Shown piece after piece: positions 1 to 64,000 of a stretch of DNA of 64,000 bases. The first letter of the stretch is position 1. Each line of letters starts with the position of its first letter. The notes under the pieces were generated by a model. It worked only from the letters and a program-made list of their open reading frames with translations. It did not search any database and was not told the DNA's origin. Source of the DNA: Desulfomicrobium orale DSM 12838. GTDB lineage: Bacteria > Desulfobacterota > Desulfovibrionia > Desulfovibrionales > Desulfomicrobiaceae. The stretch spans positions 2,046,001 to 2,110,000 of the forward strand of contig NZ_CP014230.1 of assembly GCF_001553625.1 (NCBI RefSeq), read 5' to 3'. Both the position numbers and the translations under genes were made by a program.

Positions 1-777
1 GCCGCCCACTCCCAGCAGAACGCCCAGCCTCCAGTCCGGGGCGACGGCCAGTTCCGTGTGGAACGCGGCCAGAATCTGGTAGAAGACGACGCCCGCCACG
101 GATGTGACAAAGGTGCCCAGCAGCGCGGCTCCAGCCACAGTATGGATGTGCAGTCCGCAAATGGACACGAAAAACGGTGCGATGATGGAGCCCCCGCCGA
201 TGCCGTAGGCCCCGCCCACAATGCCCACCGCCAGACTCATGGCAAATATGAAGGGTATGGATGCGCTGTAGGTCTGTCCGGAAAATTCGTAGGTAATGCG
301 GCGTAAGGACGTCTCCCGCATGACAACAGGGCTGAATGGTCCGTTTGCGGAAGATTTTCGGGGGCCGGCCTGCTTTGATCCTGGACGGAGAAGATCGCGG
401 GCCATGCGGATGCCGATACAGCCCAGTACCAGACCGGCAAATATCCTGAAATTTCCGGGGTCGGACAGACAGTTGACCCGGATCATGGCTCCCAGAATCA
501 CGCCGGGCAGCGTGCCCAGCACCACCACCCAGGCTAGGGGCCAGACCATGCGCTTTTCCTTACAGTAGCGGTAAACTCCGCTGGGAATGGCCACGATGTT
601 GAAAACCTGATTGGTGGCGCTGACCGAAGGCGCTGTATAACCAAGGAAGGATACCTGGAAAGGCAGCAGGAGGAAGGCTCCGGATATGCCGCCCATGGAG
701 GTGAAGAAGGAGACTGTGAAGGAGGCCAGAGGCGGGATCCACACCGCGACTTCAATGTCCGCTACAGGAAAGTACAT
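1..777 (-). CDS. TauE/SafE family sulfite exporter-like permease (3' end outside window)
   Basis: Only the first 259 codons are present; the C-terminus lies beyond base 1. The start ATG at 777 has GGGAGGG five bases upstream. The protein is hydrophobic with several membrane segments. It carries the glycine-rich repeats of the TauE/SafE (DUF81) family, such as TSMGGISGAF near residue 25 and a second GIGGGSIIAPF block about 190 residues later. Members move sulfite, organosulfonates or sulfoacetate across the inner membrane, and sulfate reducers often carry several paralogs. The substrate cannot be read from the sequence. The internal duplication of the glycine motif and the family call are clear. 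Confidence 0.88.
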   Translation of the reverse strand, partial: MYFPVADIEVAVWIPPLASFTVSFFTSMGGISGAFLLLPFQVSFLGYTAPSVSATNQVFNIVAIPSGVYRYCKEKRMVWPLAWVVVLGTLPGVILGAMIRVNCLSDPGNFRIFAGLVLGCIGIRMARDLLRPGSKQAGPRKSSANGPFSPVVMRETSLRRITYEFSGQTYSASIPFIFAMSLAVGIVGGAYGIGGGSIIAPFFVSICGLHIHTVAGAALLGTFVTSVAGVVFYQILAAFHTELAVAPDWRLGVLLGVGG

Positions 778-1003
778 ATGGCCCTCCCGGAAAATTCGGA
801 CTGAATAGGCATCTTTAAGAATAAAATCGTGACTGTTTGATGCTGGTTTTCTCCTGCCGCGTCAAGAGGTGTCCGGTAGCTGCCCTTCAAAGCTTCAGGA
901 TGGTGCTGTTCACTGGAACCTGACCTCATTCATCATGAAGAGCGGCCGGCTGGAATTTGGTCAGGCGCAAAGAGAGGAGGGGGGAAAATGACCGGCGGGC
1001 CCG

Positions 1004-2017
1004 TCACTGCCGCTCAAAGAGGATGCCCGAAGGAGTGATGCGGGCTGTTTTATCTCCGGGAAACTGGATGATTGTGCCCGTTTTTTTATCCGCCCAGGCC
1101 CGGTCCAGCAGGAAGAGATGTCCGCTCAGGGCCTGTCCCGGTCCGAGTCCGTCCAGAACGGCTTTGTACAGGCGCAGGCGTTTGGCCGGATGACAGGTGG
1201 CGAGCGTGCGGTGGGTCAGAATTCGTGAGTCTCTCTCCCTGGTCAGTTCAGTGTTCCAGAAGTCCTCATCCAGCCGGGCCAGCCGCCACAGATTCAGAAC
1301 GGAGCGGGAAAGGGACGGATTTTCCCTGCGCAGCAGCGGCATGACCTGTCGCCGGATTCTGTTGCGGGTGGGATCCGTGCTCTGATTGGATCTGTCTTCG
1401 TGCCAGGCAAGCCCGCAGGCCAGGGCGAAGGCGTGGAGGTCCTCCTTGGTCCAGTCAAGGACCGGGCGCAACAGACGCCGTTTCGAGTCCACACCGGGCA
1501 TGCCGCCCAGGCCCGGCCAGCCCGTGCCTCGCACCAGCCTGAGGACCATGTCTTCAGCCAGATCGTCAGCATGATGGGCGGTGACGATCCAGTCCGCATC
1601 ATATCTGGCCCGCACGGATTCCAGAAATTCATAACGCAGCAGACGGGCGCTTTCCTCCGTTCCCCGGCCGGATGCGGCCTGGTGCCCGCGCACATCGAGG
1701 CGGGCCGTTTCGCAGGGAATGCCTAGTTCGGCGCAGACTTTTCGGGCGTGCGGCAGTTCGGCGTCGGATTCGGGGCGCAGGCCGTGATGCGCATGGGCCG
1801 CTATGAGCGAGAAGCCGGTCCGGGGAGCGAGAATATGCAGAAGGTGGAGCAGCGCTGCGGAATCAAGACCCGTGGAGTAGGCCACTACCAGCCGCGTGCC
1901 ACGCAGGTCCACGCCCAGAGAGTCCCGGCAGAAAGCCTCGATGGCCAGGCAGCGTCTGGCCCAGAAGCGGGGCAGACTCTGAAGGCGCATGGTCTGTTCT
2001 TGCATGGCGGAATTCAT
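1004..2017 (-). CDS. tilS: tRNA(Ile)-lysidine synthase TilS
   Basis: TilS converts the wobble C34 of tRNA-Ile(CAU) to lysidine using ATP and lysine, which lets the tRNA read AUA. The N-type ATP pyrophosphatase loop is at residues 48-53 and reads STGLDS; most family members have SGGxDS, so the second position is changed. HAHHGLRPESD and TAHHADDLAED, characteristic of TilS, follow. Length is 337 aa if the first ATG (2017) is used. That ATG has no clear ribosome site, so ATG at 2005 or 1990 is possible. It is the last gene of the minus-strand hem cluster. Confidence 0.93.
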   Translation of the reverse strand: MNSAMQEQTMRLQSLPRFWARRCLAIEAFCRDSLGVDLRGTRLVVAYSTGLDSAALLHLLHILAPRTGFSLIAAHAHHGLRPESDAELPHARKVCAELGIPCETARLDVRGHQAASGRGTEESARLLRYEFLESVRARYDADWIVTAHHADDLAEDMVLRLVRGTGWPGLGGMPGVDSKRRLLRPVLDWTKEDLHAFALACGLAWHEDRSNQSTDPTRNRIRRQVMPLLRRENPSLSRSVLNLWRLARLDEDFWNTELTRERDSRILTHRTLATCHPAKRLRLYKAVLDGLGPGQALSGHLFLLDRAWADKKTGTIIQFPGDKTARITPSGILFERQ

Positions 2018-2050
2018 GACATGGCTGGCGCAGACTTGCGGGCGGCGCTC

Positions 2051-2383
2051 TCAGAAGCGGATGTCCAGCTCACGCAACAGGTTTTCCAGACAGGTCCGCA
2101 TGTGCAGCTCCTGTTCCGGCGTGGCGTAGGCCGCACATTCGCAGTGCAGGCTCCGTCCGGCCCGGACCAGAAGTTCCAGCCTGATCCAGTCCGTCCCGCT
2201 TTCCAAAGCCATGTAAAAGGGCCCGCATGCGGGTGCGTGCTCTCGCTGAGTGGCGGAGAGAAGGTCCGGCGGCAGTGGGAAGTGGTAAAGGCGCTCGATG
2301 CTCTGCAGTCCGCGTTTCCGCAGCCAGTCTTCAAGCCGCCGCATGTCTTCGGGAGAAATCTCATCGACCAGAAAGGAACGCAT
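2051..2383 (-). CDS. conserved hypothetical protein, about 110 aa
   Basis: A small soluble protein between hemA and tilS, with no family I recognise. An upstream ATG at 2398 overlaps the hemA stop by four bases but lacks a ribosome site. The ATG at 2383 has GGAGG six bases before it, so it is preferred. The sequence begins with a short acidic helical part (PEDMRRLEDWLRKRG) and ends with a helix rich in Leu and Glu. Codon use matches its neighbours and it is tightly packed in the operon, so it is very likely expressed. A role linked to tetrapyrrole synthesis would be a guess based only on position. Confidence 0.75.
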   Translation of the reverse strand: MRSFLVDEISPEDMRRLEDWLRKRGLQSIERLYHFPLPPDLLSATQREHAPACGPFYMALESGTDWIRLELLVRAGRSLHCECAAYATPEQELHMRTCLENLLRELDIRF

Positions 2384-2394
2384 GACGGCCTCCG

Positions 2395-3720
2395 TCATTT
2401 GGCCCAGGGGGATTTGCGGTCCTGATGCGCCTCGGGAGGAATTTCCTCCCGGTCCAGATTGAACATTCTGCGGGCGTTGTGGATGAAGCGCTGGGCCGAT
2501 CCTTCTTCCTGAGAGCGCCGTTTCAGGTAGCTGATGGGCTCATGGTAGATTTTGTGACAGACAGACTGGGCCAGCCGCTCCAGAATGGCCACGGTCTGCG
2601 GATCCGGATCGGGGCCGAGCTGGCGGATGGATTTCTTCAGTTCCCGCCGGGCGATGCGCTCTCCCTGGTCCAGCAGGGCCACGATGGTGGGCGTCAGTTC
2701 CAGCGAGTCCCGCCAGAGCATGAAGGCGCGCACCTCCTCGTTTACGATGTCTCTGGCCTTCAGGGCCTCCTGCTGCCGTCCGGCCAGATTTTCCTCCACC
2801 ACTTCCCGCAGATCGTCGATGTCATACAGATAGACGTTGTCCAGAGTGTTCACGTCCGGATCGATGTCCCGGGGCACGGCGATGTCGATGAAGAAGATGG
2901 GCTTGTGCCGCCTTTTGCGGAGCACCTCCTTCATGTCCCTGGCGTGGATGACGGCCGTGGGCGAACCCGTGGAGCTGATGACGATGTCCGTTTCCAGCAG
3001 GGCCTGATGCAGGTCCTCGAAGGGCATGGCCCGCCCCCTGAATTGCCGGGCCAGCTCCTGACCGTGTTCCATGGTCCGGTTGACCACGGTGAAATCCCGC
3101 ACTCCGGCCGAAAGCAGGTGCGTGGCGGCCAGTTCGGCCATTTCGCCGGCACCGATAAGCAGGGCGCGGTGATTGGAGAGATCGGTGAATATCTTGCGGG
3201 CCAGTTCCACCGCCGCATAGCTGATGGACACCGCGCTGGAGGCGATGGCCGTCTCGGTGCGGACCCGTTTGGCCACAGAGAAGGCCTTGTGCAGCAGCCG
3301 GTTGATGATCACTCTGGTGGAGCCGTTTTCCACGGCCTGACGGTAGGCGGCCTTGAGCTGTCCCAGGATCTGCGGTTCGCCCAGAATCATGGAGTCCAGG
3401 CTGGAAGCCACGGTGAACAGGTGTTCCACGGCTGCCGCGCCGGTATGACTGTAGATGTGTCCGTCCAGGCCGGACGCGGGTTGCCCGCACTGGGCGGCCC
3501 AGAAGCTGGCGATGGCCTCCGGGGCGTTGCCGGCGGCGTCGCCCACGGCCAGAAATTCAACCCTGTTGCAGGTGGACAGCACCAGAGCCTCGGCCACGGG
3601 GCCGTCCTCGGAGACGAGGCCGCCGGAGCGGGGATCGCAGCCGTTTAAGGCGAACCGCTCCCGGACATCCACGCCAGCGGTTTTATGATTCAGACCGACA
3701 AGATAGATTTCCTGATTCAT
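2395..3720 (-). CDS. hemA: glutamyl-tRNA reductase HemA
   Basis: HemA reduces glutamyl-tRNA(Glu) with NADPH to glutamate-1-semialdehyde, the first committed step of tetrapyrrole synthesis by the C5 route. The N-terminal block GLNHKTAGVDVRE is at residues 9-21. The catalytic Cys51 sits in STCNRVE. A Rossmann NADPH-binding stretch (LLIGAGEMAELA) lies near residue 190, and a C-terminal helical dimerisation domain follows. Length (441 aa) is normal. The gene follows ccsA and the siroheme dehydrogenase gene on the same strand, so heme c and siroheme supply appear to be co-expressed. This fits an organism with many cytochromes and sulfite reductase. Confidence 0.97.
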   Translation of the reverse strand: MNQEIYLVGLNHKTAGVDVRERFALNGCDPRSGGLVSEDGPVAEALVLSTCNRVEFLAVGDAAGNAPEAIASFWAAQCGQPASGLDGHIYSHTGAAAVEHLFTVASSLDSMILGEPQILGQLKAAYRQAVENGSTRVIINRLLHKAFSVAKRVRTETAIASSAVSISYAAVELARKIFTDLSNHRALLIGAGEMAELAATHLLSAGVRDFTVVNRTMEHGQELARQFRGRAMPFEDLHQALLETDIVISSTGSPTAVIHARDMKEVLRKRRHKPIFFIDIAVPRDIDPDVNTLDNVYLYDIDDLREVVEENLAGRQQEALKARDIVNEEVRAFMLWRDSLELTPTIVALLDQGERIARRELKKSIRQLGPDPDPQTVAILERLAQSVCHKIYHEPISYLKRRSQEEGSAQRFIHNARRMFNLDREEIPPEAHQDRKSPWAK

Positions 3721-3741
3721 GGAAGCGTCAACCCGGAAAAA

Positions 3742-4569
3742 TTAGGACCGGAAACTGTGGTGCGTCGGAAGCAGGAAATTGACTCCCACCAGAGACGCCA
3801 GACAGAGCAGAAACAGGACAATGGCCGTTTTCGCGGGCTTTTTGCCACGCCAGCCCAGCACCATGCGCTGATGGAAAAGCAGGGCGAAAACGATCCAGAC
3901 GATAATGGAAACGATTTCCTTGGGATCCCAGCTGATGATTTTTTTCCAGGTGAAGGAAGCCCACAGGAAACCGGCCAGCATGCTGACCGTGTACAGGGGA
4001 AACCCGATGCGCGCGGCCCAGTCGTTGGCCCTGTCGAAGGTTTCCAGAGACGGCAGCTCGTGGAAGAATCCGGGCAGCCTGGTCTTGGTTTTGATTTTCT
4101 GTTCGAGGAAAAGATAGGCCAGCCCCGCTCCGAAGGCCATGACCACAAAAGCCAGGGAAACGAACACGGCCCCCACGTGCAGGCCGAACCACAGGGCGCT
4201 GAAGTGTTCGGGCACGGTCATGGTCTGGGTGTGGATGGCCAGGGAAGAGCTGAACAGGACCAGGGCCAGGGGCGCCGTGACGATAGACAGAAAATCGTGC
4301 TTGAGCCGCCACCAGAGGGCGAAAAAGATGAGTACGAAGAACCAGGCCAGCAGGTTCATGTAGAATTGGCGCTGATGCAGGTTGGCTGCGCCCAGTTCGG
4401 CGAAGCGGAGCACGAGATCCACGGTGTGCAGGGCGAACGCGGTGACCGATGTCCAGACCGCTGCGCGTTTCAGCCCTGGCTGGCGCAGCAGAAGCCCCAG
4501 AGGGTAAGTTACGGACCCCGCCAGATAGAGCAGGGCCACGCTCAGTTCAAACAGTCGGGAAGCAGTCAT
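3742..4569 (-). CDS. ccsA: cytochrome c biogenesis/assembly protein CcsA (HemX-like)
   Basis: An integral membrane protein of about eight hydrophobic segments. The tryptophan-rich heme-handling stretch WASFTWKKIISWDPKE lies about two thirds along and is typical of CcsA/CcmC/HemX proteins, which carry heme for attachment to apocytochromes c. The start at 4569 is chosen because GGAG precedes it by nine bases; the longer ATG at 4593 has no ribosome site. The gene overlaps the end of the siroheme gene by 23 bases and lies 21 bases before hemA, so translation is probably coupled. Whether it acts in cytochrome c maturation or stabilises HemA (the HemX role) cannot be separated here. Confidence 0.88.
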   Translation of the reverse strand: MTASRLFELSVALLYLAGSVTYPLGLLLRQPGLKRAAVWTSVTAFALHTVDLVLRFAELGAANLHQRQFYMNLLAWFFVLIFFALWWRLKHDFLSIVTAPLALVLFSSSLAIHTQTMTVPEHFSALWFGLHVGAVFVSLAFVVMAFGAGLAYLFLEQKIKTKTRLPGFFHELPSLETFDRANDWAARIGFPLYTVSMLAGFLWASFTWKKIISWDPKEIVSIIVWIVFALLFHQRMVLGWRGKKPAKTAIVLFLLCLASLVGVNFLLPTHHSFRS

Positions 4570-5236
4570 CGCACCATTCTCCGATTTGTGCATGCAGGTC
4601 GGCGGGGAGCAGGGCCTTCAGGGTCCGCTCGCATGCGCTCCGGTCGTTTTTGCGGATCAGTTCCGGCAGGGGAGCGGCCGCCAGATCGCGGAACACGCGC
4701 CGGTTCTCGGAACTGCTTCCGCCCAGAGCCAGCTGCGCTGGCCGGATGCGTCCCATCAGCCTGGTCAGCCGCTCGTATTCCGGGCCGTAGCGTTCTTCCA
4801 GATCCCGCCGGATGACCCGGGACAGGGCCGGGCTTGCGCCGCCGGTGGAGACGGTAATGGTCAGATCGCCGCGCGTGATGCTCGCCGGAAGGGTGAAATC
4901 GCCGCTTTCGGGATCGTCGGCCATGTTGCACAGGATGTTTTTGTCCCGGCACAGCAGACCGATCCGGGCGTTGAGTTCGCGTAGCGGCGTGCAGGCGAAA
5001 ACCAGGCGCGCGCCGTCCAGATCCGTGTCCGCGAAAGGCCGCTTCGCATACGTGAAGTTGGCATGTCTGGCAAGGAAGGCCAGCAAAGCGGGGCCCGGCG
5101 GACGAGGATCCACCGCTGTCAGCCGGGCCGGATCGCAGGCCAGCAGGGTTTCTATTTTCCTTTGGCCCACCTCGCCCGCGCCGACCACCACACAGTGGGC
5201 ACGGCGTATGTCCAGAAGCAGAGGATAGTAGCGCAT
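4547..5236 (-). CDS. precorrin-2 dehydrogenase / sirohydrochlorin ferrochelatase (CysG N-terminal type)
   Basis: This enzyme oxidises precorrin-2 to sirohydrochlorin with NAD+, and some members also insert iron to give siroheme. The Rossmann loop GAGEVG is at residues 19-24, right after the N-terminal strand. The motif FTLPASI and the TGGASPALSR stretch typical of the family follow at mid-protein. Length is about 229 aa, the stand-alone form without the methyltransferase half of CysG. The start may be ATG 5236 or ATG 5242; AGG lies upstream of both. Siroheme is needed for dissimilatory sulfite reductase, so this first gene of the hem cluster fits a sulfate reducer. Confidence 0.92.
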   Translation of the reverse strand: MRYYPLLLDIRRAHCVVVGAGEVGQRKIETLLACDPARLTAVDPRPPGPALLAFLARHANFTYAKRPFADTDLDGARLVFACTPLRELNARIGLLCRDKNILCNMADDPESGDFTLPASITRGDLTITVSTGGASPALSRVIRRDLEERYGPEYERLTRLMGRIRPAQLALGGSSSENRRVFRDLAAAPLPELIRKNDRSACERTLKALLPADLHAQIGEWCDDCFPTV

Positions 5237-5319
5237 GCACATTTGCCTAACAGAGGCCGATGCGCTTGTACACGCGCGGCTTCTGGACATTTTGGCCGTT
5301 TTCCCCGAAGAACGCGAGC

Positions 5320-6528
5320 ATGACCCCGCCCATGTCTTCCGGCCCCGCTCTGGTCGTACAGCTGGCCCGTTTCGGCGACCTGATCCAGACCCGGCGGCTG
5401 ATCCGTTCCCTTCTGGCCGAGAGCCCTGTGCATCTGCTGGTGGACGGCGGCCTCACGGAACTGGCCCGGCTGCTGTATCCGGAAGTCACAGTGCACGGCA
5501 TACCGGCCCACGCAAATGGCGCCGGGGATGTGTGGGCACGGATACGGCGCGATGTGGACGCTCTGGCCGGGACTGATTTCCGGCGGGTGTACAATCTCAA
5601 TTTTTCCGGACTCAGTTTCGCCCTGGCCGCCCTGTTCGATCCGGAAACAGTGCGGGGATACAGGTTCCGCGCGGGTCAGCGGCTGGTGGATTTCTGGCCC
5701 TCCCAGCTCATGCGCTGGAGCGCCCGCCGTGCCGAAGCGGGCATCAATCTGGTGGATGCCTGGGGTTTGTATGCGCCGGCACCCCTGTCTCCGGCCGCGG
5801 TCAATCCGGCGGCCGTCGCCCGCGGCGGAGGTCTGGGCGTGGTCATGTCCGGCCAGAACGCCCGCCGCTCTCTGCCTCCGGAAATTCTGGCGCCCATAGT
5901 CCGCGCCGCCCGGAACAGAACGAATGGTCCGGTGCATCTGTTCGGAACGGCCAGAGACCGGCGGGCGGCAAGGGAACTGGCCAGCCTGCTGCCGCAATCC
6001 CTGCGTCGGGAAGTCCACGATCTGACCGGCGGGACGGATTGGCCGGGGCTTCTGGAGGCTGTCCGGGGGCTCGATCTGCTTCTTTCACCGGATACGGGAA
6101 CGGCCCATCTGGCCGCGTATCTGGGCGTTCCGGTGCTTGGTTTCTTTTTGTCTTCGGCCTGGTGTCATGAAACCGGGCCTTACGGGGCCGGACATCTGGC
6201 CGTGCAGGCTGTGTGCGGCTGCGCGCCCTGTCTGGAAACGCGGCCCTGTCCTGCAAACCTTATGTGCCGCGCGCCGTTGACCCATCCGGCGGTGCTGCGT
6301 TTCATAAGCGGCCGCGGCGGAGCTGAACTGCCGGAGCATGTGGCCGTCATGTCCAGCGGGTTCGATCGTCTTGGGCTGGTCTACACGCCCGTGGCCGGGG
6401 AAGATCCTTTCGCGTCGCGCCGGGCCGAGTTTCGGGCGCTGGCCTCGGGGCTGGCCGGTCTGGGCGGCGGGGAGACCGGCGCGGCCCAGGAATGGATGCG
6501 GGAAAGGGATTGGATGCTGCCCCGCTGA
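5320..6528 (+). CDS. glycosyltransferase family 9 (heptosyltransferase-like)
   Basis: A GT-B fold enzyme of about 402 aa. The N-terminal motif RFGDLIQTRRLI and the later LSPDTGTAHLAAYLGVPV are classic for heptosyltransferases that add ADP-heptose to the lipopolysaccharide core. A cluster of cysteines (CGCAPC, then CPANLMC) near residue 300-320 resembles the cysteine-rich stretch seen in GT9 proteins from this group. It is transcribed away from the siroheme gene. The ribosome site before ATG 5320 is weak and ATG 5332 is an alternative. The exact sugar and acceptor are unknown. Confidence 0.85.
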   Translation: MTPPMSSGPALVVQLARFGDLIQTRRLIRSLLAESPVHLLVDGGLTELARLLYPEVTVHGIPAHANGAGDVWARIRRDVDALAGTDFRRVYNLNFSGLSFALAALFDPETVRGYRFRAGQRLVDFWPSQLMRWSARRAEAGINLVDAWGLYAPAPLSPAAVNPAAVARGGGLGVVMSGQNARRSLPPEILAPIVRAARNRTNGPVHLFGTARDRRAARELASLLPQSLRREVHDLTGGTDWPGLLEAVRGLDLLLSPDTGTAHLAAYLGVPVLGFFLSSAWCHETGPYGAGHLAVQAVCGCAPCLETRPCPANLMCRAPLTHPAVLRFISGRGGAELPEHVAVMSSGFDRLGLVYTPVAGEDPFASRRAEFRALASGLAGLGGGETGAAQEWMRERDWMLPR

Positions 6529-6634
6529 AGCCCGCCCCGGTTTCACATCCGGCGGACCGGGGATGTCCGCTTGGGAAAAAATGCTTCAACGCCACGGGAT
6601 GATCCGGCTCGGGCCATCCTGCTCAAGGTCATCT

Positions 6635-8926
6635 ATGCTGCATGAGAATATTCTCTCTCTGGTGGGGGCCGCGCCCATCGTGCGTCTGAACCGGATTTTT
6701 CCGCATCCGCGCATCATTCTGGCGGCCAAGGTCGAAGGGGCCAGCGTGGGCGGATCCATCAAGGACCGTGTGGCCCTGTCCATGGTCGAGGCGGCCGAGG
6801 CCAGCGGAGAACTGACCCCGGACAAAATTATCATCGAAGCCACCAGCGGCAACACCGGCGTGGGGCTGGCCATGGTCTGCGCGGTGAAGGGCTACCGGCT
6901 GACCCTGCTCATGCCCGATTCCGCCTCGGAGGAACGCAAGCGGATCATGCGCGCTTACGGGGCGGAGCTGCGCCTGACGCCGGGATGCCTGGGCACGGAC
7001 GGGGCCATCGAGGAAGCCTACCGCTTGGCCAGAGAGGAGCCGGACAAGTACCTGCTCATGGACCAGTACAACAATCCGGCCAGCATCAGGGCGCATTTTA
7101 TGGGCACGGGCCGGGAGATTCTGGAGCAGACGGGCGGAGCGGTCACGCATGTGGTGGCCACGCTGGGCACTTCGGGCACGGCCATGGGCATCGCCCGGCG
7201 GATGAAGGAATCCGCTCCGGGAGTGTGCGTGGCGGCGGTGGAGCCCTTTGCCGGGCACAAGATTCAGGGCCTCAAGAACATGCAGGAGTCCTACCCGCCC
7301 GGCATCTACGACAAGCATGCTCTGGACCGGATCATTCACGTGGAGGACGAGGAGGCTTTTTCCTGCGCCCGGCGTCTGGCCAGGGAAGAGGGCATCCTGT
7401 CGGGCATGAGCGCGGGAGCGGCTCTGGCCGGAGCGCTGCGTCTGGCCCGGGAACTGGACGCCGGGGGAGAATCCGGGTTCATCGTGTTCATCTGCCCGGA
7501 CACCGGGGAGCGCTATCTGTCCACCACGCTGTTTGCGCCGCCCGCCCGGCAGGGACTGGCCGTGCACAGCGTGGATACGGGAACTGTGGAGTTTCTCGGC
7601 TCGCCGTCCGGCGGACACGCCCTGTTCACGCCGGGCCCCAGTCTGGACGACATCGGAGAGCTGGATGTCTGGCGGCGCATCGTCCTCATGGACGTGCTGG
7701 GCCGGGCCCTGTCCGGGGAGGGTCGGGCCGCGCGGATGGCTGTCGGTGTGGCGGACATGGACGACCGCGCTCTGGCCGGAGCGCGAGACGCCGGTCTGCC
7801 CCCGGACCAGTTCCGGGAGCGGGGAGTGGAGACAATGGCCGGATACGCGCGGAGCCTGGGAGTATCTTCGGCGCTGCGTTTCGCCCTGTCCGGAGACAGT
7901 CTGGACCGTGCCCTGGAACTGACGCGGCGGCTTTTGTCGCGGGGCCGGGCCTACGAAAAGCTGCGTTCCGTCTATTTCGACGTGACCAGGGACAAAGACT
8001 ACGGCCGGACTTCCGGCATGGACACGGCGGGTGTGCATGTCGGGCACACGGTGGATCTGGATGATTACGTCAAGGAAAATCCGGCGGATTTCACGCTGCT
8101 GAAGCGGGCCAGCCTGCAGGACCTGAAGCTGGGGGACGTGATCGAAACCCAGTGGGGCAAGGTCCGGCCCAGCTGGTTTCTCCAGATGGCCTCCGCCGCC
8201 CTGGACAGTCTGGGCGCGGTATCGGTCATGCTGGCCGGAGAATCCCAACGCTTCCCGCATCTGGACAACTTCAGCGCCATCTGGAGCGCGGGAGCCGATA
8301 TCCGGCCAAGGGCCTGGATGGTGATTCAGCCCGTGATCCGGCGCGAGGGCGGAGTCACTTCGCTGGAACAGGCGCTGGAACTGGCCGGGAACGGGACGGC
8401 CGTACGTCTGTGGCTGCTGTCGTCGTCGCATCTCAAGTCTCTGGCCTGCACCGGGGAGAGTCTGGTCATGTGGCGCAGAAACCAGCACCGGCTCCAGGAT
8501 GCCTTTGTGACGGCCACCCTCGGAGACGGACCGGGAAAGGCGGATCCGTCCTTCAATCAGACCCTGTACGACGTGAAGACGGCCTTTGCGGCGGCTCTCG
8601 AAAACAATCTGGATCTGGCCCATTTCTGGCCGGTGCTGTTCGGTTTTGCCAAGATCCTCAACGGCCGTCCGCCGACCCGTGAGGAAGGCGAGGCCGCCCG
8701 CGAACAGTTTCTGGCCTGCGACAGCGTGCTGGGCTTTCTGGACGGCGCCCGGCTGCCGTTACCCAAACAGGAATGGCCCGAAGAAGCGGCAGGTCTGGTG
8801 GCGCGGCGGGAGTGGGCCCGCGAACAGGGGAATTTTGCCCTGGCCGATGAACTGCGCGGGGAGCTGGTCCGAATGGGGCTGCGTCTGGAAGATCACCGGG
8901 CGGGCGCGCGGCTGTACAGGGAGTGA
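6635..8926 (+). CDS. cysteine synthase fused to a degenerate cysteinyl-tRNA synthetase
   Basis: A 763-aa two-part protein. Residues 1 to about 308 are a complete PLP-dependent O-acetylserine sulfhydrylase. They contain the PLP lysine K43 in GGSIKDR, the substrate loop TSGNTG and the phosphate loop GTSGT. Residues from about 310 to the end align over their whole length with cysteinyl-tRNA synthetase, down to the C-terminal helix (ADELRGELVRMGLRLED). The synthetase signatures are gone: HIGH is DIGE (339-342), the zinc cysteine of YVCG is Pro333, WHIEC is WFLQM (514-518), FPHHENE is FPHLDNF and KMSKS is absent near 569-577. ATG 6635 has AAGG seven bases upstream. The first half should make cysteine from O-acetylserine and sulfide. 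The second half probably cannot charge tRNA and may bind cysteine or regulate. Confidence 0.92.
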   Translation: MLHENILSLVGAAPIVRLNRIFPHPRIILAAKVEGASVGGSIKDRVALSMVEAAEASGELTPDKIIIEATSGNTGVGLAMVCAVKGYRLTLLMPDSASEERKRIMRAYGAELRLTPGCLGTDGAIEEAYRLAREEPDKYLLMDQYNNPASIRAHFMGTGREILEQTGGAVTHVVATLGTSGTAMGIARRMKESAPGVCVAAVEPFAGHKIQGLKNMQESYPPGIYDKHALDRIIHVEDEEAFSCARRLAREEGILSGMSAGAALAGALRLARELDAGGESGFIVFICPDTGERYLSTTLFAPPARQGLAVHSVDTGTVEFLGSPSGGHALFTPGPSLDDIGELDVWRRIVLMDVLGRALSGEGRAARMAVGVADMDDRALAGARDAGLPPDQFRERGVETMAGYARSLGVSSALRFALSGDSLDRALELTRRLLSRGRAYEKLRSVYFDVTRDKDYGRTSGMDTAGVHVGHTVDLDDYVKENPADFTLLKRASLQDLKLGDVIETQWGKVRPSWFLQMASAALDSLGAVSVMLAGESQRFPHLDNFSAIWSAGADIRPRAWMVIQPVIRREGGVTSLEQALELAGNGTAVRLWLLSSSHLKSLACTGESLVMWRRNQHRLQDAFVTATLGDGPGKADPSFNQTLYDVKTAFAAALENNLDLAHFWPVLFGFAKILNGRPPTREEGEAAREQFLACDSVLGFLDGARLPLPKQEWPEEAAGLVARREWAREQGNFALADELRGELVRMGLRLEDHRAGARLYRE

Positions 8927-9119
8927 TGGTCCGGGGCTTCCCCGAGATTTCTGACGGCCGGAGACTCTGTTTCAGCGCATAGTTTCGGCTGATCTGGAAG
9001 CGGTCGGGGCAGTTTTTTCATGGTTCCCAGGTAGTTTGGAAAGGGATTTACAATTTTGTTTAAACCACAGATTGAAGGCCCGTTTGCCGGGACAAGTTTC
9101 TTCAAAACGCGAGACAATC

Positions 9120-10547
<1,428 letters not shown>

Positions 10548-10552
10548 AGCCG

Positions 10553-10581
10553 GGGCGCGGCAACGCCCTCTTGCTGCGCCC
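10553..10581. terminator. hairpin between convergent gatB and M20 peptidase genes
   Basis: Inverted repeat GGGCGC-g-GCAA / TTGC-t-GCGCCC with a seven-base loop lies just after the gatB stop and 18 bases before the end of the convergent peptidase gene. It has no T-run on either side, so it is at best a weak or Rho-assisted terminator or a 3'-end stabiliser. Confidence 0.4.
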
Positions 10582-10599
10582 TGTAAAAGGATGAAGGCT

Positions 10600-11715
10600 T
10601 CAGCTTTCCTTGGAGCGCATGAGTTCGGCCGTCAGGCGCGTGATCTGGATCAGGCTGTCCACGGTGATGAACTCGTCCGTGGTGTGTATCCGGCTCATGC
10701 CGATGCCCAGATTGATGGCCGCCATACCCTGGCCGGAGAAGACATTGGCGTCGCTGCCGCCGCCGGTGCCCTTCACTGCCGGAGTCAGCTCCAGGCGGGA
10801 GCAGGCCTCCAGAGCCTCCCGAAGGAGCGGACTGTCATCGGGCACACTCAGGGCGGGGTAGGCGAGCCTGGGCGTGAAGGAGAAATCGCCGCCGGCCTCC
10901 CCGGCCGCATCCGCGCAGCACCGGCGCATATATTCAATCTGTTCCTGAAGTCTGGCTTCCTCCTGAGCGCGGATTTCGGCGGTCAGGGTCACGCGGTCCG
11001 CCACGATGTTGGTCTGCGTGCCGCCTTCGATGCGCCCCAGGTTGGCCGTGGTTTCCCCGTCGATGCGCAGAAGACGCATGCGGGTGATGGCTCCGGCGGC
11101 CATCTGAATGGCGCTGATTCCTTTTTCCGGCTCGATGCCCGCGTGAGCCGGGCGCCCCAGAAACGTCATGGCGATGTCGGCCTTGGCGGGCGAGCGGGTG
11201 ATGATGGTGCCCACTGCTCCGCCGGAATCCAGCACCACGGCTTCTCCGGCCCCGACCAGAGAATAGTCCATGTTCCTGGCTCCGACGAGGCCTTCTTCCT
11301 CACAGATGGTGAAAAGCAGGAAGAGTTCGGGATGCGGGATGCTTTCTTCCTCCAGGTGGAAGAGGGCTTCCAGAATGGCCGCGATGCCTGCCTTGTCGTC
11401 TCCGCCGAGCACCGTGTCCGAGGCGGTGGTGATGACGCCGTCCTTCAGCACAGGCTGCACGCCGATGCAGGGCGGAACGCAGTCCATATGGGCGGAAAAG
11501 GCCCTGGGTTTGCCCGGGCCGGTGGCCGGAACGCGTACGATGAGGTTGCCTGTGTCGCCTCCGGCAAGCTTTCCGGCGTCGTCAATGCGGATATCAAAGC
11601 CGCGTGGAGCGAGCAGGGAGCACAAGTGGTCGGACACGGCCTTTTCGTGCAGAGAGGGGCTGTCGATGCGGACCAGATCAAAAAATGTTTTGGTCAGTCG
11701 CCGGGAATCGATCAT
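10600..11715 (-). CDS. M20 family metallopeptidase (PepT-like tripeptidase)
   Basis: A cytoplasmic zinc peptidase of 371 aa. The metal-binding landmarks occur in order: AHMDCVPP near residue 95, LGGDDKAGIAA near 124, the catalytic EEEG near 160 and an HTTDEF motif near the C-terminus. Between them is the dimerisation lid domain with GRPAHAG. This arrangement matches the PepT/PepT2 branch, which removes N-terminal residues from tripeptides, but related M20 enzymes deacylate amino acids, so the substrate is uncertain. It is transcribed divergently from the lipoprotein gene at 11906. Confidence 0.88.
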   Translation of the reverse strand: MIDSRRLTKTFFDLVRIDSPSLHEKAVSDHLCSLLAPRGFDIRIDDAGKLAGGDTGNLIVRVPATGPGKPRAFSAHMDCVPPCIGVQPVLKDGVITTASDTVLGGDDKAGIAAILEALFHLEEESIPHPELFLLFTICEEEGLVGARNMDYSLVGAGEAVVLDSGGAVGTIITRSPAKADIAMTFLGRPAHAGIEPEKGISAIQMAAGAITRMRLLRIDGETTANLGRIEGGTQTNIVADRVTLTAEIRAQEEARLQEQIEYMRRCCADAAGEAGGDFSFTPRLAYPALSVPDDSPLLREALEACSRLELTPAVKGTGGGSDANVFSGQGMAAINLGIGMSRIHTTDEFITVDSLIQITRLTAELMRSKES

Positions 11716-11905
11716 TATGGCATGTCCTTGACGGTTGGGGCTTGAGAACTTACCGCCGGAGCGGATTTCGGGGCTGCTTGCTGTTTTCCGGGTTCATGGC
11801 CGCACTGATGAGGGCCTGTCTGCGGTCAGCAGCTCTTTTGTCCTTTGCCGGACAAAGGTCAACCATGCTGCCGGGTTTGTGCCGGACATGAGGACGGGAG
11901 GACGG

Positions 11906-12835
11906 ATGAGAATATTTCTTGTGGCGGTGCTGTTGTTGTTCGGCTGCGACATGAACACGCCGGAGGATGTGATCGAGGCGGTGAATCGTGTGACGGGGCA
12001 GGAGGAGCCCGCTCCATTGCCGGAACTGGGACCGCCCCTTCTGATCGAGGACGGCGTGCGTCTGTACGAACTGCTGACTTCGCAGGAGACGGAGCAGATT
12101 TGGATCGCACTTCCCCCCGCCGGGGAGGATGCTCTTTCGGGCGGCGTGATTCCATGTGTGTTGTTGCCGCCCCTGGCCATGGACAGGGCTCTGGGCGGAC
12201 GGCTCGGCTCGGAGGACCTGGACCAGCTTCTTCTTTTCGCCCGTTCCGGAGTGGCCGCCGTGGCTTTCGACGTGCCCGGAGCCTGGGTCGAAGGCTCATC
12301 CCTGCCCATGATGCAAGCCGAGATGGAGCGATACATGGCGGATGACGGCGGGCTGCGGACGGCGCGGCAGGTTCTCGATGTTGTCCTCGCCCGTCTGCCG
12401 GAAGCCGATCCGGCGCGTCTCTGGGTGCTGGGTGAGGGCGCCGCCGGGACCCTGGCTCTGCGTCTGGCCGGACGGGACGCCCGTATCAAGGCTGTGGTGG
12501 CTTTCGATCCCGTCTCGGACATGCTGGCGCTGGCCGGGATGGAAGAATTGGCTCCGGCGTTTCAGGCCAGCCCCGGTCTGAAGGATTTCCTGCGCAAGCA
12601 GTCTCTGCAGGAGGCTCTGGACAGGCTGCGCTGCCCGGTGCTTCTTTTCCACGACGCGTTCCGGCATGAAAAGAACTTCGAGGACATAGACCATCTTTAT
12701 CTGGAAGCGCTGCGCCTTCAGAAAGACGTGTCCATGATCGACACCCTGAATGTGGACCCTGCTCACGCCGGTCTGGCTTCGCGCACGTCGCGCAGCCTGC
12801 GCTGGCTGGAATCCCTGAATCACCCCAAACACTGA
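11906..12835 (+). CDS. lipoprotein with alpha/beta-hydrolase fold, nucleophile missing
   Basis: The N-terminus is a lipoprotein signal with hydrophobic core and lipobox LFGC, the modified cysteine being residue 14, so the mature protein of about 296 aa is lipid-anchored. Start ATG 11906 has GGAGGAC upstream. The body has the order of strands expected for a dienelactone-hydrolase-like alpha/beta hydrolase, including VAFDVPGAW and FDPVSDM. At the nucleophile elbow, where GxSxG is expected, it reads GEGAA (176-180), with Gly178 in place of serine. It may therefore be a binding protein rather than an active esterase. It is followed eight bases later by the TM2 gene, so the two are likely co-transcribed. 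Confidence 0.75.
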   Translation: MRIFLVAVLLLFGCDMNTPEDVIEAVNRVTGQEEPAPLPELGPPLLIEDGVRLYELLTSQETEQIWIALPPAGEDALSGGVIPCVLLPPLAMDRALGGRLGSEDLDQLLLFARSGVAAVAFDVPGAWVEGSSLPMMQAEMERYMADDGGLRTARQVLDVVLARLPEADPARLWVLGEGAAGTLALRLAGRDARIKAVVAFDPVSDMLALAGMEELAPAFQASPGLKDFLRKQSLQEALDRLRCPVLLFHDAFRHEKNFEDIDHLYLEALRLQKDVSMIDTLNVDPAHAGLASRTSRSLRWLESLNHPKH

Positions 12836-12842
12836 GGTTGAT

Positions 12843-13238
12843 ATGCAGAAAGACACACACGACGTATTGCTGGGTTATTTGCTCTGGATTTTCGGATTCA
12901 CGGGATCGCACCGGTTCTATTACGGGCGCCCTGTTTCCGGGACCATCTACTTTTTTACCTTCGGCCTGCTGCTGGTGGGCTGGATCATCGATCTTTTTCT
13001 CATCCCTTCCATGGACCGCTCCGCCAGCATGCGGTTCTATCCCGGCCGGGTGAATTATTCCGTGGCCTGGCTGCTGCTCACGTTTCTGGGCATGTTCGGC
13101 GTGCACCGGATGTACATGGGCAAGTGGGTGACAGGCCTTTTGTACATGGTCACTTTCGGCTTTTTTCTGGTGGGATATATTTACGATTTCTGGACGCTGA
13201 ACAGCCAGATATCGTCCATCAATCTCGAACGGCGCTGA
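12843..13238 (+). CDS. tandem TM2-domain membrane protein
   Basis: A 131-aa inner-membrane protein built from two TM2 units. Each is a helical hairpin with a short turn: FGFTGSHRFYYGRP then a hydrophobic run, and FLGMFGVHRMYMGKW then a second run, each ending in an aspartate-containing segment (WIIDLF and YIYDFW). The repeated G-x-HR-x-Y pattern is typical of the family, whose molecular role is unknown. It sits directly behind the hydrolase-like lipoprotein gene and ends 31 bases before the convergent HDOD gene. Confidence 0.85.
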   Translation: MQKDTHDVLLGYLLWIFGFTGSHRFYYGRPVSGTIYFFTFGLLLVGWIIDLFLIPSMDRSASMRFYPGRVNYSVAWLLLTFLGMFGVHRMYMGKWVTGLLYMVTFGFFLVGYIYDFWTLNSQISSINLERR

Positions 13239-13269
13239 AGATTCCTGCCCACGGGAGCCGCGAGGGGGG

Positions 13270-14415
13270 TCAGTTGAGGGTGGCCTGGACGAGTCTGGCG
13301 CTGACCAGAATATCCCGCATCAGATCCCGGCTGAGGAGGAGCGTTGTGGCCTCTTCCCGGGAAATGGCCGCCGGATAGCCGGAGTCGAACACGTCCAGCA
13401 TATCCATCCGGCCTTCCTCCAGGCTTCCGTCCGCCGTGATCAGTTTGGCCAGCTGGTTGGCCAGAAAGAGCACGGTCAGGGAGCGCGAGGTCTCCGCCGC
13501 AAGCGGCGGGTGCGCGGTCGCCAGGGCGGGCAGATGATGCCACAGTATCAGTTCCCAGAGAGGGCCCGGCGCGCTGCCATCCCGTGCGGCCATGATTTGC
13601 GCCGCCTGCAGATGCGTGGCCGAGAGCAGTTCGTATTCTTCTTCCAGGGTGGGCGGGTAAGTCTGGCACCGGCCTTTGCCGATCATCGGGATGAGCACCA
13701 GTTTGCCGATGTCGTGCATGAGCCCGGCCGTGTACAGCATTCCGCTGTCCGGGTGCTGCAGCGCCCTGCCCATGAAGGACGCGATGATGGCGGTGACGTT
13801 CATGTGCCGCCACACTTCCTGAAACATGCCGCGCTGGAGGGCCGTGGAGTAGAGCGTGTGGGGCATGGCCTGAAAGACCAGCAGCGATTTCAGATTGTCG
13901 ATGCCCAGAATGTTCACCGCCGTATGGATGGAGCGGACTCCCTGCGTCATGCCGAAGACGGGAGAGTTGGCGGCCTTGAGCACATGGGAGGACAGCACCG
14001 GGTCGCGGGTGACCGTGACGGCCGCCTCCTCCAGACTGATGGACGGGCTGTTCAGGTGCATGAGGGAAGAATGCAGGGTGCTTATCTTCTGGAAGGAACT
14101 GATCAGGCCGCCCATGGCCACCTTGGCCGTTTCGGAGGGCTCTTCATGGGCGGCGGACATGCGGCGTTCTCCCGTGGAAACAGCCCGCTCCGCATAGATG
14201 CGCTCCAGCGCGGCGGGGATGATGTTTTCCCAGAGGAGACAGGCTTCTTCCTCCTCTTCGGCGGAGGTCATTCCCCGGGTGGGCACGGGTGCGACGGAAT
14301 GCGGATCGAGAGGCTCGATACGCGGTTTTTTTCCGGCCATCTGGTATAAGACAGCGGCGCAGGCCGCTATGGCGAGCAGGATCAGGATGACGGTCATGGC
14401 TGTTCCGGAAAGCAT
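13270..14415 (-). CDS. membrane-anchored HDOD-domain signalling protein
   Basis: The first 25 residues form one membrane anchor (VILILLAIAACAAVLY). A charged linker follows, then an HDOD domain from about residue 95 to 300. Within it, LMHDIGKL keeps the His-Asp pair of the wider HD superfamily and NSPVFG is typical of HDOD proteins. Such proteins sit in stress, motility or second-messenger circuits, but their biochemical activity is mostly unproven. Either ATG 14415 or ATG 14397 could start translation. Length 381 aa. The function here is inferred from family only. Confidence 0.8.
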   Translation of the reverse strand: MLSGTAMTVILILLAIAACAAVLYQMAGKKPRIEPLDPHSVAPVPTRGMTSAEEEEEACLLWENIIPAALERIYAERAVSTGERRMSAAHEEPSETAKVAMGGLISSFQKISTLHSSLMHLNSPSISLEEAAVTVTRDPVLSSHVLKAANSPVFGMTQGVRSIHTAVNILGIDNLKSLLVFQAMPHTLYSTALQRGMFQEVWRHMNVTAIIASFMGRALQHPDSGMLYTAGLMHDIGKLVLIPMIGKGRCQTYPPTLEEEYELLSATHLQAAQIMAARDGSAPGPLWELILWHHLPALATAHPPLAAETSRSLTVLFLANQLAKLITADGSLEEGRMDMLDVFDSGYPAAISREEATTLLLSRDLMRDILVSARLVQATLN

Positions 14416-14521
14416 GGTTTCTGTTCCATCGGTTTTTGAATGCGTATTCTGAAGAGGCCGTTTGTAAAGTACGAATAGCTCCGGCGCTCTTCTTTTTCGA
14501 AAAGGTTATCCCTGTATGGTC

Positions 14522-14558
14522 AGAGGGCGGCGTTCTCAGGAACACCGCCCTCTTTTTT
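14522..14558 (+). terminator. strong intrinsic terminator with no plus-strand gene before it
   Basis: A perfect nine-base stem AGAGGGCGG/CCGCCCTCT, extended inside by GTTC/GAAC, is followed by six T's. It points along the plus strand. The nearest genes on both sides (HDOD and DUF1328) lie on the minus strand, so it ends some transcript that has no visible protein gene. Read on the minus strand the hairpin has no T-run. Confidence 0.75.
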
Positions 14559-14606
14559 GGTTCAGTCACCGCGTTGTCGCGGCGGTTCAGTTCACAGGAT
14601 GTCCGG

Positions 14607-14765
14607 TCAGCGTTTGCGCCCCACGAAGAAGGAAACCACAAACACTATGAGGAAAAGCACAAAGAGTATTTTCGCTATTCCGGCAGCGGTTCCGGCAATG
14701 CCTGTAAACCCCAGTACGCCCGCAATGATTGCGATAACGAGAAACATGATGGACCAGGACAGCAT
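14607..14765 (-). CDS. DUF1328 small membrane protein
   Basis: A 52-aa protein starting at ATG 14765, with an ideal GGAGG nine bases upstream. It has two hydrophobic segments, the first beginning [16 protein letters not shown] and the second rich in Val, Leu and Phe, and ends with the basic tail GRKR. This is the layout of the DUF1328 (YtjA) family of tiny inner-membrane proteins of unknown function, often reported in stress regulons of other bacteria. It lies between gcvPB and the HDOD gene. The gene is short but the ribosome site and family likeness make it convincing. Confidence 0.85.
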
Positions 14766-14809
14766 GGCGAATCCTCCTTGGATACAGGATTGCTCGTTCC
14801 GGACAGGTG

Positions 14810-16255
14810 TCAGAGTATGGAATCATCCACCAGTTCCATGTTCCGGGCCGCCCGCACTTCATCCAGACGGCGCACGGGCGTGGTTTCGGGGGCCTCCCGC
14901 ACGGAATCGGGATCCATCTCGGCGCGGGCCAGGATCTCCACGAGATCGTCCGCAAAAGCGTCCAGAGTTTCCCTGCTCTCCGTTTCCGTGGGCTCGAACA
15001 TCAGGCATTCCTTGACGATGAGCGGAAAATAGATGGTCGGGGCGTAGTGGCCTTTGTCCAGCAGGGCCTTGGCGATATCCAGAGCGCGTACGCCGTTTTG
15101 GGCCTGCTTCACGGCCGAGGCCACGAATTCGTGCATGCACACGCGGTTGAAGGGGATATCCAGATGTCCCTCCAGCCGTTTGCGCAGGTAGTTGGCGGCC
15201 AGAACCGCGTTTTCCGAGGCTCTGACAAGACCTTCGCGGCCCAGGCGCAGAATGTAGGCGTATGCCTTGAGGATGACGCCGAAGTTGCCGTAGAAGGGCG
15301 CGATGTACCCGATGGACTTGGGATAGCCGTGATCGAGGCGGTACTGTCCGTCCTCCTGCTTCACCACCCGCGGCACGGGCAGATAATCCGCCAGACGCCG
15401 GCTGACGCCCACGGGTCCCGCGCCGGGTCCGCCGCCACCGTGAGGCGTGGCGAAGGTTTTGTGCAGATTCAGGTGTACCACGTCGAACCCTGCGTCGCCC
15501 ACGCGCATCTTGCCCATGACGGCGTTCAGGTTCGCTCCGTCGTAGTAGAGCAGCCCGTCCACGCCATGAACCAGCTCGACGATGCGCTCCAGGCCGTTCT
15601 CGAAAAGTCCCAGCGTGTTGGGGCAGGTCATCATCAGACCGGCCACTTCGTCGTCCAGCACGCGCTCCAGAGCCTCCGGATCGATCATGCCGTTCACGGA
15701 TTCGAGAGAGATCACATCGTACCCGGCAACAGCCGCCGAGGCCGGGTTGGTGCCGTGGGCGGAATCGGGTACGATAATCTTGGTTTTTCTGTTGCCCCTG
15801 TCGTTGTGATAGGCGGCCATGAGCATGACCCCGGTCAGCTCGCCGTGGGCTCCGGCCATGGGCTGCAGGGTGAAGGCGGCCATGCCGGTGATTTCCGAGA
15901 GCAGCCGTTCGGTTTCGAGGAGCACTTCCAGAGCGCCCTGGGCCAGATGCCCGGCGCCTTCAATCTGAGGCGTGAGGGGATGCAGCCCGGTGAAGCCGGG
16001 ATGGGCGGCCACGGTTTCCGTGAATCTGGGGTTATATTTCATGGTGCACGACCCCAGCGGATAGAAATTGCCGTCCACGCTGAAATTCAGCCGGGAAAGC
16101 CGGGTGAAATGCCGCATGACGTCGAGTTCGGACAGCTCGGGCAATCTGGGTGGCTCCTGCCGCAGAAGTTCTGACGGAATGGATGTTTCTTCGGGAGCGC
16201 CGTCGGGCCAGACGCCTTTTCTGCCGGGAACGGATTGGGAAAACAGTGTCTTCAC
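14810..16255 (-). CDS. gcvPB: glycine dehydrogenase (decarboxylating) subunit 2
   Basis: This is the C-terminal half of the split P-protein of the glycine cleavage system. It holds the PLP-binding lysine in [16 protein letters not shown] at mid-protein. P-protein decarboxylates glycine and passes the aminomethyl group to the lipoyl arm of GcvH. The start is the GTG at 16255, which overlaps the gcvPA stop in GTGA and has GGAGG just upstream; length is 481 aa. The two-subunit form is usual in this group. The aminomethyltransferase gcvT is not in the window. Confidence 0.95.
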
Positions 16256-17580
16256 AGGATGCCTCCGATCAGCCGGGTCAGGGCGGCGATGTCTTGCGGG
16301 GATGTTTTTTCCGTGCAGGCCACCAGCAGATGGTTGTCCATGCCCTGGTAATGATTTCCCAGGGGAAAGCCGGGGATGACCCCATCCTCGAGCAGCCGGC
16401 GGACGGCTTCCTGCGCGCGCATCGGCAGTTCCACGGTGAATTCGTTTCCGAAGGGGCTGTTTGCCACCCGCACGCCGGGCAGGGCGGTCAGGGCATCGGC
16501 GGCATTTTTCGCCCGTTCGGCGCAGAGCCGGGCCGTCTTTCGCAGTCCCTCGGGTCCCAGAAGGCTCATGTGGATGAGGGAGCGCAGGGCGCACAGGGCC
16601 TGGTTGGAGCAGATGTTGGATGTGGCCTTCTCGCGCCGGATGTGCTGTTCCCGCGCCTGCAGGGTGAGCACGAAGCCGGTCTTGCCGTTTTTGTCCACGG
16701 TGCGGCCGGCGATGCGGCCGGGCATCTGGCGGACAAGCTTTTTGGAGCAGGCCATGATACCCAGATACGGGCCGCCGAAACTGAGCGGCAGGCCCAGGCT
16801 CTGGCCTTCGGCCACGGCGATGTCCGCGCCCATCTGGCCGGGAGTTTTCAGGATGGCCTGCAGAACCGGATAGACCGAGATGACGGCCACGGCCTGATGT
16901 TCGGCGGCTTTGGCGAAAAGCGCGGTGAAATCCTGGATGGTCCCGAAGAAATTGGGATTCTGGACGATGACGGCCGCCGTGTCGTCGTTGATGGCGGCCA
17001 TGAGGGCCTGGGCGTCCGTATGGCAGTCCCGGTGGGGCACGGTGACCAGATTGAGCTTCAGGTTGGCCGTGTGGGTGGCCAGCATGATCCGGTGGATGGG
17101 GTTCACGCTTTCGGAAATGATGATGGTCGAACGCCGGGTGTGGCGCACGGCCATCATGGCGGCCTCATACAGGGCCGTGCCGCCGTCGTAGAGGGACGCG
17201 TTGGCATAGTCCATGTCGAAGAGCCGGGCCACTGCGGTCTGGTACTCGAAAATGGCCTGGAGCATGCCCTGGGAGGCTTCGGCCTGATACGGGGTGTAGG
17301 CCGTGGAAAATTCTCCGCGGGAGCACAGGGCGTCCACGGCGCTCGGGATGTAGTGATCGTAGAACCCGGCACCCAGAAAAGAAGTCAGGTCCGTACGGTT
17401 TCCGGCGGCGGTCCGGTTCAGCTTACGGAGAACCTCCATTTCGCTCATTCCCTGGGGAATGTGCAGCTCTCCGGCCCGCAGGCGCGCCGGGATGTCCGCG
17501 AACAGCGCGTCGATGTCCGGTACGCCGATGGTTTGCAGCATGGCCCGCTGGTCGGCGGGAGTGTGGGGGATAAACGGCAT
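16252..17580 (-). CDS. gcvPA: glycine dehydrogenase (decarboxylating) subunit 1
   Basis: The N-terminal half of the split P-protein, 442 aa. It has the typical opening PFIPHTPADQRAML, the LTSFLGAGFYDHY block near residue 60 and the YTPYQAEASQGMLQ segment. It pairs with gcvPB to form an alpha2beta2 enzyme, and the four-base overlap with gcvPB suggests coupled translation at equal dose. It follows gcvH after a 79-base gap on the same strand. Confidence 0.95.
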   Translation of the reverse strand: MPFIPHTPADQRAMLQTIGVPDIDALFADIPARLRAGELHIPQGMSEMEVLRKLNRTAAGNRTDLTSFLGAGFYDHYIPSAVDALCSRGEFSTAYTPYQAEASQGMLQAIFEYQTAVARLFDMDYANASLYDGGTALYEAAMMAVRHTRRSTIIISESVNPIHRIMLATHTANLKLNLVTVPHRDCHTDAQALMAAINDDTAAVIVQNPNFFGTIQDFTALFAKAAEHQAVAVISVYPVLQAILKTPGQMGADIAVAEGQSLGLPLSFGGPYLGIMACSKKLVRQMPGRIAGRTVDKNGKTGFVLTLQAREQHIRREKATSNICSNQALCALRSLIHMSLLGPEGLRKTARLCAERAKNAADALTALPGVRVANSPFGNEFTVELPMRAQEAVRRLLEDGVIPGFPLGNHYQGMDNHLLVACTEKTSPQDIAALTRLIGGIL

Positions 17581-17659
17581 GGCGGCTCCGCTGGCGGGTT
17601 ATCAGGACTTTGGCCGCGAAAGAGGCTCGCTTCTTCGCGGGCGTGGGATATCCGGTTTT

Positions 17660-18040
17660 CTAGTGCGCTTCGGATGCGCACCGGGCGGCATAGGCCGCCG
17701 CGTCGAGCAGGGCGGGAACGGACCCGGCCAGCCGGATTTTGAACATCCATCCCGCGCCGAAGGGAGCCTGGTTGACGAGTTCAGGCGTGTCTTCGAGCGC
17801 AGTGTTGACCTCCGTCACTTCGCCGCTGACCGGAGCGTAGATGTCGCTGGCCGCCTTGACGGATTCCACGCTGCCGATTTCCTTTCCGGCCACGGCCTGG
17901 TCTCCGGGACGGGGCAGTTCCACGAACGTCAGATCGCCCAGCTGTTCCTGCGCGAACTGCGTGATGCCCACGGTAACCGTATCGCCTTCGATTTTCGCCC
18001 ATTCGTGAGTGGGCGCGTACAGAAGCTCCTGAGGGTTCAT
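17660..18040 (-). CDS. gcvH: glycine cleavage system H protein
   Basis: A 126-aa lipoyl carrier. The start at ATG 18040 has CGGAGG six bases before it and begins with [16 protein letters not shown]. The lipoylated lysine lies in [11 protein letters not shown], and the family's EVN and GAGWMFKI elements follow. It shuttles the aminomethyl group between P-protein and T-protein. It is the first gene of the minus-strand glycine operon. No glycine riboswitch fold was seen in the 143 bases upstream. Confidence 0.95.
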
Positions 18041-18183
18041 GCTGCCTCCGGCAATGTTTCCTGGTTTCTGAAGCGCTTGAATTCGGCGGTATGTAAAGAT
18101 AATATGCCGAAAGAGCAATGCGGAGATGCCGCGGACATGACAGGACCGCAGCCGCTGTACATAACTGGTATCGCGAGGGAGAT

Positions 18184-18723
18184 ATGAATTTGTTCGGGAG
18201 AGTCATGGTGTGGGCCGCTCTGGTCTTGCTTCCGTCCACGGTCTGGAGCCAGGATCTGAGTGCGGAGCAGGTGAAGGGGTTTGTCGGCGTCATGGAGGAG
18301 TTCAGGCCCTTTTTCGAGCGCTATGCCGAGGATGCCGACGACGACGGCGACCCTGCCAGCACCGCGAAGCTGGTGACGGACTGGGCCCATGAGTTCAAAT
18401 GCAGTTCCGACATGCTGACAGTGCTTGAGAAACACGGGTTCGATCAGGATTCGTGGCCCGTTGTGGCGGCCCGGGTGAGTCAGGCCTATATGGCGGTGAA
18501 ATTCGGCGAACACGGCCAGGACGCCCTTGGCCAGATGCGCCGGGCCGTGATGGAGATAGAGGGCAATCGGGACATCTCCGCCGAAGACAAGGCCCAGATG
18601 CTCGCTCAGATGAAGGAAAACATGGCGGTCATGGAAAAAACCCTGAGTGCTCCGGCGGCGGATCAGGATGCCGTCAGGGAGTTTATCCCGCAGCTGGACG
18701 CTGTGTTCGGCTGGTCCGATTAA
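18184..18723 (+). CDS. exported hypothetical protein
   Basis: A 179-aa protein whose first 22 residues form a standard Sec signal peptide ([12 protein letters not shown] core, cleavage predicted after VWS). The mature part is acidic and helical, with one cysteine (FKCSSDM) and an Asp-rich patch (EDADDDGD) that might bind a cation. No known family was recognised. ATG 18184 has GGGAG three bases away, rather close, but no better start exists. It ends 94 bases before the insertion sequence, and codon use is native. It is probably a periplasmic protein. Confidence 0.7.
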
Positions 18724-18817
18724 ACTCCCGCACCGTGGGGTGCGGCCGGATTCCGTCCAGAAGGAGGCGGGGGAGTAACAGCCCGTGATCGTTGCCGGAA
18801 GAGGAACAATCAGCCTA

Positions 18818-18834
18818 GGTTCAGGCCTCATTAA
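18818..18834 (+). repeat. left terminal inverted repeat of the IS5-family element
   Basis: Reads GGTTCAGGCCTCATTAA. It matches the reverse complement of the right end at 15 of 17 positions. Confidence 0.88.
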
Positions 18835-19588
18835 ATGAGATAGAAAATGAGGGAAGCCGCGAGGCACAGAGCTGAAAAGAAGGTATGCGCGCAGCGGTCA
18901 TAACGCATGGCTATTCTGCGCCAGTCCTTGATCCTGCCAAACATGATCTCGATCTTGTGCCGCTGTTTATACAGATTTTTATCGTAAGAGATGGGTCTCT
19001 TCCGGCTCCTTCCGGGCGGGATGCAGGGCGTAATGCCTCTGGCGTGCAGGGCATCACGGAACCAGTCGGCGTCATAACCACGGTCCGCCAGCAGCTCCCT
19101 GGCCTCAGGTAAAGCATCCATAAGCAGGGCGGCTCCTTTGTAGTCGCTCACCTGGCCTTCTGTGAGCTTCATGACCAGGGGCCTGCCGTGACCGTCGCAA
19201 ACAGCATGGAGTTTGGAGTTCAGACCGCCCTTTGTGCGTCCGATGCAGCGGGAAAGAGCCCCTTTTTGAGCAAGCTTGCGGCGGTACGATGGGCTTTGAG
19301 GTGGGTCGCATCGATCATCAATCGTCCATCTTTTCCCGCTGTTTTTGCCAATTCGGTAAAAATATTGTTGAAGACGCCCATCCGGCTCCAGCGCAAAAAG
19401 CGGTTGTACAGCGTTTTATACGGGCCATACTCACGCGGTGCATCTTTCCACTGCAGGCCATGTTTGATGACATAAATGATGCCGCTTATGACTTTCCGGT
19501 CATCGACCCGCGGAATACCATGTGATCGTGGAAAGAAGGGCTTGATACGTTCGAGTTGTTCGGCAGAAAGGCAGAAAAGTTGGCTCAT
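18831..19588 (-). CDS. IS5-family transposase, orfAB by -1 frameshift
   Basis: orfA runs from ATG 19588 (GGAGG upstream, first residues MSQLFCLSAEQ) to 19220. orfB lies one frame back and runs to 18831. Joined at the slippery site by a -1 shift, 758 bases plus the re-read base give exactly 253 codons, a 252-aa enzyme of normal IS5 length. The DDE triad is visible: Asp in MIDATHLKAH (orfA), Asp in LLADRGYDAD, and Glu in the Y-(2)-R-(3)-E-(6)-K signature near the C-terminus. orfA begins with the usual DUF4096-type helical domain. The break in frame is probably programmed, not a mutation. Confidence 0.88.
19262..19268 (-). other. candidate programmed -1 frameshift site in the transposase
   Basis: On the coding strand the orfA codons CTC AAA AAG GGG contain the run CAAAAAG. 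Slipping back one base changes the reading to CAA AAA GGG, and the frame then continues with GALSRCIGRTKGG, as expected for an IS5 transposase. A run of A's ending in AAG is the common slippery type in this family. Confidence 0.7.
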
Positions 19589-19635
19589 GGCGTCCTCCTT
19601 GAGCACAACTAACCAGATTTTCTGCTTTTTGGCAA

Positions 19636-19652
19636 TTAATGAGGACTGAGCC
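19636..19652 (-). repeat. right terminal inverted repeat of the IS5-family element
   Basis: Reads TTAATGAGGACTGAGCC on the plus strand, the inverted partner of the left end with two mismatches. A TA follows directly. Confidence 0.88.
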
Positions 19653-19676
19653 TAATGATGACATCAGGAGGCCGAC

Positions 19677-20030
19677 ATGAAAAAGACTGTTCTGGTTATC
19701 GACGATGAAGCGCATGTACGGATGCTTTACGCCGAGGAACTGCGGTCCAGAGGATACGATTCCGTGACGGCGGACGGAAGTGAGGACGTGCTGGCACTGG
19801 TGGCGAGAAACTCCCCCGATCTTGTCATTCTGGACATCAAACTGGGGGAAAAATCGGGGCTCGACGTGTTGCAGACACTCCGCAGCAGGCACGCGGCCTT
19901 GCCCATCATTCTGTGTACGGCCTACGACAGCTTCCGTCACGATCTGAAGTCTATCGCGGCGGACGCCTATGTCGTCAAATCCTATGACAGTTCGGAGCTG
20001 ATGGACACGGTCGGGAGGCTCCTGAAATAG
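19677..20030 (+). CDS. single-domain response regulator (CheY-like)
   Basis: A 117-aa receiver domain with no output domain. The acidic pair Asp9-Asp10, phosphoacceptor Asp53 (LVILDIKLG), Thr81 and Lys101 (YVVKSYD) are all in place, so it should accept phosphate from a histidine kinase. No kinase gene is adjacent. AGGAGG lies six bases before ATG 19677. The insertion sequence ends 24 bases upstream, so the native promoter is displaced or replaced. The partner and output are unknown. Confidence 0.9.
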   Translation: MKKTVLVIDDEAHVRMLYAEELRSRGYDSVTADGSEDVLALVARNSPDLVILDIKLGEKSGLDVLQTLRSRHAALPIILCTAYDSFRHDLKSIAADAYVVKSYDSSELMDTVGRLLK

Positions 20031-20167
20031 ATCCGGGCGGCATGTCCTGACTGTGGCGCGGGCGATTTCTCCGAGGGAAGCTGTCCGCGCCACACGGTCC
20101 ACAGTCTGATGCGCGCGGTTTTCGCGTTTCTTTCGCCTTTCCTTTTCCCCTCCCAGAGCTGACCTCT

Positions 20168-20446
20168 TCAGCGGCGCAGGCAAGCCTCAAAATCCGCCGC
20201 GAATCCGGGATCGATGGCGTGCAGGTCTCGCAGCAGATCTTCGGCGTCAAATCCATTCCGCAGGGCGAATTCCGCCAGGGCCCGGCCCGATGTGCCCCAG
20301 TGTTGCTGCCGCACCCGCCCTTCGGTGTCGCGGGAGAACAGCCGGTAATGTCCGTTTTCATCCAGTTCGATGGAATACTCCATATCCCAGGGCAGGTGTG
20401 CGGCGTAGGTGGTCAGGCCGCCGAGATAGTGGCCGGGCAGGGTCAT
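20168..20446 (-). CDS. small hypothetical protein overlapping the MATE gene
   Basis: A 92-aa protein starting at ATG 20446, which overlaps the MATE stop codon in ATGA, so translation is probably coupled. The N-terminal half (SIELDENGHYRLFSRDTEGR) looks like beta strands and the C-terminal half is helical (ALAEFALRNGFDAEDLLRDL). It is cytoplasmic, with no signal or membrane segment. No known family was recognised. The tight coupling suggests it is made together with the transporter. Confidence 0.7.
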   Translation of the reverse strand: MTLPGHYLGGLTTYAAHLPWDMEYSIELDENGHYRLFSRDTEGRVRQQHWGTSGRALAEFALRNGFDAEDLLRDLHAIDPGFAADFEACLRR

Positions 20447-21828
20447 GCGGTCCTCCGGGATTTGCGCAGGGTGAACCGGTACCAGTCCCGGCAGTGGTAG
20501 AAGTAGAGCATGGTCGCGCACTGGACCAGGACCGAGACGAACATGGCCATCCACACGCCCTGGGCGCTTTGCAGCACCACGTGCCCGAGCAGATAGGCCA
20601 GCGGCACGCGGACCAGCCAGGCCGCCGAACCGAAGATCACGGCCTGGTACATGGTCGCCCCGGCCCCCACGAAGGCACCTCCCAGAATCATGGCCGCCAG
20701 CAATGGCGGTGTGGCCGCCATGTTCCAGGCCAGATAGCGGATGGCTTCGGCCTGAACTTCCGGGTCCGGGGCCACGAAAGCGATGACCGGCTCGATGACC
20801 AGCCACAGCAGGGCCGAAATGATGCTGATGGCAGCCACGCCTACGGCCATGATCCGGTAGCCCATGTGTTTGGCCATGTCTTTGCGCCCCTGGCCCAGAT
20901 AGTGCCCGGCCAGAATGGATGCCGTGAAGTTGAAGGCGATGCCGGGCAGGAAAAGCAGGGCCTCGATGCGGATGCCAGCGCTCATGCCGGCCATGGCGAT
21001 CACGCTGCCGTGGGGCAGGCTGGCCGTGATGGCGTACAGCACCATGTACGCGGAATGCCAGACCAGCTGCATGAGTCCGGCGGGCCAGGCCACACGGAGC
21101 AGATAGGGCAGAGCCAGGCGGACCCAGCGCCACGGCGCGAGGCTCCGGGCGGACAGCAGGCCGCAGCGGACCATCATGACAATGTTGAAGACCGTGCCCA
21201 GAAGCACCGAGGCGAACGTCGCCCAGGCAATGCCTTTGTAGCCCAGATCCGGCAGCCCCCACATGCCCAGTCCCAGTCCCAGATCGCCCGCTGTATTCAC
21301 GATGGTTACCAGAACCATGGAATAAAGCGGGACGGTTACGGATTTCTGCGCCCGGAAAAAGGCGTTGCTGATGGTGAAGAGGTAATAGGCGGGCATGAGG
21401 TAGAGGCTTATCTGTAACAGATACGCGGCCACGGGCATGACTTCGGCGGGGATTTTGAGCAGCCGCAGAAAAACATGGTCGAAGCTCAGGCCCACAGCGA
21501 AGATGATGAAGCTGGTGATGACTCCAAGCCCCATGCTGAGGCCTACGAAACGCTTGATCCGCCCCGGCAGCCCGGCCCCGGAGCTCTGGCTGATGGCCGC
21601 CACGCTGCCGTTGGCCAGGGCCACGGCCACGACCATGAAGAAAAACATGGCCTGACTCATGACGCCCATGCAGGCCTGGGTTTCGCGGTCGATACGTCCG
21701 GCGACCCAGACATCGGCGAATCCGATCAGGAAATGGCACATCATCATCGCCACCTGAGGCCAGGTCAGGTCCCAGATGGCGGCATAGGGCGCGGCGGCCA
21801 TGCGCCGGTCGAAATCGGTCTCGGGCAT
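20443..21828 (-). CDS. MATE family efflux transporter
   Basis: A 461-aa inner-membrane protein with about twelve membrane segments in two similar halves, as in the multidrug and toxin extrusion family, which uses a Na+ or H+ gradient to expel cationic compounds. The first segment includes WDLTWPQVAMMMCHFLIG, and the second half starts around WPAGLMQLVWHSAYMVLYA. ATG 21828 has GGAG five bases upstream. The substrate is unknown. It is transcribed divergently from the TraB-family gene. Confidence 0.9.
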   Translation of the reverse strand: MPETDFDRRMAAAPYAAIWDLTWPQVAMMMCHFLIGFADVWVAGRIDRETQACMGVMSQAMFFFMVVAVALANGSVAAISQSSGAGLPGRIKRFVGLSMGLGVITSFIIFAVGLSFDHVFLRLLKIPAEVMPVAAYLLQISLYLMPAYYLFTISNAFFRAQKSVTVPLYSMVLVTIVNTAGDLGLGLGMWGLPDLGYKGIAWATFASVLLGTVFNIVMMVRCGLLSARSLAPWRWVRLALPYLLRVAWPAGLMQLVWHSAYMVLYAITASLPHGSVIAMAGMSAGIRIEALLFLPGIAFNFTASILAGHYLGQGRKDMAKHMGYRIMAVGVAAISIISALLWLVIEPVIAFVAPDPEVQAEAIRYLAWNMAATPPLLAAMILGGAFVGAGATMYQAVIFGSAAWLVRVPLAYLLGHVVLQSAQGVWMAMFVSVLVQCATMLYFYHCRDWYRFTLRKSRRTA

Positions 21829-21981
21829 ATGATCTCCGGAAACATGAAGCTTGGGCCCAGATGCGCCAGCCATCCTGCTTTGACAAGGGAAAAGTGCGGA
21901 TTTCACGCAGGGTTGCTTTCCCCTGGGGGCGGCGATAACGGGGCTACGGCATATGAATCCGTTCTTTTGACGAGGTATTTT

Positions 21982-23154
21982 GTGACGTACGAGAATTTGC
22001 CGGAAAGTGTGACAGTGGTGGAGGAGGACGGCAGGCGGTTCTTTCTGGTGGGAACGGCCCATGTCTCTCTGGAAAGCGTCGAGGACGTGCGGAAAACCGT
22101 GGAGATCGTGCAGCCGGACACCATCTGTATTGAACTCTGCCAGTCCAGGCATCAGGCCATGACCCGCCGGGACGACTGGCGCGGCATGGACATCTACAAG
22201 GTCATCAAGGAAGGCAAGGCTGTTTTTCTGATGATTCAGCTGGTTTTACAGGCATTTTACCGCAAGATCGGCGACAAGCTCGGCGTGCAGCCCGGAGCCG
22301 AGATGATGGAAGGCGCTCGTCTGGCCCAGGAGACCGGAGCCACGCTGGTTCTGGCCGACCGGGATGTGCAGGTGACCCTGAAGCGCGTGTGGGCGGCCCT
22401 GTCGTTCTGGAAGAAATTCCGGCTGCTGTCCCAGCTTCTGGCCGGGATCTTCGTGGACGAGGACGTGGATAAGGACATGATCGAGGACATGAAGAAAAAG
22501 GACCAGCTGGCCTCCATCATGGGCGCGTTCGCGGAGCAGTTCCCGCAGATCAAGGAGCGGCTCATTGACGAGCGGGACATCTATCTGGCCCAGAAAGTCC
22601 GCCGGGCTCCGGGCCGGGATATAGTGGCCGTGGTGGGAGCCGGGCACGTTCCGGGAATGCGGCGGTATTTGGGGCAGGATATCGACCTCGCGCCGCTGGA
22701 GGAATTGCCGCCGCCATCCAGATGGGGCGCGTTCTGGAAATGGGGGCTGCCTGGTTTTTTCGTCGCGCTTCTGGCCGCCGGTTTTTTTCGGGGCGGCGCT
22801 GATGCTTCCGCGAGCGCCGTGTCCATCTGGGTGGTGGTGACGGGCATCGGCGCGGCTCTGGGTTCTCTGGCCGCTCTGGGGCATCCGCTGACCATTCTGG
22901 CCAGCTTTGTGGCCGCGCCGTTCACCACGCTGCATCCGCTCATTGCCGCGGGCTGGGTGGCGGGGCTGGTGCAGGCCTGGGTCAAGAAGCCCACGGTTTC
23001 AGATTTGGAGGAGCTGCCCACGAGCGTCATGAGCGTGAAGGGATTCTGGCTCAATCCTGTCAGCCGGATACTGCTGGTGGTGATCTTCGCCAATCTGGGC
23101 GCGACACTGGGAGTCTTCGTGTCGGGGAGCATGATTGCCGCTAAGGTGTTCTGA
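21982..23154 (+). CDS. TraB-family membrane protein
   Basis: A 390-aa protein starting at GTG 21982 (GAGG six bases upstream). The N-terminal TraB domain has the hallmark GTAHVS near residue 25, IELC near 50 and GAGHVPGM near 220. The C-terminal third has about four membrane segments (WGLPGFFVALLAAGFF and others). The family is named after an enterococcal protein that shuts down pheromone activity and is related to the TIKI/GumN group, some of which are metalloproteases. The conserved GxxH and E motifs fit such an activity, but the bacterial role is not established. Confidence 0.85.
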   Translation: MTYENLPESVTVVEEDGRRFFLVGTAHVSLESVEDVRKTVEIVQPDTICIELCQSRHQAMTRRDDWRGMDIYKVIKEGKAVFLMIQLVLQAFYRKIGDKLGVQPGAEMMEGARLAQETGATLVLADRDVQVTLKRVWAALSFWKKFRLLSQLLAGIFVDEDVDKDMIEDMKKKDQLASIMGAFAEQFPQIKERLIDERDIYLAQKVRRAPGRDIVAVVGAGHVPGMRRYLGQDIDLAPLEELPPPSRWGAFWKWGLPGFFVALLAAGFFRGGADASASAVSIWVVVTGIGAALGSLAALGHPLTILASFVAAPFTTLHPLIAAGWVAGLVQAWVKKPTVSDLEELPTSVMSVKGFWLNPVSRILLVVIFANLGATLGVFVSGSMIAAKVF

Positions 23155-23193
23155 ACTCAATTCCCGAAAATCTTATGCTGCTGGAGAATCACG

Positions 23194-24786
23194 ATGAGTA
23201 AAGAGATACCCGAAGACTCTGCCTCTCCAAATATACTTGAGACAGATGAATATCGTGTGTCTGTACGTTTGGCGGAAATATCGCTTTCTCTGATGATTCT
23301 GTCACTTTGCATGAATACATTTGTGTCAAGGGGAGGAGAAATTTTCTATGGGTTTCATGTAGCAGCGTTTAGTACTATTTGCGGAATATTGAGTCCAATT
23401 TTAATGTTTTTGGATGCTTCCTATTCGTTAAATTCAATTTCAGACTATATTAAGTTTATTGTATTGCATTTTGGTCAACTAGTATATATATTCTATATAA
23501 GAGTTTTTTACAAAATATCAATTGGGAAAATGCCATATAAAAGTATCTATTTTCTTGTATTGTCTTTTATTTTTCTAATATGTTATTCTTTTTTATATTT
23601 ATATGATTATTATGATGTGATTCTTTCTATAGGATGGGGTGTGATTTTATGGATAGTGTCTATATTTATGATTGCTATTTCATATCTTATTCTTAATAAA
23701 ACTATTTCAAAAAATATATTACGCAGTTTGTTTGTATTATTTTTTACTATTTTTATTGTTCCAGTTATTATATTATGTACACATCAATATACGAATGCAA
23801 ATTCACAGGAGAGGAGATGGTATCTTCCATTTGGAACAGCATTTACCATTGAACCTTTGTCCGGGGTAAGATATATGGAGGTGCCTGAGAATTGTTCACT
23901 TCCTGCTGATGCTATAGTGGAACTTGATAGAGATTTTGATATTCTGAGGTCAAAAAATATAAAATATGTGACAGATATAGGATACTATCCTGTAATTATT
24001 CCTGATCAATATAAAGAATTTGGATATTTTTGGAAAAACTATAATTATTATATAGGAAATAAAAATAGTCGTGTAAGTAGATCAATAAATGATTTGGGTT
24101 ATTCATGTTCATATTCCTGGATAGAAACAGGAATGATATCTGTATTGAAAATATATGATAGAGATGCTGATTATATATATAAAATAAATAATAATGATAC
24201 AATGGTATCTATTGTATTAATGAATAATAAAAATAAAGAATTAATATATGAACAGAATCTTGTTTTGAATAACCATGATAGGAGTGGTCGGTGTGGAGAG
24301 TATATTCCATATTATGATGAAAATGTATATATATTATTTAGAAATTTAATAATAAGTGAAAGAGACGGTATAACAGATAGCTCTGGGCATCACTTACTTA
24401 AGCCAAATAAGATCGATTCACAGATAAATGATTTATACTTTCTAGATGGAAAAACTGTCCGATTTGATTCAAATGATGATATTCAAAATTCTCTTTTTTT
24501 GTGTTCAGATAAATATATTGTCAAAATCAATATCAAGAATATACATATAGGTGATGTTGATAAGAATGAAGAAGGTATATATGCCGTACTCTTTGATCGC
24601 GAGACATTTATCCCTTATAGAGAAAAGTTTCGATCGTATAAGGAAAATAATGATTTATTAAAATGTATTAGTCTAGGTGATGTGAAAGGATTTTCTTTAC
24701 AATCTTCTCCAGAAAAGAGTAATCATATAGAATTATATATGGAGTTGCAGACAAATTGCGGTAAAATAAATTTACAAAAATTCTAA
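23194..24786 (+). CDS. AT-rich orphan multi-span membrane protein
   Basis: A 530-aa protein of no recognised family. About six hydrophobic segments fill residues 25-200, including ISLSLMILSLCMNTFV, then VILSIGWGVILWIVSIFMI, then a segment near 180-198. A hydrophilic domain of about 330 residues rich in Tyr, Asn, Asp, Ile and Lys follows, probably outside the membrane. Base composition is foreign: roughly 40% GC in the first 150 bases falling to about 20% in the middle, against a clearly GC-rich surrounding. Codons end mostly in A or T. GGAG precedes the start. It looks acquired by transfer, with no mobile gene beside it. Confidence 0.75.
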   Translation: MSKEIPEDSASPNILETDEYRVSVRLAEISLSLMILSLCMNTFVSRGGEIFYGFHVAAFSTICGILSPILMFLDASYSLNSISDYIKFIVLHFGQLVYIFYIRVFYKISIGKMPYKSIYFLVLSFIFLICYSFLYLYDYYDVILSIGWGVILWIVSIFMIAISYLILNKTISKNILRSLFVLFFTIFIVPVIILCTHQYTNANSQERRWYLPFGTAFTIEPLSGVRYMEVPENCSLPADAIVELDRDFDILRSKNIKYVTDIGYYPVIIPDQYKEFGYFWKNYNYYIGNKNSRVSRSINDLGYSCSYSWIETGMISVLKIYDRDADYIYKINNNDTMVSIVLMNNKNKELIYEQNLVLNNHDRSGRCGEYIPYYDENVYILFRNLIISERDGITDSSGHHLLKPNKIDSQINDLYFLDGKTVRFDSNDDIQNSLFLCSDKYIVKINIKNIHIGDVDKNEEGIYAVLFDRETFIPYREKFRSYKENNDLLKCISLGDVKGFSLQSSPEKSNHIELYMELQTNCGKINLQKF

Positions 24787-24824
24787 TTCTCTACCTGCTT
24801 CCAAGGCTATGGTAAAATAGAAAC

Positions 24825-25256
24825 TCAGGCATTTGTATTTCTTGTCAAATCGCCACCGCCCAGAGTGGAAACGGCCTGTTCGGTCAGGGCATCCATTTCC
24901 GGGCCGTGATCGTATCCCGCAAGATGCAGCAGACCGTGGGCCAGGAGCCGCATCGTATACTCGTATGGGTCCTGATTGTAGAGGAAGGTTTCACGGGCCA
25001 GGGTTTCGGCGGACAGGACAAGGTCTCCCAGAAGCCCCGGCTCATGGGTGGGAAAGCTGAGGATGTTGGTCGGCCCCAGGCAGTGCATGAAGCGGCTGTT
25101 CAGCCCGGCCATCTCCCGGTCATCCACGATGCGCAGGGACACTTCTTCCGCCGCGAGACCGAACAGGGCGGTCAGGCCGTCGAAAATTTCCGCAAGCTCC
25201 GGGCCGGACAGCGGAAAACGCGGGTCGTGCGGAGCCAGGCGTTCCAGACAGAGCAT
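24825..25256 (-). CDS. ybeY: endoribonuclease YbeY
   Basis: A 143-aa zinc enzyme needed for 16S rRNA 3'-end maturation and ribosome quality control. The three metal-binding histidines occur in HGLLHLAGYDH near residue 107, the defining motif. GPTNILSFPT at mid-protein is also typical (usual form TDVLSFP). The start codon overlaps the phoH stop by one base (TGATG), the common phoH-ybeY arrangement, so the two are translated together. Confidence 0.95.
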   Translation of the reverse strand: MLCLERLAPHDPRFPLSGPELAEIFDGLTALFGLAAEEVSLRIVDDREMAGLNSRFMHCLGPTNILSFPTHEPGLLGDLVLSAETLARETFLYNQDPYEYTMRLLAHGLLHLAGYDHGPEMDALTEQAVSTLGGGDLTRNTNA

Positions 25257-26227
25257 CAGTTTTCTCCGGTCCGGCTCTGCCGATGGCGGTCGTAAGCGGC
25301 CACGATGCGGCCCACCAGCGGATGCCGGATCACATCCGCTTCGGAAAAGCGGACCAGAGACACGCCTTCCACGCCCTCAAGCACTTCCAGAGCCTGAACC
25401 AGTCCGGAACCCACATGGGCGGGCAGATCAATCTGGGTCACGTCGCCCGTGACCACGGCTTTCGAGCCGTATCCCAGGCGGGTCAGGAACATTTTCATCT
25501 GCTCCGGCGAGGTGTTCTGAGCCTCGTCCAGAATGACGAAGGCGTTGTTCAGGGTGCGTCCGCGCATGAACGCCAGGGGCGCTATTTCAATGGTTCCGGC
25601 GGCGAGCATCTCCTGTACCCGGCCCGGCTCGAACATGTCGTGCAGGGCGTCGTACAGGGGCCGCAGATAGGGGTTGACCTTTTCCACCATGTCGCCGGGC
25701 AGGAAACCCAGTTTTTCTCCGGCCTCCACGGCCGGGCGGGTCAGGATCAGGCGCTTGACCCGTTTTTGCAGAAAAAAGGAAACTCCCACGGCCACGGCCA
25801 GATAGGTCTTGCCCGTACCGGCCGGCCCCACGCCCAGAGTCAGGTCCGACTCGCGCAGGGCATGCAGGTATTCGCGCTGGACCACGGTCTTGGGAGCGAC
25901 GCTCTTGCGCGGCGAAACGGCGAACTGCGCTTCCTTGTAATAGACGGCCAGGGGCGTGGCCGGGTCCCGGAGCATGATGCCAAGGCCCTGCTCGATGTCG
26001 CGCCCGAAAAAACGGTGCCCGGCGCGGACCAGGCCATAAATCTGGGTGAAAAAGCCGCGCGCGAGGCTCACCATGACTGGGTCCTCCCCGGAGATGGACA
26101 GCTCGCAGCCACGGCTGCTTACAGACACGCCCGTCATGCGGGAGACGATGTCCAGATGAAGGTTTTCCGGGCCGAAGACCTCGCGGGCAAAGTCCGCGTT
26201 CTCAAAAACGATTTCCTGTTGTTCCAT
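25256..26227 (-). CDS. PhoH family ATPase (YbeZ)
   Basis: A 323-aa cytoplasmic protein. The N-terminal 100 residues are a KH-like nucleic-acid-binding part. The helicase-like ATPase core contains Walker A GPAGTGKTY and Walker B VILDEAQN. It works with YbeY in rRNA processing in other bacteria. The gene is first in the phoH-ybeY pair on the minus strand and is divergent from the small gene at 26294. Confidence 0.95.
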   Translation of the reverse strand: MEQQEIVFENADFAREVFGPENLHLDIVSRMTGVSVSSRGCELSISGEDPVMVSLARGFFTQIYGLVRAGHRFFGRDIEQGLGIMLRDPATPLAVYYKEAQFAVSPRKSVAPKTVVQREYLHALRESDLTLGVGPAGTGKTYLAVAVGVSFFLQKRVKRLILTRPAVEAGEKLGFLPGDMVEKVNPYLRPLYDALHDMFEPGRVQEMLAAGTIEIAPLAFMRGRTLNNAFVILDEAQNTSPEQMKMFLTRLGYGSKAVVTGDVTQIDLPAHVGSGLVQALEVLEGVEGVSLVRFSEADVIRHPLVGRIVAAYDRHRQSRTGEN

Positions 26228-26293
26228 ATGTCCTGTCTTTGTCTTTCCGCGCCGCGGATTGCCAATTCATCCCGGCTGCCGTAGAAAACTTCC

Positions 26294-26677
26294 ATGCATG
26301 ACCCCTCTACCGACCCCGGAAAAGAAAAACATCTGCCCGCCATCCGGCCGGAAACGCGGCTCGCCTTTCAGGAAGCCAGAACCATGATGGGCCGGGCCGT
26401 GTTTGCGGCGGCCAAAACCAACCTGGCCTTTCTGGCCTGCTCCGGCCTACTGGCCTGTCGCTCCGGTCAGCGCTTCTGGGAGCGCAAGGGGCGCTCCTGG
26501 TGGGCCAGAACCCGCGCCTTCGCCAAAATCGCCTGGCTGGCGCTGAAGGAAGACGCCTTCGGGTCGGACGTCCACATCGAAACCCTGGATCTGGACCGCG
26601 CCCTGGATGAAGGCGGTTCCGTCCTGTCCCTGCCGTCCCGGCCCGAGGATGTCGCCAGCCATATCCGGAAGCCCTGA
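26294..26677 (+). CDS. hypothetical protein, 127 aa
   Basis: A basic, helical protein with no family recognised. It has a moderately hydrophobic helix (FAAAKTNLAFLACSGLLAC) that could be membrane-associated, two cysteines, and an acidic C-terminal part (HIETLDLDRALDEGG). No good ribosome site precedes ATG 26294. Codon third positions are strongly G/C as in neighbouring genes, and antisense frames here are Arg/Pro-rich shadows, so I favour this strand. It is divergent from phoH and convergent with moaA. Confidence 0.55.
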   Translation: MHDPSTDPGKEKHLPAIRPETRLAFQEARTMMGRAVFAAAKTNLAFLACSGLLACRSGQRFWERKGRSWWARTRAFAKIAWLALKEDAFGSDVHIETLDLDRALDEGGSVLSLPSRPEDVASHIRKP

Positions 26678-26710
26678 GCGTCCGGGTCCAGACAGCGGAG
26701 CCTTTCCACG

Positions 26711-27700
26711 TCAGCCGCCGATAGCCGTCATGACCCTGCCGCAGACCGCGTTTTTTCCGCGCGCCCGGAGCAGTTCGTAACCCAGGGGCTTGTCCCGCCC
26801 TGCCTTGCGAAACAGGGCCAGCAGATCGTCTTCCGTATGGCCGGGGTCGCGCAGCACGGCCCGCAAGTCCGTTTCCGCGTCGGAAAAAAGACAGGCCCGC
26901 AGCTTTCCGTCGGAGGTGACCCGGAACCGGTTGCATGTGGCGCAGAAATGGTTGCTCACGGCGGAGATGACGCCGATTCTCCCACCGCTTCCGGCAATGC
27001 GGTACATTCTGGCCGGTCCGCCGTTACGGGAAGTGCGGGCTTCCGCATCCAATTCCACCAGCCGCTTCACGGCGGCGAGAATTTCCTCCGCCGGCCAGTA
27101 ATTATCCCGGTTCCAGCGCGAATGGCGGCCGATGGGCATGAATTCGATGAAGCGCACATCCAGGTCGTGGGTCCGGGCGAAATCCACGAATTCCGGCAGT
27201 TCATCGTCATTGACGCCTTTCACGGCGACCACATTCAGCTTCACGCGTATTCCCCCGGCCAGACAGGCTTCGATGGCCGCCCTGACCCGGCCGTATCCGT
27301 CCACGCCGGTGATGGTCCGGAATTTTTCGCGGCTCAGCGTGTCCAGGGAGATATTGACCCGGTTCACGCCCGCCCCGGTCAGGGCTCTGACGCGATCCGC
27401 CAGCAGCGTGCCGTTGGTGGTGATCCGCAGATCGAGACCGGGACAGGTAGTGTGCAGGCGTTCCACAAAGGACAGGAACCCCTTGCGGACGAATGGCTCG
27501 CCGCCGGTCAGACGGAGCTTTTCCACTCCGGCGCTCTGCGCGGCCTGGGCCAGTTCGATCATCTCCTCGAAGGTCAGAATATCCTCATGGGGGATGAAAA
27601 CCCATTCCTCGGGCCGACAGTACAGACATCGCAGATTGCAGCGGTCCGTGATGCTCAGACGCAGGTAGCTCACGTTGCGGCCATGGGGATCGGTCAGCAT
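26711..27700 (-). CDS. moaA: GTP 3',8-cyclase MoaA
   Basis: A radical SAM enzyme that converts GTP to 3',8-cH2GTP, the first step of molybdenum/tungsten cofactor synthesis, with MoaC. The N-terminal cluster motif is CNLRCLYC (CX3CX2C) near residue 21. The second 4Fe-4S site is formed by CATC and a later cysteine (KLRAC) near residues 255-275. The C-terminus ends in a Gly-Gly tail (AIGG). Start ATG 27700 has GGAGG five bases upstream; length is 329 aa. The cofactor would serve formate dehydrogenases, but moaC is not in this window. Confidence 0.96.
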   Translation of the reverse strand: MLTDPHGRNVSYLRLSITDRCNLRCLYCRPEEWVFIPHEDILTFEEMIELAQAAQSAGVEKLRLTGGEPFVRKGFLSFVERLHTTCPGLDLRITTNGTLLADRVRALTGAGVNRVNISLDTLSREKFRTITGVDGYGRVRAAIEACLAGGIRVKLNVVAVKGVNDDELPEFVDFARTHDLDVRFIEFMPIGRHSRWNRDNYWPAEEILAAVKRLVELDAEARTSRNGGPARMYRIAGSGGRIGVISAVSNHFCATCNRFRVTSDGKLRACLFSDAETDLRAVLRDPGHTEDDLLALFRKAGRDKPLGYELLRARGKNAVCGRVMTAIGG

Positions 27701-27755
27701 GGGCGCCTCCACGGGTTTTCGGCGTACGTTATGCCCCGGCTGGCGGCGTGTAAAG

Positions 27756-29231
27756 TCAGGTTTTGATTTCGAGCTTCTGTTCCAGTCCGGGTTCGATGAC
27801 GGCGCGCACCGTGCGCAGCACTTTGCGCACGTCGGCCATTCCCATGGCCGCGCCTTTGATGGTCCGCACATCCTTGACCAAGCACAGCAGCACGTCGCCG
27901 CAGCCCGCCATTTTCAGGTGGCTGGCCAGGGCCGCCAGGGCCGCCGCCTCTCCGATGGTGCTCTCGGGCACTTCCTGCGCGGGAAAATCGCGTTTGACGA
28001 TGACATGGGCTCCGGGACCGTTTTGAGCGTGCAGCCAGTAATCGAACGGGCTGGCCGCCCTGGTCAGAAGCTGGTGATTGGCCTTGGCGCTCCGGCCGCG
28101 GAACATCAGAAAGCCGTCCGAGGAGCGGTATACGGCCGCCTTGATGTCCCGAAAACGCGCGGGGACCGCCGTTTTGGCTGCCAGTGTGGTCGTTTCTGTC
28201 ACGGGCACCGGCGAGTCGTCTTCCAGCGGCGCGTCCAGAAGCATTTTCCGGCGGGCCGCGACCTGGGCCAGACCGCGTTCGCCTTTGGCCGCGCGGGCGA
28301 AAAGCCGGTCCATGTTTTCGCGCACGGTCAGGGCCGGATCCAGGGCGACTGTCCGTTCTTCCCCGCCGTGCAGGATCACCAGCGTCTCGGACAGCCGGGC
28401 GTCCTTGGGCAGGGCGTGCAGCCCGGCCCGCAGCCATTGAGCCTGTTCTCTTCCGGCAAGCATGGTTTTCAGACGCCTCTCGTCTTCTTCCAGCCTGCCC
28501 AGCGCGCGGCGCAAACGTTTTCCGGCCCGGCTGGCGGCGGCGTCTTCTCCTGTCCGCGCCCGGATCATGTCCGCCAGAGTGCGTGTGCAGGCATAATCCG
28601 CCGCGTCCAGAGCACTCTCGAAAACTAGTCCGCCGCTCACGGGCCAGAGCCGGACGCACATCCGGCCGCCGTCCATTCCGGCGTAAAAGGTGCGGGAACT
28701 TCCGTCCCGGAATTCCTGAAGCAGCGTTTCTCCTTCATCGCGGGAAATGACCTGCAGACGGCGGCGCAGGGGCGGGGTGACATGCGGATAGGTTTTCCAG
28801 ATTTCCGGATTGTCCAGGATTTCTTCCAGGGCGGGAATCTCTGGTTCGCGGCCGAAGTCCGGCGGCAGGCTGTCCGTCAGTTGCGGCGGCTCGGAAAGAC
28901 TCAGCATCAGCCATGAACCCTCACCCGGCGACAGGGCCAGAGCCATGCGCCGTCCGGGCCAGTCTGAAACGGCGTCGAGCACACGCCGTCCGCGCAGACG
29001 CTTGCGCAGCCACATGGCCCGCGCATCCGGCTGGAGAGGGTTTTCCGGCTTCGCGGAGGAAAGGAGCAGAAAGGGATCGGGTTTGCCCGCATGCACGACC
29101 AGAAATCCCGGCTGTCCGAGGTCAAAGGTCCAGCACGCGGGGAAGGGGGCGAAGACTTTTTCCAGCCGTGCGCCCCGGATTTTTCCGGCCGCCTCCCGGG
29201 CCACGAAGCGAAAAACCGTTGCGTCCACCAA
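27756..29231 (-). CDS. NFACT-domain protein, RqcH/Rqc2 homolog
   Basis: A 491-aa protein with an N-terminal NFACT-N (old name: fibronectin-binding protein A) domain, a helical middle with a coiled coil around residues 225-290, and a C-terminal NFACT-R RNA-binding domain (YRSSDGFLMFRGRSAKANH near residue 365, then WLHAQNGPGAHVI). RqcH homologs bind stalled 50S subunits carrying peptidyl-tRNA and add C-terminal alanine tails that mark the chain for degradation. The gene lies between the RND pump and moaA on the same strand; that context says little about its role. Confidence 0.85.
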   Translation of the reverse strand: MVDATVFRFVAREAAGKIRGARLEKVFAPFPACWTFDLGQPGFLVVHAGKPDPFLLLSSAKPENPLQPDARAMWLRKRLRGRRVLDAVSDWPGRRMALALSPGEGSWLMLSLSEPPQLTDSLPPDFGREPEIPALEEILDNPEIWKTYPHVTPPLRRRLQVISRDEGETLLQEFRDGSSRTFYAGMDGGRMCVRLWPVSGGLVFESALDAADYACTRTLADMIRARTGEDAAASRAGKRLRRALGRLEEDERRLKTMLAGREQAQWLRAGLHALPKDARLSETLVILHGGEERTVALDPALTVRENMDRLFARAAKGERGLAQVAARRKMLLDAPLEDDSPVPVTETTTLAAKTAVPARFRDIKAAVYRSSDGFLMFRGRSAKANHQLLTRAASPFDYWLHAQNGPGAHVIVKRDFPAQEVPESTIGEAAALAALASHLKMAGCGDVLLCLVKDVRTIKGAAMGMADVRKVLRTVRAVIEPGLEQKLEIKT

Positions 29232-29266
29232 TCTTTCTCCTTGGGCGTGTCCGCCGCCTGGACCCG

Positions 29267-32200
29267 CTACTTCAGAAGAGCCCGGAAAAAACGGCGCAGG
29301 TCTTCCAGAATCATGTACAGGGAGGGCACTATTCCCAGAGTGATGAAGGTGGCGAAGACTATGCCGAACCCCAGGGACAGGGCCATGGGGATGAGGAAGC
29401 GGGCCTGTCTCGACGTTTCCCAGATCATGGGAGCCAGCCCGCCGAAAGTGGTCACGGTGGTCAGCAAAATGGGGCGGAAGCGCTGGAGACTGGCCTGATG
29501 GATGGCCGTCAGGGCGGACTGTCCCAGACGGCGTTTGCTGTTGGCGCAGTCGATGAGCACCAGAGAGGCGTTGACCACCACCCCGGACAGGGCCACGATG
29601 CCGAACAGGGAAACCAGACTGAACGAGTATCCCATGAGCAGATGCCCGAGCACTGCCCCGACAATGCCGAAAGGAATGCTGGTCATGATGATGACCGGCT
29701 GCACGTAGCTGCGCAGAGGAACGGCCAGCAGGACAAAGATACCCAGCACGGCGATGCCCAGGCCCGTCATCAGGGCTGAAACTCCCTCTTCGCTTTCGGC
29801 CTGTTTGCCCTCGAAGCTGTAGGTCAGTCCGGGGAAGCGTTCGACCAGCCGGGGCAGGACGGACTCAGTCAGGGACTGCTGGATGGTTCCGGCTTCCGAC
29901 CGCGGCGTCACGTCGGCCGTGACGGAGATGACCCGGCGGCCCTTGCGGCGTTCGATGCTGGTATAGGAGCGTCCCATTTTGACTTCGGCCACTTCGCGCA
30001 GGGGCACATAGCTTCTTTTTGGCGTGCGTAACAGGAAATTTTCGATACTGTGAACGCTGCTTCGTTCGTCCAAGGGCAGCCGCGTCATGACTCTGAGTTC
30101 ATTTCTGCCGCGCTGCTGGCGCAGGGCTTCGGCCCCGTAATAGGCGGAGCGGATCTGCCGGGCCACATCGAGGGAGGTCAGGCCCAGGCTCATGCCCTGG
30201 GGCAGCAGGCTGAAGTCGAACTGCATCTTGCCCTGGGAAACGCCGTCGTCGATATCCGAGGTCTGCGCGTATTCGCCCAGGGTCTGCGCCAGCTCCTTCC
30301 CGGCCAGTTCCAGCACCTGCGTGGAGCGGTGGGAGAGTTCCACGGTCAGGGCCGCGCCGGAGCCCGATCCGCCCCGGTCAGCCTGGAATTTCAGGGTATC
30401 GACTCCCGGAATGTCGCCGACGCTCTCGCGCCACCTGCGGGTGAATTCCGTCGTGGAGATGCTCCGTTTTTCCGGAGGAGCGAGGAAGACTAGGACCGAC
30501 CCCTGGTGCCCGCCCCTGTCGTCTCCCGCCTGAGAGTAGATGCCCTGCACCAGGTTGTCGTCGCCGAGCTCTTTCGCCAGTTCCCCGGCGGCCCGGACCA
30601 GCTGTTCCAGCACGGCCTCGGTGCGCTCCAGCGGCGAACCGAAAGGCAGCTCCAGAGCGGCGTAGGCATAGTCGGATTCCACGCTGGGTGATACATCGAA
30701 GCCCATCCTGCCGCTGCCGACATACCCGGCGGTGATGCCCAGTCCGGCTACCGCCGCGGCGAGGGTCAGATAGCGCAGCCGGATGGTCCAGGCCAGAAGG
30801 GGCGAAAAGATTTCATCGACCATGCGCATGAAGCCCGCGCTGAACCGGCCCTGCAGCCTCTGGAGAGGGGCGAGCCACGAGATGGTGCGGGCTTTCTGAT
30901 GTCCCAGATGGGAGGGCAGCACGAACAGCACTTCCGTAAGGGATATGAGAAACACGCTGATCACGATGATGGGTATGATGCTGAAAAACCGCCCCAGAGA
31001 GCCGGGAACGAAAAACATGGGAGCGAAAGCCACCATGTTGGTCAGAACGGCGAAGGTCACGGGAGTGACCATTTCCCGCGCTCCGGCGATAGCCGCCTTG
31101 AGGGGTGGCAGACCCTGCTCCCTGTATTGGTACACGTTTTCGCCGACCACGATGGCGTCGTCCACCACGATGCCCAAAGTGACGATGAAGGCGAACATGG
31201 AGATCATGTTGATGGACACGTCCGCGGCGGGCAGGAACAGAAACGAGCCCAGAATGGACACGGGGATGCCCATGCTGACCCAGAAGGCCAGCCGTATCTC
31301 CAGAAAAAGAGTCAGCAGGCCGAAAACCAGCAGCAGGCCGATGATGCCGTTTTTGATGAGCAGGTCCATGCGCTGGCGGAACATGTCGGACAGATCGAAG
31401 GTTTTGGCCAGACGCACGCCCGGTGGCAGCATCTGGTTCAGGCGGTCTAGATGGCCGGCGACGGCCGTGGACACGGAAACGGGCGTCTGGTCACCCACGC
31501 TGTACACATCAAGCAGGACGGCCGGCTGGCCGTTGTAGCGGGCCATGATATCCGCCTCGGCGAAACCGTCGGTGACGGTACCCAGATCCTCCAGACGAAC
31601 GACGGAACCCTCGGGTGTGGTGATGACGGGCAGTTTGGCGAACTCCACTCCCAATTCCCGGCGGTCCCTGACCCTAACCAGAATCTCGCCCTGGGTGGTC
31701 TTCATGCTGCCGCCGGGCAGTTCCAGCGCGGATTTGCCGATGATGTCGGCGACTTCATCCAGGGTCAGACCGTGGGCCCTGAGGCGCTCCTGGGATATCT
31801 CCACGCTGATTTCCAGATCGCGTATGCCGTCCAGATTGATCTGCGTTATCTCCGGATCCTGAAGCAGTTCGTCGCGCACCGTTTCGGCCAGGCTGCGCAG
31901 GGCGATCTCGTTCACATCGCCGTACAGAGTGAGAAAAACCGTTTGCAGCCGTCTGGAGCTCACGGTCACCTTGGGGGTTTCCGCCTCTTTCGGGAACGAG
32001 GTGATGCGGTCCACCTCGCTTTTGATGTCCTGGGCCAGGCGCTGGATATCCGTGCCGGAAAGGGCTTTCACCGTGACCAGGCCGGAATTTTCCGCCGACG
32101 AGGAGAGAACTTCCTTTACGCCGTCCAGCCCGGCCACGCGTTCCTCGATAGCCAGTACGATACCCTGTTCGACCTCCTCGGGGCTGGCGCCGGGGTAGGC

Positions 32201-32365
32201 TACGCTTACGGTCACGATCTCGGAGGAAGGCTCCGGCAGAAATTCCTGCTTGATGTGCGGGGCGACGATCAGGCCGCCCAGAAGACAGGCCATCATGAGC
32301 AGGTTGGCGGCCACGGGATTGTTGGCCATCCAGGCGATGGGGCCACGCTGGTTGATGCGCGTCAT
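29267..32365 (-). CDS. RND-family efflux transporter, inner-membrane pump
   Basis: A 1032-aa AcrB-like pump with twelve membrane segments and two large periplasmic loops. The proton-relay aspartates are in GIVVDDAIVVGEN near residue 400, and the second half carries a corresponding GIVALSGVVVNASLVLID segment. The N-terminus (IAWMANNPVAANLLMM) is typical. With the adaptor and outer-membrane genes upstream it forms a tripartite system driven by the proton gradient. Substrates may be drugs, solvents or other amphiphiles and cannot be told. The start abuts the adaptor stop directly. Confidence 0.95.
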   Translation of the reverse strand: MTRINQRGPIAWMANNPVAANLLMMACLLGGLIVAPHIKQEFLPEPSSEIVTVSVAYPGASPEEVEQGIVLAIEERVAGLDGVKEVLSSSAENSGLVTVKALSGTDIQRLAQDIKSEVDRITSFPKEAETPKVTVSSRRLQTVFLTLYGDVNEIALRSLAETVRDELLQDPEITQINLDGIRDLEISVEISQERLRAHGLTLDEVADIIGKSALELPGGSMKTTQGEILVRVRDRRELGVEFAKLPVITTPEGSVVRLEDLGTVTDGFAEADIMARYNGQPAVLLDVYSVGDQTPVSVSTAVAGHLDRLNQMLPPGVRLAKTFDLSDMFRQRMDLLIKNGIIGLLLVFGLLTLFLEIRLAFWVSMGIPVSILGSFLFLPAADVSINMISMFAFIVTLGIVVDDAIVVGENVYQYREQGLPPLKAAIAGAREMVTPVTFAVLTNMVAFAPMFFVPGSLGRFFSIIPIIVISVFLISLTEVLFVLPSHLGHQKARTISWLAPLQRLQGRFSAGFMRMVDEIFSPLLAWTIRLRYLTLAAAVAGLGITAGYVGSGRMGFDVSPSVESDYAYAALELPFGSPLERTEAVLEQLVRAAGELAKELGDDNLVQGIYSQAGDDRGGHQGSVLVFLAPPEKRSISTTEFTRRWRESVGDIPGVDTLKFQADRGGSGSGAALTVELSHRSTQVLELAGKELAQTLGEYAQTSDIDDGVSQGKMQFDFSLLPQGMSLGLTSLDVARQIRSAYYGAEALRQQRGRNELRVMTRLPLDERSSVHSIENFLLRTPKRSYVPLREVAEVKMGRSYTSIERRKGRRVISVTADVTPRSEAGTIQQSLTESVLPRLVERFPGLTYSFEGKQAESEEGVSALMTGLGIAVLGIFVLLAVPLRSYVQPVIIMTSIPFGIVGAVLGHLLMGYSFSLVSLFGIVALSGVVVNASLVLIDCANSKRRLGQSALTAIHQASLQRFRPILLTTVTTFGGLAPMIWETSRQARFLIPMALSLGFGIVFATFITLGIVPSLYMILEDLRRFFRALLK

Positions 32366-33559
32366 CTAGGGCTCCGATGGAGACTGTCCGCTCAGGGTGA
32401 CGGACATGCCGGCGATGGGCGCAGGGATGTCGCTGGTGACCACCATGTCGCCGGAAGAAAGGCCGCCGCTGACAAGAACGCTTTCGCGGTCGCGCCAGGC
32501 CACTGTGACCTGCCGGATGTCCAGCAGTCCGTCGCGTACGGTCCATACGGTGTCCCCGTCATGCAGGGCGGCTCTGGGCAGCCGGATGACGCCGTCCAGG
32601 CGCGCACCCCGAATGGCCAGACGTACATACTCGCCAAGAAGAACGGGGGTGGGGCGGACATCAAGAGGGCTGGGCACGGACACCAGAATCCGGGCCATGC
32701 GGCCCTGGTTTTCCAAATCGCCCAGCAGGCGCAGCACCCGGCCCCGGGCGCGGGAACTTCCGTCCGGGGCGAGAATGTCCGCCGCGGATCCGGGCCGGTC
32801 CTTTCCGGGCAGGGCGATCCAGAGCAACTGATCCACGGGCACGGACGCTTCCACCCAGTACTGGCTGACATCCACCAGTTTTCCCAGAGTTTCCTGCGTG
32901 GAAACATGCGCCCCCAGGTTCACGTTTTTTTCCAGTACCAACGCCGTGAAAGGCGCGGTGACCGTGGTCCGGCGCAAATCCAGTTCGGCCTGGGCGAGGC
33001 CTGCTTCGGCCTGGAGAAGCCTGGCCCGGGCCTGGGCCAGCTGGGGCTTGCGCAGGGCCAGATCCGGACTGCCCGTGGCCTGCCCTTCGCGGGACAGTAT
33101 TTCCCATTCGTGCCGGGCCACTTCCTGATAGCCGCGTTCCAGGGCCAGATCGGCCTTCGCCTGCTCCAGCGCCGCCTTCCGGGTCAGCGCGGCCAGCTGA
33201 AAATCCTCGGTTTCCAGCCGCAGGAGAGATTTTCCGGCGGCAACGACCCCGCCGGGCTCGAAGTCTGCGGACATTTGCCGGACGGTTCCGGGCACTTCGG
33301 CCCTGATGCTGGTCTCGCGGGCCGGGACAACCGTGCCCATGGCGTGGATGACGATGTGTGCCGGGCCGGACCGGACCGGCATGGCTTCGACCAGAGGGGA
33401 AAGCGGAACAGGAGGGCGTTGCGGCGGAGTGGGCCGGGTGGCCAGAAAATAGGCGGCGAGGGCCGCGCCCGCGCCCAGCACGAGCAGGCAGAGAAGCGCG
33501 GTCAGGAGCTTCATCCGCCGGGACAGAGGTTCGGGCTGTTCGTGATCGGCAATACTCAT
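32366..33559 (-). CDS. RND efflux periplasmic adaptor (membrane fusion protein)
   Basis: A 397-aa protein with an N-terminal membrane anchor (residues about 16-40), a lipoyl-like domain, a helical hairpin (LAQARARLLQAEAGLAQAELDLRRTTVTAPF) and beta-barrel domains near the end. This is the HlyD/AcrA adaptor layout that bridges the RND pump and the outer-membrane channel. ATG 33559 overlaps the channel gene's stop in ATGA. There is no lipobox, so the anchor is a helix. Its order outer-membrane, adaptor, pump is common in such operons. Confidence 0.93.
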   Translation of the reverse strand: MSIADHEQPEPLSRRMKLLTALLCLLVLGAGAALAAYFLATRPTPPQRPPVPLSPLVEAMPVRSGPAHIVIHAMGTVVPARETSIRAEVPGTVRQMSADFEPGGVVAAGKSLLRLETEDFQLAALTRKAALEQAKADLALERGYQEVARHEWEILSREGQATGSPDLALRKPQLAQARARLLQAEAGLAQAELDLRRTTVTAPFTALVLEKNVNLGAHVSTQETLGKLVDVSQYWVEASVPVDQLLWIALPGKDRPGSAADILAPDGSSRARGRVLRLLGDLENQGRMARILVSVPSPLDVRPTPVLLGEYVRLAIRGARLDGVIRLPRAALHDGDTVWTVRDGLLDIRQVTVAWRDRESVLVSGGLSSGDMVVTSDIPAPIAGMSVTLSGQSPSEP

Positions 33560-34935
33560 GGAGTGGTTCCTGTCTGCGGAAAAGAAAAATGGGTGCGCCA
33601 GCCTTTGCCCAGGGACCGGCACAGGCCGGCCTGCATGATCAGGAGCGCGGCCTGCTGCTGGACGCGGGCGCGCTCCAGCTGTTGCAGCCGCAGCCGCTGA
33701 TCCAGCACCGTATTGTAGGGCAGAAGGCCGTTTTGATATCGCCAGCGGGCGTTTTGCAGGGCCCGGGCGGAAAGGTCCATCTGGATGTCCAGTGCGGCCA
33801 GATGCTCCTGCTGTTTCCGGACGGCGCTCAGGCCCGAGTCCGTTTCGGCCAGAGCGGTCAGCACAGTGTTTTCGTAGTCGGTCAGCCGTTCGCGGCGCAC
33901 GGCGTCCTGACGGCGGACTTCGGCCGCACGCCGTCCTCCATCCAGAAGGGGGGCGGTCAGGGCCGCCGCGATATTGGCCGCCCAGTTGTCGAAAATCCGT
34001 TCCACTTCCGCCGCTTCGTGACTGAATCTGCCGGTCAGGCGCAGGGCGGGCAGGCGGTCGGCCTTCGCCGCGGCCAGATTCCAGCCCGCTTCTTCCAGAC
34101 GCAGGCGGCTGGCGCGGATATCCGGCCGGTTCTCCAGCAGATCGGCGGGCAGGCCGGCTTCCGGGAGAGGCAGGGGAGAGGGCAGTTCACCGGCTGGCGG
34201 AACGGGCGTGCCCGGCAGCTTTCCGGCCAGCAGATTGATTCTGTTTTCCAGACGGACGGTCTCGGCCAGAAGCGGCGGAACCCCGGCCTCGATCTGGGCC
34301 ATGGCTTCCCGCTGCTGAAAAATATCCAGGGCGGAGGCCAGGGAGCTGGTGAAGCGGATTTCCAGGATGGACAGGATTTCCGCGTTGGTTTTCTGCTGCT
34401 GGTGCAAAATCCCGATCTGCTTCCGAACCGAACACAGATTGATCCATGCTTCGGCCAGTTCCCCGGCCAGCGTCATGGAGGAGATGCGCGCGTCTTCGAG
34501 ACCGGCTTCAAAAGCGAGCGTCCCGGCCTGGCGCAGGGCGCTGACCCTCCCCCACAAGTCCAGCTCATAGCTGGCGGCAAGCCCCAGACCGTACTGTCTG
34601 GCCGTCGCGGACCGGTCATCGGCGCGCGTCCATGACCTGGCGGCCTCGGCATTCAGTTCCGACTGAGCCCACAGCACGCTGCCGGCCTTGGCCGCCGCAG
34701 CTTCGGCCTGATCCAGCCGGGCCAGGGCGATGCGGATGGCCGGGGCCGAGGTCAGGGCCTCGTCCATGAGGCCGTTCAGGGCGGAGCTGTTGAAATCCTT
34801 CCACCACTCGTCTTCCACCACGCGCGCTCCCGAGCCGGAGGGAAACGTCTCCGGAAGCACGGGTCTTTGGACAGGGGCGGGCGCGAATGGATGACATCCC
34901 GCGAGCAGCAAGAGAAAAATCAGGTATCTGATCAT
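33556..34935 (-). CDS. outer-membrane efflux lipoprotein (NodT/TolC family)
   Basis: A 459-aa protein. The first 14 residues end in the lipobox LLAGC with Cys14 as lipidated residue. It then has two repeated helical and strand halves of the outer-membrane efflux type (ALARLDQAEAAAAKAG and RLRLEEAGWNLAAAKADRLPALRLTGRF). NodT-type channels are lipid-anchored TolC relatives that complete RND pumps. It is the first gene of the efflux operon. A promoter should lie in the 170 bases between it and the DUF2254 gene, but no convincing -35/-10 pair was found. Confidence 0.93.
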   Translation of the reverse strand: MIRYLIFLLLLAGCHPFAPAPVQRPVLPETFPSGSGARVVEDEWWKDFNSSALNGLMDEALTSAPAIRIALARLDQAEAAAAKAGSVLWAQSELNAEAARSWTRADDRSATARQYGLGLAASYELDLWGRVSALRQAGTLAFEAGLEDARISSMTLAGELAEAWINLCSVRKQIGILHQQQKTNAEILSILEIRFTSSLASALDIFQQREAMAQIEAGVPPLLAETVRLENRINLLAGKLPGTPVPPAGELPSPLPLPEAGLPADLLENRPDIRASRLRLEEAGWNLAAAKADRLPALRLTGRFSHEAAEVERIFDNWAANIAAALTAPLLDGGRRAAEVRRQDAVRRERLTDYENTVLTALAETDSGLSAVRKQQEHLAALDIQMDLSARALQNARWRYQNGLLPYNTVLDQRLRLQQLERARVQQQAALLIMQAGLCRSLGKGWRTHFSFPQTGTTP

Positions 34936-35105
34936 GAAGCGTCTCTGGAGGGCCTGACCGTGTAACGGGCCGTTGTGGCCTGAAGATTTGGCGTGACAGA
35001 CAGGCCGGATGCGAAGCTCGACGCTTATATTCGCGGCAGCCGGCGCGCAAGAAAGAATATACGGTGAGGATTGCCGGCTGGATGGGAGTGTGCGTCCTTT
35101 TGATC

Positions 35106-36413
35106 TCAGCGTGCGGTCAGGCTGCTGTCCTCCAGGTGCTCCGGCAGGTCATCCCCGAAATAGCGCGCGCGTTGCATCTGCAGCAGCAGCCGGTCTTCCT
35201 CGCAGGGCAGGGCGTTTCGGGCGCGGACATAAGCCAGCCGCGCCTGATGGGCGGCCGCCGTCCGCACGGCCATTTCCGGGGCGTGGGTGTTGATGGCCGA
35301 CAGAATTTTCTGCAGGCGCAGAGCGATTTCAATGTTTCCCGCGCCGTCACGGGCGATGGGGTCCATGGCCTGAGTGACCAGATCGGCCTCCTTGAGGGGA
35401 ATCAGACTGACGCGGTCGTAAACGGGCTCTTTTTCCCCGTCGGCCTCCTCCGTATGGTCCAGCAGTAATGCGGTCATCAGGGCCAGGACATTGAAGGCCG
35501 TTCCCGGATCGTTGACGGCCGGGGACAGGGCGCGCTGGGCCACTTCGCTCAGCACGATCATGCCGAAGCGCGGGTCCTGATCGAAGCTCCGTTCGTTCGC
35601 CTGCACCAGATGGGTGTGCAGCGGCTCGGCATCGGGCCGCTGGTCATCGGCCAGAGCGTGGTCCCAGAACAGCCGCAGCATCGGTTGACCGGGCAGCAGA
35701 TAATCCCCGGGCCGGGCCAGAATGTGTACATGCGCGTGGTTGTCCTCGGCCCATTTTTGAATGGGAGGAATGTTGATGTGCGTCAGGAAACCACTTTTTA
35801 GCACCACTATTTCCTGATCCGGATTCAGGTCCGGAGGGATCTGGAGTGCGTCCATGGCGGGATGTTGACGATACTGAAGCATGGCTCTGGATGCGGTCTG
35901 GTAAATTTTATCCAGTGTGTTGGCCATGCGCCCCAGGCGGGAGAGGGTATGCACCCACCGGATCAACACAAAAACCAGATAGGCGAGTACCAGGGTGGTG
36001 CTGATGAAAAGAATGAAACGTCCGTTTGCGCCGTAGTAGCCTATATCCAGAGCGACCCTGGCAATGATGGCGTAGATGAAGGCCGAGATGAAACTGGCGA
36101 TGGCCAGGCGCGTGTTGTCGTCGCCCATGACCAGCTCCGTGGCGCGGGGCGTGGCGCTGCTTGACGCGGAGGCAAAGGCCGACACCATGATGGACAGGGA
36201 AAACGTGCTCACGGCCAGCATGCTCGAAGCCAGGACATCGAGCAGACTGGCCAGTGTTTCCCGGTCAATGGGAGGGAAGATTTCTTCTTCGAGGTAATGT
36301 GTGCCCAGCGACGCGGCCAGTGCGAAAACGATGGCCAGAAGCGCGCCCAGAGTGGGTGTGACCCACAGATTGTTGCTTGGTTTCCTGAGCCACAGCAGCC
36401 AGCGGTAGAGCAT
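35106..36413 (-). CDS. DUF2254 domain-containing membrane protein
   Basis: A 435-aa protein with four predicted membrane segments in the first 155 residues (TPTLGALLAIVFALAASLG, then SSMLAVSTFSLSIMVSAF, then two more). A cytoplasmic or periplasmic domain of about 280 residues follows, with the SPAVNDPGTAFN motif near residue 312 typical of DUF2254. The function of this family is unknown. It is the last gene before the AT-rich lipoprotein gene upstream, separated by 58 bases. Confidence 0.85.
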   Translation of the reverse strand: MLYRWLLWLRKPSNNLWVTPTLGALLAIVFALAASLGTHYLEEEIFPPIDRETLASLLDVLASSMLAVSTFSLSIMVSAFASASSSATPRATELVMGDDNTRLAIASFISAFIYAIIARVALDIGYYGANGRFILFISTTLVLAYLVFVLIRWVHTLSRLGRMANTLDKIYQTASRAMLQYRQHPAMDALQIPPDLNPDQEIVVLKSGFLTHINIPPIQKWAEDNHAHVHILARPGDYLLPGQPMLRLFWDHALADDQRPDAEPLHTHLVQANERSFDQDPRFGMIVLSEVAQRALSPAVNDPGTAFNVLALMTALLLDHTEEADGEKEPVYDRVSLIPLKEADLVTQAMDPIARDGAGNIEIALRLQKILSAINTHAPEMAVRTAAAHQARLAYVRARNALPCEEDRLLLQMQRARYFGDDLPEHLEDSSLTAR

Positions 36414-36471
36414 GGTTCATCCTTTTCCTGCAGAATGAACATCCGGCCTGAGTCAACATACAAAAACAGGA

Positions 36472-37923
36472 TTACTTTCTCTTAGTCTGCAGTTCCGATT
36501 CATACTGCTTGAGCAGTTCAACAGTCTGGTTATCTTGAGGATTATTTTTCAAGATATGCCTGAGATCGGATATGGCCTTGTCTAACTGCCCTGTTACATG
36601 GTATGACCATGATCTATATTTAAACAATTCGAGGTATTCCGGGTTTTCTGTGATGGCAGACGTGAAATCTTCAATAGCCGCGGAATTTTTACCTTTATGC
36701 TGTAAACATATTCCTCTGCAAAAATAAGCCATCCATATTTGTGGAATATATTTTATATTCTTTTTCAATGCTATACTCATATCTGAGATACATAAATCAA
36801 TATCAAAATCACAGTAAGCAGCATATCCTCTTTCAAAGTGGTATAAAATATCGTCATTATAAATTTCTATTGCCTTATTATAAAATTTTATTCCGTCTTT
36901 ATATTTTTTTAAATTTTTCGTATAAATTTGTCCAAGCATATACCATGCCCAATGATAGTTAGAATCGAATTCTATAATTCTTTTAAAACTTTTTTCAGCT
37001 TCTTCTGTATCACCAAGCATAAAATAGCATGATCCTTTTATACGTTCCCTTTTTATAATCATAAATTCTGAGCCAGGAAACTCAGATAGAAGCCTACTCT
37101 CAATTTCAGCTACATCTTGAAGTATTTTTGTATACGTCTTATCGCCGTAGTAATATTTTAGATCGCTATATTTATCTGAATTATACAGATACTCAAGTAT
37201 GAGCTCTAGATATAGGCAATATGCCTTACTCCCTTTAGGAGAGTTGTCCTTCATTTTCTTTGCAAAGTTATATGCATCCTTCCACGACCCTCCCCATTTT
37301 GGAAGCAGAATCGTAAACTTCTGATGATAAATATTGAAATATGTTTTATCTATATCAAGAGATTTAGTGTACCAAAATTCAAATTCTTTTCTCTGGGAAA
37401 GAGATATACATATCGTCATCATCCCGCAGTATATATCCATATCTTCTTTGTATATATTATAGGCTTTTTCTAATGCTTCTTTTGCTAGTTTTAACTTGTC
37501 ATAGAAATTTCTAAATTGATCATTGCTTGTCTCATTTGCATATTTATCGCCACGATCTCTCCATCCATCATGTATATAGTAATTTCCAATTATAACATAT
37601 GGAATATGTCGAGATGATTTAGAGCACCATTTTTTAAGCAATTCCTTTTCATTTCCTTCATTTTTACTATAAATATATTTATATATACTATATATTTTTT
37701 TTACTCCATCATTGTTATATATTTCATTTTTTTCAATATGATCAAAATAATTTTCAACAAATCTATAGTTTTCTTTTTTTAATTCCATTATTAATAATTC
37801 ACCTACTTCCTTAACACTTAATATATCAATATTTTTAAATTCATTGTTTCTACATGAAGATAAAAATATTATTATTAGTAATAAATAAAATTTATGAATT
37901 TTATTCGGTTTGATGAAAGTCAT
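36472..37923 (-). CDS. AT-rich orphan lipoprotein with TPR repeats (DUF4034-like middle)
   Basis: A 483-aa protein with a lipoprotein signal (lipobox LSSC, Cys24). The stretch from about residue 85 to 170, including a HDGWRDRGD element and a Phe/Tyr-rich helix, recalls DUF4034 proteins. TPR-like helix pairs with the A--Y pattern (AEKSFKRIIEFDSNYHWAWY) follow to the C-terminus. GGAG precedes ATG 37923. Base composition is alien: near 15-20% GC at the 5' end, rising to about 40% in the last 250 bases. Probably an exported, lipid-anchored scaffold acquired by transfer. The molecular role is unknown. Confidence 0.75.
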   Translation of the reverse strand: MTFIKPNKIHKFYLLLIIIFLSSCRNNEFKNIDILSVKEVGELLIMELKKENYRFVENYFDHIEKNEIYNNDGVKKIYSIYKYIYSKNEGNEKELLKKWCSKSSRHIPYVIIGNYYIHDGWRDRGDKYANETSNDQFRNFYDKLKLAKEALEKAYNIYKEDMDIYCGMMTICISLSQRKEFEFWYTKSLDIDKTYFNIYHQKFTILLPKWGGSWKDAYNFAKKMKDNSPKGSKAYCLYLELILEYLYNSDKYSDLKYYYGDKTYTKILQDVAEIESRLLSEFPGSEFMIIKRERIKGSCYFMLGDTEEAEKSFKRIIEFDSNYHWAWYMLGQIYTKNLKKYKDGIKFYNKAIEIYNDDILYHFERGYAAYCDFDIDLCISDMSIALKKNIKYIPQIWMAYFCRGICLQHKGKNSAAIEDFTSAITENPEYLELFKYRSWSYHVTGQLDKAISDLRHILKNNPQDNQTVELLKQYESELQTKRK

Positions 37924-38101
37924 TATTTTTTCTCCATTTTGAAATAATCTATTTTCTTCAACAAATCAGTTTGATCTTTTCCCAATATAATTCTTAGATG
38001 AGAATATATATGCCGTTGCGAGAGGATTCGTTTATGGAGTGCGCATCCGATGGACACCGCTTTTTACACATGGCGCAATTTCTTCCTCCGCGAAAGCCGG
38101 A

Positions 38102-38950
38102 TCATTGTCTGCCGAACCATGTCAGGCCCGGAGCGCCGGGCAGCAGACCCTGGCGCGTGCAGCATTCGCCGAAAAGAAGGAGTGCCGCCTGTTCCCGTGC
38201 CCCCAGGCCGTAGCTCATGGCCTGCCAGTAACGTATCAGGCTTGGAGCGGGCAGCCAGTCCGGGCGGTACGGCTGCCTGGACAGGGTGTCAAAGTGCTCC
38301 GGAAGAGACGCGGTGATGCGGGAGATATGTCTGTTTAAGCGCTCCAGCAGGGCCGCGGCAGTATCGTTCAACGCCCGGCGTACGATCCATACGGCGAAGA
38401 CAAAGGGCAGGCCGGTCCACGCGGTCCATTCCGAAGCCAGATCGTAGATGTGGTATCCGGGCGGAGGCAGAATGAAATGGCGCAGGGCCGCATTGCCGAT
38501 TTCCAGAAACGGGCGGCCCGTGTCCAGTCCGGCTCCTGGCGGTACTTCCGACCATGAAACGGGCGGCAGCTCCCAGCGCTGGCTCCAGAGCACGCGCAGC
38601 AAGGCCGAGGACGTGGCCGAGGCGCCGGTCAGGCGGATGGGACCGGGATTTTTCTCCAGCCATGCGGGAAGTTCGTTCAGAGGGGCGGGCGAAAGAAACA
38701 GCACGCTCTGGACTTCCCGCTCCGCGCTGATGGAGGCTCCGGGCAGAAGCTGGTATTTCTCGGCGTGCAGGAGATACTCAAAGGACGACGAGGGCGAGAC
38801 ATCCAGAAGCCCGGAGTCCAGAGCCCGGTTCAGTTCGCTGGGATGCCCCGGCTGGTAGTGAAAATCCGGTCCTTCCGGACAACTTTGCTCAAGAAGGTGA
38901 AAGACATGCCAGATATTCAGGTAGTCTATTTTTCCGATGCGCAGGGTCAT
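38102..38950 (-). CDS. mqnA: chorismate dehydratase MqnA (futalosine pathway)
   Basis: MqnA dehydrates chorismate to 3-enolpyruvylbenzoate, starting menaquinone synthesis by the futalosine route. The family opening IGKIDYLNIWHV and the PSSSFEYLLH and TSSALLR segments are present, in a periplasmic-binding-protein-like fold of 282 aa. This route is usual in Desulfovibrionales, which respire with menaquinone. It lies 65 bases after adk on the same strand. The other mqn genes are not in the window. Confidence 0.9.
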   Translation of the reverse strand: MTLRIGKIDYLNIWHVFHLLEQSCPEGPDFHYQPGHPSELNRALDSGLLDVSPSSSFEYLLHAEKYQLLPGASISAEREVQSVLFLSPAPLNELPAWLEKNPGPIRLTGASATSSALLRVLWSQRWELPPVSWSEVPPGAGLDTGRPFLEIGNAALRHFILPPPGYHIYDLASEWTAWTGLPFVFAVWIVRRALNDTAAALLERLNRHISRITASLPEHFDTLSRQPYRPDWLPAPSLIRYWQAMSYGLGAREQAALLLFGECCTRQGLLPGAPGLTWFGRQ

Positions 38951-39015
38951 GAAGGAGTGCGGGGTTTGGTCAGGCCGGGGCGGATTCCGTCGAAAGACCG
39001 CCCCGGTGTATCCGG

Positions 39016-39687
39016 TTATTTCAACTGGGCCATGAGCGTGTTTTTGATGTCGTCGATGGAGCCTTCTCCGTCCAGCTCAATGTATTTGAACCCGGCCGTG
39101 TCCGCGAGATTCTTGAAATAATAGGAGGCGGCCAGGGTACCGGTCTTGGTGTCGTAGTAGATGTCGTGACGCTTATCGATGGCGGCCTCGTCCTGATCGT
39201 CGGCGCGGGAGGACAGCTCGCCGCCGCAGACCCGGCATTTTTCGCCGCTGGGCTTGATGGCGTCGATGAAAATATTGTTGGGGTGATTGTTGTCGTTCTT
39301 ACAGAGGCGGCGGCCCATGATGCGGTTCTTGGCCACTTCGCGCGGCAGAAGGATTTCGATGACGTAGTTGAGCTTTACTCCGTCGGCCTGCAAGGCTTCC
39401 CACAGCTTCTGGGCCTGCACGATGGACCGGGGAAAACCGTCCAGCAGCCAGCCATTGGGACCCGTGTTCTTGAGCACATCCAGCACCATGGGAATGGTGA
39501 TGTCGTCCGGCACAAGTTCGCCGCGATCGATATATTCCTTGGCTTTTTTTCCCAGTTCCGTGCCGCCGCCGATGTGCTTGCGAAAGATCGCTCCGGATTC
39601 GATATGATCCAGGTCGTATTTTTTCTTCGCCAGGGAGCCCTGGGTGCCCTTGCCGCTGCCGTTGGGTCCGAAAATGAGAATATTCAA
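39016..39687 (-). CDS. adk: adenylate kinase with metal-binding LID
   Basis: Adk makes 2 ADP from ATP and AMP. The P-loop GPNGSGKGTQ is at residues 7-16. The start is TTG 39687, with AGGAGG seven bases upstream; a GTG nine codons further up lies ahead of that ribosome site. From this start the protein is 223 aa and the LID cysteines and histidine fall at C129, H135, C151 and C154 (C-X5-H-X15-C-X2-C), the same positions as in Desulfovibrio gigas adenylate kinase, which binds Zn, Co or Fe. This agreement supports both the start and the taxonomic call. Confidence 0.96.
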   Translation of the reverse strand: MNILIFGPNGSGKGTQGSLAKKKYDLDHIESGAIFRKHIGGGTELGKKAKEYIDRGELVPDDITIPMVLDVLKNTGPNGWLLDGFPRSIVQAQKLWEALQADGVKLNYVIEILLPREVAKNRIMGRRLCKNDNNHPNNIFIDAIKPSGEKCRVCGGELSSRADDQDEAAIDKRHDIYYDTKTGTLAASYYFKNLADTAGFKYIELDGEGSIDDIKNTLMAQLK

Positions 39688-39840
39688 GGCGAAACCTCCT
39701 GTAAAAAATTTCACAAAGAACTATAACCACCGGTTTGACCTGTCAACGGGAGACCTGAACGGGCTTGTCAGTTCCGGATTCCCGGAGATAAAAAGATCTC
39801 AAGGTGTCTTCGGCCGCATATCCGGGATATCGGAGGGATC

Positions 39841-40599
39841 ATGGGCATTATGGATGAATGGGGCGACGCTCTGGTGCGGGAAACCCTGCGTGAAGCGGCC
39901 GACGTATTTTTCGGCGCCCGCAAGGAAGTGGAGGAGGAGATCGCTCTGTTTCAGTCCCGGGTGGCCGAACTCCGGGTTCGGGCGGAAAAGATACGGCTCT
40001 GGATCGGCGGGCTGTTTTTTCTGCTCGGCCCGGAAGGAAGCGCTGGGCTACCGGAAGGGCTGTGCGCGGGGCTGACTGCCGAAGATGTCCCGGAGGGAAG
40101 CCGCCTTGTCCTGCCGCGCCTGAGGAGCTTCACCAGAAGAGGGCTTTTCGTCAAAACGGCTTGGCGCCTGTATACCGAACTGTCCGGAATGATCGACGCC
40201 TACATGCATGGCGCGCCGTATGCCGATCCCCTGTATCCCGGCCGCAAGCTGGTCAGCGTCCACTACGATCAGGTGCGGCGGCATTGCGAGGCCGTCAACG
40301 AACGCATCGTCCGGCTCAACGAGTTCAACCGGCCTTCGGAATCCCTGGGGTTTGCCAAGCGCATGAATCAGAATCAGGTACATAAAGAATCCGTCACCGG
40401 AGGCGGGGAAGGAACCGTGTCCCTTGACGAGGATTTGGCGTTCAGCCCCATCGAGTTTGAAGACTGCGGGGTGCCGTTTTTTCCCGATCTTCCGGTGGAT
40501 GGTACGGCGGAGAAACAATTCAGGGATTTGTGTGCCGGTATTTTTGCGCGGGAACCCGAACGGGCGGACATGGCTCTGGAGACTCTGCTCCAGGGATGA
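39841..40599 (+). CDS. conserved hypothetical protein, 252 aa
   Basis: A soluble, helical protein with no recognised domain. The N-terminal half contains a long amphipathic, coiled-coil-prone helix (EVEEEIALFQSRVAELRVRAEKI). A central HYDQVRRHCEAVNERI segment and an acidic C-terminal tail follow. CGGAGG lies five bases before ATG 39841. It is 179 bases before murJ on the same strand and divergent from adk. A structural or cell-envelope role is possible because of murJ, but that is only context. Confidence 0.65.
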   Translation: MGIMDEWGDALVRETLREAADVFFGARKEVEEEIALFQSRVAELRVRAEKIRLWIGGLFFLLGPEGSAGLPEGLCAGLTAEDVPEGSRLVLPRLRSFTRRGLFVKTAWRLYTELSGMIDAYMHGAPYADPLYPGRKLVSVHYDQVRRHCEAVNERIVRLNEFNRPSESLGFAKRMNQNQVHKESVTGGGEGTVSLDEDLAFSPIEFEDCGVPFFPDLPVDGTAEKQFRDLCAGIFAREPERADMALETLLQG

Positions 40600-40778
40600 C
40601 GGATGCGGCTGAACGTATATGCGGCCGCCCGGCATGCTTCATTCCTATTTGCCCGCATATCCGCTTTTCCTTTGCTTTTGCGCGGTTGCGCATGGAGAAG
40701 AGGCCGGATAGTTGATCCGGATCGACTCCGGCGGAGTGCGGGACAGCGCTCCGTAAAACCGCAACCTTTCCGACATCC

Positions 40779-42311
40779 GTGAGCACCCAGACCTCCATCG
40801 CCCGCAACGCCTCCATCGTTTCCGCCGCCACGCTTTTAAGCCGCCTGCTCGGTCTGGTCCGGGATCTGATCATGGCCTACGCTCTGGGCGCGTCCGTTCT
40901 GGCCGACGCCTTTTTTGTGGCTTTCCGCGTGCCCAATCTGCTTCGGAGCCTTTTCGCCGAAGGCTCCATGACCATGGCCTTCGTGCCCACCTTTGTGCGC
41001 GTCCGGAAGGAGGACGGGGATCAGGCCGCCTTCACCCTGGCCCGGTCCATCCAGTTCTGGCTGCTGGTCATTCTCGGCGGTCTGACCCTGCTGGTGGTCT
41101 TTTTTCCCCAGACCGTGACCATGCTCATCGCTTCGGGATTTGCCGCCAAGCGGCCGGAGATGTTCGGGCTCACGGCTCATCTGATCCGCATCTGCTTCCC
41201 CTATATCCTGTTCATCTCGGCCGTGGCCCTGTGCATGGGCGTTCTGAACAGCATGGGGCATTTTCTTCTGCCCGCCTTGGCGCCGTGCGTGCTGAACATC
41301 GCGCTCATTTCGGCCAGCCTGCTGGCCATCTGGCAGGACGGCAACGTAGCCGTATGGCTGGCCTGGGGCGTACTCGCGGCGGGGCTCGGGCAATGGCTGC
41401 TGCAACAGCCGGTGTTGCGGCAGAAGGGCTTTTCCTGGGTCGGCCCGGTCCGTCCGGCGGGGCCCGGCGTACGCCGTATAGGCCTGCTCATGCTGCCCAC
41501 CATTCTGGGTTCGGCCGTGTATCAGCTCAATGTCCTGATCGGTACGGGCATGGCCTCTTTCCTGCCGGAAGGATCCGTTTCCTATCTGTACTACGCGGAC
41601 CGGCTTTTCCAGTTTCCTCTGGGCGTATTCGGCGTGGCCGTGGGCGTGGCCGCACTGCCCGCCCTGTCCTCCCTGGCCGGAGAAGATCAGCGGCCGGAGT
41701 TCGGCCAAGCCCTTTCCTCGGCCCTGAACCTGATCCTGTTCATCAATCTGCCTGCCGCTGCCGGTCTGGCCGGTCTGGCCGGGCCGCTGGTGGATGTCCT
41801 GTTCGGGAGGGGGGAGTTTTCCGGCGCGGCGGTGCACGGAACGGCCTTGGCGCTTTTGGGCTATGTGCCCGGCCTGCCTGCCTTTTCCTGCGTGCGCTCT
41901 CTGGCTTCGGCCTATTACGCTCTGGGCGACACCAAAACGCCGGTCCGCGTGGCCGTGGTCTGCCTGCTGGCCTATGTGCTCATGGGCGGGATCGGCATGC
42001 AGGTTCTGGGGCATGTGGGGCTGGCTCTGGCGTCGTCCGTTTCGGCCTGGATCAACGTGCTGCTGCTGGGCGTTTTGCTGCGGCGGCACTGCGGGTCATG
42101 GTTCAGACCGGGGCGTGACCTGCCGCTGTGCCTGCTCCTGAGCGCGGGTCTTTTGGCCGGATGCCGGGCCAGTGCGGAACTTGGCCGCGTGAGCCTGCTT
42201 CTCATTCCTCTCTGGGCTGGTGCGTATATGGGACTGGGCCTTCTCGTGCGCGACGGACAGGCCCGCCTGCTGACCGCCGCTCTGGGCCGCAGGCTCCGCC
42301 GCTCCTCTTGA
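40779..42311 (+). CDS. murJ: lipid II flippase MurJ
   Basis: A 510-aa membrane protein with about fourteen helices that flips the peptidoglycan precursor lipid II to the periplasm. The opening [18 protein letters not shown] and [20 protein letters not shown] are family hallmarks, the latter holding the conserved arginine used in substrate binding. It starts with GTG 40779; no clear ribosome site is seen. It precedes dapL, so cell-wall lipid export and a lysine/diaminopimelate step lie together. Confidence 0.95.
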
Positions 42312-42369
42312 AGCGGGGTCTTTTTGCCGGTACGAAATTTTTTTCCGCAAACGAACAACCGAGGATGTC

Positions 42370-43593
42370 ATGATTCGCGTCAACGAGAATTACCTGAAAC
42401 TCAAGGCTTCCTACCTTTTTTCAGATATTGCCCGCCGGGTGGCCGACTTTCAGAAGGAAAACCCGGACAGGAAGATCATCCGCATGGGCATCGGAGATGT
42501 GACCGAGCCCCTGTCGCCCGCCGTGATCAGGGCCTTCCACGAAGGAGTGGACGAGATGGCCAGCGCGTCTACCTTCCACGGTTACGGTCCGGAACAGGGC
42601 TACGGATTTCTGCGTGAACTCATCGCGCGGGAGGATTTCCAGTCCCGTGGGGCGGACATCGCGCCGGACGAGATCTTCATCAGCGACGGAGCCAAGTGCG
42701 ACACAGGCAACATCCAAGAGCTTTTTGCCGGAGACATCCGCGTGGCCGTGCCCGATCCGGTCTATCCCGTGTATGTGGATACCAACGTCATGGCCGGGCG
42801 TACCGGGAACAATGCGGGCGGCCGCTATGAGAGTCTGGTCTATCTGGAGGGCACCAGAGCCAACGGGTTCATCCCGGACCTGCCGAAGGAACCCGTGGAC
42901 CTGATTTACCTGTGCTATCCCAACAATCCCACGGGCGCGACCATCACAAGGGAACAGCTCGGAAAATGGGTGGACTACGCCCGCAAGCACAAGGCCCTCA
43001 TCCTGTACGATGCGGCTTACGAGTCTTTCATCCGCGATCCGTCGCTGCCCAGAACCATCTATGAAATAGAAGGAGCGCGGGAAGTGGCCATCGAGTTCCG
43101 CTCCCTGTCCAAAACCGCCGGGTTCACCGGCACGCGTCTGGCGTTCGTGGCCGTGCCCAAAACCTGTGTGGCGTACGACAGCGCGGGAAACGGCCACAGC
43201 CTGCACGCCCTGTGGAACCGCCGCCAGAGCACCAAGACCAACGGCGTGTCCTATCCGGTGCAGAAGGCCGCGGCTGCCGTGTATTCACCCGAGGGACGGG
43301 CCCAGACCGCGGCCCTTGTGGATCATTATCTGAGCAATGCGGCCATTATCCGCCGGGAAATGACCAGTCTGGGCTACGACTGCGTGGGCGGGGAGAACTC
43401 CCCGTATGTCTGGATCGACGGCAAGATGGGGTCGTGGGAATTCTTCGACATGCTGCTGCGCGAGGCGGCCGTGGTCTGCACGCCGGGGGCCGGGTTCGGC
43501 GCGTGCGGAGAAGGATTTATCCGCATTTCGGCCTTCAACAGTCTGGAGAACGTGCAGGAGGCCATGGAGCGCCTGCGGTCCGTGCTGAAGTAG
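42370..43593 (+). CDS. dapL: LL-diaminopimelate aminotransferase
   Basis: DapL makes LL-diaminopimelate directly from tetrahydrodipicolinate using glutamate, bypassing the succinylated route. Fold-type I aminotransferase marks: the DxxY pocket ([10 protein letters not shown]), the PLP lysine in [14 protein letters not shown], and the C-terminal arginine in EGFIRISAF. Length is 407 aa, normal for DapL. GAGG is six bases before ATG 42370. Diaminopimelate feeds lysine and peptidoglycan, consistent with murJ upstream. Confidence 0.95.
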
Positions 43594-43665
43594 GCGGGAG
43601 CGCCCGCCGGAGCCCGGAGGCGCCTGCCGCACGGGCCGGGTGGTTGAAAGAAATCAAATGGCGGG

Positions 43666-44457
43666 ATGACGTTGACGATGGAGTTCGCACAGACTGCCGG
43701 GCTTTCCGTGAAGGAGGCCCGGCGTTTTTTTCCGCGCGGCCTGAGCCAGCCCGAAGCCGGGTTCCGTTTTTCCGTGGACGCGCTTCTTCTTGCGGCCTTT
43801 GCCGGGAGGAGAGGAGCGGGCGGTCTGGTCCTCGATCTGGGCGCGGGCTGCGGCGTGGTGGGTCTGGCCCTCGCGATGGGATGCCCGGCGATACATGTGG
43901 CGGGGCTGGACCGGGATGCGGAAATTCTCGTCCACGCCAGGGAAAATGCCCGGCGGCTCGGCCTTGAGGAGCGTTTCATGCCCTTTTTGGCCGATGTGGC
44001 CGCACCCGGCGGCCTGCGGGCGGAATGCGCCGACATGGTGGTCTGCAACCCGCCTTACCGGAGGGAAGGGGCGGGGCGCATGTGCGTGCGGGCGTCCAGA
44101 AATCCGGCCCGCTTTGAAACCCATGCCGGTCTGGAGGATTTTCTCCGGGCCAGCGCGTTTTTCGTGAAAAACAAAAGACCGTGCGCCTTCATTTATCTGG
44201 CCGAACGGGCGGACGATCTGCTGGCGGGTCTTTGTGCCGCGCGGCTGCGGCCCAGAGAAATACTTTTCATCCATCCCCGTCCGGGGCGGCCCGCCCGGCT
44301 GGTGCTGGTCCGGGCCGTGAAAAATGGCGGGGCCGGCTTGAGAGTTCTTCCGCCTCTTTTTCTGCACGAGAAAGAGAGCGGGGAGTTCACCAGCCAGACC
44401 CTCGCCTTCTGCCCCTGGCTGCGTTGCGCACCCGGGGAAGCACCCGGAAGTGGCTGA
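43666..44457 (+). CDS. class I SAM-dependent methyltransferase, TrmN6-like
   Basis: A 263-aa enzyme with motif I VLDLGAGCGVVGL (SAM binding) and the N6-adenine signature NPPY near residue 126. This pairing and the N-terminal FSVDALLLAAF resemble tRNA1(Val) adenine-37 N6-methyltransferase (TrmN6/YfiC), which modifies position 37 of tRNA-Val. Other members of this group act on other RNAs, so the exact target is not certain. It follows dapL on the same strand after 72 bases. Confidence 0.8.
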   Translation: MTLTMEFAQTAGLSVKEARRFFPRGLSQPEAGFRFSVDALLLAAFAGRRGAGGLVLDLGAGCGVVGLALAMGCPAIHVAGLDRDAEILVHARENARRLGLEERFMPFLADVAAPGGLRAECADMVVCNPPYRREGAGRMCVRASRNPARFETHAGLEDFLRASAFFVKNKRPCAFIYLAERADDLLAGLCAARLRPREILFIHPRPGRPARLVLVRAVKNGGAGLRVLPPLFLHEKESGEFTSQTLAFCPWLRCAPGEAPGSG

Positions 44458-44481
44458 TGCGGGCGTTTTCTGCAGCCCGCT

Positions 44482-46704
44482 CTACGCCGTGGCCTTGCTC
44501 CAGGAGTCGCGCAGGCCGACCGTGCGGTTGAAAACCGGTTTTTCCGGCGTGTGCTCGAAGCGGTCCGCGCAGAAATAACCCTGGCGCTCGAACTGGAAGC
44601 GGTCTTCGGGCGCGGCGCGGGTAAGGCTTTCCTCCACCACGCAGTCTGTAAGAGTGACCAGGGAGTGCGGATTGATCTGGGTCAGAAAGTCCGCGTCTTT
44701 GCCCGGAGTTTCGGCCATGAACAGGCGGTCGTAGAGGCGGATTTCGGCTCGCCTGCCATGCCGCGCGCCGACCCAGTGCAGGGTGCCCTTGACCTTGCGG
44801 CCGTCGGGAGCGTCGCCGCCGCGCGTCTGCGGATCGTAGGAGCAGATGACCGCTTCGATTTCTCCATCCGGGCCTTTACGTACTCCCGTGCAGGTGATCA
44901 GGTACGCGCCGCGCAGCCGTACTTCCCGTCCCGGAGCCAGCCGGAAGAATTTGGGACACGGGCTTTCCATGAAATCGTCGCGTTCAATGAAAATTTCCCG
45001 CGAAAAACCCGCCTTGCGGCCGCCCATGTCCGGGTTTTTCGGGTGGTTCGGCAGATCGAAGAATTCCTCCCTGTCTTCGGGGTAGTTCTCGATGACGACC
45101 CGCAGCGGGCGCAGCACGGCCATGGCTCGCGGGGCTGCGGCGTCCAGTTCTTCGCGCACGCAGTTTTCCAGCAGGCTCATGTCCACGCAGCTGTCCGAAC
45201 GGCTGACTCCGATGCGTTCGCAGAAGTCGCGCAGGGCGGCGGGCGGAAAGCCCCTGCGGCGCATTCCCGAAATGGTGGGCATGCGCGGGTCGTCCCAGCC
45301 AGAGACCAGCCTTTCATCCACCAGCTGTTTCAGCTTGCGCTTGCTGGTCACGGTGTAATTGATGTTCAGACGATTGAACTCGTACTGCCGGGGCCGGGCC
45401 GGTACGTCGAGCTGGTCCAGAATCCAGTCGTACAAGGGCCGGTGATCGGCGAATTCCAGGGTGCAGATGGAGTGGGTGATGTGTTCCAGAGCGTCGGACA
45501 GGCCGTGGGCGAAGTCGTACATGGGGTAGATGCACCAGTTCGAGCCCGTGTTCTGATGCTCCTGGTGGAGAATGCGGTACAGGGCCGGGTCGCGCATGTT
45601 CATGTTGGGTGAGGCCATGTCGATTTTGGCCCGCAGGACGTGCGCGCCTTCGGGGAATTCTCCGGCCCGCATGCGGGCGAAAAGATCGAGATTCTCTTCC
45701 ACCGGGCGGTCGCGGTAGGGGCTGTTCACGCCGGGCTCGGTCAGGGTGCCCCGGTAGCGGCGCATTTCTTCCGGCGGCAGGGAGCAGACATAGGCTTTGC
45801 CCTGACGGATCAGCTCCACGGCGAAGCCGTACAGGCGCTCGAAGTAGTCCGAGGCATGATGGAGATGGGAGCCCCAGTCGAAGCCCAGCCAATGTACATC
45901 CTCCTTGATGGATTCCACGTAGACCGGGTCTTCCTTGCCGGGGTTGGTGTCGTCGAAGCGCAGATGGCAGCGTCCGCCGTAATCCCTGGCCAGACCGAAA
46001 TTGAGGCAGATGGACTTGGCGTGCCCGATGTGCAGAAAGCCGTTGGGCTCCGGCGGAAAGCGGGTGACGACCCGGCCCTCGTTTCTGTTGTGGGCCAGAT
46101 CCTCTTCGATGATGGCGCGCAGAAAATTGGATGGCGTTTCCATGAATTGTCCTTGTTGGGTGCGTGTTGGGCGGTTTGTGTAAAGCCGGGATGCGGGGTT
46201 GGCAAGGCCCGCCAGGTACGTCCGCAGGGCGTCGCGGGTGCTCGGAAAGGCCAGCCCATCCCAGGGAATTTCGTCCGGGCCGAACAGAGTGAGGGCTTCG
46301 GCTTCTTCTCCGGGAACGGGGTTAGCCCGCTCAAGCCGGGCGCTGTACACGATGACCACCGGCGGCCAGTCCGTATAGGAAAACACGCTCACCAGGGCAT
46401 TGAGCTCCACCGAAAGCCCCGTCTCTTCCCGGATTTCCCGCACGGCGGCCCGTTCCACGGGTTCGCCCCGGTTCACGTAACCGCCCGGCAGCAGCCAGCG
46501 CCCGGCATCACTCGGACGTTTGCGGCGCATGAGCAGGATTTTGCCGCCGATGTCCACAATGACGCAGGCCACGGTTTTGGGATCGAGATAGACCACATGG
46601 CCGCAATGGGAACAGCGCGGATGCGGGGTTTCGGTCCGGGCCGCGAGGGCGCCGCCGCAGGCTGGACAGAAGCGGTATTCCTCGTGGCGGCGGGAGCGGG
46701 TCAT
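44482..46704 (-). CDS. glnS: Nudix hydrolase domain fused in frame to glutaminyl-tRNA synthetase
   Basis: One open frame of 740 codons. Residues 1-187 form a zinc-ribbon Nudix hydrolase: FCPAC and CSHCG give four cysteines, and the Nudix box GX5EX7REUXEEXGU is complete. Residues 188-740 are a full Gln[18 protein letters not shown], the KMSKS equivalent TSKRKL, and [16 protein letters not shown]. No stop codon separates them. A Met at residue 188 (base 46143) with AAGGA upstream matches a normal GlnRS start and gives 553 aa, the usual length. GlnRS charges tRNA-Gln; the Nudix part would hydrolyse a nucleotide such as an NADH- or ADP-ribose-type substrate. Both a fusion and an internally started GlnRS may be made. 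Confidence 0.88.
46150..46154 (-). promoter_or_regulatory. internal ribosome binding site for stand-alone GlnRS
   Basis: On the coding strand AAGGA stands six bases before ATG 46143 inside the long frame, with a normal GlnRS N-terminus following. It suggests GlnRS can be translated alone from the same mRNA. Confidence 0.55.
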
Positions 46705-47222
46705 GCGTAGGTGTTGAAGCGGATTTTCCCGTCCTTCAGATTCTGGCGCGGATGGGGTTCGGGTTTCCGGGCCGGGTGGCCGATACCGATGACGGCTTCC
46801 ACGTGCAAATGCTCCGGGATGTTCAGGATCTGCCGCACCCGGGTTTCGGCGGATGCGCCGAAGGCGTCTTCCCGCAGACGGATCTGCACCCAGCAGCTGC
46901 CAAGCCCCAGACTCTCGCAGGTCAGCTGGAGAATGATGGCCGCGATGGAGCAGTCTTCGATCCAGGTGTCGGCTGTGTTTTCATCGCCGAGTACGGCCAC
47001 GCCCAGGGCTGCATCCTGCAGGAAGGCCGCCCCGTGGGCCTTGGCTTCGGCCAGCTCCCGGAGCAGAGCCTTGTCCGTGACGAAAAGAAACTCCCACGGA
47101 TCGAGGCCGCGCGAAGAAGGCGAGCGGAGTAAGGCCTCCTTCAGTATGTCCAGGGTTTCGGGAGAGATTTCCTGTTCCGTGTAATGACGGACGCTGCGGC
47201 GGGAGCGGAGGAGACCGAGCAT
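46701..47222 (-). CDS. nitroreductase family protein
   Basis: An FMN-dependent oxidoreductase of 173 aa. It has the opening [12 protein letters not shown] (FMN phosphate-binding Arg/Ser), [13 protein letters not shown] and the GLGSCWV motif near residue 115. Such enzymes reduce nitro compounds, quinones or flavins with NAD(P)H. ATG 47222 is chosen; the upstream region has a weak GGAA. The stop overlaps the start of the Nudix-GlnRS gene (ATGA), so they are probably translated in a row. Confidence 0.85.
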
Positions 47223-47349
47223 GGATGATTCCGTTGTTTTGCGGGATGTTTCTTGATCAGCGGCGGCCCTTTTCGTATCAGACGCCCCTGTGCGGGGCAA
47301 TCTTTCCCGATGAAATCCGGAAATCCGGCCCATGCCGGCGGGAGGAAGA

Positions 47350-47793
47350 ATGGACTGGCTGATACTTGCCTTGACGCTGCTGGCCGGATGTCTCATGCCT
47401 GTCCAGCCTGCGGTCAACGCGGTGGTGGCGCAGACGGTGCGCAGCCCGTATATTTCCGCATTTTTCTCCTTTCTCGTGGGGACCCTGGTTTTGTGGCTGC
47501 TCGTGGTCTTCCAGCGCACGCCCTGGCCGCCGGTCAAGGTGCTGGCCGATCTGCCCTGGTGGGTCTGGACGGCGGGACTCATGGGCGCATTTTTCGTCAG
47601 CATGACCCTCGTGGCCATTCCCCGTCTGGGCGCGGCCAATGTCATGGCTCTTCTGGTGGCCGGGCAGATGGGCCTGTCCCTGGCCATGGACCACTATGGT
47701 TGGCTGGGCGTGGCGGTGCAGCCGGTCAGTCCGTGGCGCATTCTGGGCGCGGTTCTGCTGCTGGTCGGCGTGGTTCTGATCCGCAGATTTTAG
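47350..47793 (+). CDS. DMT-superfamily transporter, YdcZ/DUF606 type
   Basis: A 147-aa membrane protein with about five segments, including the LVGTLVLWLLVVF helix and a C-terminal RILGAVLLLVGVVLIRRF. This matches the half-length DUF606/YdcZ family, which are drug/metabolite-transporter relatives that likely act as dimers. ATG 47350 has GGGAGG upstream. The next gene starts nine bases after its stop with its own GGAGG. Substrate unknown. Confidence 0.78.
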   Translation: MDWLILALTLLAGCLMPVQPAVNAVVAQTVRSPYISAFFSFLVGTLVLWLLVVFQRTPWPPVKVLADLPWWVWTAGLMGAFFVSMTLVAIPRLGAANVMALLVAGQMGLSLAMDHYGWLGVAVQPVSPWRILGAVLLLVGVVLIRRF

Positions 47794-47801
47794 GAGGCGG
47801 C

Positions 47802-48146
47802 GTGAAAACGGTATTTTTTGTCTTCAACGGCGATCCCATGTGCTTTGTTCACGTTTTGCTCAATGCTCTGGACATGCATGGATGCGGCCGGGAGGTGCGG
47901 GTGGTCATGGAAGGCGCTTCGGTCAGCCTGGCGGAACCGTTGATGGAGCCCGGGCATCCGCTGCATCGGCTTTTTATCCAGGTCCGTCAGGCCGGACTCC
48001 TCGATGGCCTCTGCCGGGCCTGTGCGTCCAAGCTGGGCGCGGCGGCGCATGCGGAACAGGCGGGCATTCCCCTGATCGGGGACATGCACGGGCATCCGTC
48101 CATGCGGGAGTATATGGACGCGGGCTTTCAGATCATCACTTTTTGA
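47802..48146 (+). CDS. DsrE-like small protein
   Basis: A 114-aa soluble protein starting at GTG 47802 with AGGAGG five bases upstream. The Rossmann-like pattern of strand-loop-helix (KTVFFVFNGDPMCFVHVLLNAL) and two cysteines in CRACASK at mid-protein resemble DsrE/DsrF-type proteins, which bind or relay sulfur as persulfide. The similarity is moderate, so sulfur transfer is an inference. It sits between a DMT transporter and the XTPase gene on the same strand. Confidence 0.6.
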   Translation: MKTVFFVFNGDPMCFVHVLLNALDMHGCGREVRVVMEGASVSLAEPLMEPGHPLHRLFIQVRQAGLLDGLCRACASKLGAAAHAEQAGIPLIGDMHGHPSMREYMDAGFQIITF

Positions 48147-48174
48147 GCGGAAACCGATATCCGGGCGGACTGAC

Positions 48175-48699
48175 ATGCGCATGCGCATCAACGTGGGATC
48201 GAAAAACCCGGTCAAGCTGGCGGCCATCCGGGATGTCATGGAAGCGCGTTTTCCCGGAGCCGATTTTGCGCCTGTGGCCGTGGATTCCGGAGTGCCCGAC
48301 CAGCCCGTGGGCCTCGAACAGACTCTGGGCGGAGCCATGAACCGTGCCCGCGCCGCCTTTGCCCTGTCCTGTGATCTGGCCGTGGCTCTGGAATCGGGGC
48401 TTGTGCCCGTGCCCCTGACCCGCACGGGATACATGAACCTGACGGCCTGCGCCATTTTCAACGGAGAGGAAATGTTTCTGGGGCTTGGCCCCGCCTTCGA
48501 ACTGCCGGACGAGGTGTCCCGGCTGGTTGTGAAAGAAGGCATGGAACTGGACCCGGCCGTGCGGCGGGCGGGCCTGACCGAAGACCCGCGCATCGGGTAC
48601 GGTCAGGGCATCATCGGCATTTTGAGCCGGGGCCGGGTCACGCGCGCGGACTACAGCCGTCCGGCGGTGTCCATGGCGCTTGTGCGCATGGGGCTGTAG
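48175..48699 (+). CDS. yjjX: inosine/xanthosine triphosphatase YjjX (DUF84)
   Basis: YjjX-type enzymes hydrolyse non-canonical ITP and XTP, keeping deaminated purines out of nucleic acids. The 174-aa protein starts with the family opening INVGSKNPVKLAA and has QPVGLEQTLGGAMNRA, and the later EDPRIGYGQG and GIIGILSRG fit the DUF84 fold. The ribosome site before ATG 48175 is weak. Function and symbol are assigned from these conserved blocks. Confidence 0.85.
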   Translation: MRMRINVGSKNPVKLAAIRDVMEARFPGADFAPVAVDSGVPDQPVGLEQTLGGAMNRARAAFALSCDLAVALESGLVPVPLTRTGYMNLTACAIFNGEEMFLGLGPAFELPDEVSRLVVKEGMELDPAVRRAGLTEDPRIGYGQGIIGILSRGRVTRADYSRPAVSMALVRMGL

Positions 48700-48746
48700 A
48701 CGGCCGCGGGCTTTGAGCTGCGAAACACAAACCACATGGAGAAATC

Positions 48747-49157
48747 ATGTCCCGTTCATATCTCGTATACCGGTGCCGGACAGGCGAGGCCATCAAGAAG
48801 CCCGAGGCGGTCATCGCCCTGTGGGATGAGGATGTGCCCAGATTTTCGGAAATTCTGGACGAAGCCGCGTCCGCGCGTCCGGACCGGGCCAGGAAGGAAG
48901 GGGAGTACTGGGAGATCGTGCTGAAGGAGAAGGCCGACCCGTACGATTGGGAAAAGGTGGTGAAACCCATCCGCAACAAGGAACACGATCCGCTGGGCGA
49001 CATGTGGAAAGAGCGGGGCAAGATCCAAAAGCTCATGGACGAGGGCGCGACCCTGGAGCAGGCCATGCAGGTCATGACGCCGTTCAGCCACACCTTCCGC
49101 TACGAGTCCGAAGCGCCCAAAAGTCTTCTCCCGCACATGGATGACCTGAAGTCCTGA
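48747..49157 (+). CDS. conserved hypothetical protein, 136 aa
   Basis: A small soluble, charged protein with no recognised family. It starts with a strand (SRSYLVYRCRTGEAI) and contains many Lys, Glu and Asp with helical stretches (RGKIQKLMDEGATLEQAMQVM). GGAGAAATC precedes ATG 48747. It lies 48 bases after the XTPase gene on the same strand and is convergent with rarA, separated by 105 bases. Confidence 0.65.
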   Translation: MSRSYLVYRCRTGEAIKKPEAVIALWDEDVPRFSEILDEAASARPDRARKEGEYWEIVLKEKADPYDWEKVVKPIRNKEHDPLGDMWKERGKIQKLMDEGATLEQAMQVMTPFSHTFRYESEAPKSLLPHMDDLKS

Positions 49158-49262
49158 TCTGCCGTAGTGTTCCCCGTGTTCGGGTCCTCAGCGCCCGGAA
49201 AGTATTTCGCCCCGTTTGCCGGATGTGTCGGCGGCGGGCGAAGCGTTCATGGCCGAGTGCAT

Positions 49263-50516
49263 TCAGTCGTTCCAGTCCCGGTCTCTGCCTTTCGGCTTTA
49301 CACGGGCTCCCCTGGTCCGGCGCAGCCACATGGTCAGCCGCTCTTCGTGCCCCAGGCTTTTGGGCTGGTAGAAAACCCGGCCTTTGAGTTCCGGGGGCAG
49401 ATAGTCCTGCTCCACCCAGGCTTCGGGGTAGGCGTGGGGATATTTGTACCCCTGCCCGAATCCCCATTCCCGTTGCAGGCTGGTGGAAGCGTTGCGCAGA
49501 TACAGGGGCACGGGTTTGGGGCCGCTGGCACGGATTTCCTTCTGGGCCGAAAGATAGCCCGCGTAGGTGGAATTGCTCTTGGGCGCCAGGGCCAGGTACA
49601 CGGCCGTTTCGGCCATGGGAATCCAGCCCTCGGGCATGCCCACTCGCTCCACGGCCTGCTCGCAGGCCACGGCCAGAGGCATGGCCATCGGGTCGCCAAG
49701 GCCCACATCCTCGGAGGCCGAAAGGATCAGTCTGCGGCAGATGAACCGGGGATCTTCGCCGGTCTCCACCAGACAGGCCAGATAGTAGAGGGCCGCGTCC
49801 GGGTCCGAGCCGCGGATGGATTTGATCAGGGCCGAGGCCAGCTCGTAATGGGAATCTCCGTCCCGGTCTCCGCGCAGCACGATCTCCGGCAGTTTGGTCT
49901 TGAGATGCTCGGGACCCAGGTCCTCGTCCGCCAGTCCGGACACAAATTCCACCAGATTGAGCATGGTCCGCGCGTCGCCGCTGGACAGGGCGGCCAGGAT
50001 TTCCAGGCTTTTCTCCGGGATATCCCGCCCCGTTCCCGCCGCGCCGCGCCTGCCCACATCCAGCAGTTCCGCCGGGCTCATGGAGCGCAGGCGCAGCACA
50101 TGCAGCCGGGACAGAAGCTGCCGGGTCACGCTGAAGGACGGATTTTCCGTGGTGGTGGCGATGAGAGTCAGCTCGCCCGTTTCCAGAATGGGCAGAAAGA
50201 AATCCTGCTGGGCTTTGGAATAGCGGTGCAGTTCGTCCAGAATGAGGATGTCCTTGTCCTGAATCTGCTTGCGCAGGGCGGTAATGCCCACGTCCGGTGC
50301 GCTGACCCGCACGAAGGGCCTGCCGCTGTGCCGGGCCAGGAGCAGGGCCACGGTGGATTTGCCGCATCCCGGCGGGCCGAAGAGGAGCAGGCTCGGCAGC
50401 TCTTTGGCCTGCATGAGGGTGCGCAGACGTTCGCGGAAATGGCTCTGTCCGATGAAATCGTCCAGAGTTTCCGGCCGCAGGGATTCGGCGAGGGGGCGTT
50501 TGGCTGATACGGACAT
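49263..50516 (-). CDS. rarA: replication-associated recombination protein A (RarA/MgsA)
   Basis: A clamp-loader-type AAA+ ATPase that acts at stalled replication forks. Walker A GPPGCGKST near residue 45 and Walker B ILILDELH are clear, followed by the sensor region ATTTENPSFSV and a C-terminal helical oligomerisation domain (ALIKSIRGSDPDAALYYLA). Length is 417 aa, normal for the family. The start at ATG 50516 is five bases beyond the tsaE stop, so it is the last gene of this minus-strand operon. Confidence 0.95.
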   Translation of the reverse strand: MSVSAKRPLAESLRPETLDDFIGQSHFRERLRTLMQAKELPSLLLFGPPGCGKSTVALLLARHSGRPFVRVSAPDVGITALRKQIQDKDILILDELHRYSKAQQDFFLPILETGELTLIATTTENPSFSVTRQLLSRLHVLRLRSMSPAELLDVGRRGAAGTGRDIPEKSLEILAALSSGDARTMLNLVEFVSGLADEDLGPEHLKTKLPEIVLRGDRDGDSHYELASALIKSIRGSDPDAALYYLACLVETGEDPRFICRRLILSASEDVGLGDPMAMPLAVACEQAVERVGMPEGWIPMAETAVYLALAPKSNSTYAGYLSAQKEIRASGPKPVPLYLRNASTSLQREWGFGQGYKYPHAYPEAWVEQDYLPPELKGRVFYQPKSLGHEERLTMWLRRTRGARVKPKGRDRDWND

Positions 50517-50521
50517 GAGAT

Positions 50522-50992
50522 TTATGCGCCGCCGCCCAGAACACGCTCCAGAAAGAGCCGGGCCTGATCGTCGCTGGCGGTGAAGCGCACGGTCCGGGCG
50601 TCGTCCTTCACGTCCCAGTCCATGGTCACGAAGGATTCCGGCCGGGACGCCTCGGGCAGGAATTCGGCCCATTCCACCAGACAGAAAGCGCCGGATTCGA
50701 GAACCTCTTCCAGATCGGCCGAAAAGCCCTGTCCTGCCGTGCGGTACAGATCGAAATGGGCCACGGGCGGCATGGTCGGGTAGAGATTGACGAGATTGAA
50801 ACTGGGGCTGCCGACCTCGGCGTTTTCGCTGCCCGGCAGCAGCTCGACCAGCGCCCGCACGAAGGTGGTTTTTCCCGCGCCCAGCTGACCGTTCATGAGT
50901 ACGGCGGGAAGAACATCGGCCGCCGCGGCGGCGCGGGCGAAGGCCCGGGCCATGGCGGCGGTGGCGGCGGGAGTTTCAAGGGTCAGGATCAT
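50522..50992 (-). CDS. tsaE: tRNA threonylcarbamoyladenosine ATPase subunit TsaE
   Basis: TsaE is the ATPase partner of TsaB-TsaD in making t6A37 in tRNAs that read ANN codons. The P-loop GQLGAGKTTFVRAL and the SPSFNLVNLY block are hallmarks. A later VEWAEFL is also typical. Length is 156 aa. Start overlaps the CBS gene's stop in ATGA. A Sua5-family gene for the other t6A step is at 60073 in this same window. Confidence 0.92.
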   Translation of the reverse strand: MILTLETPAATAAMARAFARAAAAADVLPAVLMNGQLGAGKTTFVRALVELLPGSENAEVGSPSFNLVNLYPTMPPVAHFDLYRTAGQGFSADLEEVLESGAFCLVEWAEFLPEASRPESFVTMDWDVKDDARTVRFTASDDQARLFLERVLGGGA

Positions 50993-51441
50993 CGGGGCAG
51001 CAGGGTGCGCAGTATGTCGCGTTTGCCCACCACGCCCACCAGCCGTCCCTGATCCACCACGGGCAGGGTGTGGAACTGCTTGTCCACCATGAGGGTGGCG
51101 ATGATGTCCACGCCCGTGTCCGGACTGATGAACTCCACCTTTCTGGTCATGGCGTCGGCCACTTTGGACGCGGCGATGCGTTTTACTTCCGTTTCCAGAA
51201 GCGCGGTGGTGGACAGGGGCACGAAGCCGTCCAGCAGGGTGAACAGGGAAGGAATGGGCAGGGATTTCTGCATCCTGACCAGATCGCTCTGACAGATGAT
51301 GCCGACTACCCGGCCGGAATCATCCACCACGGGCAGGCCGTTGATGTCCCGGTCCAGCAGTATCTTCGCGGCCTCGGTGATGTCCGCGTCGGGACCGATG
51401 GTGATGGCGGGCGACGTCATGATGTCTTTGGCTGTGCGCAT
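50989..51441 (-). CDS. CBS-domain pair protein
   Basis: A 150-aa protein made of two CBS motifs ([38 protein letters not shown] and the matching VADAMTRKVEFISPDTGVDIIATLMVDKQFHTLPVVD pattern, quoted here only as landmarks by short parts: DIMTSP, GLPVVDD, DAMTRK, TLPVVD). CBS pairs bind adenosine nucleotides and act as energy sensors in other proteins. ATG 51441 is eight bases after AAGGAG. It overlaps the end of the nnr gene by 25 bases and the start of tsaE by four. Confidence 0.85.
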   Translation of the reverse strand: MRTAKDIMTSPAITIGPDADITEAAKILLDRDINGLPVVDDSGRVVGIICQSDLVRMQKSLPIPSLFTLLDGFVPLSTTALLETEVKRIAASKVADAMTRKVEFISPDTGVDIIATLMVDKQFHTLPVVDQGRLVGVVGKRDILRTLLPR

Positions 51442-52970
51442 TGTTTCCACTCCTTCAGGGCTGCGGGCAGGTTTTCGACGATATCCAGCGGGGTGTTGCC
51501 CCGGTACGGAAAAACTTTTTCCAGCAGGCGGCCGGCATAACCATGCCAGTACACTCCGGCCCGAGCCGCGGTCAATGGCGCGAGCCCTTGGGCCATGAGG
51601 CTGCCGATGACTCCGGCCAGCACGTCGCCGGACCCGGCCACGGCCAGATTGGGGACGTGGAAGGGCGAGATGGCCACGGGCTCTTCCGTTCCGGCCACAA
51701 TGCTGGCCGCGCCTTTCAGCACCAGAGTGCAGCGGCGGGCTGCGGCGAATTCGCGGGCGTGCCGGATGCGGTCGCGGTTGATCTCCGCGCCCGGAGCACC
51801 GAGCAGAAAGCCCATTTCTCCGGGATGAGGCGTGAGCACGGCTTCCGGCCCCAGGCGGGAGAGCAGCTCCTGGTTCTTCCCCAGCAGATACAGGGCGTCG
51901 GCGTCGTACAGGGTGCGTGGATGGGGCGCGTCCAGATAACGCCTAAGAAACCGCTCGGCCCCACTGTCGCGGCCAAGGCCCGGCCCCAGAACCACGGCGG
52001 AAAACCGGCGCGGCTGCGCTGCCAGATCCGCGTGGCATTCTTCGCTCCAGCGTTTCCCGTTTCCCAGCCCCAAAGCCATGATTTCGGGGGAGCTTCCATA
52101 GGACGGACTGAGTCCTTCCGGGCATCCGAGGGTGACCAGCCCCGCCCCCGAGCGCAGGGCCGCCCGGGCGGCCAGAAGCGGCGCGCCGGTCATGCCCGCC
52201 GAACCGCCCAGAACGAGCAGGTGCCCGGCGTCACCCTTGTGCATGTCCGGGGCGGGCCGCGGCAGCAGGTCCGCCAGTTTCTCCGTAAGGAGCGCGTGTC
52301 CTGCGGGGTGGCTGGCCTTGACCTGCCGGGGGATGCCGATATCCGCCACAACCAGCCTGCCCGTGTACGGCGCGGCCGGAGGCTGGACCAGGCCGAGCTT
52401 GGCCGCCCCGAAGGTCACGGTCAGATCCGCCCTGACGGCCAGAGGCATGGGTTCGCCGGTCAGGCCGTTCAGACCCGAGGGGATGTCCAGAGCCAGGATG
52501 AAGGCGTTTTCCTTCATGTCGTTCATGGCCGCGATCCAGGTCCGCATGTCCGGGCGCAGTTCTCCCTGTGCGCCCGTGCCCAGCAGACCATCCACAATCA
52601 GATCGGCCTTTGGAAAGGCGGGCGGCGGAGCGGACAGAAGAGCGCAGGGAATATCCATGTTCCTGGCCAGATTCAGATGGTAGGCAGCGTCGCCCGTGTA
52701 GCCGTCCAGAGGCCGGGAGTGCATGATCCGGACGGCCAGACCGTCGTTGGTCAGATGCCGGGCCAGGGCGAAGGCATCGCCGCCGTTGTTGCCGGGACCG
52801 GCGAAGACCAGAACGGAGCCGAACTTTCGCCCGGCCGTTTCAGCCCGCAAGACGTACAGCGCGGCCCGGCTGGCGTTTTCCATCAATATCCGGCCGGACA
52901 GGCCGAAGTTGTGGATGGTCTGCTGGTCCCAGACGCTCATTTCATGCGGAGTAGGCAACGGAGAGAGCAT
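51417..52970 (-). CDS. nnr: bifunctional NAD(P)HX epimerase/dehydratase
   Basis: A 517-aa enzyme that repairs hydrated NADH and NADPH. The N-terminal epimerase (YjeF_N) has [16 protein letters not shown] near residue 57. The C-terminal ADP- or ATP-dependent dehydratase (carbohydrate kinase-like) has [15 protein letters not shown] and the [10 protein letters not shown] motif near residue 465. Both active parts look intact. It is the first gene in the operon nnr-CBS-tsaE-rarA; the start could also be the Met 11 codons downstream. Confidence 0.93.
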
Positions 52971-53215
52971 ACGTCCTCCAGTGGATTTTTCCGGGATTAT
53001 GGTCCGGAACGTCCGGCCAGGGCAACACCTTTATGGTCGGGGCCGGTTGTGCCCCACATATCGGGGATATCCGGGCGCTTACATGTATCCTCTTGATTTA
53101 CGACGGGTTTGTTGCCTTTGGCACGGCCCGCGCGTATGCTCTGAATATCCGTGGACAGAGCTTCCCGGACGCGGTGGCTCCCCCGCATCAACATTCCCGC
53201 AGGAGGGTATGCCCC

Positions 53216-54937
53216 ATGTGGAACAGGCTTGGGCTCACCTGGAAAATGCTACTCATTATTTCCTCCGGCCAACTGCTTCTGGCCGCGGTCATGATATCCA
53301 TGCACGTCACGGACAGCAGGAAGGCCGCCATCGAGAGCCGTCTGCAGGAAAGCCGCTCCGTGGTTCTCATGGCCGAGTCCGTGCGTGAGGATATGGCGCG
53401 CAAGCTTCAGGACGGGGTTTTGCGTCCTCTTGACGAACTGCGGGAAGATCCGCCGCGTCTTTTGCAGGCCGTACCCATCGTCTCTTCCATGAGCACGGCC
53501 AGAGCCAAGGCTTCCGAACTGGGGGTGGAATTTCGCGTGCCCAAGGAAAGCCCCCGCAATCCTCAGAACGCGCCCGGCGAGCTGGAAAGCCGGGTGCTCA
53601 AAGAGTTCGCGGACACGGGCCTGCGCGAGAAGGTCATCGTGGAAAAAGACCGCATTTTGTACTTCAAATCCATCATCCTGTCGGAGGACTGCCTCTATTG
53701 TCACGGCGATCCCAAAGGGGAGCGCGATCCCTCGGGCGGGCTCAAGGAAGGATGGCGTGCCGGGGAGGCGCATGGAGCGTTTGTCATCATTTCCTCGTTG
53801 AAGGAATCCAACGCCGCGCTCACCGCGTCCATGCTGAAATTCTCCGGGTGGACGGCCGGTGTGCTGCTGCTGGCCGGAGGGCTCGGATGGCTGATGGTGC
53901 GGGGCAGCATACTGGCGCCGCTGCGCACGGCCGGAGCCTTTCTGGAGCGTCTGGCCGTGGGCGACATGTCCGGAGAGCTGCCCGTCACCCGCCGGGATGA
54001 ACTGGGAGAGATGCAGCGTCATCTGAACAAGACGGCTCAGGGCATCAGGTCCATCGTGTCGGAGATCGCGGGGCGTTCCAGAGTGCTGCGTGAGTCGTCC
54101 TCCGCGCTGAAAGGGATGTCCAATGAACTGCTCGGCAGTGCGGAGGATCTGGCGGGCAAGGCCAATACGGTGGCCGCCGCATCCGAGGAAATGAGCGCCA
54201 ACATGCATTCCGTGGCGGCGGCCATGGAGGAGGCGTCCGTCAACATAGGCACCGTGGCCACGGCCTCGGAGGAAGTGCATTCCACGGCGCGGGAGATTGC
54301 CGGGAGCACGGACCGGACCCGGGAAGTCGCCAGACGTGCCGTGAGCACGGCGGCTTCGGCATCGGACCGGGTTGGCAGACTGAGCGCGGCCGCGCAGGAA
54401 ATAGGCTCGGTCACGGCCGCCATCACGGCCATTTCCGCGCAGACGAACCTGCTGGCCCTGAACGCCACCATCGAGGCGGCCCGGGCCGGGGAGGTCGGCC
54501 GGGGTTTTGCCGTGGTGGCCAACGAAATCAAGGAGCTGGCCAACCAGACGGCGGCGGCCACGGAAGAAATCCGGGAACGGGTGGAAGACATCCAGAATTC
54601 GACCACGGCCACCACCGGGGACATCACGCAGGTCATGGCGGTCATCGAGGAAGTCAGCTCATTCGTGGCGGCCATCGCCTCCGCCGCGGAGGAGCAGACC
54701 GCCGGAACAGAAGAAATCGCCCGCAACGTCGGCCAGGTCTCCTCGGGCATCCAGGAAGTGAACGAGAACGTGGCTCAGGCGTCCGCGGTCACGGGGGCCA
54801 TCGCCGAGGACGTGAGCATGGTCAGCGAGGCTTCGCGGCATATCTCCGGAAGCAGTTCGGCCCTGAAGCGTAATGCGGAAAGTCTGGCCGGGCTGGCCCA
54901 GAGCCTCGAAGAGCTGGTGCAGAAGTTCAGGTTGTAG
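53216..54937 (+). CDS. methyl-accepting chemotaxis protein with periplasmic c-type heme domain
   Basis: A 573-aa receptor. TM1 is at about residues 10-28 and TM2 at 208-228. Between them is a periplasmic DUF3365/Tll0287-like domain with a CXXCH heme c motif: C159-L-Y-C162-H163. A HAMP region and a cytoplasmic signalling domain (hairpin [17 protein letters not shown] near residue 430) follow. Desulfovibrio DcrA is a known heme c chemoreceptor that senses oxygen or redox state, so this likely does the same. AGGAGG lies nine bases before ATG 53216. A weak -24/-12 look-alike was seen upstream but not trusted. Confidence 0.92.
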
Positions 54938-55090
54938 GCAGGCGTACCGCGCACGGCCGGGATATGCGGCTTTTTCCCGAATCTTCCGGTCCGGCGGTGA
55001 AGCCGGGAAAATATCCTTGACTCCGTAGCGCATCTTCTCCAGAAAAGGGCCTCCTGAAACGTCCGATCCGCAGCTCACAAGGGGAAGATC

Positions 55091-56242
55091 ATGACCGATT
55101 TCGCCGCGTCCGGCCCCGGCTCCGGGGCGCCTGTTGTTCAGCTGCGGGGCGTGACTAAAGACTATGACGGCCAGCCGGCCCTCCGAAATGTCTCTCTGGA
55201 TGTCCGCCGGGGGGAATTTCTGACCATCCTCGGCCCTTCGGGATGCGGCAAGACCACCATCCTGCGCCTTGTGGCCGGCTTTGAGACCCCCTCCACAGGT
55301 TCCATCTTCATCGACGGGCGGGACGTGACGAACCTGCCGCCGGAACGCCGCGCCGTGAACACGGTCTTCCAGAGCTACGCCCTTTTTCCGCACATGAATG
55401 TCTTTGCCAACGTGGCTTTCGGTCTGCGCATGCAGGGGCGGCCCGAGGAGGAAATCCTTCGTGAGGTGGGCGAGGCCCTGCGGCTGGTGAAAATGGAGGG
55501 CTTCGAGACGCGCATGGTCAACCGGCTTTCGGGGGGCCAGCAGCAGCGTGTGGCCATTGCCAGGGCCATCATCAACCGGCCTCTGGTGCTGCTTCTGGAC
55601 GAACCCCTCTCAGCCCTGGATTACCGCCTGCGCAAGCAGATGCAGCTCGATCTGAAGCACCTTCAGCGCAAACTGGGCATCACATTCGTGCTGGTCACCC
55701 ATGACCAGGAAGAAGCTTTCTCCATGTCCGACAGAGTGGTGGTGATGAACAACGGCCACATCGAGCAGACGGGCACCCCGTCGGCCGTGTACGAGGAACC
55801 CTGCAATCTGTATGTGGCCCGCTTCGTGGGCGAGATCAACATCATCAACGCCGAGGTGGTGGAGCAGCTGGAAGGCCGGGCCAGGGTCCGGGGACAGGGG
55901 CTTGACGTGTTCATGGGCACCCGGCGGAAATTCGCGCCCGGCGACCAGGTGCACATTCTGCTGCGGCCCGAGGATTTGCGCGTGGAGACGCTGAAGGATC
56001 TGGCCGAGGATCCGGAGCTCGAGGACAGCTTCGACAAAGGGCGGTCCATCGTGGGCACGGTGGCGGAAACCATCTACAAGGGCGCGACCTACGACGTGGT
56101 GGTGCGGCTGGACGCGGGCAGCACGGTCACGGCTACCGAATTTTTCAACGAAGACGATGAAACCGTGTACTTCCGCGCCGGGGACAGGGTGGCCGTAAGC
56201 TGGGTCGAAGGCTGGGAAGTGGTGCTGCCCCATGAAGAATGA
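55091..56242 (+). CDS. potA: spermidine/putrescine ABC transporter ATP-binding protein PotA
   Basis: The ATPase subunit of a polyamine importer, 383 aa. Walker A GPSGCGKTT near residue 52, signature LSGGQQQRVAIARA, Walker B LLLLDEPLSALD, H-loop THDQEEAF, and a C-terminal TOBE domain typical of PotA. ATG 55091 follows AAGGGGAAG. It overlaps potB by 11 bases. It is the first gene of potABCD, which follows the chemoreceptor by 153 bases and probably has its own promoter there. Confidence 0.95.
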   Translation: MTDFAASGPGSGAPVVQLRGVTKDYDGQPALRNVSLDVRRGEFLTILGPSGCGKTTILRLVAGFETPSTGSIFIDGRDVTNLPPERRAVNTVFQSYALFPHMNVFANVAFGLRMQGRPEEEILREVGEALRLVKMEGFETRMVNRLSGGQQQRVAIARAIINRPLVLLLDEPLSALDYRLRKQMQLDLKHLQRKLGITFVLVTHDQEEAFSMSDRVVVMNNGHIEQTGTPSAVYEEPCNLYVARFVGEINIINAEVVEQLEGRARVRGQGLDVFMGTRRKFAPGDQVHILLRPEDLRVETLKDLAEDPELEDSFDKGRSIVGTVAETIYKGATYDVVVRLDAGSTVTATEFFNEDDETVYFRAGDRVAVSWVEGWEVVLPHEE

Positions 56243-57083
56243 CGGATTCTTCAAAAACGCCGTCATTGCCGGAACCATCGGGTGGATGGCCGTTTTCGCC
56301 TTTACGCCCAACCTGCTGGTTTTTCTGGCCAGCTTTGGAACCACGTCTCCCGAAAATTTCGTGGAACCCGGACTTTCCCTGGCCAACTACGCCCGGCTCA
56401 TGGACGCGAGCCATCTGGGCATTTTCTGGTCTTCCCTGAAGCTGGCCGGGCTGGTCACCCTGATCTGTCTGGCTGCGGCCTATCCCTTCGCCGCCATTCT
56501 GGCCCGGACCAGAAAATCCTTGCGCGGCGTGCTGCTTTTGCTGGTGGTCATTCCCTTCTGGACCAATTCCCTGGTGCGCACCTATGCCATCACAGCCATG
56601 CTGAACGCCAGCGGCATAGTGAACAACCTGCTGCTGTCTCTGGGGATCATCGCCGAACCCCTGGCCATGATGTACACGCCCGGTGCGGTGGTGCTGGGCC
56701 TGACGTACACTCTTCTGCCGTTCATGATTCTGCCCCTTTACGCGGCATTGGAGCGGCTGGACCAGCGCTATCTGGAAGCGGCGCGGGATCTTGGGGCCAC
56801 TCCATGGAATGCCTTCTGGCGGGTCACCGTGCCGCTGACCATGCCCGGCATCGTGTCCGGCTGCATGCTGGTCTTTCTGCCCGGCATCGGCATGTTCTAC
56901 GTGTCCGACGTGCTGGGCGGGGCCAAGGCCATGCTGCTTGGAAATTTCATCCGCGACCAGTTTCTGACCACCAGAGACTGGCCCCTGGGCGCGGCGGCCA
57001 GCGTGACCCTGACCGCCCTTCTGGGTCTCATGCTTCTCCTTTACTGGAAAAGCGCGGCCCGTCTGGGCCGGGAGGACGCCTGA
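56232..57083 (+). CDS. potB: spermidine/putrescine ABC transporter permease PotB
   Basis: A 283-aa inner-membrane permease with six segments. The EAA loop is EAARDLGATPWNAFWRVTVPL near residue 176, the contact point for PotA. It begins inside the 3' end of potA and its stop shares a base with the potC start (TGATG), so the four genes are translated as a unit. Confidence 0.94.
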   Translation: MKNDGFFKNAVIAGTIGWMAVFAFTPNLLVFLASFGTTSPENFVEPGLSLANYARLMDASHLGIFWSSLKLAGLVTLICLAAAYPFAAILARTRKSLRGVLLLLVVIPFWTNSLVRTYAITAMLNASGIVNNLLLSLGIIAEPLAMMYTPGAVVLGLTYTLLPFMILPLYAALERLDQRYLEAARDLGATPWNAFWRVTVPLTMPGIVSGCMLVFLPGIGMFYVSDVLGGAKAMLLGNFIRDQFLTTRDWPLGAAASVTLTALLGLMLLLYWKSAARLGREDA

Positions 57084-57847
57084 TGCGCATGTGGAAACGC
57101 CTCTATCTGGGGCTTGTCTATTTCTTTCTGTACCTGCCGCTTGTGGTCATGGTCGTCTATTCCTTCAATTCGTCGCGTTTTTCCCTGGCCTGGAAAGGCG
57201 CGACCCTGGAATGGTACATAAAGCTCTTCTCCAACACGGCGCTCATCCAGGCGGCCTGGAACTCCCTTGTCATCGCGGCTCTGGCCGCGACCTGTTCGAG
57301 CATCCTGGGCACGCTCATCGCCATGGCTTTGCAGCGGTGGCGCTTCCCGTCGCGCAAGGTCATCCACACAACGCTTTTCGTGATGATGATGTCTCCGGAC
57401 ATCGTCATTGGCATCTCTTTGCTGGTGCTGTTCATGGCCCTGTCCCTGCCGCTGGGATTCTGGACTCTGCTCATGGCCCACATCACCCTGTGCGTACCCT
57501 TCGTGGCCATCACCGTGCACGGGCGGCTTCAGGGCTTTGATCCGCATGTGGTGGAGGCTGCCCGCGATCTGGGGGCGGGCGAGTACGAGGTCTTCCGCCA
57601 TGTGGTGCTGCCCATGGTCTTTCCGGCCGTGCTGTCGGGCTGGCTGCTCAGCTTCACCCTGTCCATCGACGACGTGATCATCAGTTTCTTCACCACGGGG
57701 CCCACATTCGAGGTGCTGCCCCTGCGCATTTATTCCATGGTCCGGCTGGGTATCAAACCCGAGGTCAACGCCCTGTGCGCCATCATGATCCTCATAACCG
57801 CAGTGGCAGTGTTCCTGTCCCGGCGTCTGCTCAAGGAGAAAGCATGA
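57083..57847 (+). CDS. potC: spermidine/putrescine ABC transporter permease PotC
   Basis: A 254-aa permease, partner of PotB, with six segments and the EAA loop EAARDLGAGEYEVFRHVVLP. Start ATG 57083 overlaps the potB stop by one base; the end overlaps the potD start in ATGA. The helix following SIDDVIISFFTTGP is typical of PotC. Confidence 0.94.
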   Translation: MRMWKRLYLGLVYFFLYLPLVVMVVYSFNSSRFSLAWKGATLEWYIKLFSNTALIQAAWNSLVIAALAATCSSILGTLIAMALQRWRFPSRKVIHTTLFVMMMSPDIVIGISLLVLFMALSLPLGFWTLLMAHITLCVPFVAITVHGRLQGFDPHVVEAARDLGAGEYEVFRHVVLPMVFPAVLSGWLLSFTLSIDDVIISFFTTGPTFEVLPLRIYSMVRLGIKPEVNALCAIMILITAVAVFLSRRLLKEKA

Positions 57848-58875
57848 AACGGAGCTTCCTGTCCCTTTTCTGTCTGCTGCTGGCCGCTCCGGCCATGGCC
57901 GCGTCCGGGGAACTCTATGTGTACAACTGGTCGGAATATCTCCCGGACAGCGTGCTGCGCGACTTCACCAAGGAAACGGGCGTCAAGGTCATCATGTCCA
58001 CCTACGACAGCAACGAGGCCATGTACGCCAAGGTCCGCATGATGGATGGGAAGGGCTACGACATCATCGTGCCGTCCACGGATTTTGTGGCCCGCATGCG
58101 CAAGGAAGGGCTGCTCCTGCCGTTGGACAAGAGCAGGCTGACCAATCTGGGCAACCTGGACCCGAGCCTCATGAACCAGCTCTTTGACCCGGACAATGTT
58201 TACAGCGTTCCGTACATGTGGGGCTCCACGGCCATCGCCGTGAACGGAAAAAATGCGGACGCGGTGGGCATCGTTTCTTTTGCCGACCTGTGGAAGCCTG
58301 AGTTCAAGGGAAAAATTCTTTTGCCCAACGACATGCGCGGCGTGCTGGGCATGGGGCTGAAGCGGCTGGGTTATTCCCTGAACGAGGCGGATCCGGCGAA
58401 GGTGGCCGAAGCCTGCGAACTGCTCATCCCTCTCATGCCCGGCGTGCGGGTGTTTGACTCCGATTCCCCCAAGCTGGCCCTGCTGAATAACGAGGTGCTG
58501 GCGGCCGTACTCTGGAATGGAGAAGCCTACGCCGCTTCGGGGGAAAATCCGGATATCCGCTGCATTTATCCCGAAGAGGGCTTCAGCCTGTGGGCGGACA
58601 GTCTGTGCATTCCCAAGAATGCGGCCAACGTGGAGAATGCGCATCTTTTCATCGACTATCTGCTCCGGCCCGAGGTCAGCGCCCTCATCTGCCAGGAAAT
58701 GGGCTATTCCTCTCCCAATCTGGCCGCCAAGGCTCTTTTGTCCGAGGAGGTACGCGGAAACGAAATCGTCTATCCGTCCCATGAAACCATGATGCGCGGC
58801 GAGTTCGAGACGGATCTGGGACCGGCGGTAAAGGCCTATGAGGAATGCTGGATGCGGCTCAAGACCGGGAGATAG
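57844..58875 (+). CDS. potD: spermidine/putrescine-binding periplasmic protein PotD
   Basis: A 343-aa exported binding protein. The signal peptide is residues 1-19 (LSLFCLLLAAPAMA). The mature part opens LYVYNWSEYLPDSVL, the sequence with conserved Trp and Tyr that line the polyamine pocket, and has the usual two-lobe layout (WGSTAIAVN and VRVFDSDSPKLAL). It delivers polyamine to PotBC. Its start overlaps the potC stop in ATGA. Confidence 0.95.
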   Translation: MKRSFLSLFCLLLAAPAMAASGELYVYNWSEYLPDSVLRDFTKETGVKVIMSTYDSNEAMYAKVRMMDGKGYDIIVPSTDFVARMRKEGLLLPLDKSRLTNLGNLDPSLMNQLFDPDNVYSVPYMWGSTAIAVNGKNADAVGIVSFADLWKPEFKGKILLPNDMRGVLGMGLKRLGYSLNEADPAKVAEACELLIPLMPGVRVFDSDSPKLALLNNEVLAAVLWNGEAYAASGENPDIRCIYPEEGFSLWADSLCIPKNAANVENAHLFIDYLLRPEVSALICQEMGYSSPNLAAKALLSEEVRGNEIVYPSHETMMRGEFETDLGPAVKAYEECWMRLKTGR

Positions 58876-58958
58876 CTCGGTGCGGCAAACTCTGCCCGGC
58901 CGGTCCCTCACGTGCGGCCGGCCGGAAGAAATGCTGAGCGGGAGGACGCGAGATCAGT

Positions 58959-59456
58959 ATGCGGTCTGAGGACGAACACCTTGCCGCGCGTCTGGGCGTG
59001 GCCCTCAGTGCCCGGGGATGGCGTATGGGCACCGCGGAGTCATGTACCGGAGGGCTCATGGCCAGCACGCTGACCGATACTCCGGGAAGCTCCGCCTGGT
59101 TCGAGGGCGCTGTCGTGGCGTATGACAACCGCGTCAAGACGGACCTGCTGGGGATTTCCGGGGACATCCTGACCGGGCACGGCGCCGTCAGCCGGGAGTG
59201 TGTGGAGACCATGGTCGCCGGACTGTGCTCGCTTCTGCGAGTGCCCGTGGGTATCGCTGTTTCCGGTATTGCCGGACCCACCGGTGGAAGCGCGGAAAAG
59301 CCGGTCGGCACGGTGTGGATGGCCTGGAGTGTGGAGTGCAGGATCTGGAGCCGAGTGTTTCATTTTACGGGGGACAGGGCGGCCGTCAAACGGCGGAGCG
59401 TGTTGGCCGGGCTTGGGGAACTGGAGGCTTTTCTGACGAAAAACGGCGCGCCATGA
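58959..59456 (+). CDS. CinA-family nicotinamide-nucleotide amidohydrolase (PncC)
   Basis: A 165-aa stand-alone CinA C-terminal domain. TAESCTGGL near residue 25 holds the catalytic Ser-Lys region, with GIAGPTGGS later, both hallmarks. PncC deamidates NMN to nicotinic acid mononucleotide in pyridine nucleotide recycling. Length fits the stand-alone form. GGGAGG is upstream but at a long spacing. It ends within the terminator hairpin of the convergent gene. Confidence 0.9.
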   Translation: MRSEDEHLAARLGVALSARGWRMGTAESCTGGLMASTLTDTPGSSAWFEGAVVAYDNRVKTDLLGISGDILTGHGAVSRECVETMVAGLCSLLRVPVGIAVSGIAGPTGGSAEKPVGTVWMAWSVECRIWSRVFHFTGDRAAVKRRSVLAGLGELEAFLTKNGAP

Positions 59457-59466
59457 AGACGCGCCG
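59437..59466 (-). terminator. intrinsic terminator of the gene at 59500, overlapping the CinA gene end
   Basis: Read on the minus strand, a seven-base stem CGGCGCG/CGCGCCG with a nine-base loop is followed by TTTTT. It lies just past the stop of the minus-strand gene at 59500-59961 and covers the last codons of the CinA gene. Confidence 0.65.
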
Positions 59467-59499
59467 AAAAAAAGAGCAAGACTGGATTTTCCGGAGTCC

Positions 59500-59961
59500 T
59501 CAGTTCATGTAGTCCCCGCGGTTGAACTTGAACTCCTCCGTGACGGCCAGGATATCCAGTTCTTCGATCATGCGGTCGAGGTCCCCTTTCCCGGCGGCTG
59601 CGGAGGCATCTCCTTTGACGTCCCGGACGTGGCTGCGTATCTCGTCCAGCATCCGGTAGCCCGCGCGCAGATCGCCCTGCGGTGCGGCGAGGGTCTGGGA
59701 ATAATTTTCCCACTTGGCAAGCAGGGTGTCCATTTTATCCATGATCGTTCGCTCTGTTGAGGTGTGCAGCATCGATGCCTGCAAAACCTGATCAATTCCC
59801 GGCTGGGGCATGGCCGGGAGTGCGGTTGCGGCCGGTTGCGCGGCGTTTTCGGACTGCATTTCCTGGGTGAGAAAACGTGCGAAACCCTCTCCCTGATTGT
59901 TCTGGGAGATTTTTTTCTGTTGGGGCAGCAGAGCTGCCAACTGGTCCGGAGTGATTTTCAT
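59500..59961 (-). CDS. hypothetical protein, 153 aa
   Basis: A soluble protein of no recognised family. The N-terminal third is polar and low in structure (Gln, Asn, Ala, Pro). The second half is helical with charged heptads (MDKMDTLLAKWENYSQTL and DLDRMIEELDIL) that could form a coiled coil. GGAG precedes ATG 59961, and an intrinsic terminator follows its stop, so it is a real single-gene transcript. Shape alone would allow a role as a small chaperone or flagellar/secretion accessory, but nothing proves it. Confidence 0.65.
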   Translation of the reverse strand: MKITPDQLAALLPQQKKISQNNQGEGFARFLTQEMQSENAAQPAATALPAMPQPGIDQVLQASMLHTSTERTIMDKMDTLLAKWENYSQTLAAPQGDLRAGYRMLDEIRSHVRDVKGDASAAAGKGDLDRMIEELDILAVTEEFKFNRGDYMN

Positions 59962-60072
59962 GGTCTTTTCTCCTTTTTGCAGGCTTCAAAGCAAGGAGCC
60001 TGCCAAAAGAGATTTTCTTTCATCTCATTGAAATTTTGCGTATTTTTATTTCCAGTCGGCAAGGTTTGCCGG

Positions 60073-60744
60073 ATGAACACATTCTGCGCCGCTCATAACG
60101 CGGCGTTGGAAACGGGTCAATGCGGAGGGCGGCCGGAAGTGAGTTGGACGCGGGAATTGCGAATGCTGCGGCAGGGAGGCCTGCTGATTTATCCGACGGA
60201 GACGTTCTATGCTCTGGGATGCCTGGCGACAGACCATAGTGCTGTGGAACGGGTTTTCACGGCCAAAGGACGGTCCCGGAAGAAGACAGTGCCCCTTGTT
60301 GTCTCCAGCTGGGCCATGGTGGAGAAATTTCTCCGTCTGTCCCGGGTTGCTCGGGCCCTGGCTAAGACTTTCTGGCCCGGACCGCTTTCCATTGTGACGG
60401 ATGTGGATGAATCCATCAGTGCGCTGGCGCGCGATGGTGCGGGGCAGGCGGCTGTACGTATGACCCCGCATCCCGTTGCCCGGATACTGTGCGAGTTGGC
60501 GGAAGCCCCCCTTGTTTCCTCCAGCGCGAATTTCAGCGGCGGGGCCCCTGTATGTGCGCCGCAAGATCTGGACGCCGGGCTTGTGCGGCTCTCCGGAGCC
60601 ATGGTGATCGATGCCGAACCCTGGCCCCGGGGCGGGTTGCCCTCGACTCTGGTGAAGCCAGCGGATGGCCGGGCGCTGCGGGTGCTTCGGGAAGGTGCGG
60701 TGCGGGTATCGGAACTGACGGCCCAAGGGTATGAGATAGTGTAG
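60073..60744 (+). CDS. Sua5/YciO/YrdC-family protein (threonylcarbamoyl-AMP synthase-like)
   Basis: A 223-aa protein with the family's opening LIYPTETFYALGC, KGRSRKKTVPLVV, then PGPLSIVTDV and SSANFSGG. These residues bind ATP, threonine and bicarbonate to make threonylcarbamoyl-AMP for t6A37. It pairs functionally with tsaE at 50522. AAGG is a short way before ATG 60073. A YciO-type paralog with other function cannot be ruled out, so tsaC is not assigned. Confidence 0.82.
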   Translation: MNTFCAAHNAALETGQCGGRPEVSWTRELRMLRQGGLLIYPTETFYALGCLATDHSAVERVFTAKGRSRKKTVPLVVSSWAMVEKFLRLSRVARALAKTFWPGPLSIVTDVDESISALARDGAGQAAVRMTPHPVARILCELAEAPLVSSSANFSGGAPVCAPQDLDAGLVRLSGAMVIDAEPWPRGGLPSTLVKPADGRALRVLREGAVRVSELTAQGYEIV

Positions 60745-60849
60745 TTCAATTTTTTTTACGGCATAATTCCTGTTCTCCATCTGTAGCACGGACCTGTAAA
60801 AATAATTGTATCAAGAATGGTTGTATTGTTTTGTGTCACTTGAAAATAA

Positions 60850-60984
60850 GTATTGTATTCTGGGAGGATACGGATTTCTCAAATGATTTCCATTTTGGCC
60901 CGGTCTTTGCTTTTTCCTTGGGTAACTTCCTCTTTTTGCCAGAATCGGCTCCCGCACCGAAAGGTCCGGGAGCCGATTTTGTTT
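60850..60984 (+). ncRNA. candidate small RNA ending at a strong terminator
   Basis: A terminator with no protein gene directly before it, following an AT-rich stretch with promoter-like TTGTAT and AAATAA hexamers about 17 bases apart at roughly 60825-60850. The start is therefore a guess. No known RNA family was recognised. It could instead be the 3' end of the Sua5-family mRNA, read through 200 bases. Confidence 0.3.
60943..60984 (+). terminator. strong intrinsic terminator with GAAA tetraloop
   Basis: A perfect 12-base stem AATCGGCTCCCG/CGGGAGCCGATT, continued inside by ACC/GGT closed by a GAAA tetraloop, followed by TTTTGTTT. It points along the plus strand. Confidence 0.85.
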
Positions 60985-61290
60985 GGGCTCCTTTTCGGGC
61001 CAACGGCTCGGACAGTTCGCTTTTTCACCCGGTTTCAAGCCATTCCGCCGGATTCTTCTTCTCCGATGATTTTTTCCCTGTTGTTCGTGCCATAACCGCT
61101 GCCGGGCCCGCATTATTTTTCGGATGACCCGCCAATGAGGTCCCTTTGCCGCGGGAGGGGTTCAAATATTTTGTCTTGGCTTTATCGTTCGGAAGGCGCT
61201 TTTTGAGCCGCTTGAGGACTTCTGCTTCAGGAAAATTGATGGTAGGCTGATTTCAATCGGACAAGAAGACGGAAACAGGGAGGAATCCAC

Positions 61291-61749
61291 TTGGAATCTC
61301 AGGCTTCCAGTGAAACCCGTTCGAGACCGCGAAACCCGTTTCCAACGGTGGACGTAGTCATCTTTCTGCCAGGCCGGGGTGTTCTGCTTGTCCGGAGGAA
61401 GAATCCTCCATTTGGCTGGGCTCTGCCCGGAGGCTTCATCGATTACGGAGAAAGCGCCGAGCAGGCCGCGGTGCGGGAAACTCTGGAAGAGACCGGGCTC
61501 AAGGTACAGCTCACGGGCCTTGTGGGCGTATACTCGGATCCGGCCCGCGACCCGCGCTTTCATACCCTGAGCATAGTCTATGCGGCCGGGGTGGGAGAGG
61601 GGGCCTGTCCGCATCCCGGAGATGATGCGGCCGAGGCCTGTTTTTTTCCCGTTCACGCCCTGCCGGACGATATGGCTTTCGATCACCGGAAAATTATTGC
61701 GGACTTTGTCAAACAGAAAGACGGGGCTTATGATCGCACTACCCCATGA
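61291..61749 (+). CDS. Nudix hydrolase
   Basis: A 152-aa enzyme starting at TTG 61291, with GGGAGG eight bases upstream. The Nudix box is complete: [23 protein letters not shown] fits GX5EX7REUXEEXGU. It would cleave a nucleoside diphosphate linked to another group, such as ADP-sugar or ADP-ribose. Because it overlaps glgA by 20 bases, an ADP-sugar substrate is attractive but unproven. Confidence 0.88.
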
Positions 61750-63196
61750 CATCGTATTTCTGACGTCGGAAATATTTCCTTTTTCCAAATCCGGCGGGCT
61801 GGCCGACGTCATGGGCATATTGCCTCTGACCTTGTCCCGCATGGGTGCGCGCGTGGCCGTGGTCACGCCGTTTTACGGAAGGCTCTCCACCGGTCAGTAC
61901 CCGGTGCGTCTGGTGCACGAGAACTGTCCGGTGGGCTATCCATGGTCCGATTCCACGGCGGACATCTATATGGCCGATTATCGCGGTCTGCCCGTATATT
62001 TTGTGGAGCGGGGGGAGTATTTCGACCGCCGCCACTACTATTGCACGCACAAGGGCGATTATTTCGACAACGGCGAGCGTTTCATCTTTTTCTGCCGGGC
62101 GGCGCTGTGCGCCATCCGGCACCTGGGAATGGGAACGCGCATCGTACATTGTCAGGACTGGCATACCGGGCTGGCCGTCGCATATCTGGCCTTCTGGCGG
62201 CGCAACGATCCATTCTGGTCCGGAATCCGCACCATCATGTCCATCCACAATCTGGCCTACCAGGGACGCTTTTCCTACCGCCTGTTCGAGGCATCCGGCC
62301 TGCCCGTGGAGGCCTGGAACATGGAGGGCGTTGAATTCTATAACAGCTTCAACCTACTCAAGGCCGGAATCGCTTACGCCGACAAGATTACCACGGTCAG
62401 CCCCAGTTATGCCGAGGAAATCATGACTCCGAAATTCGGATACGGACTGGAAGGGATTCTGGCCCGCAGAAGAAACGATTTGGTAGGGATCCTGAACGGG
62501 GCGGACTATTCCATCTGGAGTCCCGAGAACGATCCGGTTCTGGAGAGTACCTATTCGGCGGAGAACCCGGAAGGAAAGAAGGACTGCAAGCGCCATCTGC
62601 TGGAACTGCTCGGTCTGCGGCCGGCTTTGATGGAGCGTCCTGTACTCGGCTTTATCGGCCGTTTACGCGGCCAGAAGGGCATCGACATCCTGCTCGACAT
62701 CATTCCGGAGGTGATGAAGCTCGATGTGGGACTGGTGGTGCTGGGCGAGGGAAGGGCGGAGCACGAGGCCCGGCTCATGTCCGTCATGGAGGACTATCCG
62801 GGACGGCTGGTGGGCATTATCGGCTACACGGAAGAAATGTCGCACCTCATTCAGGCCGGGGCGGACATTTTTCTGATGCCTTCGAGGTACGAGCCCTGCG
62901 GCCTGACCCAGATGTACAGCCTGAGCTACGGCACGCCGCCCGTGGTCACGGCCGTGGGCGGTCTGCGAGACACCATCATCTCTTATCCGGCCGAGAACGC
63001 CACCGGTTTCGTCTTTCCGTCCGCCGCGCCGGAGAGCTTTCTGGATGCCATCCGGCAGGCCGTGCGGGTCTGGGAAGACAAGGACCGGTGGACGCGGCTC
63101 AGGTACAACGCCATGCGGGCCAATTTTTCCTGGGAAAAATCGTCGTTGCGTTATATGGACATTTACAGGTCATTGCACGGAGATATCTTTTCCTGA
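61730..63196 (+). CDS. glgA: glycogen synthase GlgA
   Basis: GlgA (GT5) transfers glucose from ADP-glucose to the growing alpha-1,4-glucan. The ADP-glucose loop reads KSGGLADV near residue 20 (KTGGLADV is more usual, a mild change). The C-terminal half has [11 protein letters not shown] and the catalytic loop [18 protein letters not shown]. Length 488 aa is normal. ATG 61730 lies inside the end of the Nudix gene. A CBM48 gene follows 12 bases later, so the three form one glycogen unit. Confidence 0.96.
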
Positions 63197-63208
63197 AGGA
63201 GGGCTGAA

Positions 63209-63517
63209 ATGAGCTTCAAGAAACAGTATTTCAAGACGAAAAACACGTGCAAGGTGACGTTCACGCTGTCCGCAAACGAATCCGGCCGGGCCGATACGGT
63301 ATTTCTGGTGGGCGAATTCAACGATTGGGCCATGCATTCCCTGCCCATGAAAAAAATGAAGGATGGATCCTTCAAGATCGCTCTGGATCTCGAACCGGGG
63401 AGAGAATTCCAGTTCCGCTATTTGCTGGATGATGAACGCTGGGAAAATGATTGGAATGCGGACAGATATGTGTACAGCGAGTTCGGCAACTGCGAGAATT
63501 CCGTGATCGTCACCTGA
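63209..63517 (+). CDS. stand-alone CBM48 (isoamylase early-set) glycogen-binding protein
   Basis: A 102-aa protein that is essentially one CBM48 domain: VFLVGEFNDWAMHSLPMKK and FQFRYLLDD are the core motifs, with Trp residues that bind glucan. Usually this domain is part of branching or debranching enzymes or AMPK beta subunits. Alone and right after glgA, it may target or regulate glycogen synthesis. GGAGG precedes ATG 63209. The role is inferred from fold and context. Confidence 0.85.
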   Translation: MSFKKQYFKTKNTCKVTFTLSANESGRADTVFLVGEFNDWAMHSLPMKKMKDGSFKIALDLEPGREFQFRYLLDDERWENDWNADRYVYSEFGNCENSVIVT

Positions 63518-63620
63518 AAATACGGAAGTTTTTCTCGATAATCGGTTATTGCTTTTTACCTGCGAACGCCGTAGCCATGCCTGCGCCCGCCGGGTAGCGT
63601 TAGCTGCCTGTTTTCAGTGT

Positions 63621-63659
63621 GAAAACGGTCCGGCCTGCGGGGGATGGACGGCGTTTTTC
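63621..63659 (+). terminator. possible terminator after the glgA-CBM48 unit
   Basis: An imperfect stem GAAAACG-GTCC/GGAC-gg-CGTTTTTC with a 14-base loop ends in a run of T's about 130 bases after the CBM48 stop. Confidence 0.35.
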
Positions 63660-63734
63660 ATTTCGGGCGGTTCGACGGCGCGCCTAAGCATGGAATTTCG
63701 AAACAGAGCGGAGAGCGTGTTTTAAGGAGATGGC

Positions 63735-64000
63735 ATGGATACGCATCAGCCTGCATATAAAGATATCGCGCCCCGGTTGCGGGGTCTGCGGGATGCCATG
63801 GACATGACGGTAGAGGAAATGGCTGCACAGCTGGATGTACCGCCGGCGGACGTCCGCAAGTACGAATCCGGTGAGAATGAGATTCCGGTCAGCTATCTGT
63901 TTACCGTGGCTCAGGTTTTCCAGGTGGATCTGACCGTGCTCATTTCCGGCAAGGAAGCCCATCTGCACACCGCGTCTCTGGTCCGCGCCGGGAAGGGCAT
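63735..64000 (+). CDS. XRE-type HTH regulator, N-terminal part (runs off window)
   Basis: The first 88 codons of a longer gene. ATG 63735 has AAGGAG five bases upstream. Residues 13-67 form a Cro/C1-type helix-turn-helix (LRGLRDAMDMTVEEMAAQLDV, then YESGENEIPVSYLFTVAQVF, quoted as two separate parts). Proteins starting so in this group often continue with a cupin sensor domain, but the window ends before it. Confidence 0.8.
   Translation, partial: MDTHQPAYKDIAPRLRGLRDAMDMTVEEMAAQLDVPPADVRKYESGENEIPVSYLFTVAQVFQVDLTVLISGKEAHLHTASLVRAGKG

Follow-up and report, generated by a model that had tools for sequence, protein, structure and literature searches.

The 64,000-nucleotide stretch of the Desulfomicrobium orale DSM 12838 genome analysed here (the window; contig NZ_CP014230.1, positions 2,046,001 to 2,110,000) contains a single open frame on the forward strand at 6635-8926 (ATG at 6635, stop at 8926) encoding 763 residues. 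The frame joins an intact cysteine synthase (residues 1-301; 6635..7537) to a full-length cysteinyl-tRNA synthetase (CysRS) fold that appears catalytically retired (residues 307-763; 7553..8923). This arrangement was described in the original prediction, and Pfam and structural matches agreed with it. PALP matched residues 8-284 (E 6.6e-63), tRNA-synt_1e matched residues 331-556 (E 3.2e-21), and the NCBIfam cysS profile TIGR00435 matched the CysRS half (E 1.3e-32). Full-length homologues across the phylum and the dN/dS values of both halves show that the frame is not a product of chance. A 664-aa open frame on the reverse strand (6629-8623) is antisense to almost the entire fusion gene; it is most likely a side effect of the GC-rich codon usage rather than a gene. 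The neighbours of the fusion in the window are a glycosyltransferase 9 gene and, downstream, gatB, which encodes tRNA amidotransferase subunit B (9120-10547, forward strand). When 109 neighbourhoods were clustered, no recurring sulfur-metabolism gene was found among the clusters read. The neighbours changed by lineage, and operon context was rejected as a functional clue.

The structure of the fusion was predicted by AlphaFold2 using 75 fusion sequences as input (pLDDT 91.0, pTM 0.76). CysM of Mycobacterium tuberculosis matched the N half best (3dki; Z 44.4 over 303 residues, rmsd 1.6), and E. coli CysRS from its complex with tRNA-Cys matched the C half (1u0b_B; Z 41.3 over 435 residues, rmsd 5.6). 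Model residues 307-763 aligned on chain residues 1-461 of 1u0b_B, confirming the earlier claim that the CysRS fold, including its C-terminal part, is kept. Modelling the C half alone gave results that agreed with the full-length model (1u0b Z 41.4, 8qhp Z 41.5).

The synthase half has the expected motifs, namely the PLP Schiff-base lysine K43 (6761..6763), which aligns with K51 of M. tuberculosis CysM and is invariant in the fusions, the TSGNTG substrate-binding loop (residues 70-75; 6842..6859) and the GTSGT PLP-phosphate loop (residues 178-182; 7166..7180). The prediction of an intact synthase was therefore correct. With respect to the substrate, K214 (7274..7276) occupies the position of M. 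tuberculosis CysM R220 (numbering checked against 3dwg) and is Lys in every fusion, and this column is missing from the window genome's own CysK. The K214 loop is short; it is missing from most standalone CysKs of fusion-less genomes, and a similar loop was found in three of them (L228, L229 and L231). CysK of T. kodakarensis, which belongs to an O-phosphoserine route, is reported to have Lys where A. pernix has a phosphate-reading Arg (PMC5120207). Because the OAS-type CysM (OASS-B) has an arginine, R210, near the place of K214 (PMC3805590), K214 by itself does not identify the substrate and is suggestive only. The cysKM profile scored 343.3 bits on the protein against a cut-off of 344.15, and 346.5 bits on the genome. 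Taken with the genomes described below in which the fusion is the only cysteine synthase found and cysE is missing, these features make an O-phosphoserine (OPS) sulfhydrylase the probable identity of the synthase half. This assignment is weaker for the window genome itself, in which a standalone cysK is followed by a cysE-like gene and phosphoglycerate dehydrogenase has only a weak match (220 bits against a cut-off of 454). Serine synthesis in Desulfovibrio vulgaris has been reported as unresolved (PMC7311316). Two cysE-like genes were found in the window genome (G000:C1:405525-406019 and 1660130-1660612); both scored below the family cut-off, and only the second adjoins cysK.

In the CysRS half, for which residue correspondences are given in E. 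coli CysRS numbering, the residues required for charging were largely gone. Alignment to CysRS showed that three of the four zinc ligands were replaced, C28 by P333 (7631..7633), C209 by M518 (8186..8188) and E238 by F546 (8270..8272), so that the set C28/C209/H234/E238 reads P/M/H/F and H542 (8258..8260), corresponding to H234, is the sole ligand retained. Loss of the zinc ligand region had been predicted, as had the change of FPHHENE to FPHLDNF and the loss of KMSKS, and the alignment upheld all three; the site of the KMSKS loop deletion lies at residues 569-573 (8339..8353). The prediction that HIGH was lost was also correct, but the homologous columns are E342-L343-D344-V345 (7658..7669) and not the DIGE at 339-342, which lies three residues off. 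The KIIK of CysRS corresponds to R378-A-L-A, and the TIGR00435 score of the protein was 113.5 bits, below the cut-off of 340. By these alignments, the window protein appears to have no residue set left that argues for CysRS activity. The original prediction called for a search for a separate intact cysS, and one was found in the window genome (G000:C1:2351356-2352804; 543 bits, with HIGH and KMSKS present), indicating that the C half is not this genome's CysRS.

The extent of this loss varied among the fusions. All 68 Desulfovibrionales fusions had lost C28, C209, both His residues of HIGH and the KMSKS lysine pair, and the zinc site was also lost in other lineages. The full zinc set was present in 40 of 154 fusions, all of them outside the Desulfovibrionales, and several of these also had HLGx and KMSRS. 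Thirteen relatives were near-complete, with the four zinc ligands, the first His of HIGH and K-x-x-[KR]. Some of these 13 might retain activity, since two genomes rely on a CysRS that carries HIGN and KMAKS (L235 and L236); for the same reason, a protein that lacks just the second His need not be inactive. Only L165, of the fusions examined, had both HIGH histidines (HLGH) along with K-x-x-K (KPSKS); its E238 is Ala. Regardless of mechanism, the family forms a natural gradient of synthetase decay, some members having nearly complete active sites and others none, in which the anticodon reader stays constant.

The anticodon-binding domain (residues 716-763; 8780..8923) aligned to the C-terminus of 1u0b and matched CysS_C at residues 713-754, with a score (E 0.0015, 19 bits) below the 23-bit cut-off. 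According to PMC12684709, which cites Hauenstein 2004, G34 of tRNA-Cys is hydrogen-bonded by R427 and D436 of E. coli CysRS and stacked by W432, and R423 takes part in the hydration network. The corresponding residues of the window protein are R729 (8819..8821; kept in 153/154 fusions), D738 (8846..8848; 154/154), F734 (8834..8836; aromatic in 154/154) and R725 (8807..8809; 154/154). The complete set was thus present in 153 of 154 fusions, the exception being R427Q in L093, a Desulfovibrionales member that is the sole synthase of its genome. D451 and R439 were as well kept as this set. Among the columns invariant in canonical CysRS, the window protein kept 7 of 8 in the anticodon domain versus 32 of 88 in the catalytic domain. 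A similar difference was observed when columns were counted that at least 90% of the Desulfovibrionales fusions keep (6/8 versus 26/88, Fisher p 0.015). This pattern of conservation suggests that the tRNA reader is retained while the chemistry is lost, although the anticodon residues might instead serve folding or contacts to the synthase half. The densest fusion-conserved run of the C half lies elsewhere, in a block at residues 439-514 (7949..8176; AYEKLRSVYFD...TVDLDDY.K..P.DFTLLKR...RPSW) that holds fusion-specific residues, including EK at 441-442, TVDLD and R491. Residues 465-480 of this block are conserved yet have low confidence or poor order in the model.

At a threshold of E <= 1e-110, which was reached by no intact standalone cysteine synthase among the matches listed, the fusion was found in 155 of 395 sampled Desulfobacterota genomes. 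Its presence in Desulfovibrio relatives, given in the original prediction, was confirmed, and well over 100 genomes of the order carry it, but that range was too narrow. The fusion spans the phylum Desulfobacterota, mostly sulfate-reducing bacteria, and records with it include Desulfomicrobium, Solidesulfovibrio, Pseudodesulfovibrio, Desulfonatronospira, Desulfonema magnum and Desulfacinum infernum. The best 80 of at least 556 loci were all titled Desulfobacterota, Deltaproteobacteria or unresolved Proteobacteria, a result that has no bearing on other phyla. A tree built from 48 fusion C halves and 31 canonical CysRSs placed the two groups on opposite sides of one fully supported branch, which is consistent with a single origin. 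Both halves are under purifying selection, which is looser on the C half (dN/dS among close relatives 0.07-0.23, compared with 0.02-0.07 for the N half). The earlier proposal that selection maintains the CysRS half for a role other than charging was supported. The nearest relative (L021, genome G039) shares 98% identity over residues 1-527, and its fusion is interrupted between residues ~529 and 633, with two separate matches on the same contig; the cause is either a frameshift or an assembly error.

We looked for cysS, cysK/cysM and cysE in 41 genomes with the fusion, almost every one from a different family. Absence was called by profile searches at E 1e-50 (cysK) and 1e-30 (cysE), and many of the genomes are metagenome bins. 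A CysRS-type gene besides the fusion was present in 40 of the 41. In 37, the window genome included, this was a canonical CysRS scoring >500 bits with TIGR00435, and two (G349 and G403) had the HIGN/KMAKS type. The only non-fusion CysRS found in G378, a 95% complete bin, is apparently L237 (G378:C145), which is CysRS*-like, with HLGH/KMSKS kept and no anticodon-binding domain. In the forty-first genome, the 79% complete bin G251, no CysRS-type gene besides the fusion was found. Two further CysRS-related sequences were observed: L234 (G266:C1:592000-597500), a HLGN/KMAKS CysRS in one frame of 742 aa with glycosyltransferase-like sequence, and L238 (G603:C1:2099000-2103500), a third, divergent paralogue with HVGN, KMSKS and a C-terminal part cut short.

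In 14 of the 41 genomes, the fusion was the only cysteine synthase found, and these were exactly the genomes in which serine acetyltransferase (cysE) was not found. No detected CysE thus supplies O-acetylserine where the fusion works alone. This state arose or was lost in at least 11 changes on the fusion tree. A full-length phosphoglycerate dehydrogenase was present in 13 of the 14. Among 27 fusion-less genomes, 25 had cysE; in the fusion-less G256 and G258, no cysE was detected and cysteine synthases were still present. An RNA-dependent cysteine route was rejected, as no SepRS was found in the 14 cysE-less genomes or in the window genome and the weak matches were far below the cut-off. In-frame stops at G450 and G211 were considered as possible recoding and rejected; they are ordinary gene ends, one of them that of a cysK followed by a cysE-like gene. 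Several points extend beyond the original prediction: the zinc set and a conservative KMSRS are kept in many relatives, and the fusion is a probable OPS enzyme that is often the sole cysteine synthase.

The reading that we favour, while putting it somewhat below an even chance, is that the retired CysRS is a built-in regulatory domain that binds tRNA-Cys and tunes cysteine synthesis, much as HisZ acts on HisG. The N half would make cysteine from activated serine and sulfide. The C half, unable to activate cysteine, would dock tRNA-Cys through its anticodon, and this binding, probably with charged and uncharged tRNA told apart, would alter the activity of the synthase half. Cysteine output would thus keep step with its use in translation. 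The parts of this proposal differ in strength. Binding of tRNA-Cys by the C half is, given the residues kept, about as probable as its opposite; tRNA-dependent regulation of the synthase is plausible but falls a little short of that; and discrimination of charged from uncharged tRNA and its coupling to the synthase half are inferred. Of the roles offered in the original prediction, tRNA-Cys binding and regulation of the synthase fit best, since no other functional set is as well kept as the anticodon-reading residues. The cysE-like genes, the cysK and the weak phosphoglycerate dehydrogenase match of the window genome speak against the proposal, as does R427Q in the sole synthase L093, and the gene neighbours lend it no support.

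Several other explanations were weighed against this one. The old cysteine pocket might bind cysteine or a serine-derived substrate and exert feedback in place of CysE control, with no role for tRNA. HisZ offers a precedent that works in this way (PMC9437257), another feedback point would be useful in the 14 genomes without cysE, and C28, C209, H234 and E238 are intact in the 40 fusions noted above. The zinc site is, however, lost in every one of the 68 Desulfovibrionales fusions and in other lineages, and the kept anticodon set would be left unexplained. Retention of the zinc pocket as compensation for missing cysE was also rejected, since the presence of the zinc set was unlinked to the absence of cysE (Fisher p 0.52, with almost no informative tree pairs). 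We regard such a sensor as unlikely overall; cysteine sensing, also among the roles first offered, is unlikely for the window protein in particular because its pocket is gone, as in all Desulfovibrionales examined. A scaffold, in which the C half holds tRNA-Cys or the canonical CysRS beside the synthase for cysteine handover or serves assembly only, would account for the full fold, the purifying selection, the retained tRNA-reading residues and the densely conserved 439-514 block. We also doubt this explanation, since it has no known partner or conserved neighbour and channelling would not demand loss of the active site.

The C half could also be a passive remnant, a former working CysRS that lost its job and was kept since the synthase now needs it to fold. 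The decay of catalytic sets in several lineages is in line with this, as is a C-half dN/dS that is ~2-4 times that of the N half, but ~450 residues have been kept throughout the phylum, the anticodon domain has invariant polar residues and related synthases fold without a C half, making a remnant rather improbable. It is highly improbable that the C half still charges tRNA-Cys via another motif set. The 13 near-complete relatives, and the two genomes that depend on a different CysRS with HIGN and KMAKS, give this possibility some ground; against it, the window protein has no HIGH, KMSKS, C28, C209 or E238, and a separate canonical or HIGN-type CysRS accompanies the fusion in almost all genomes surveyed. 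Finally, the C half might make cysteine persulfide by the PLP-dependent side activity of CysRS (CPERS), which was reported to be independent of C28/C209 (PMC10655014). The same study reported a requirement for the lysines of KIIK and KMSK, which correspond to R378-A-L-A and a deletion here, and we give this idea hardly any weight.

Our searches of the open-access literature turned up no account of the fusion, and a 2022 review of synthetase duplicates gives only CysRS* and MshC for CysRS (PMC9437257). New here are the phylum range, the separation of the fusion's CysRS half from canonical CysRS, the sole-synthase genomes without cysE, the probable OPS sulfhydrylase assignment and the kept anticodon set. 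More broadly, we tentatively propose a phylum-wide class of cysteine synthase that would gauge cysteine demand by the docking of tRNA-Cys on a fused, retired CysRS, a statement we hold with less assurance than either regulation or binding taken singly. If true, this would be a tRNA-controlled biosynthetic enzyme with control exerted on the enzyme itself and not on transcription or translation, and in many species it would be the sole cysteine synthase. Through the fused former synthetase, the state of a single tRNA would govern how fast its amino acid is synthesised, a direct link at the protein level between translation and biosynthesis. The model would also identify the main, or the only, route to cysteine in many sulfate reducers and related bacteria.

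The fusion resembles known systems in part. E. coli CysRS (1LI5, 1U0B) shares the whole fold with the C half, including the anticodon domain and the G34-reading residues, but the fusion lacks HIGH, KMSKS, C28, C209 and E238 and is joined to a cysteine synthase. With HIGH, KMSKS and three of the four zinc ligands gone and the score below the cysS cut-off, the protein is by these features not a functional CysRS. On the N side, M. tuberculosis CysM (Rv1336), an O-phosphoserine sulfhydrylase, has the same short loop and a basic residue at R220; that residue is Arg in CysM and Lys in the fusion, and CysM has no CysRS domain. MshC, the mycothiol cysteine ligase, is likewise a CysRS paralogue with the same fold (3c8z, Z 39.9) and a non-translational role. 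MshC reportedly uses ATP to activate cysteine and works independently of tRNA (PMC2922099), whereas the fusion has lost the activation residues and retains the anticodon domain; identity with MshC was ruled out by a score of 33 bits against a curated cut-off of 485 and by the missing HIGH and KMSKS. CysRS* of Desulfobacterales is a CysRS paralogue from the same phylum that keeps catalysis and has no anticodon domain (PMC9437257), the reverse of the fusion, and the tested features ruled out identity with CysRS* as well as with CPERS. A parallel in function may be HisZ, a HisRS paralogue without adenylation activity that regulates HisG (PMC9437257). In both cases, a relative of an aminoacyl-tRNA synthetase, dead by sequence in the fusion, is tied to the enzyme that makes the cognate amino acid. 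HisZ, however, is a class II, separate subunit that mediates inhibition by histidine, whereas the fusion has a covalently attached class I CysRS fold that keeps the tRNA-reading domain and has lost the amino-acid pocket. By this analogy, the fusion may work like HisZ, but it is not HisZ.
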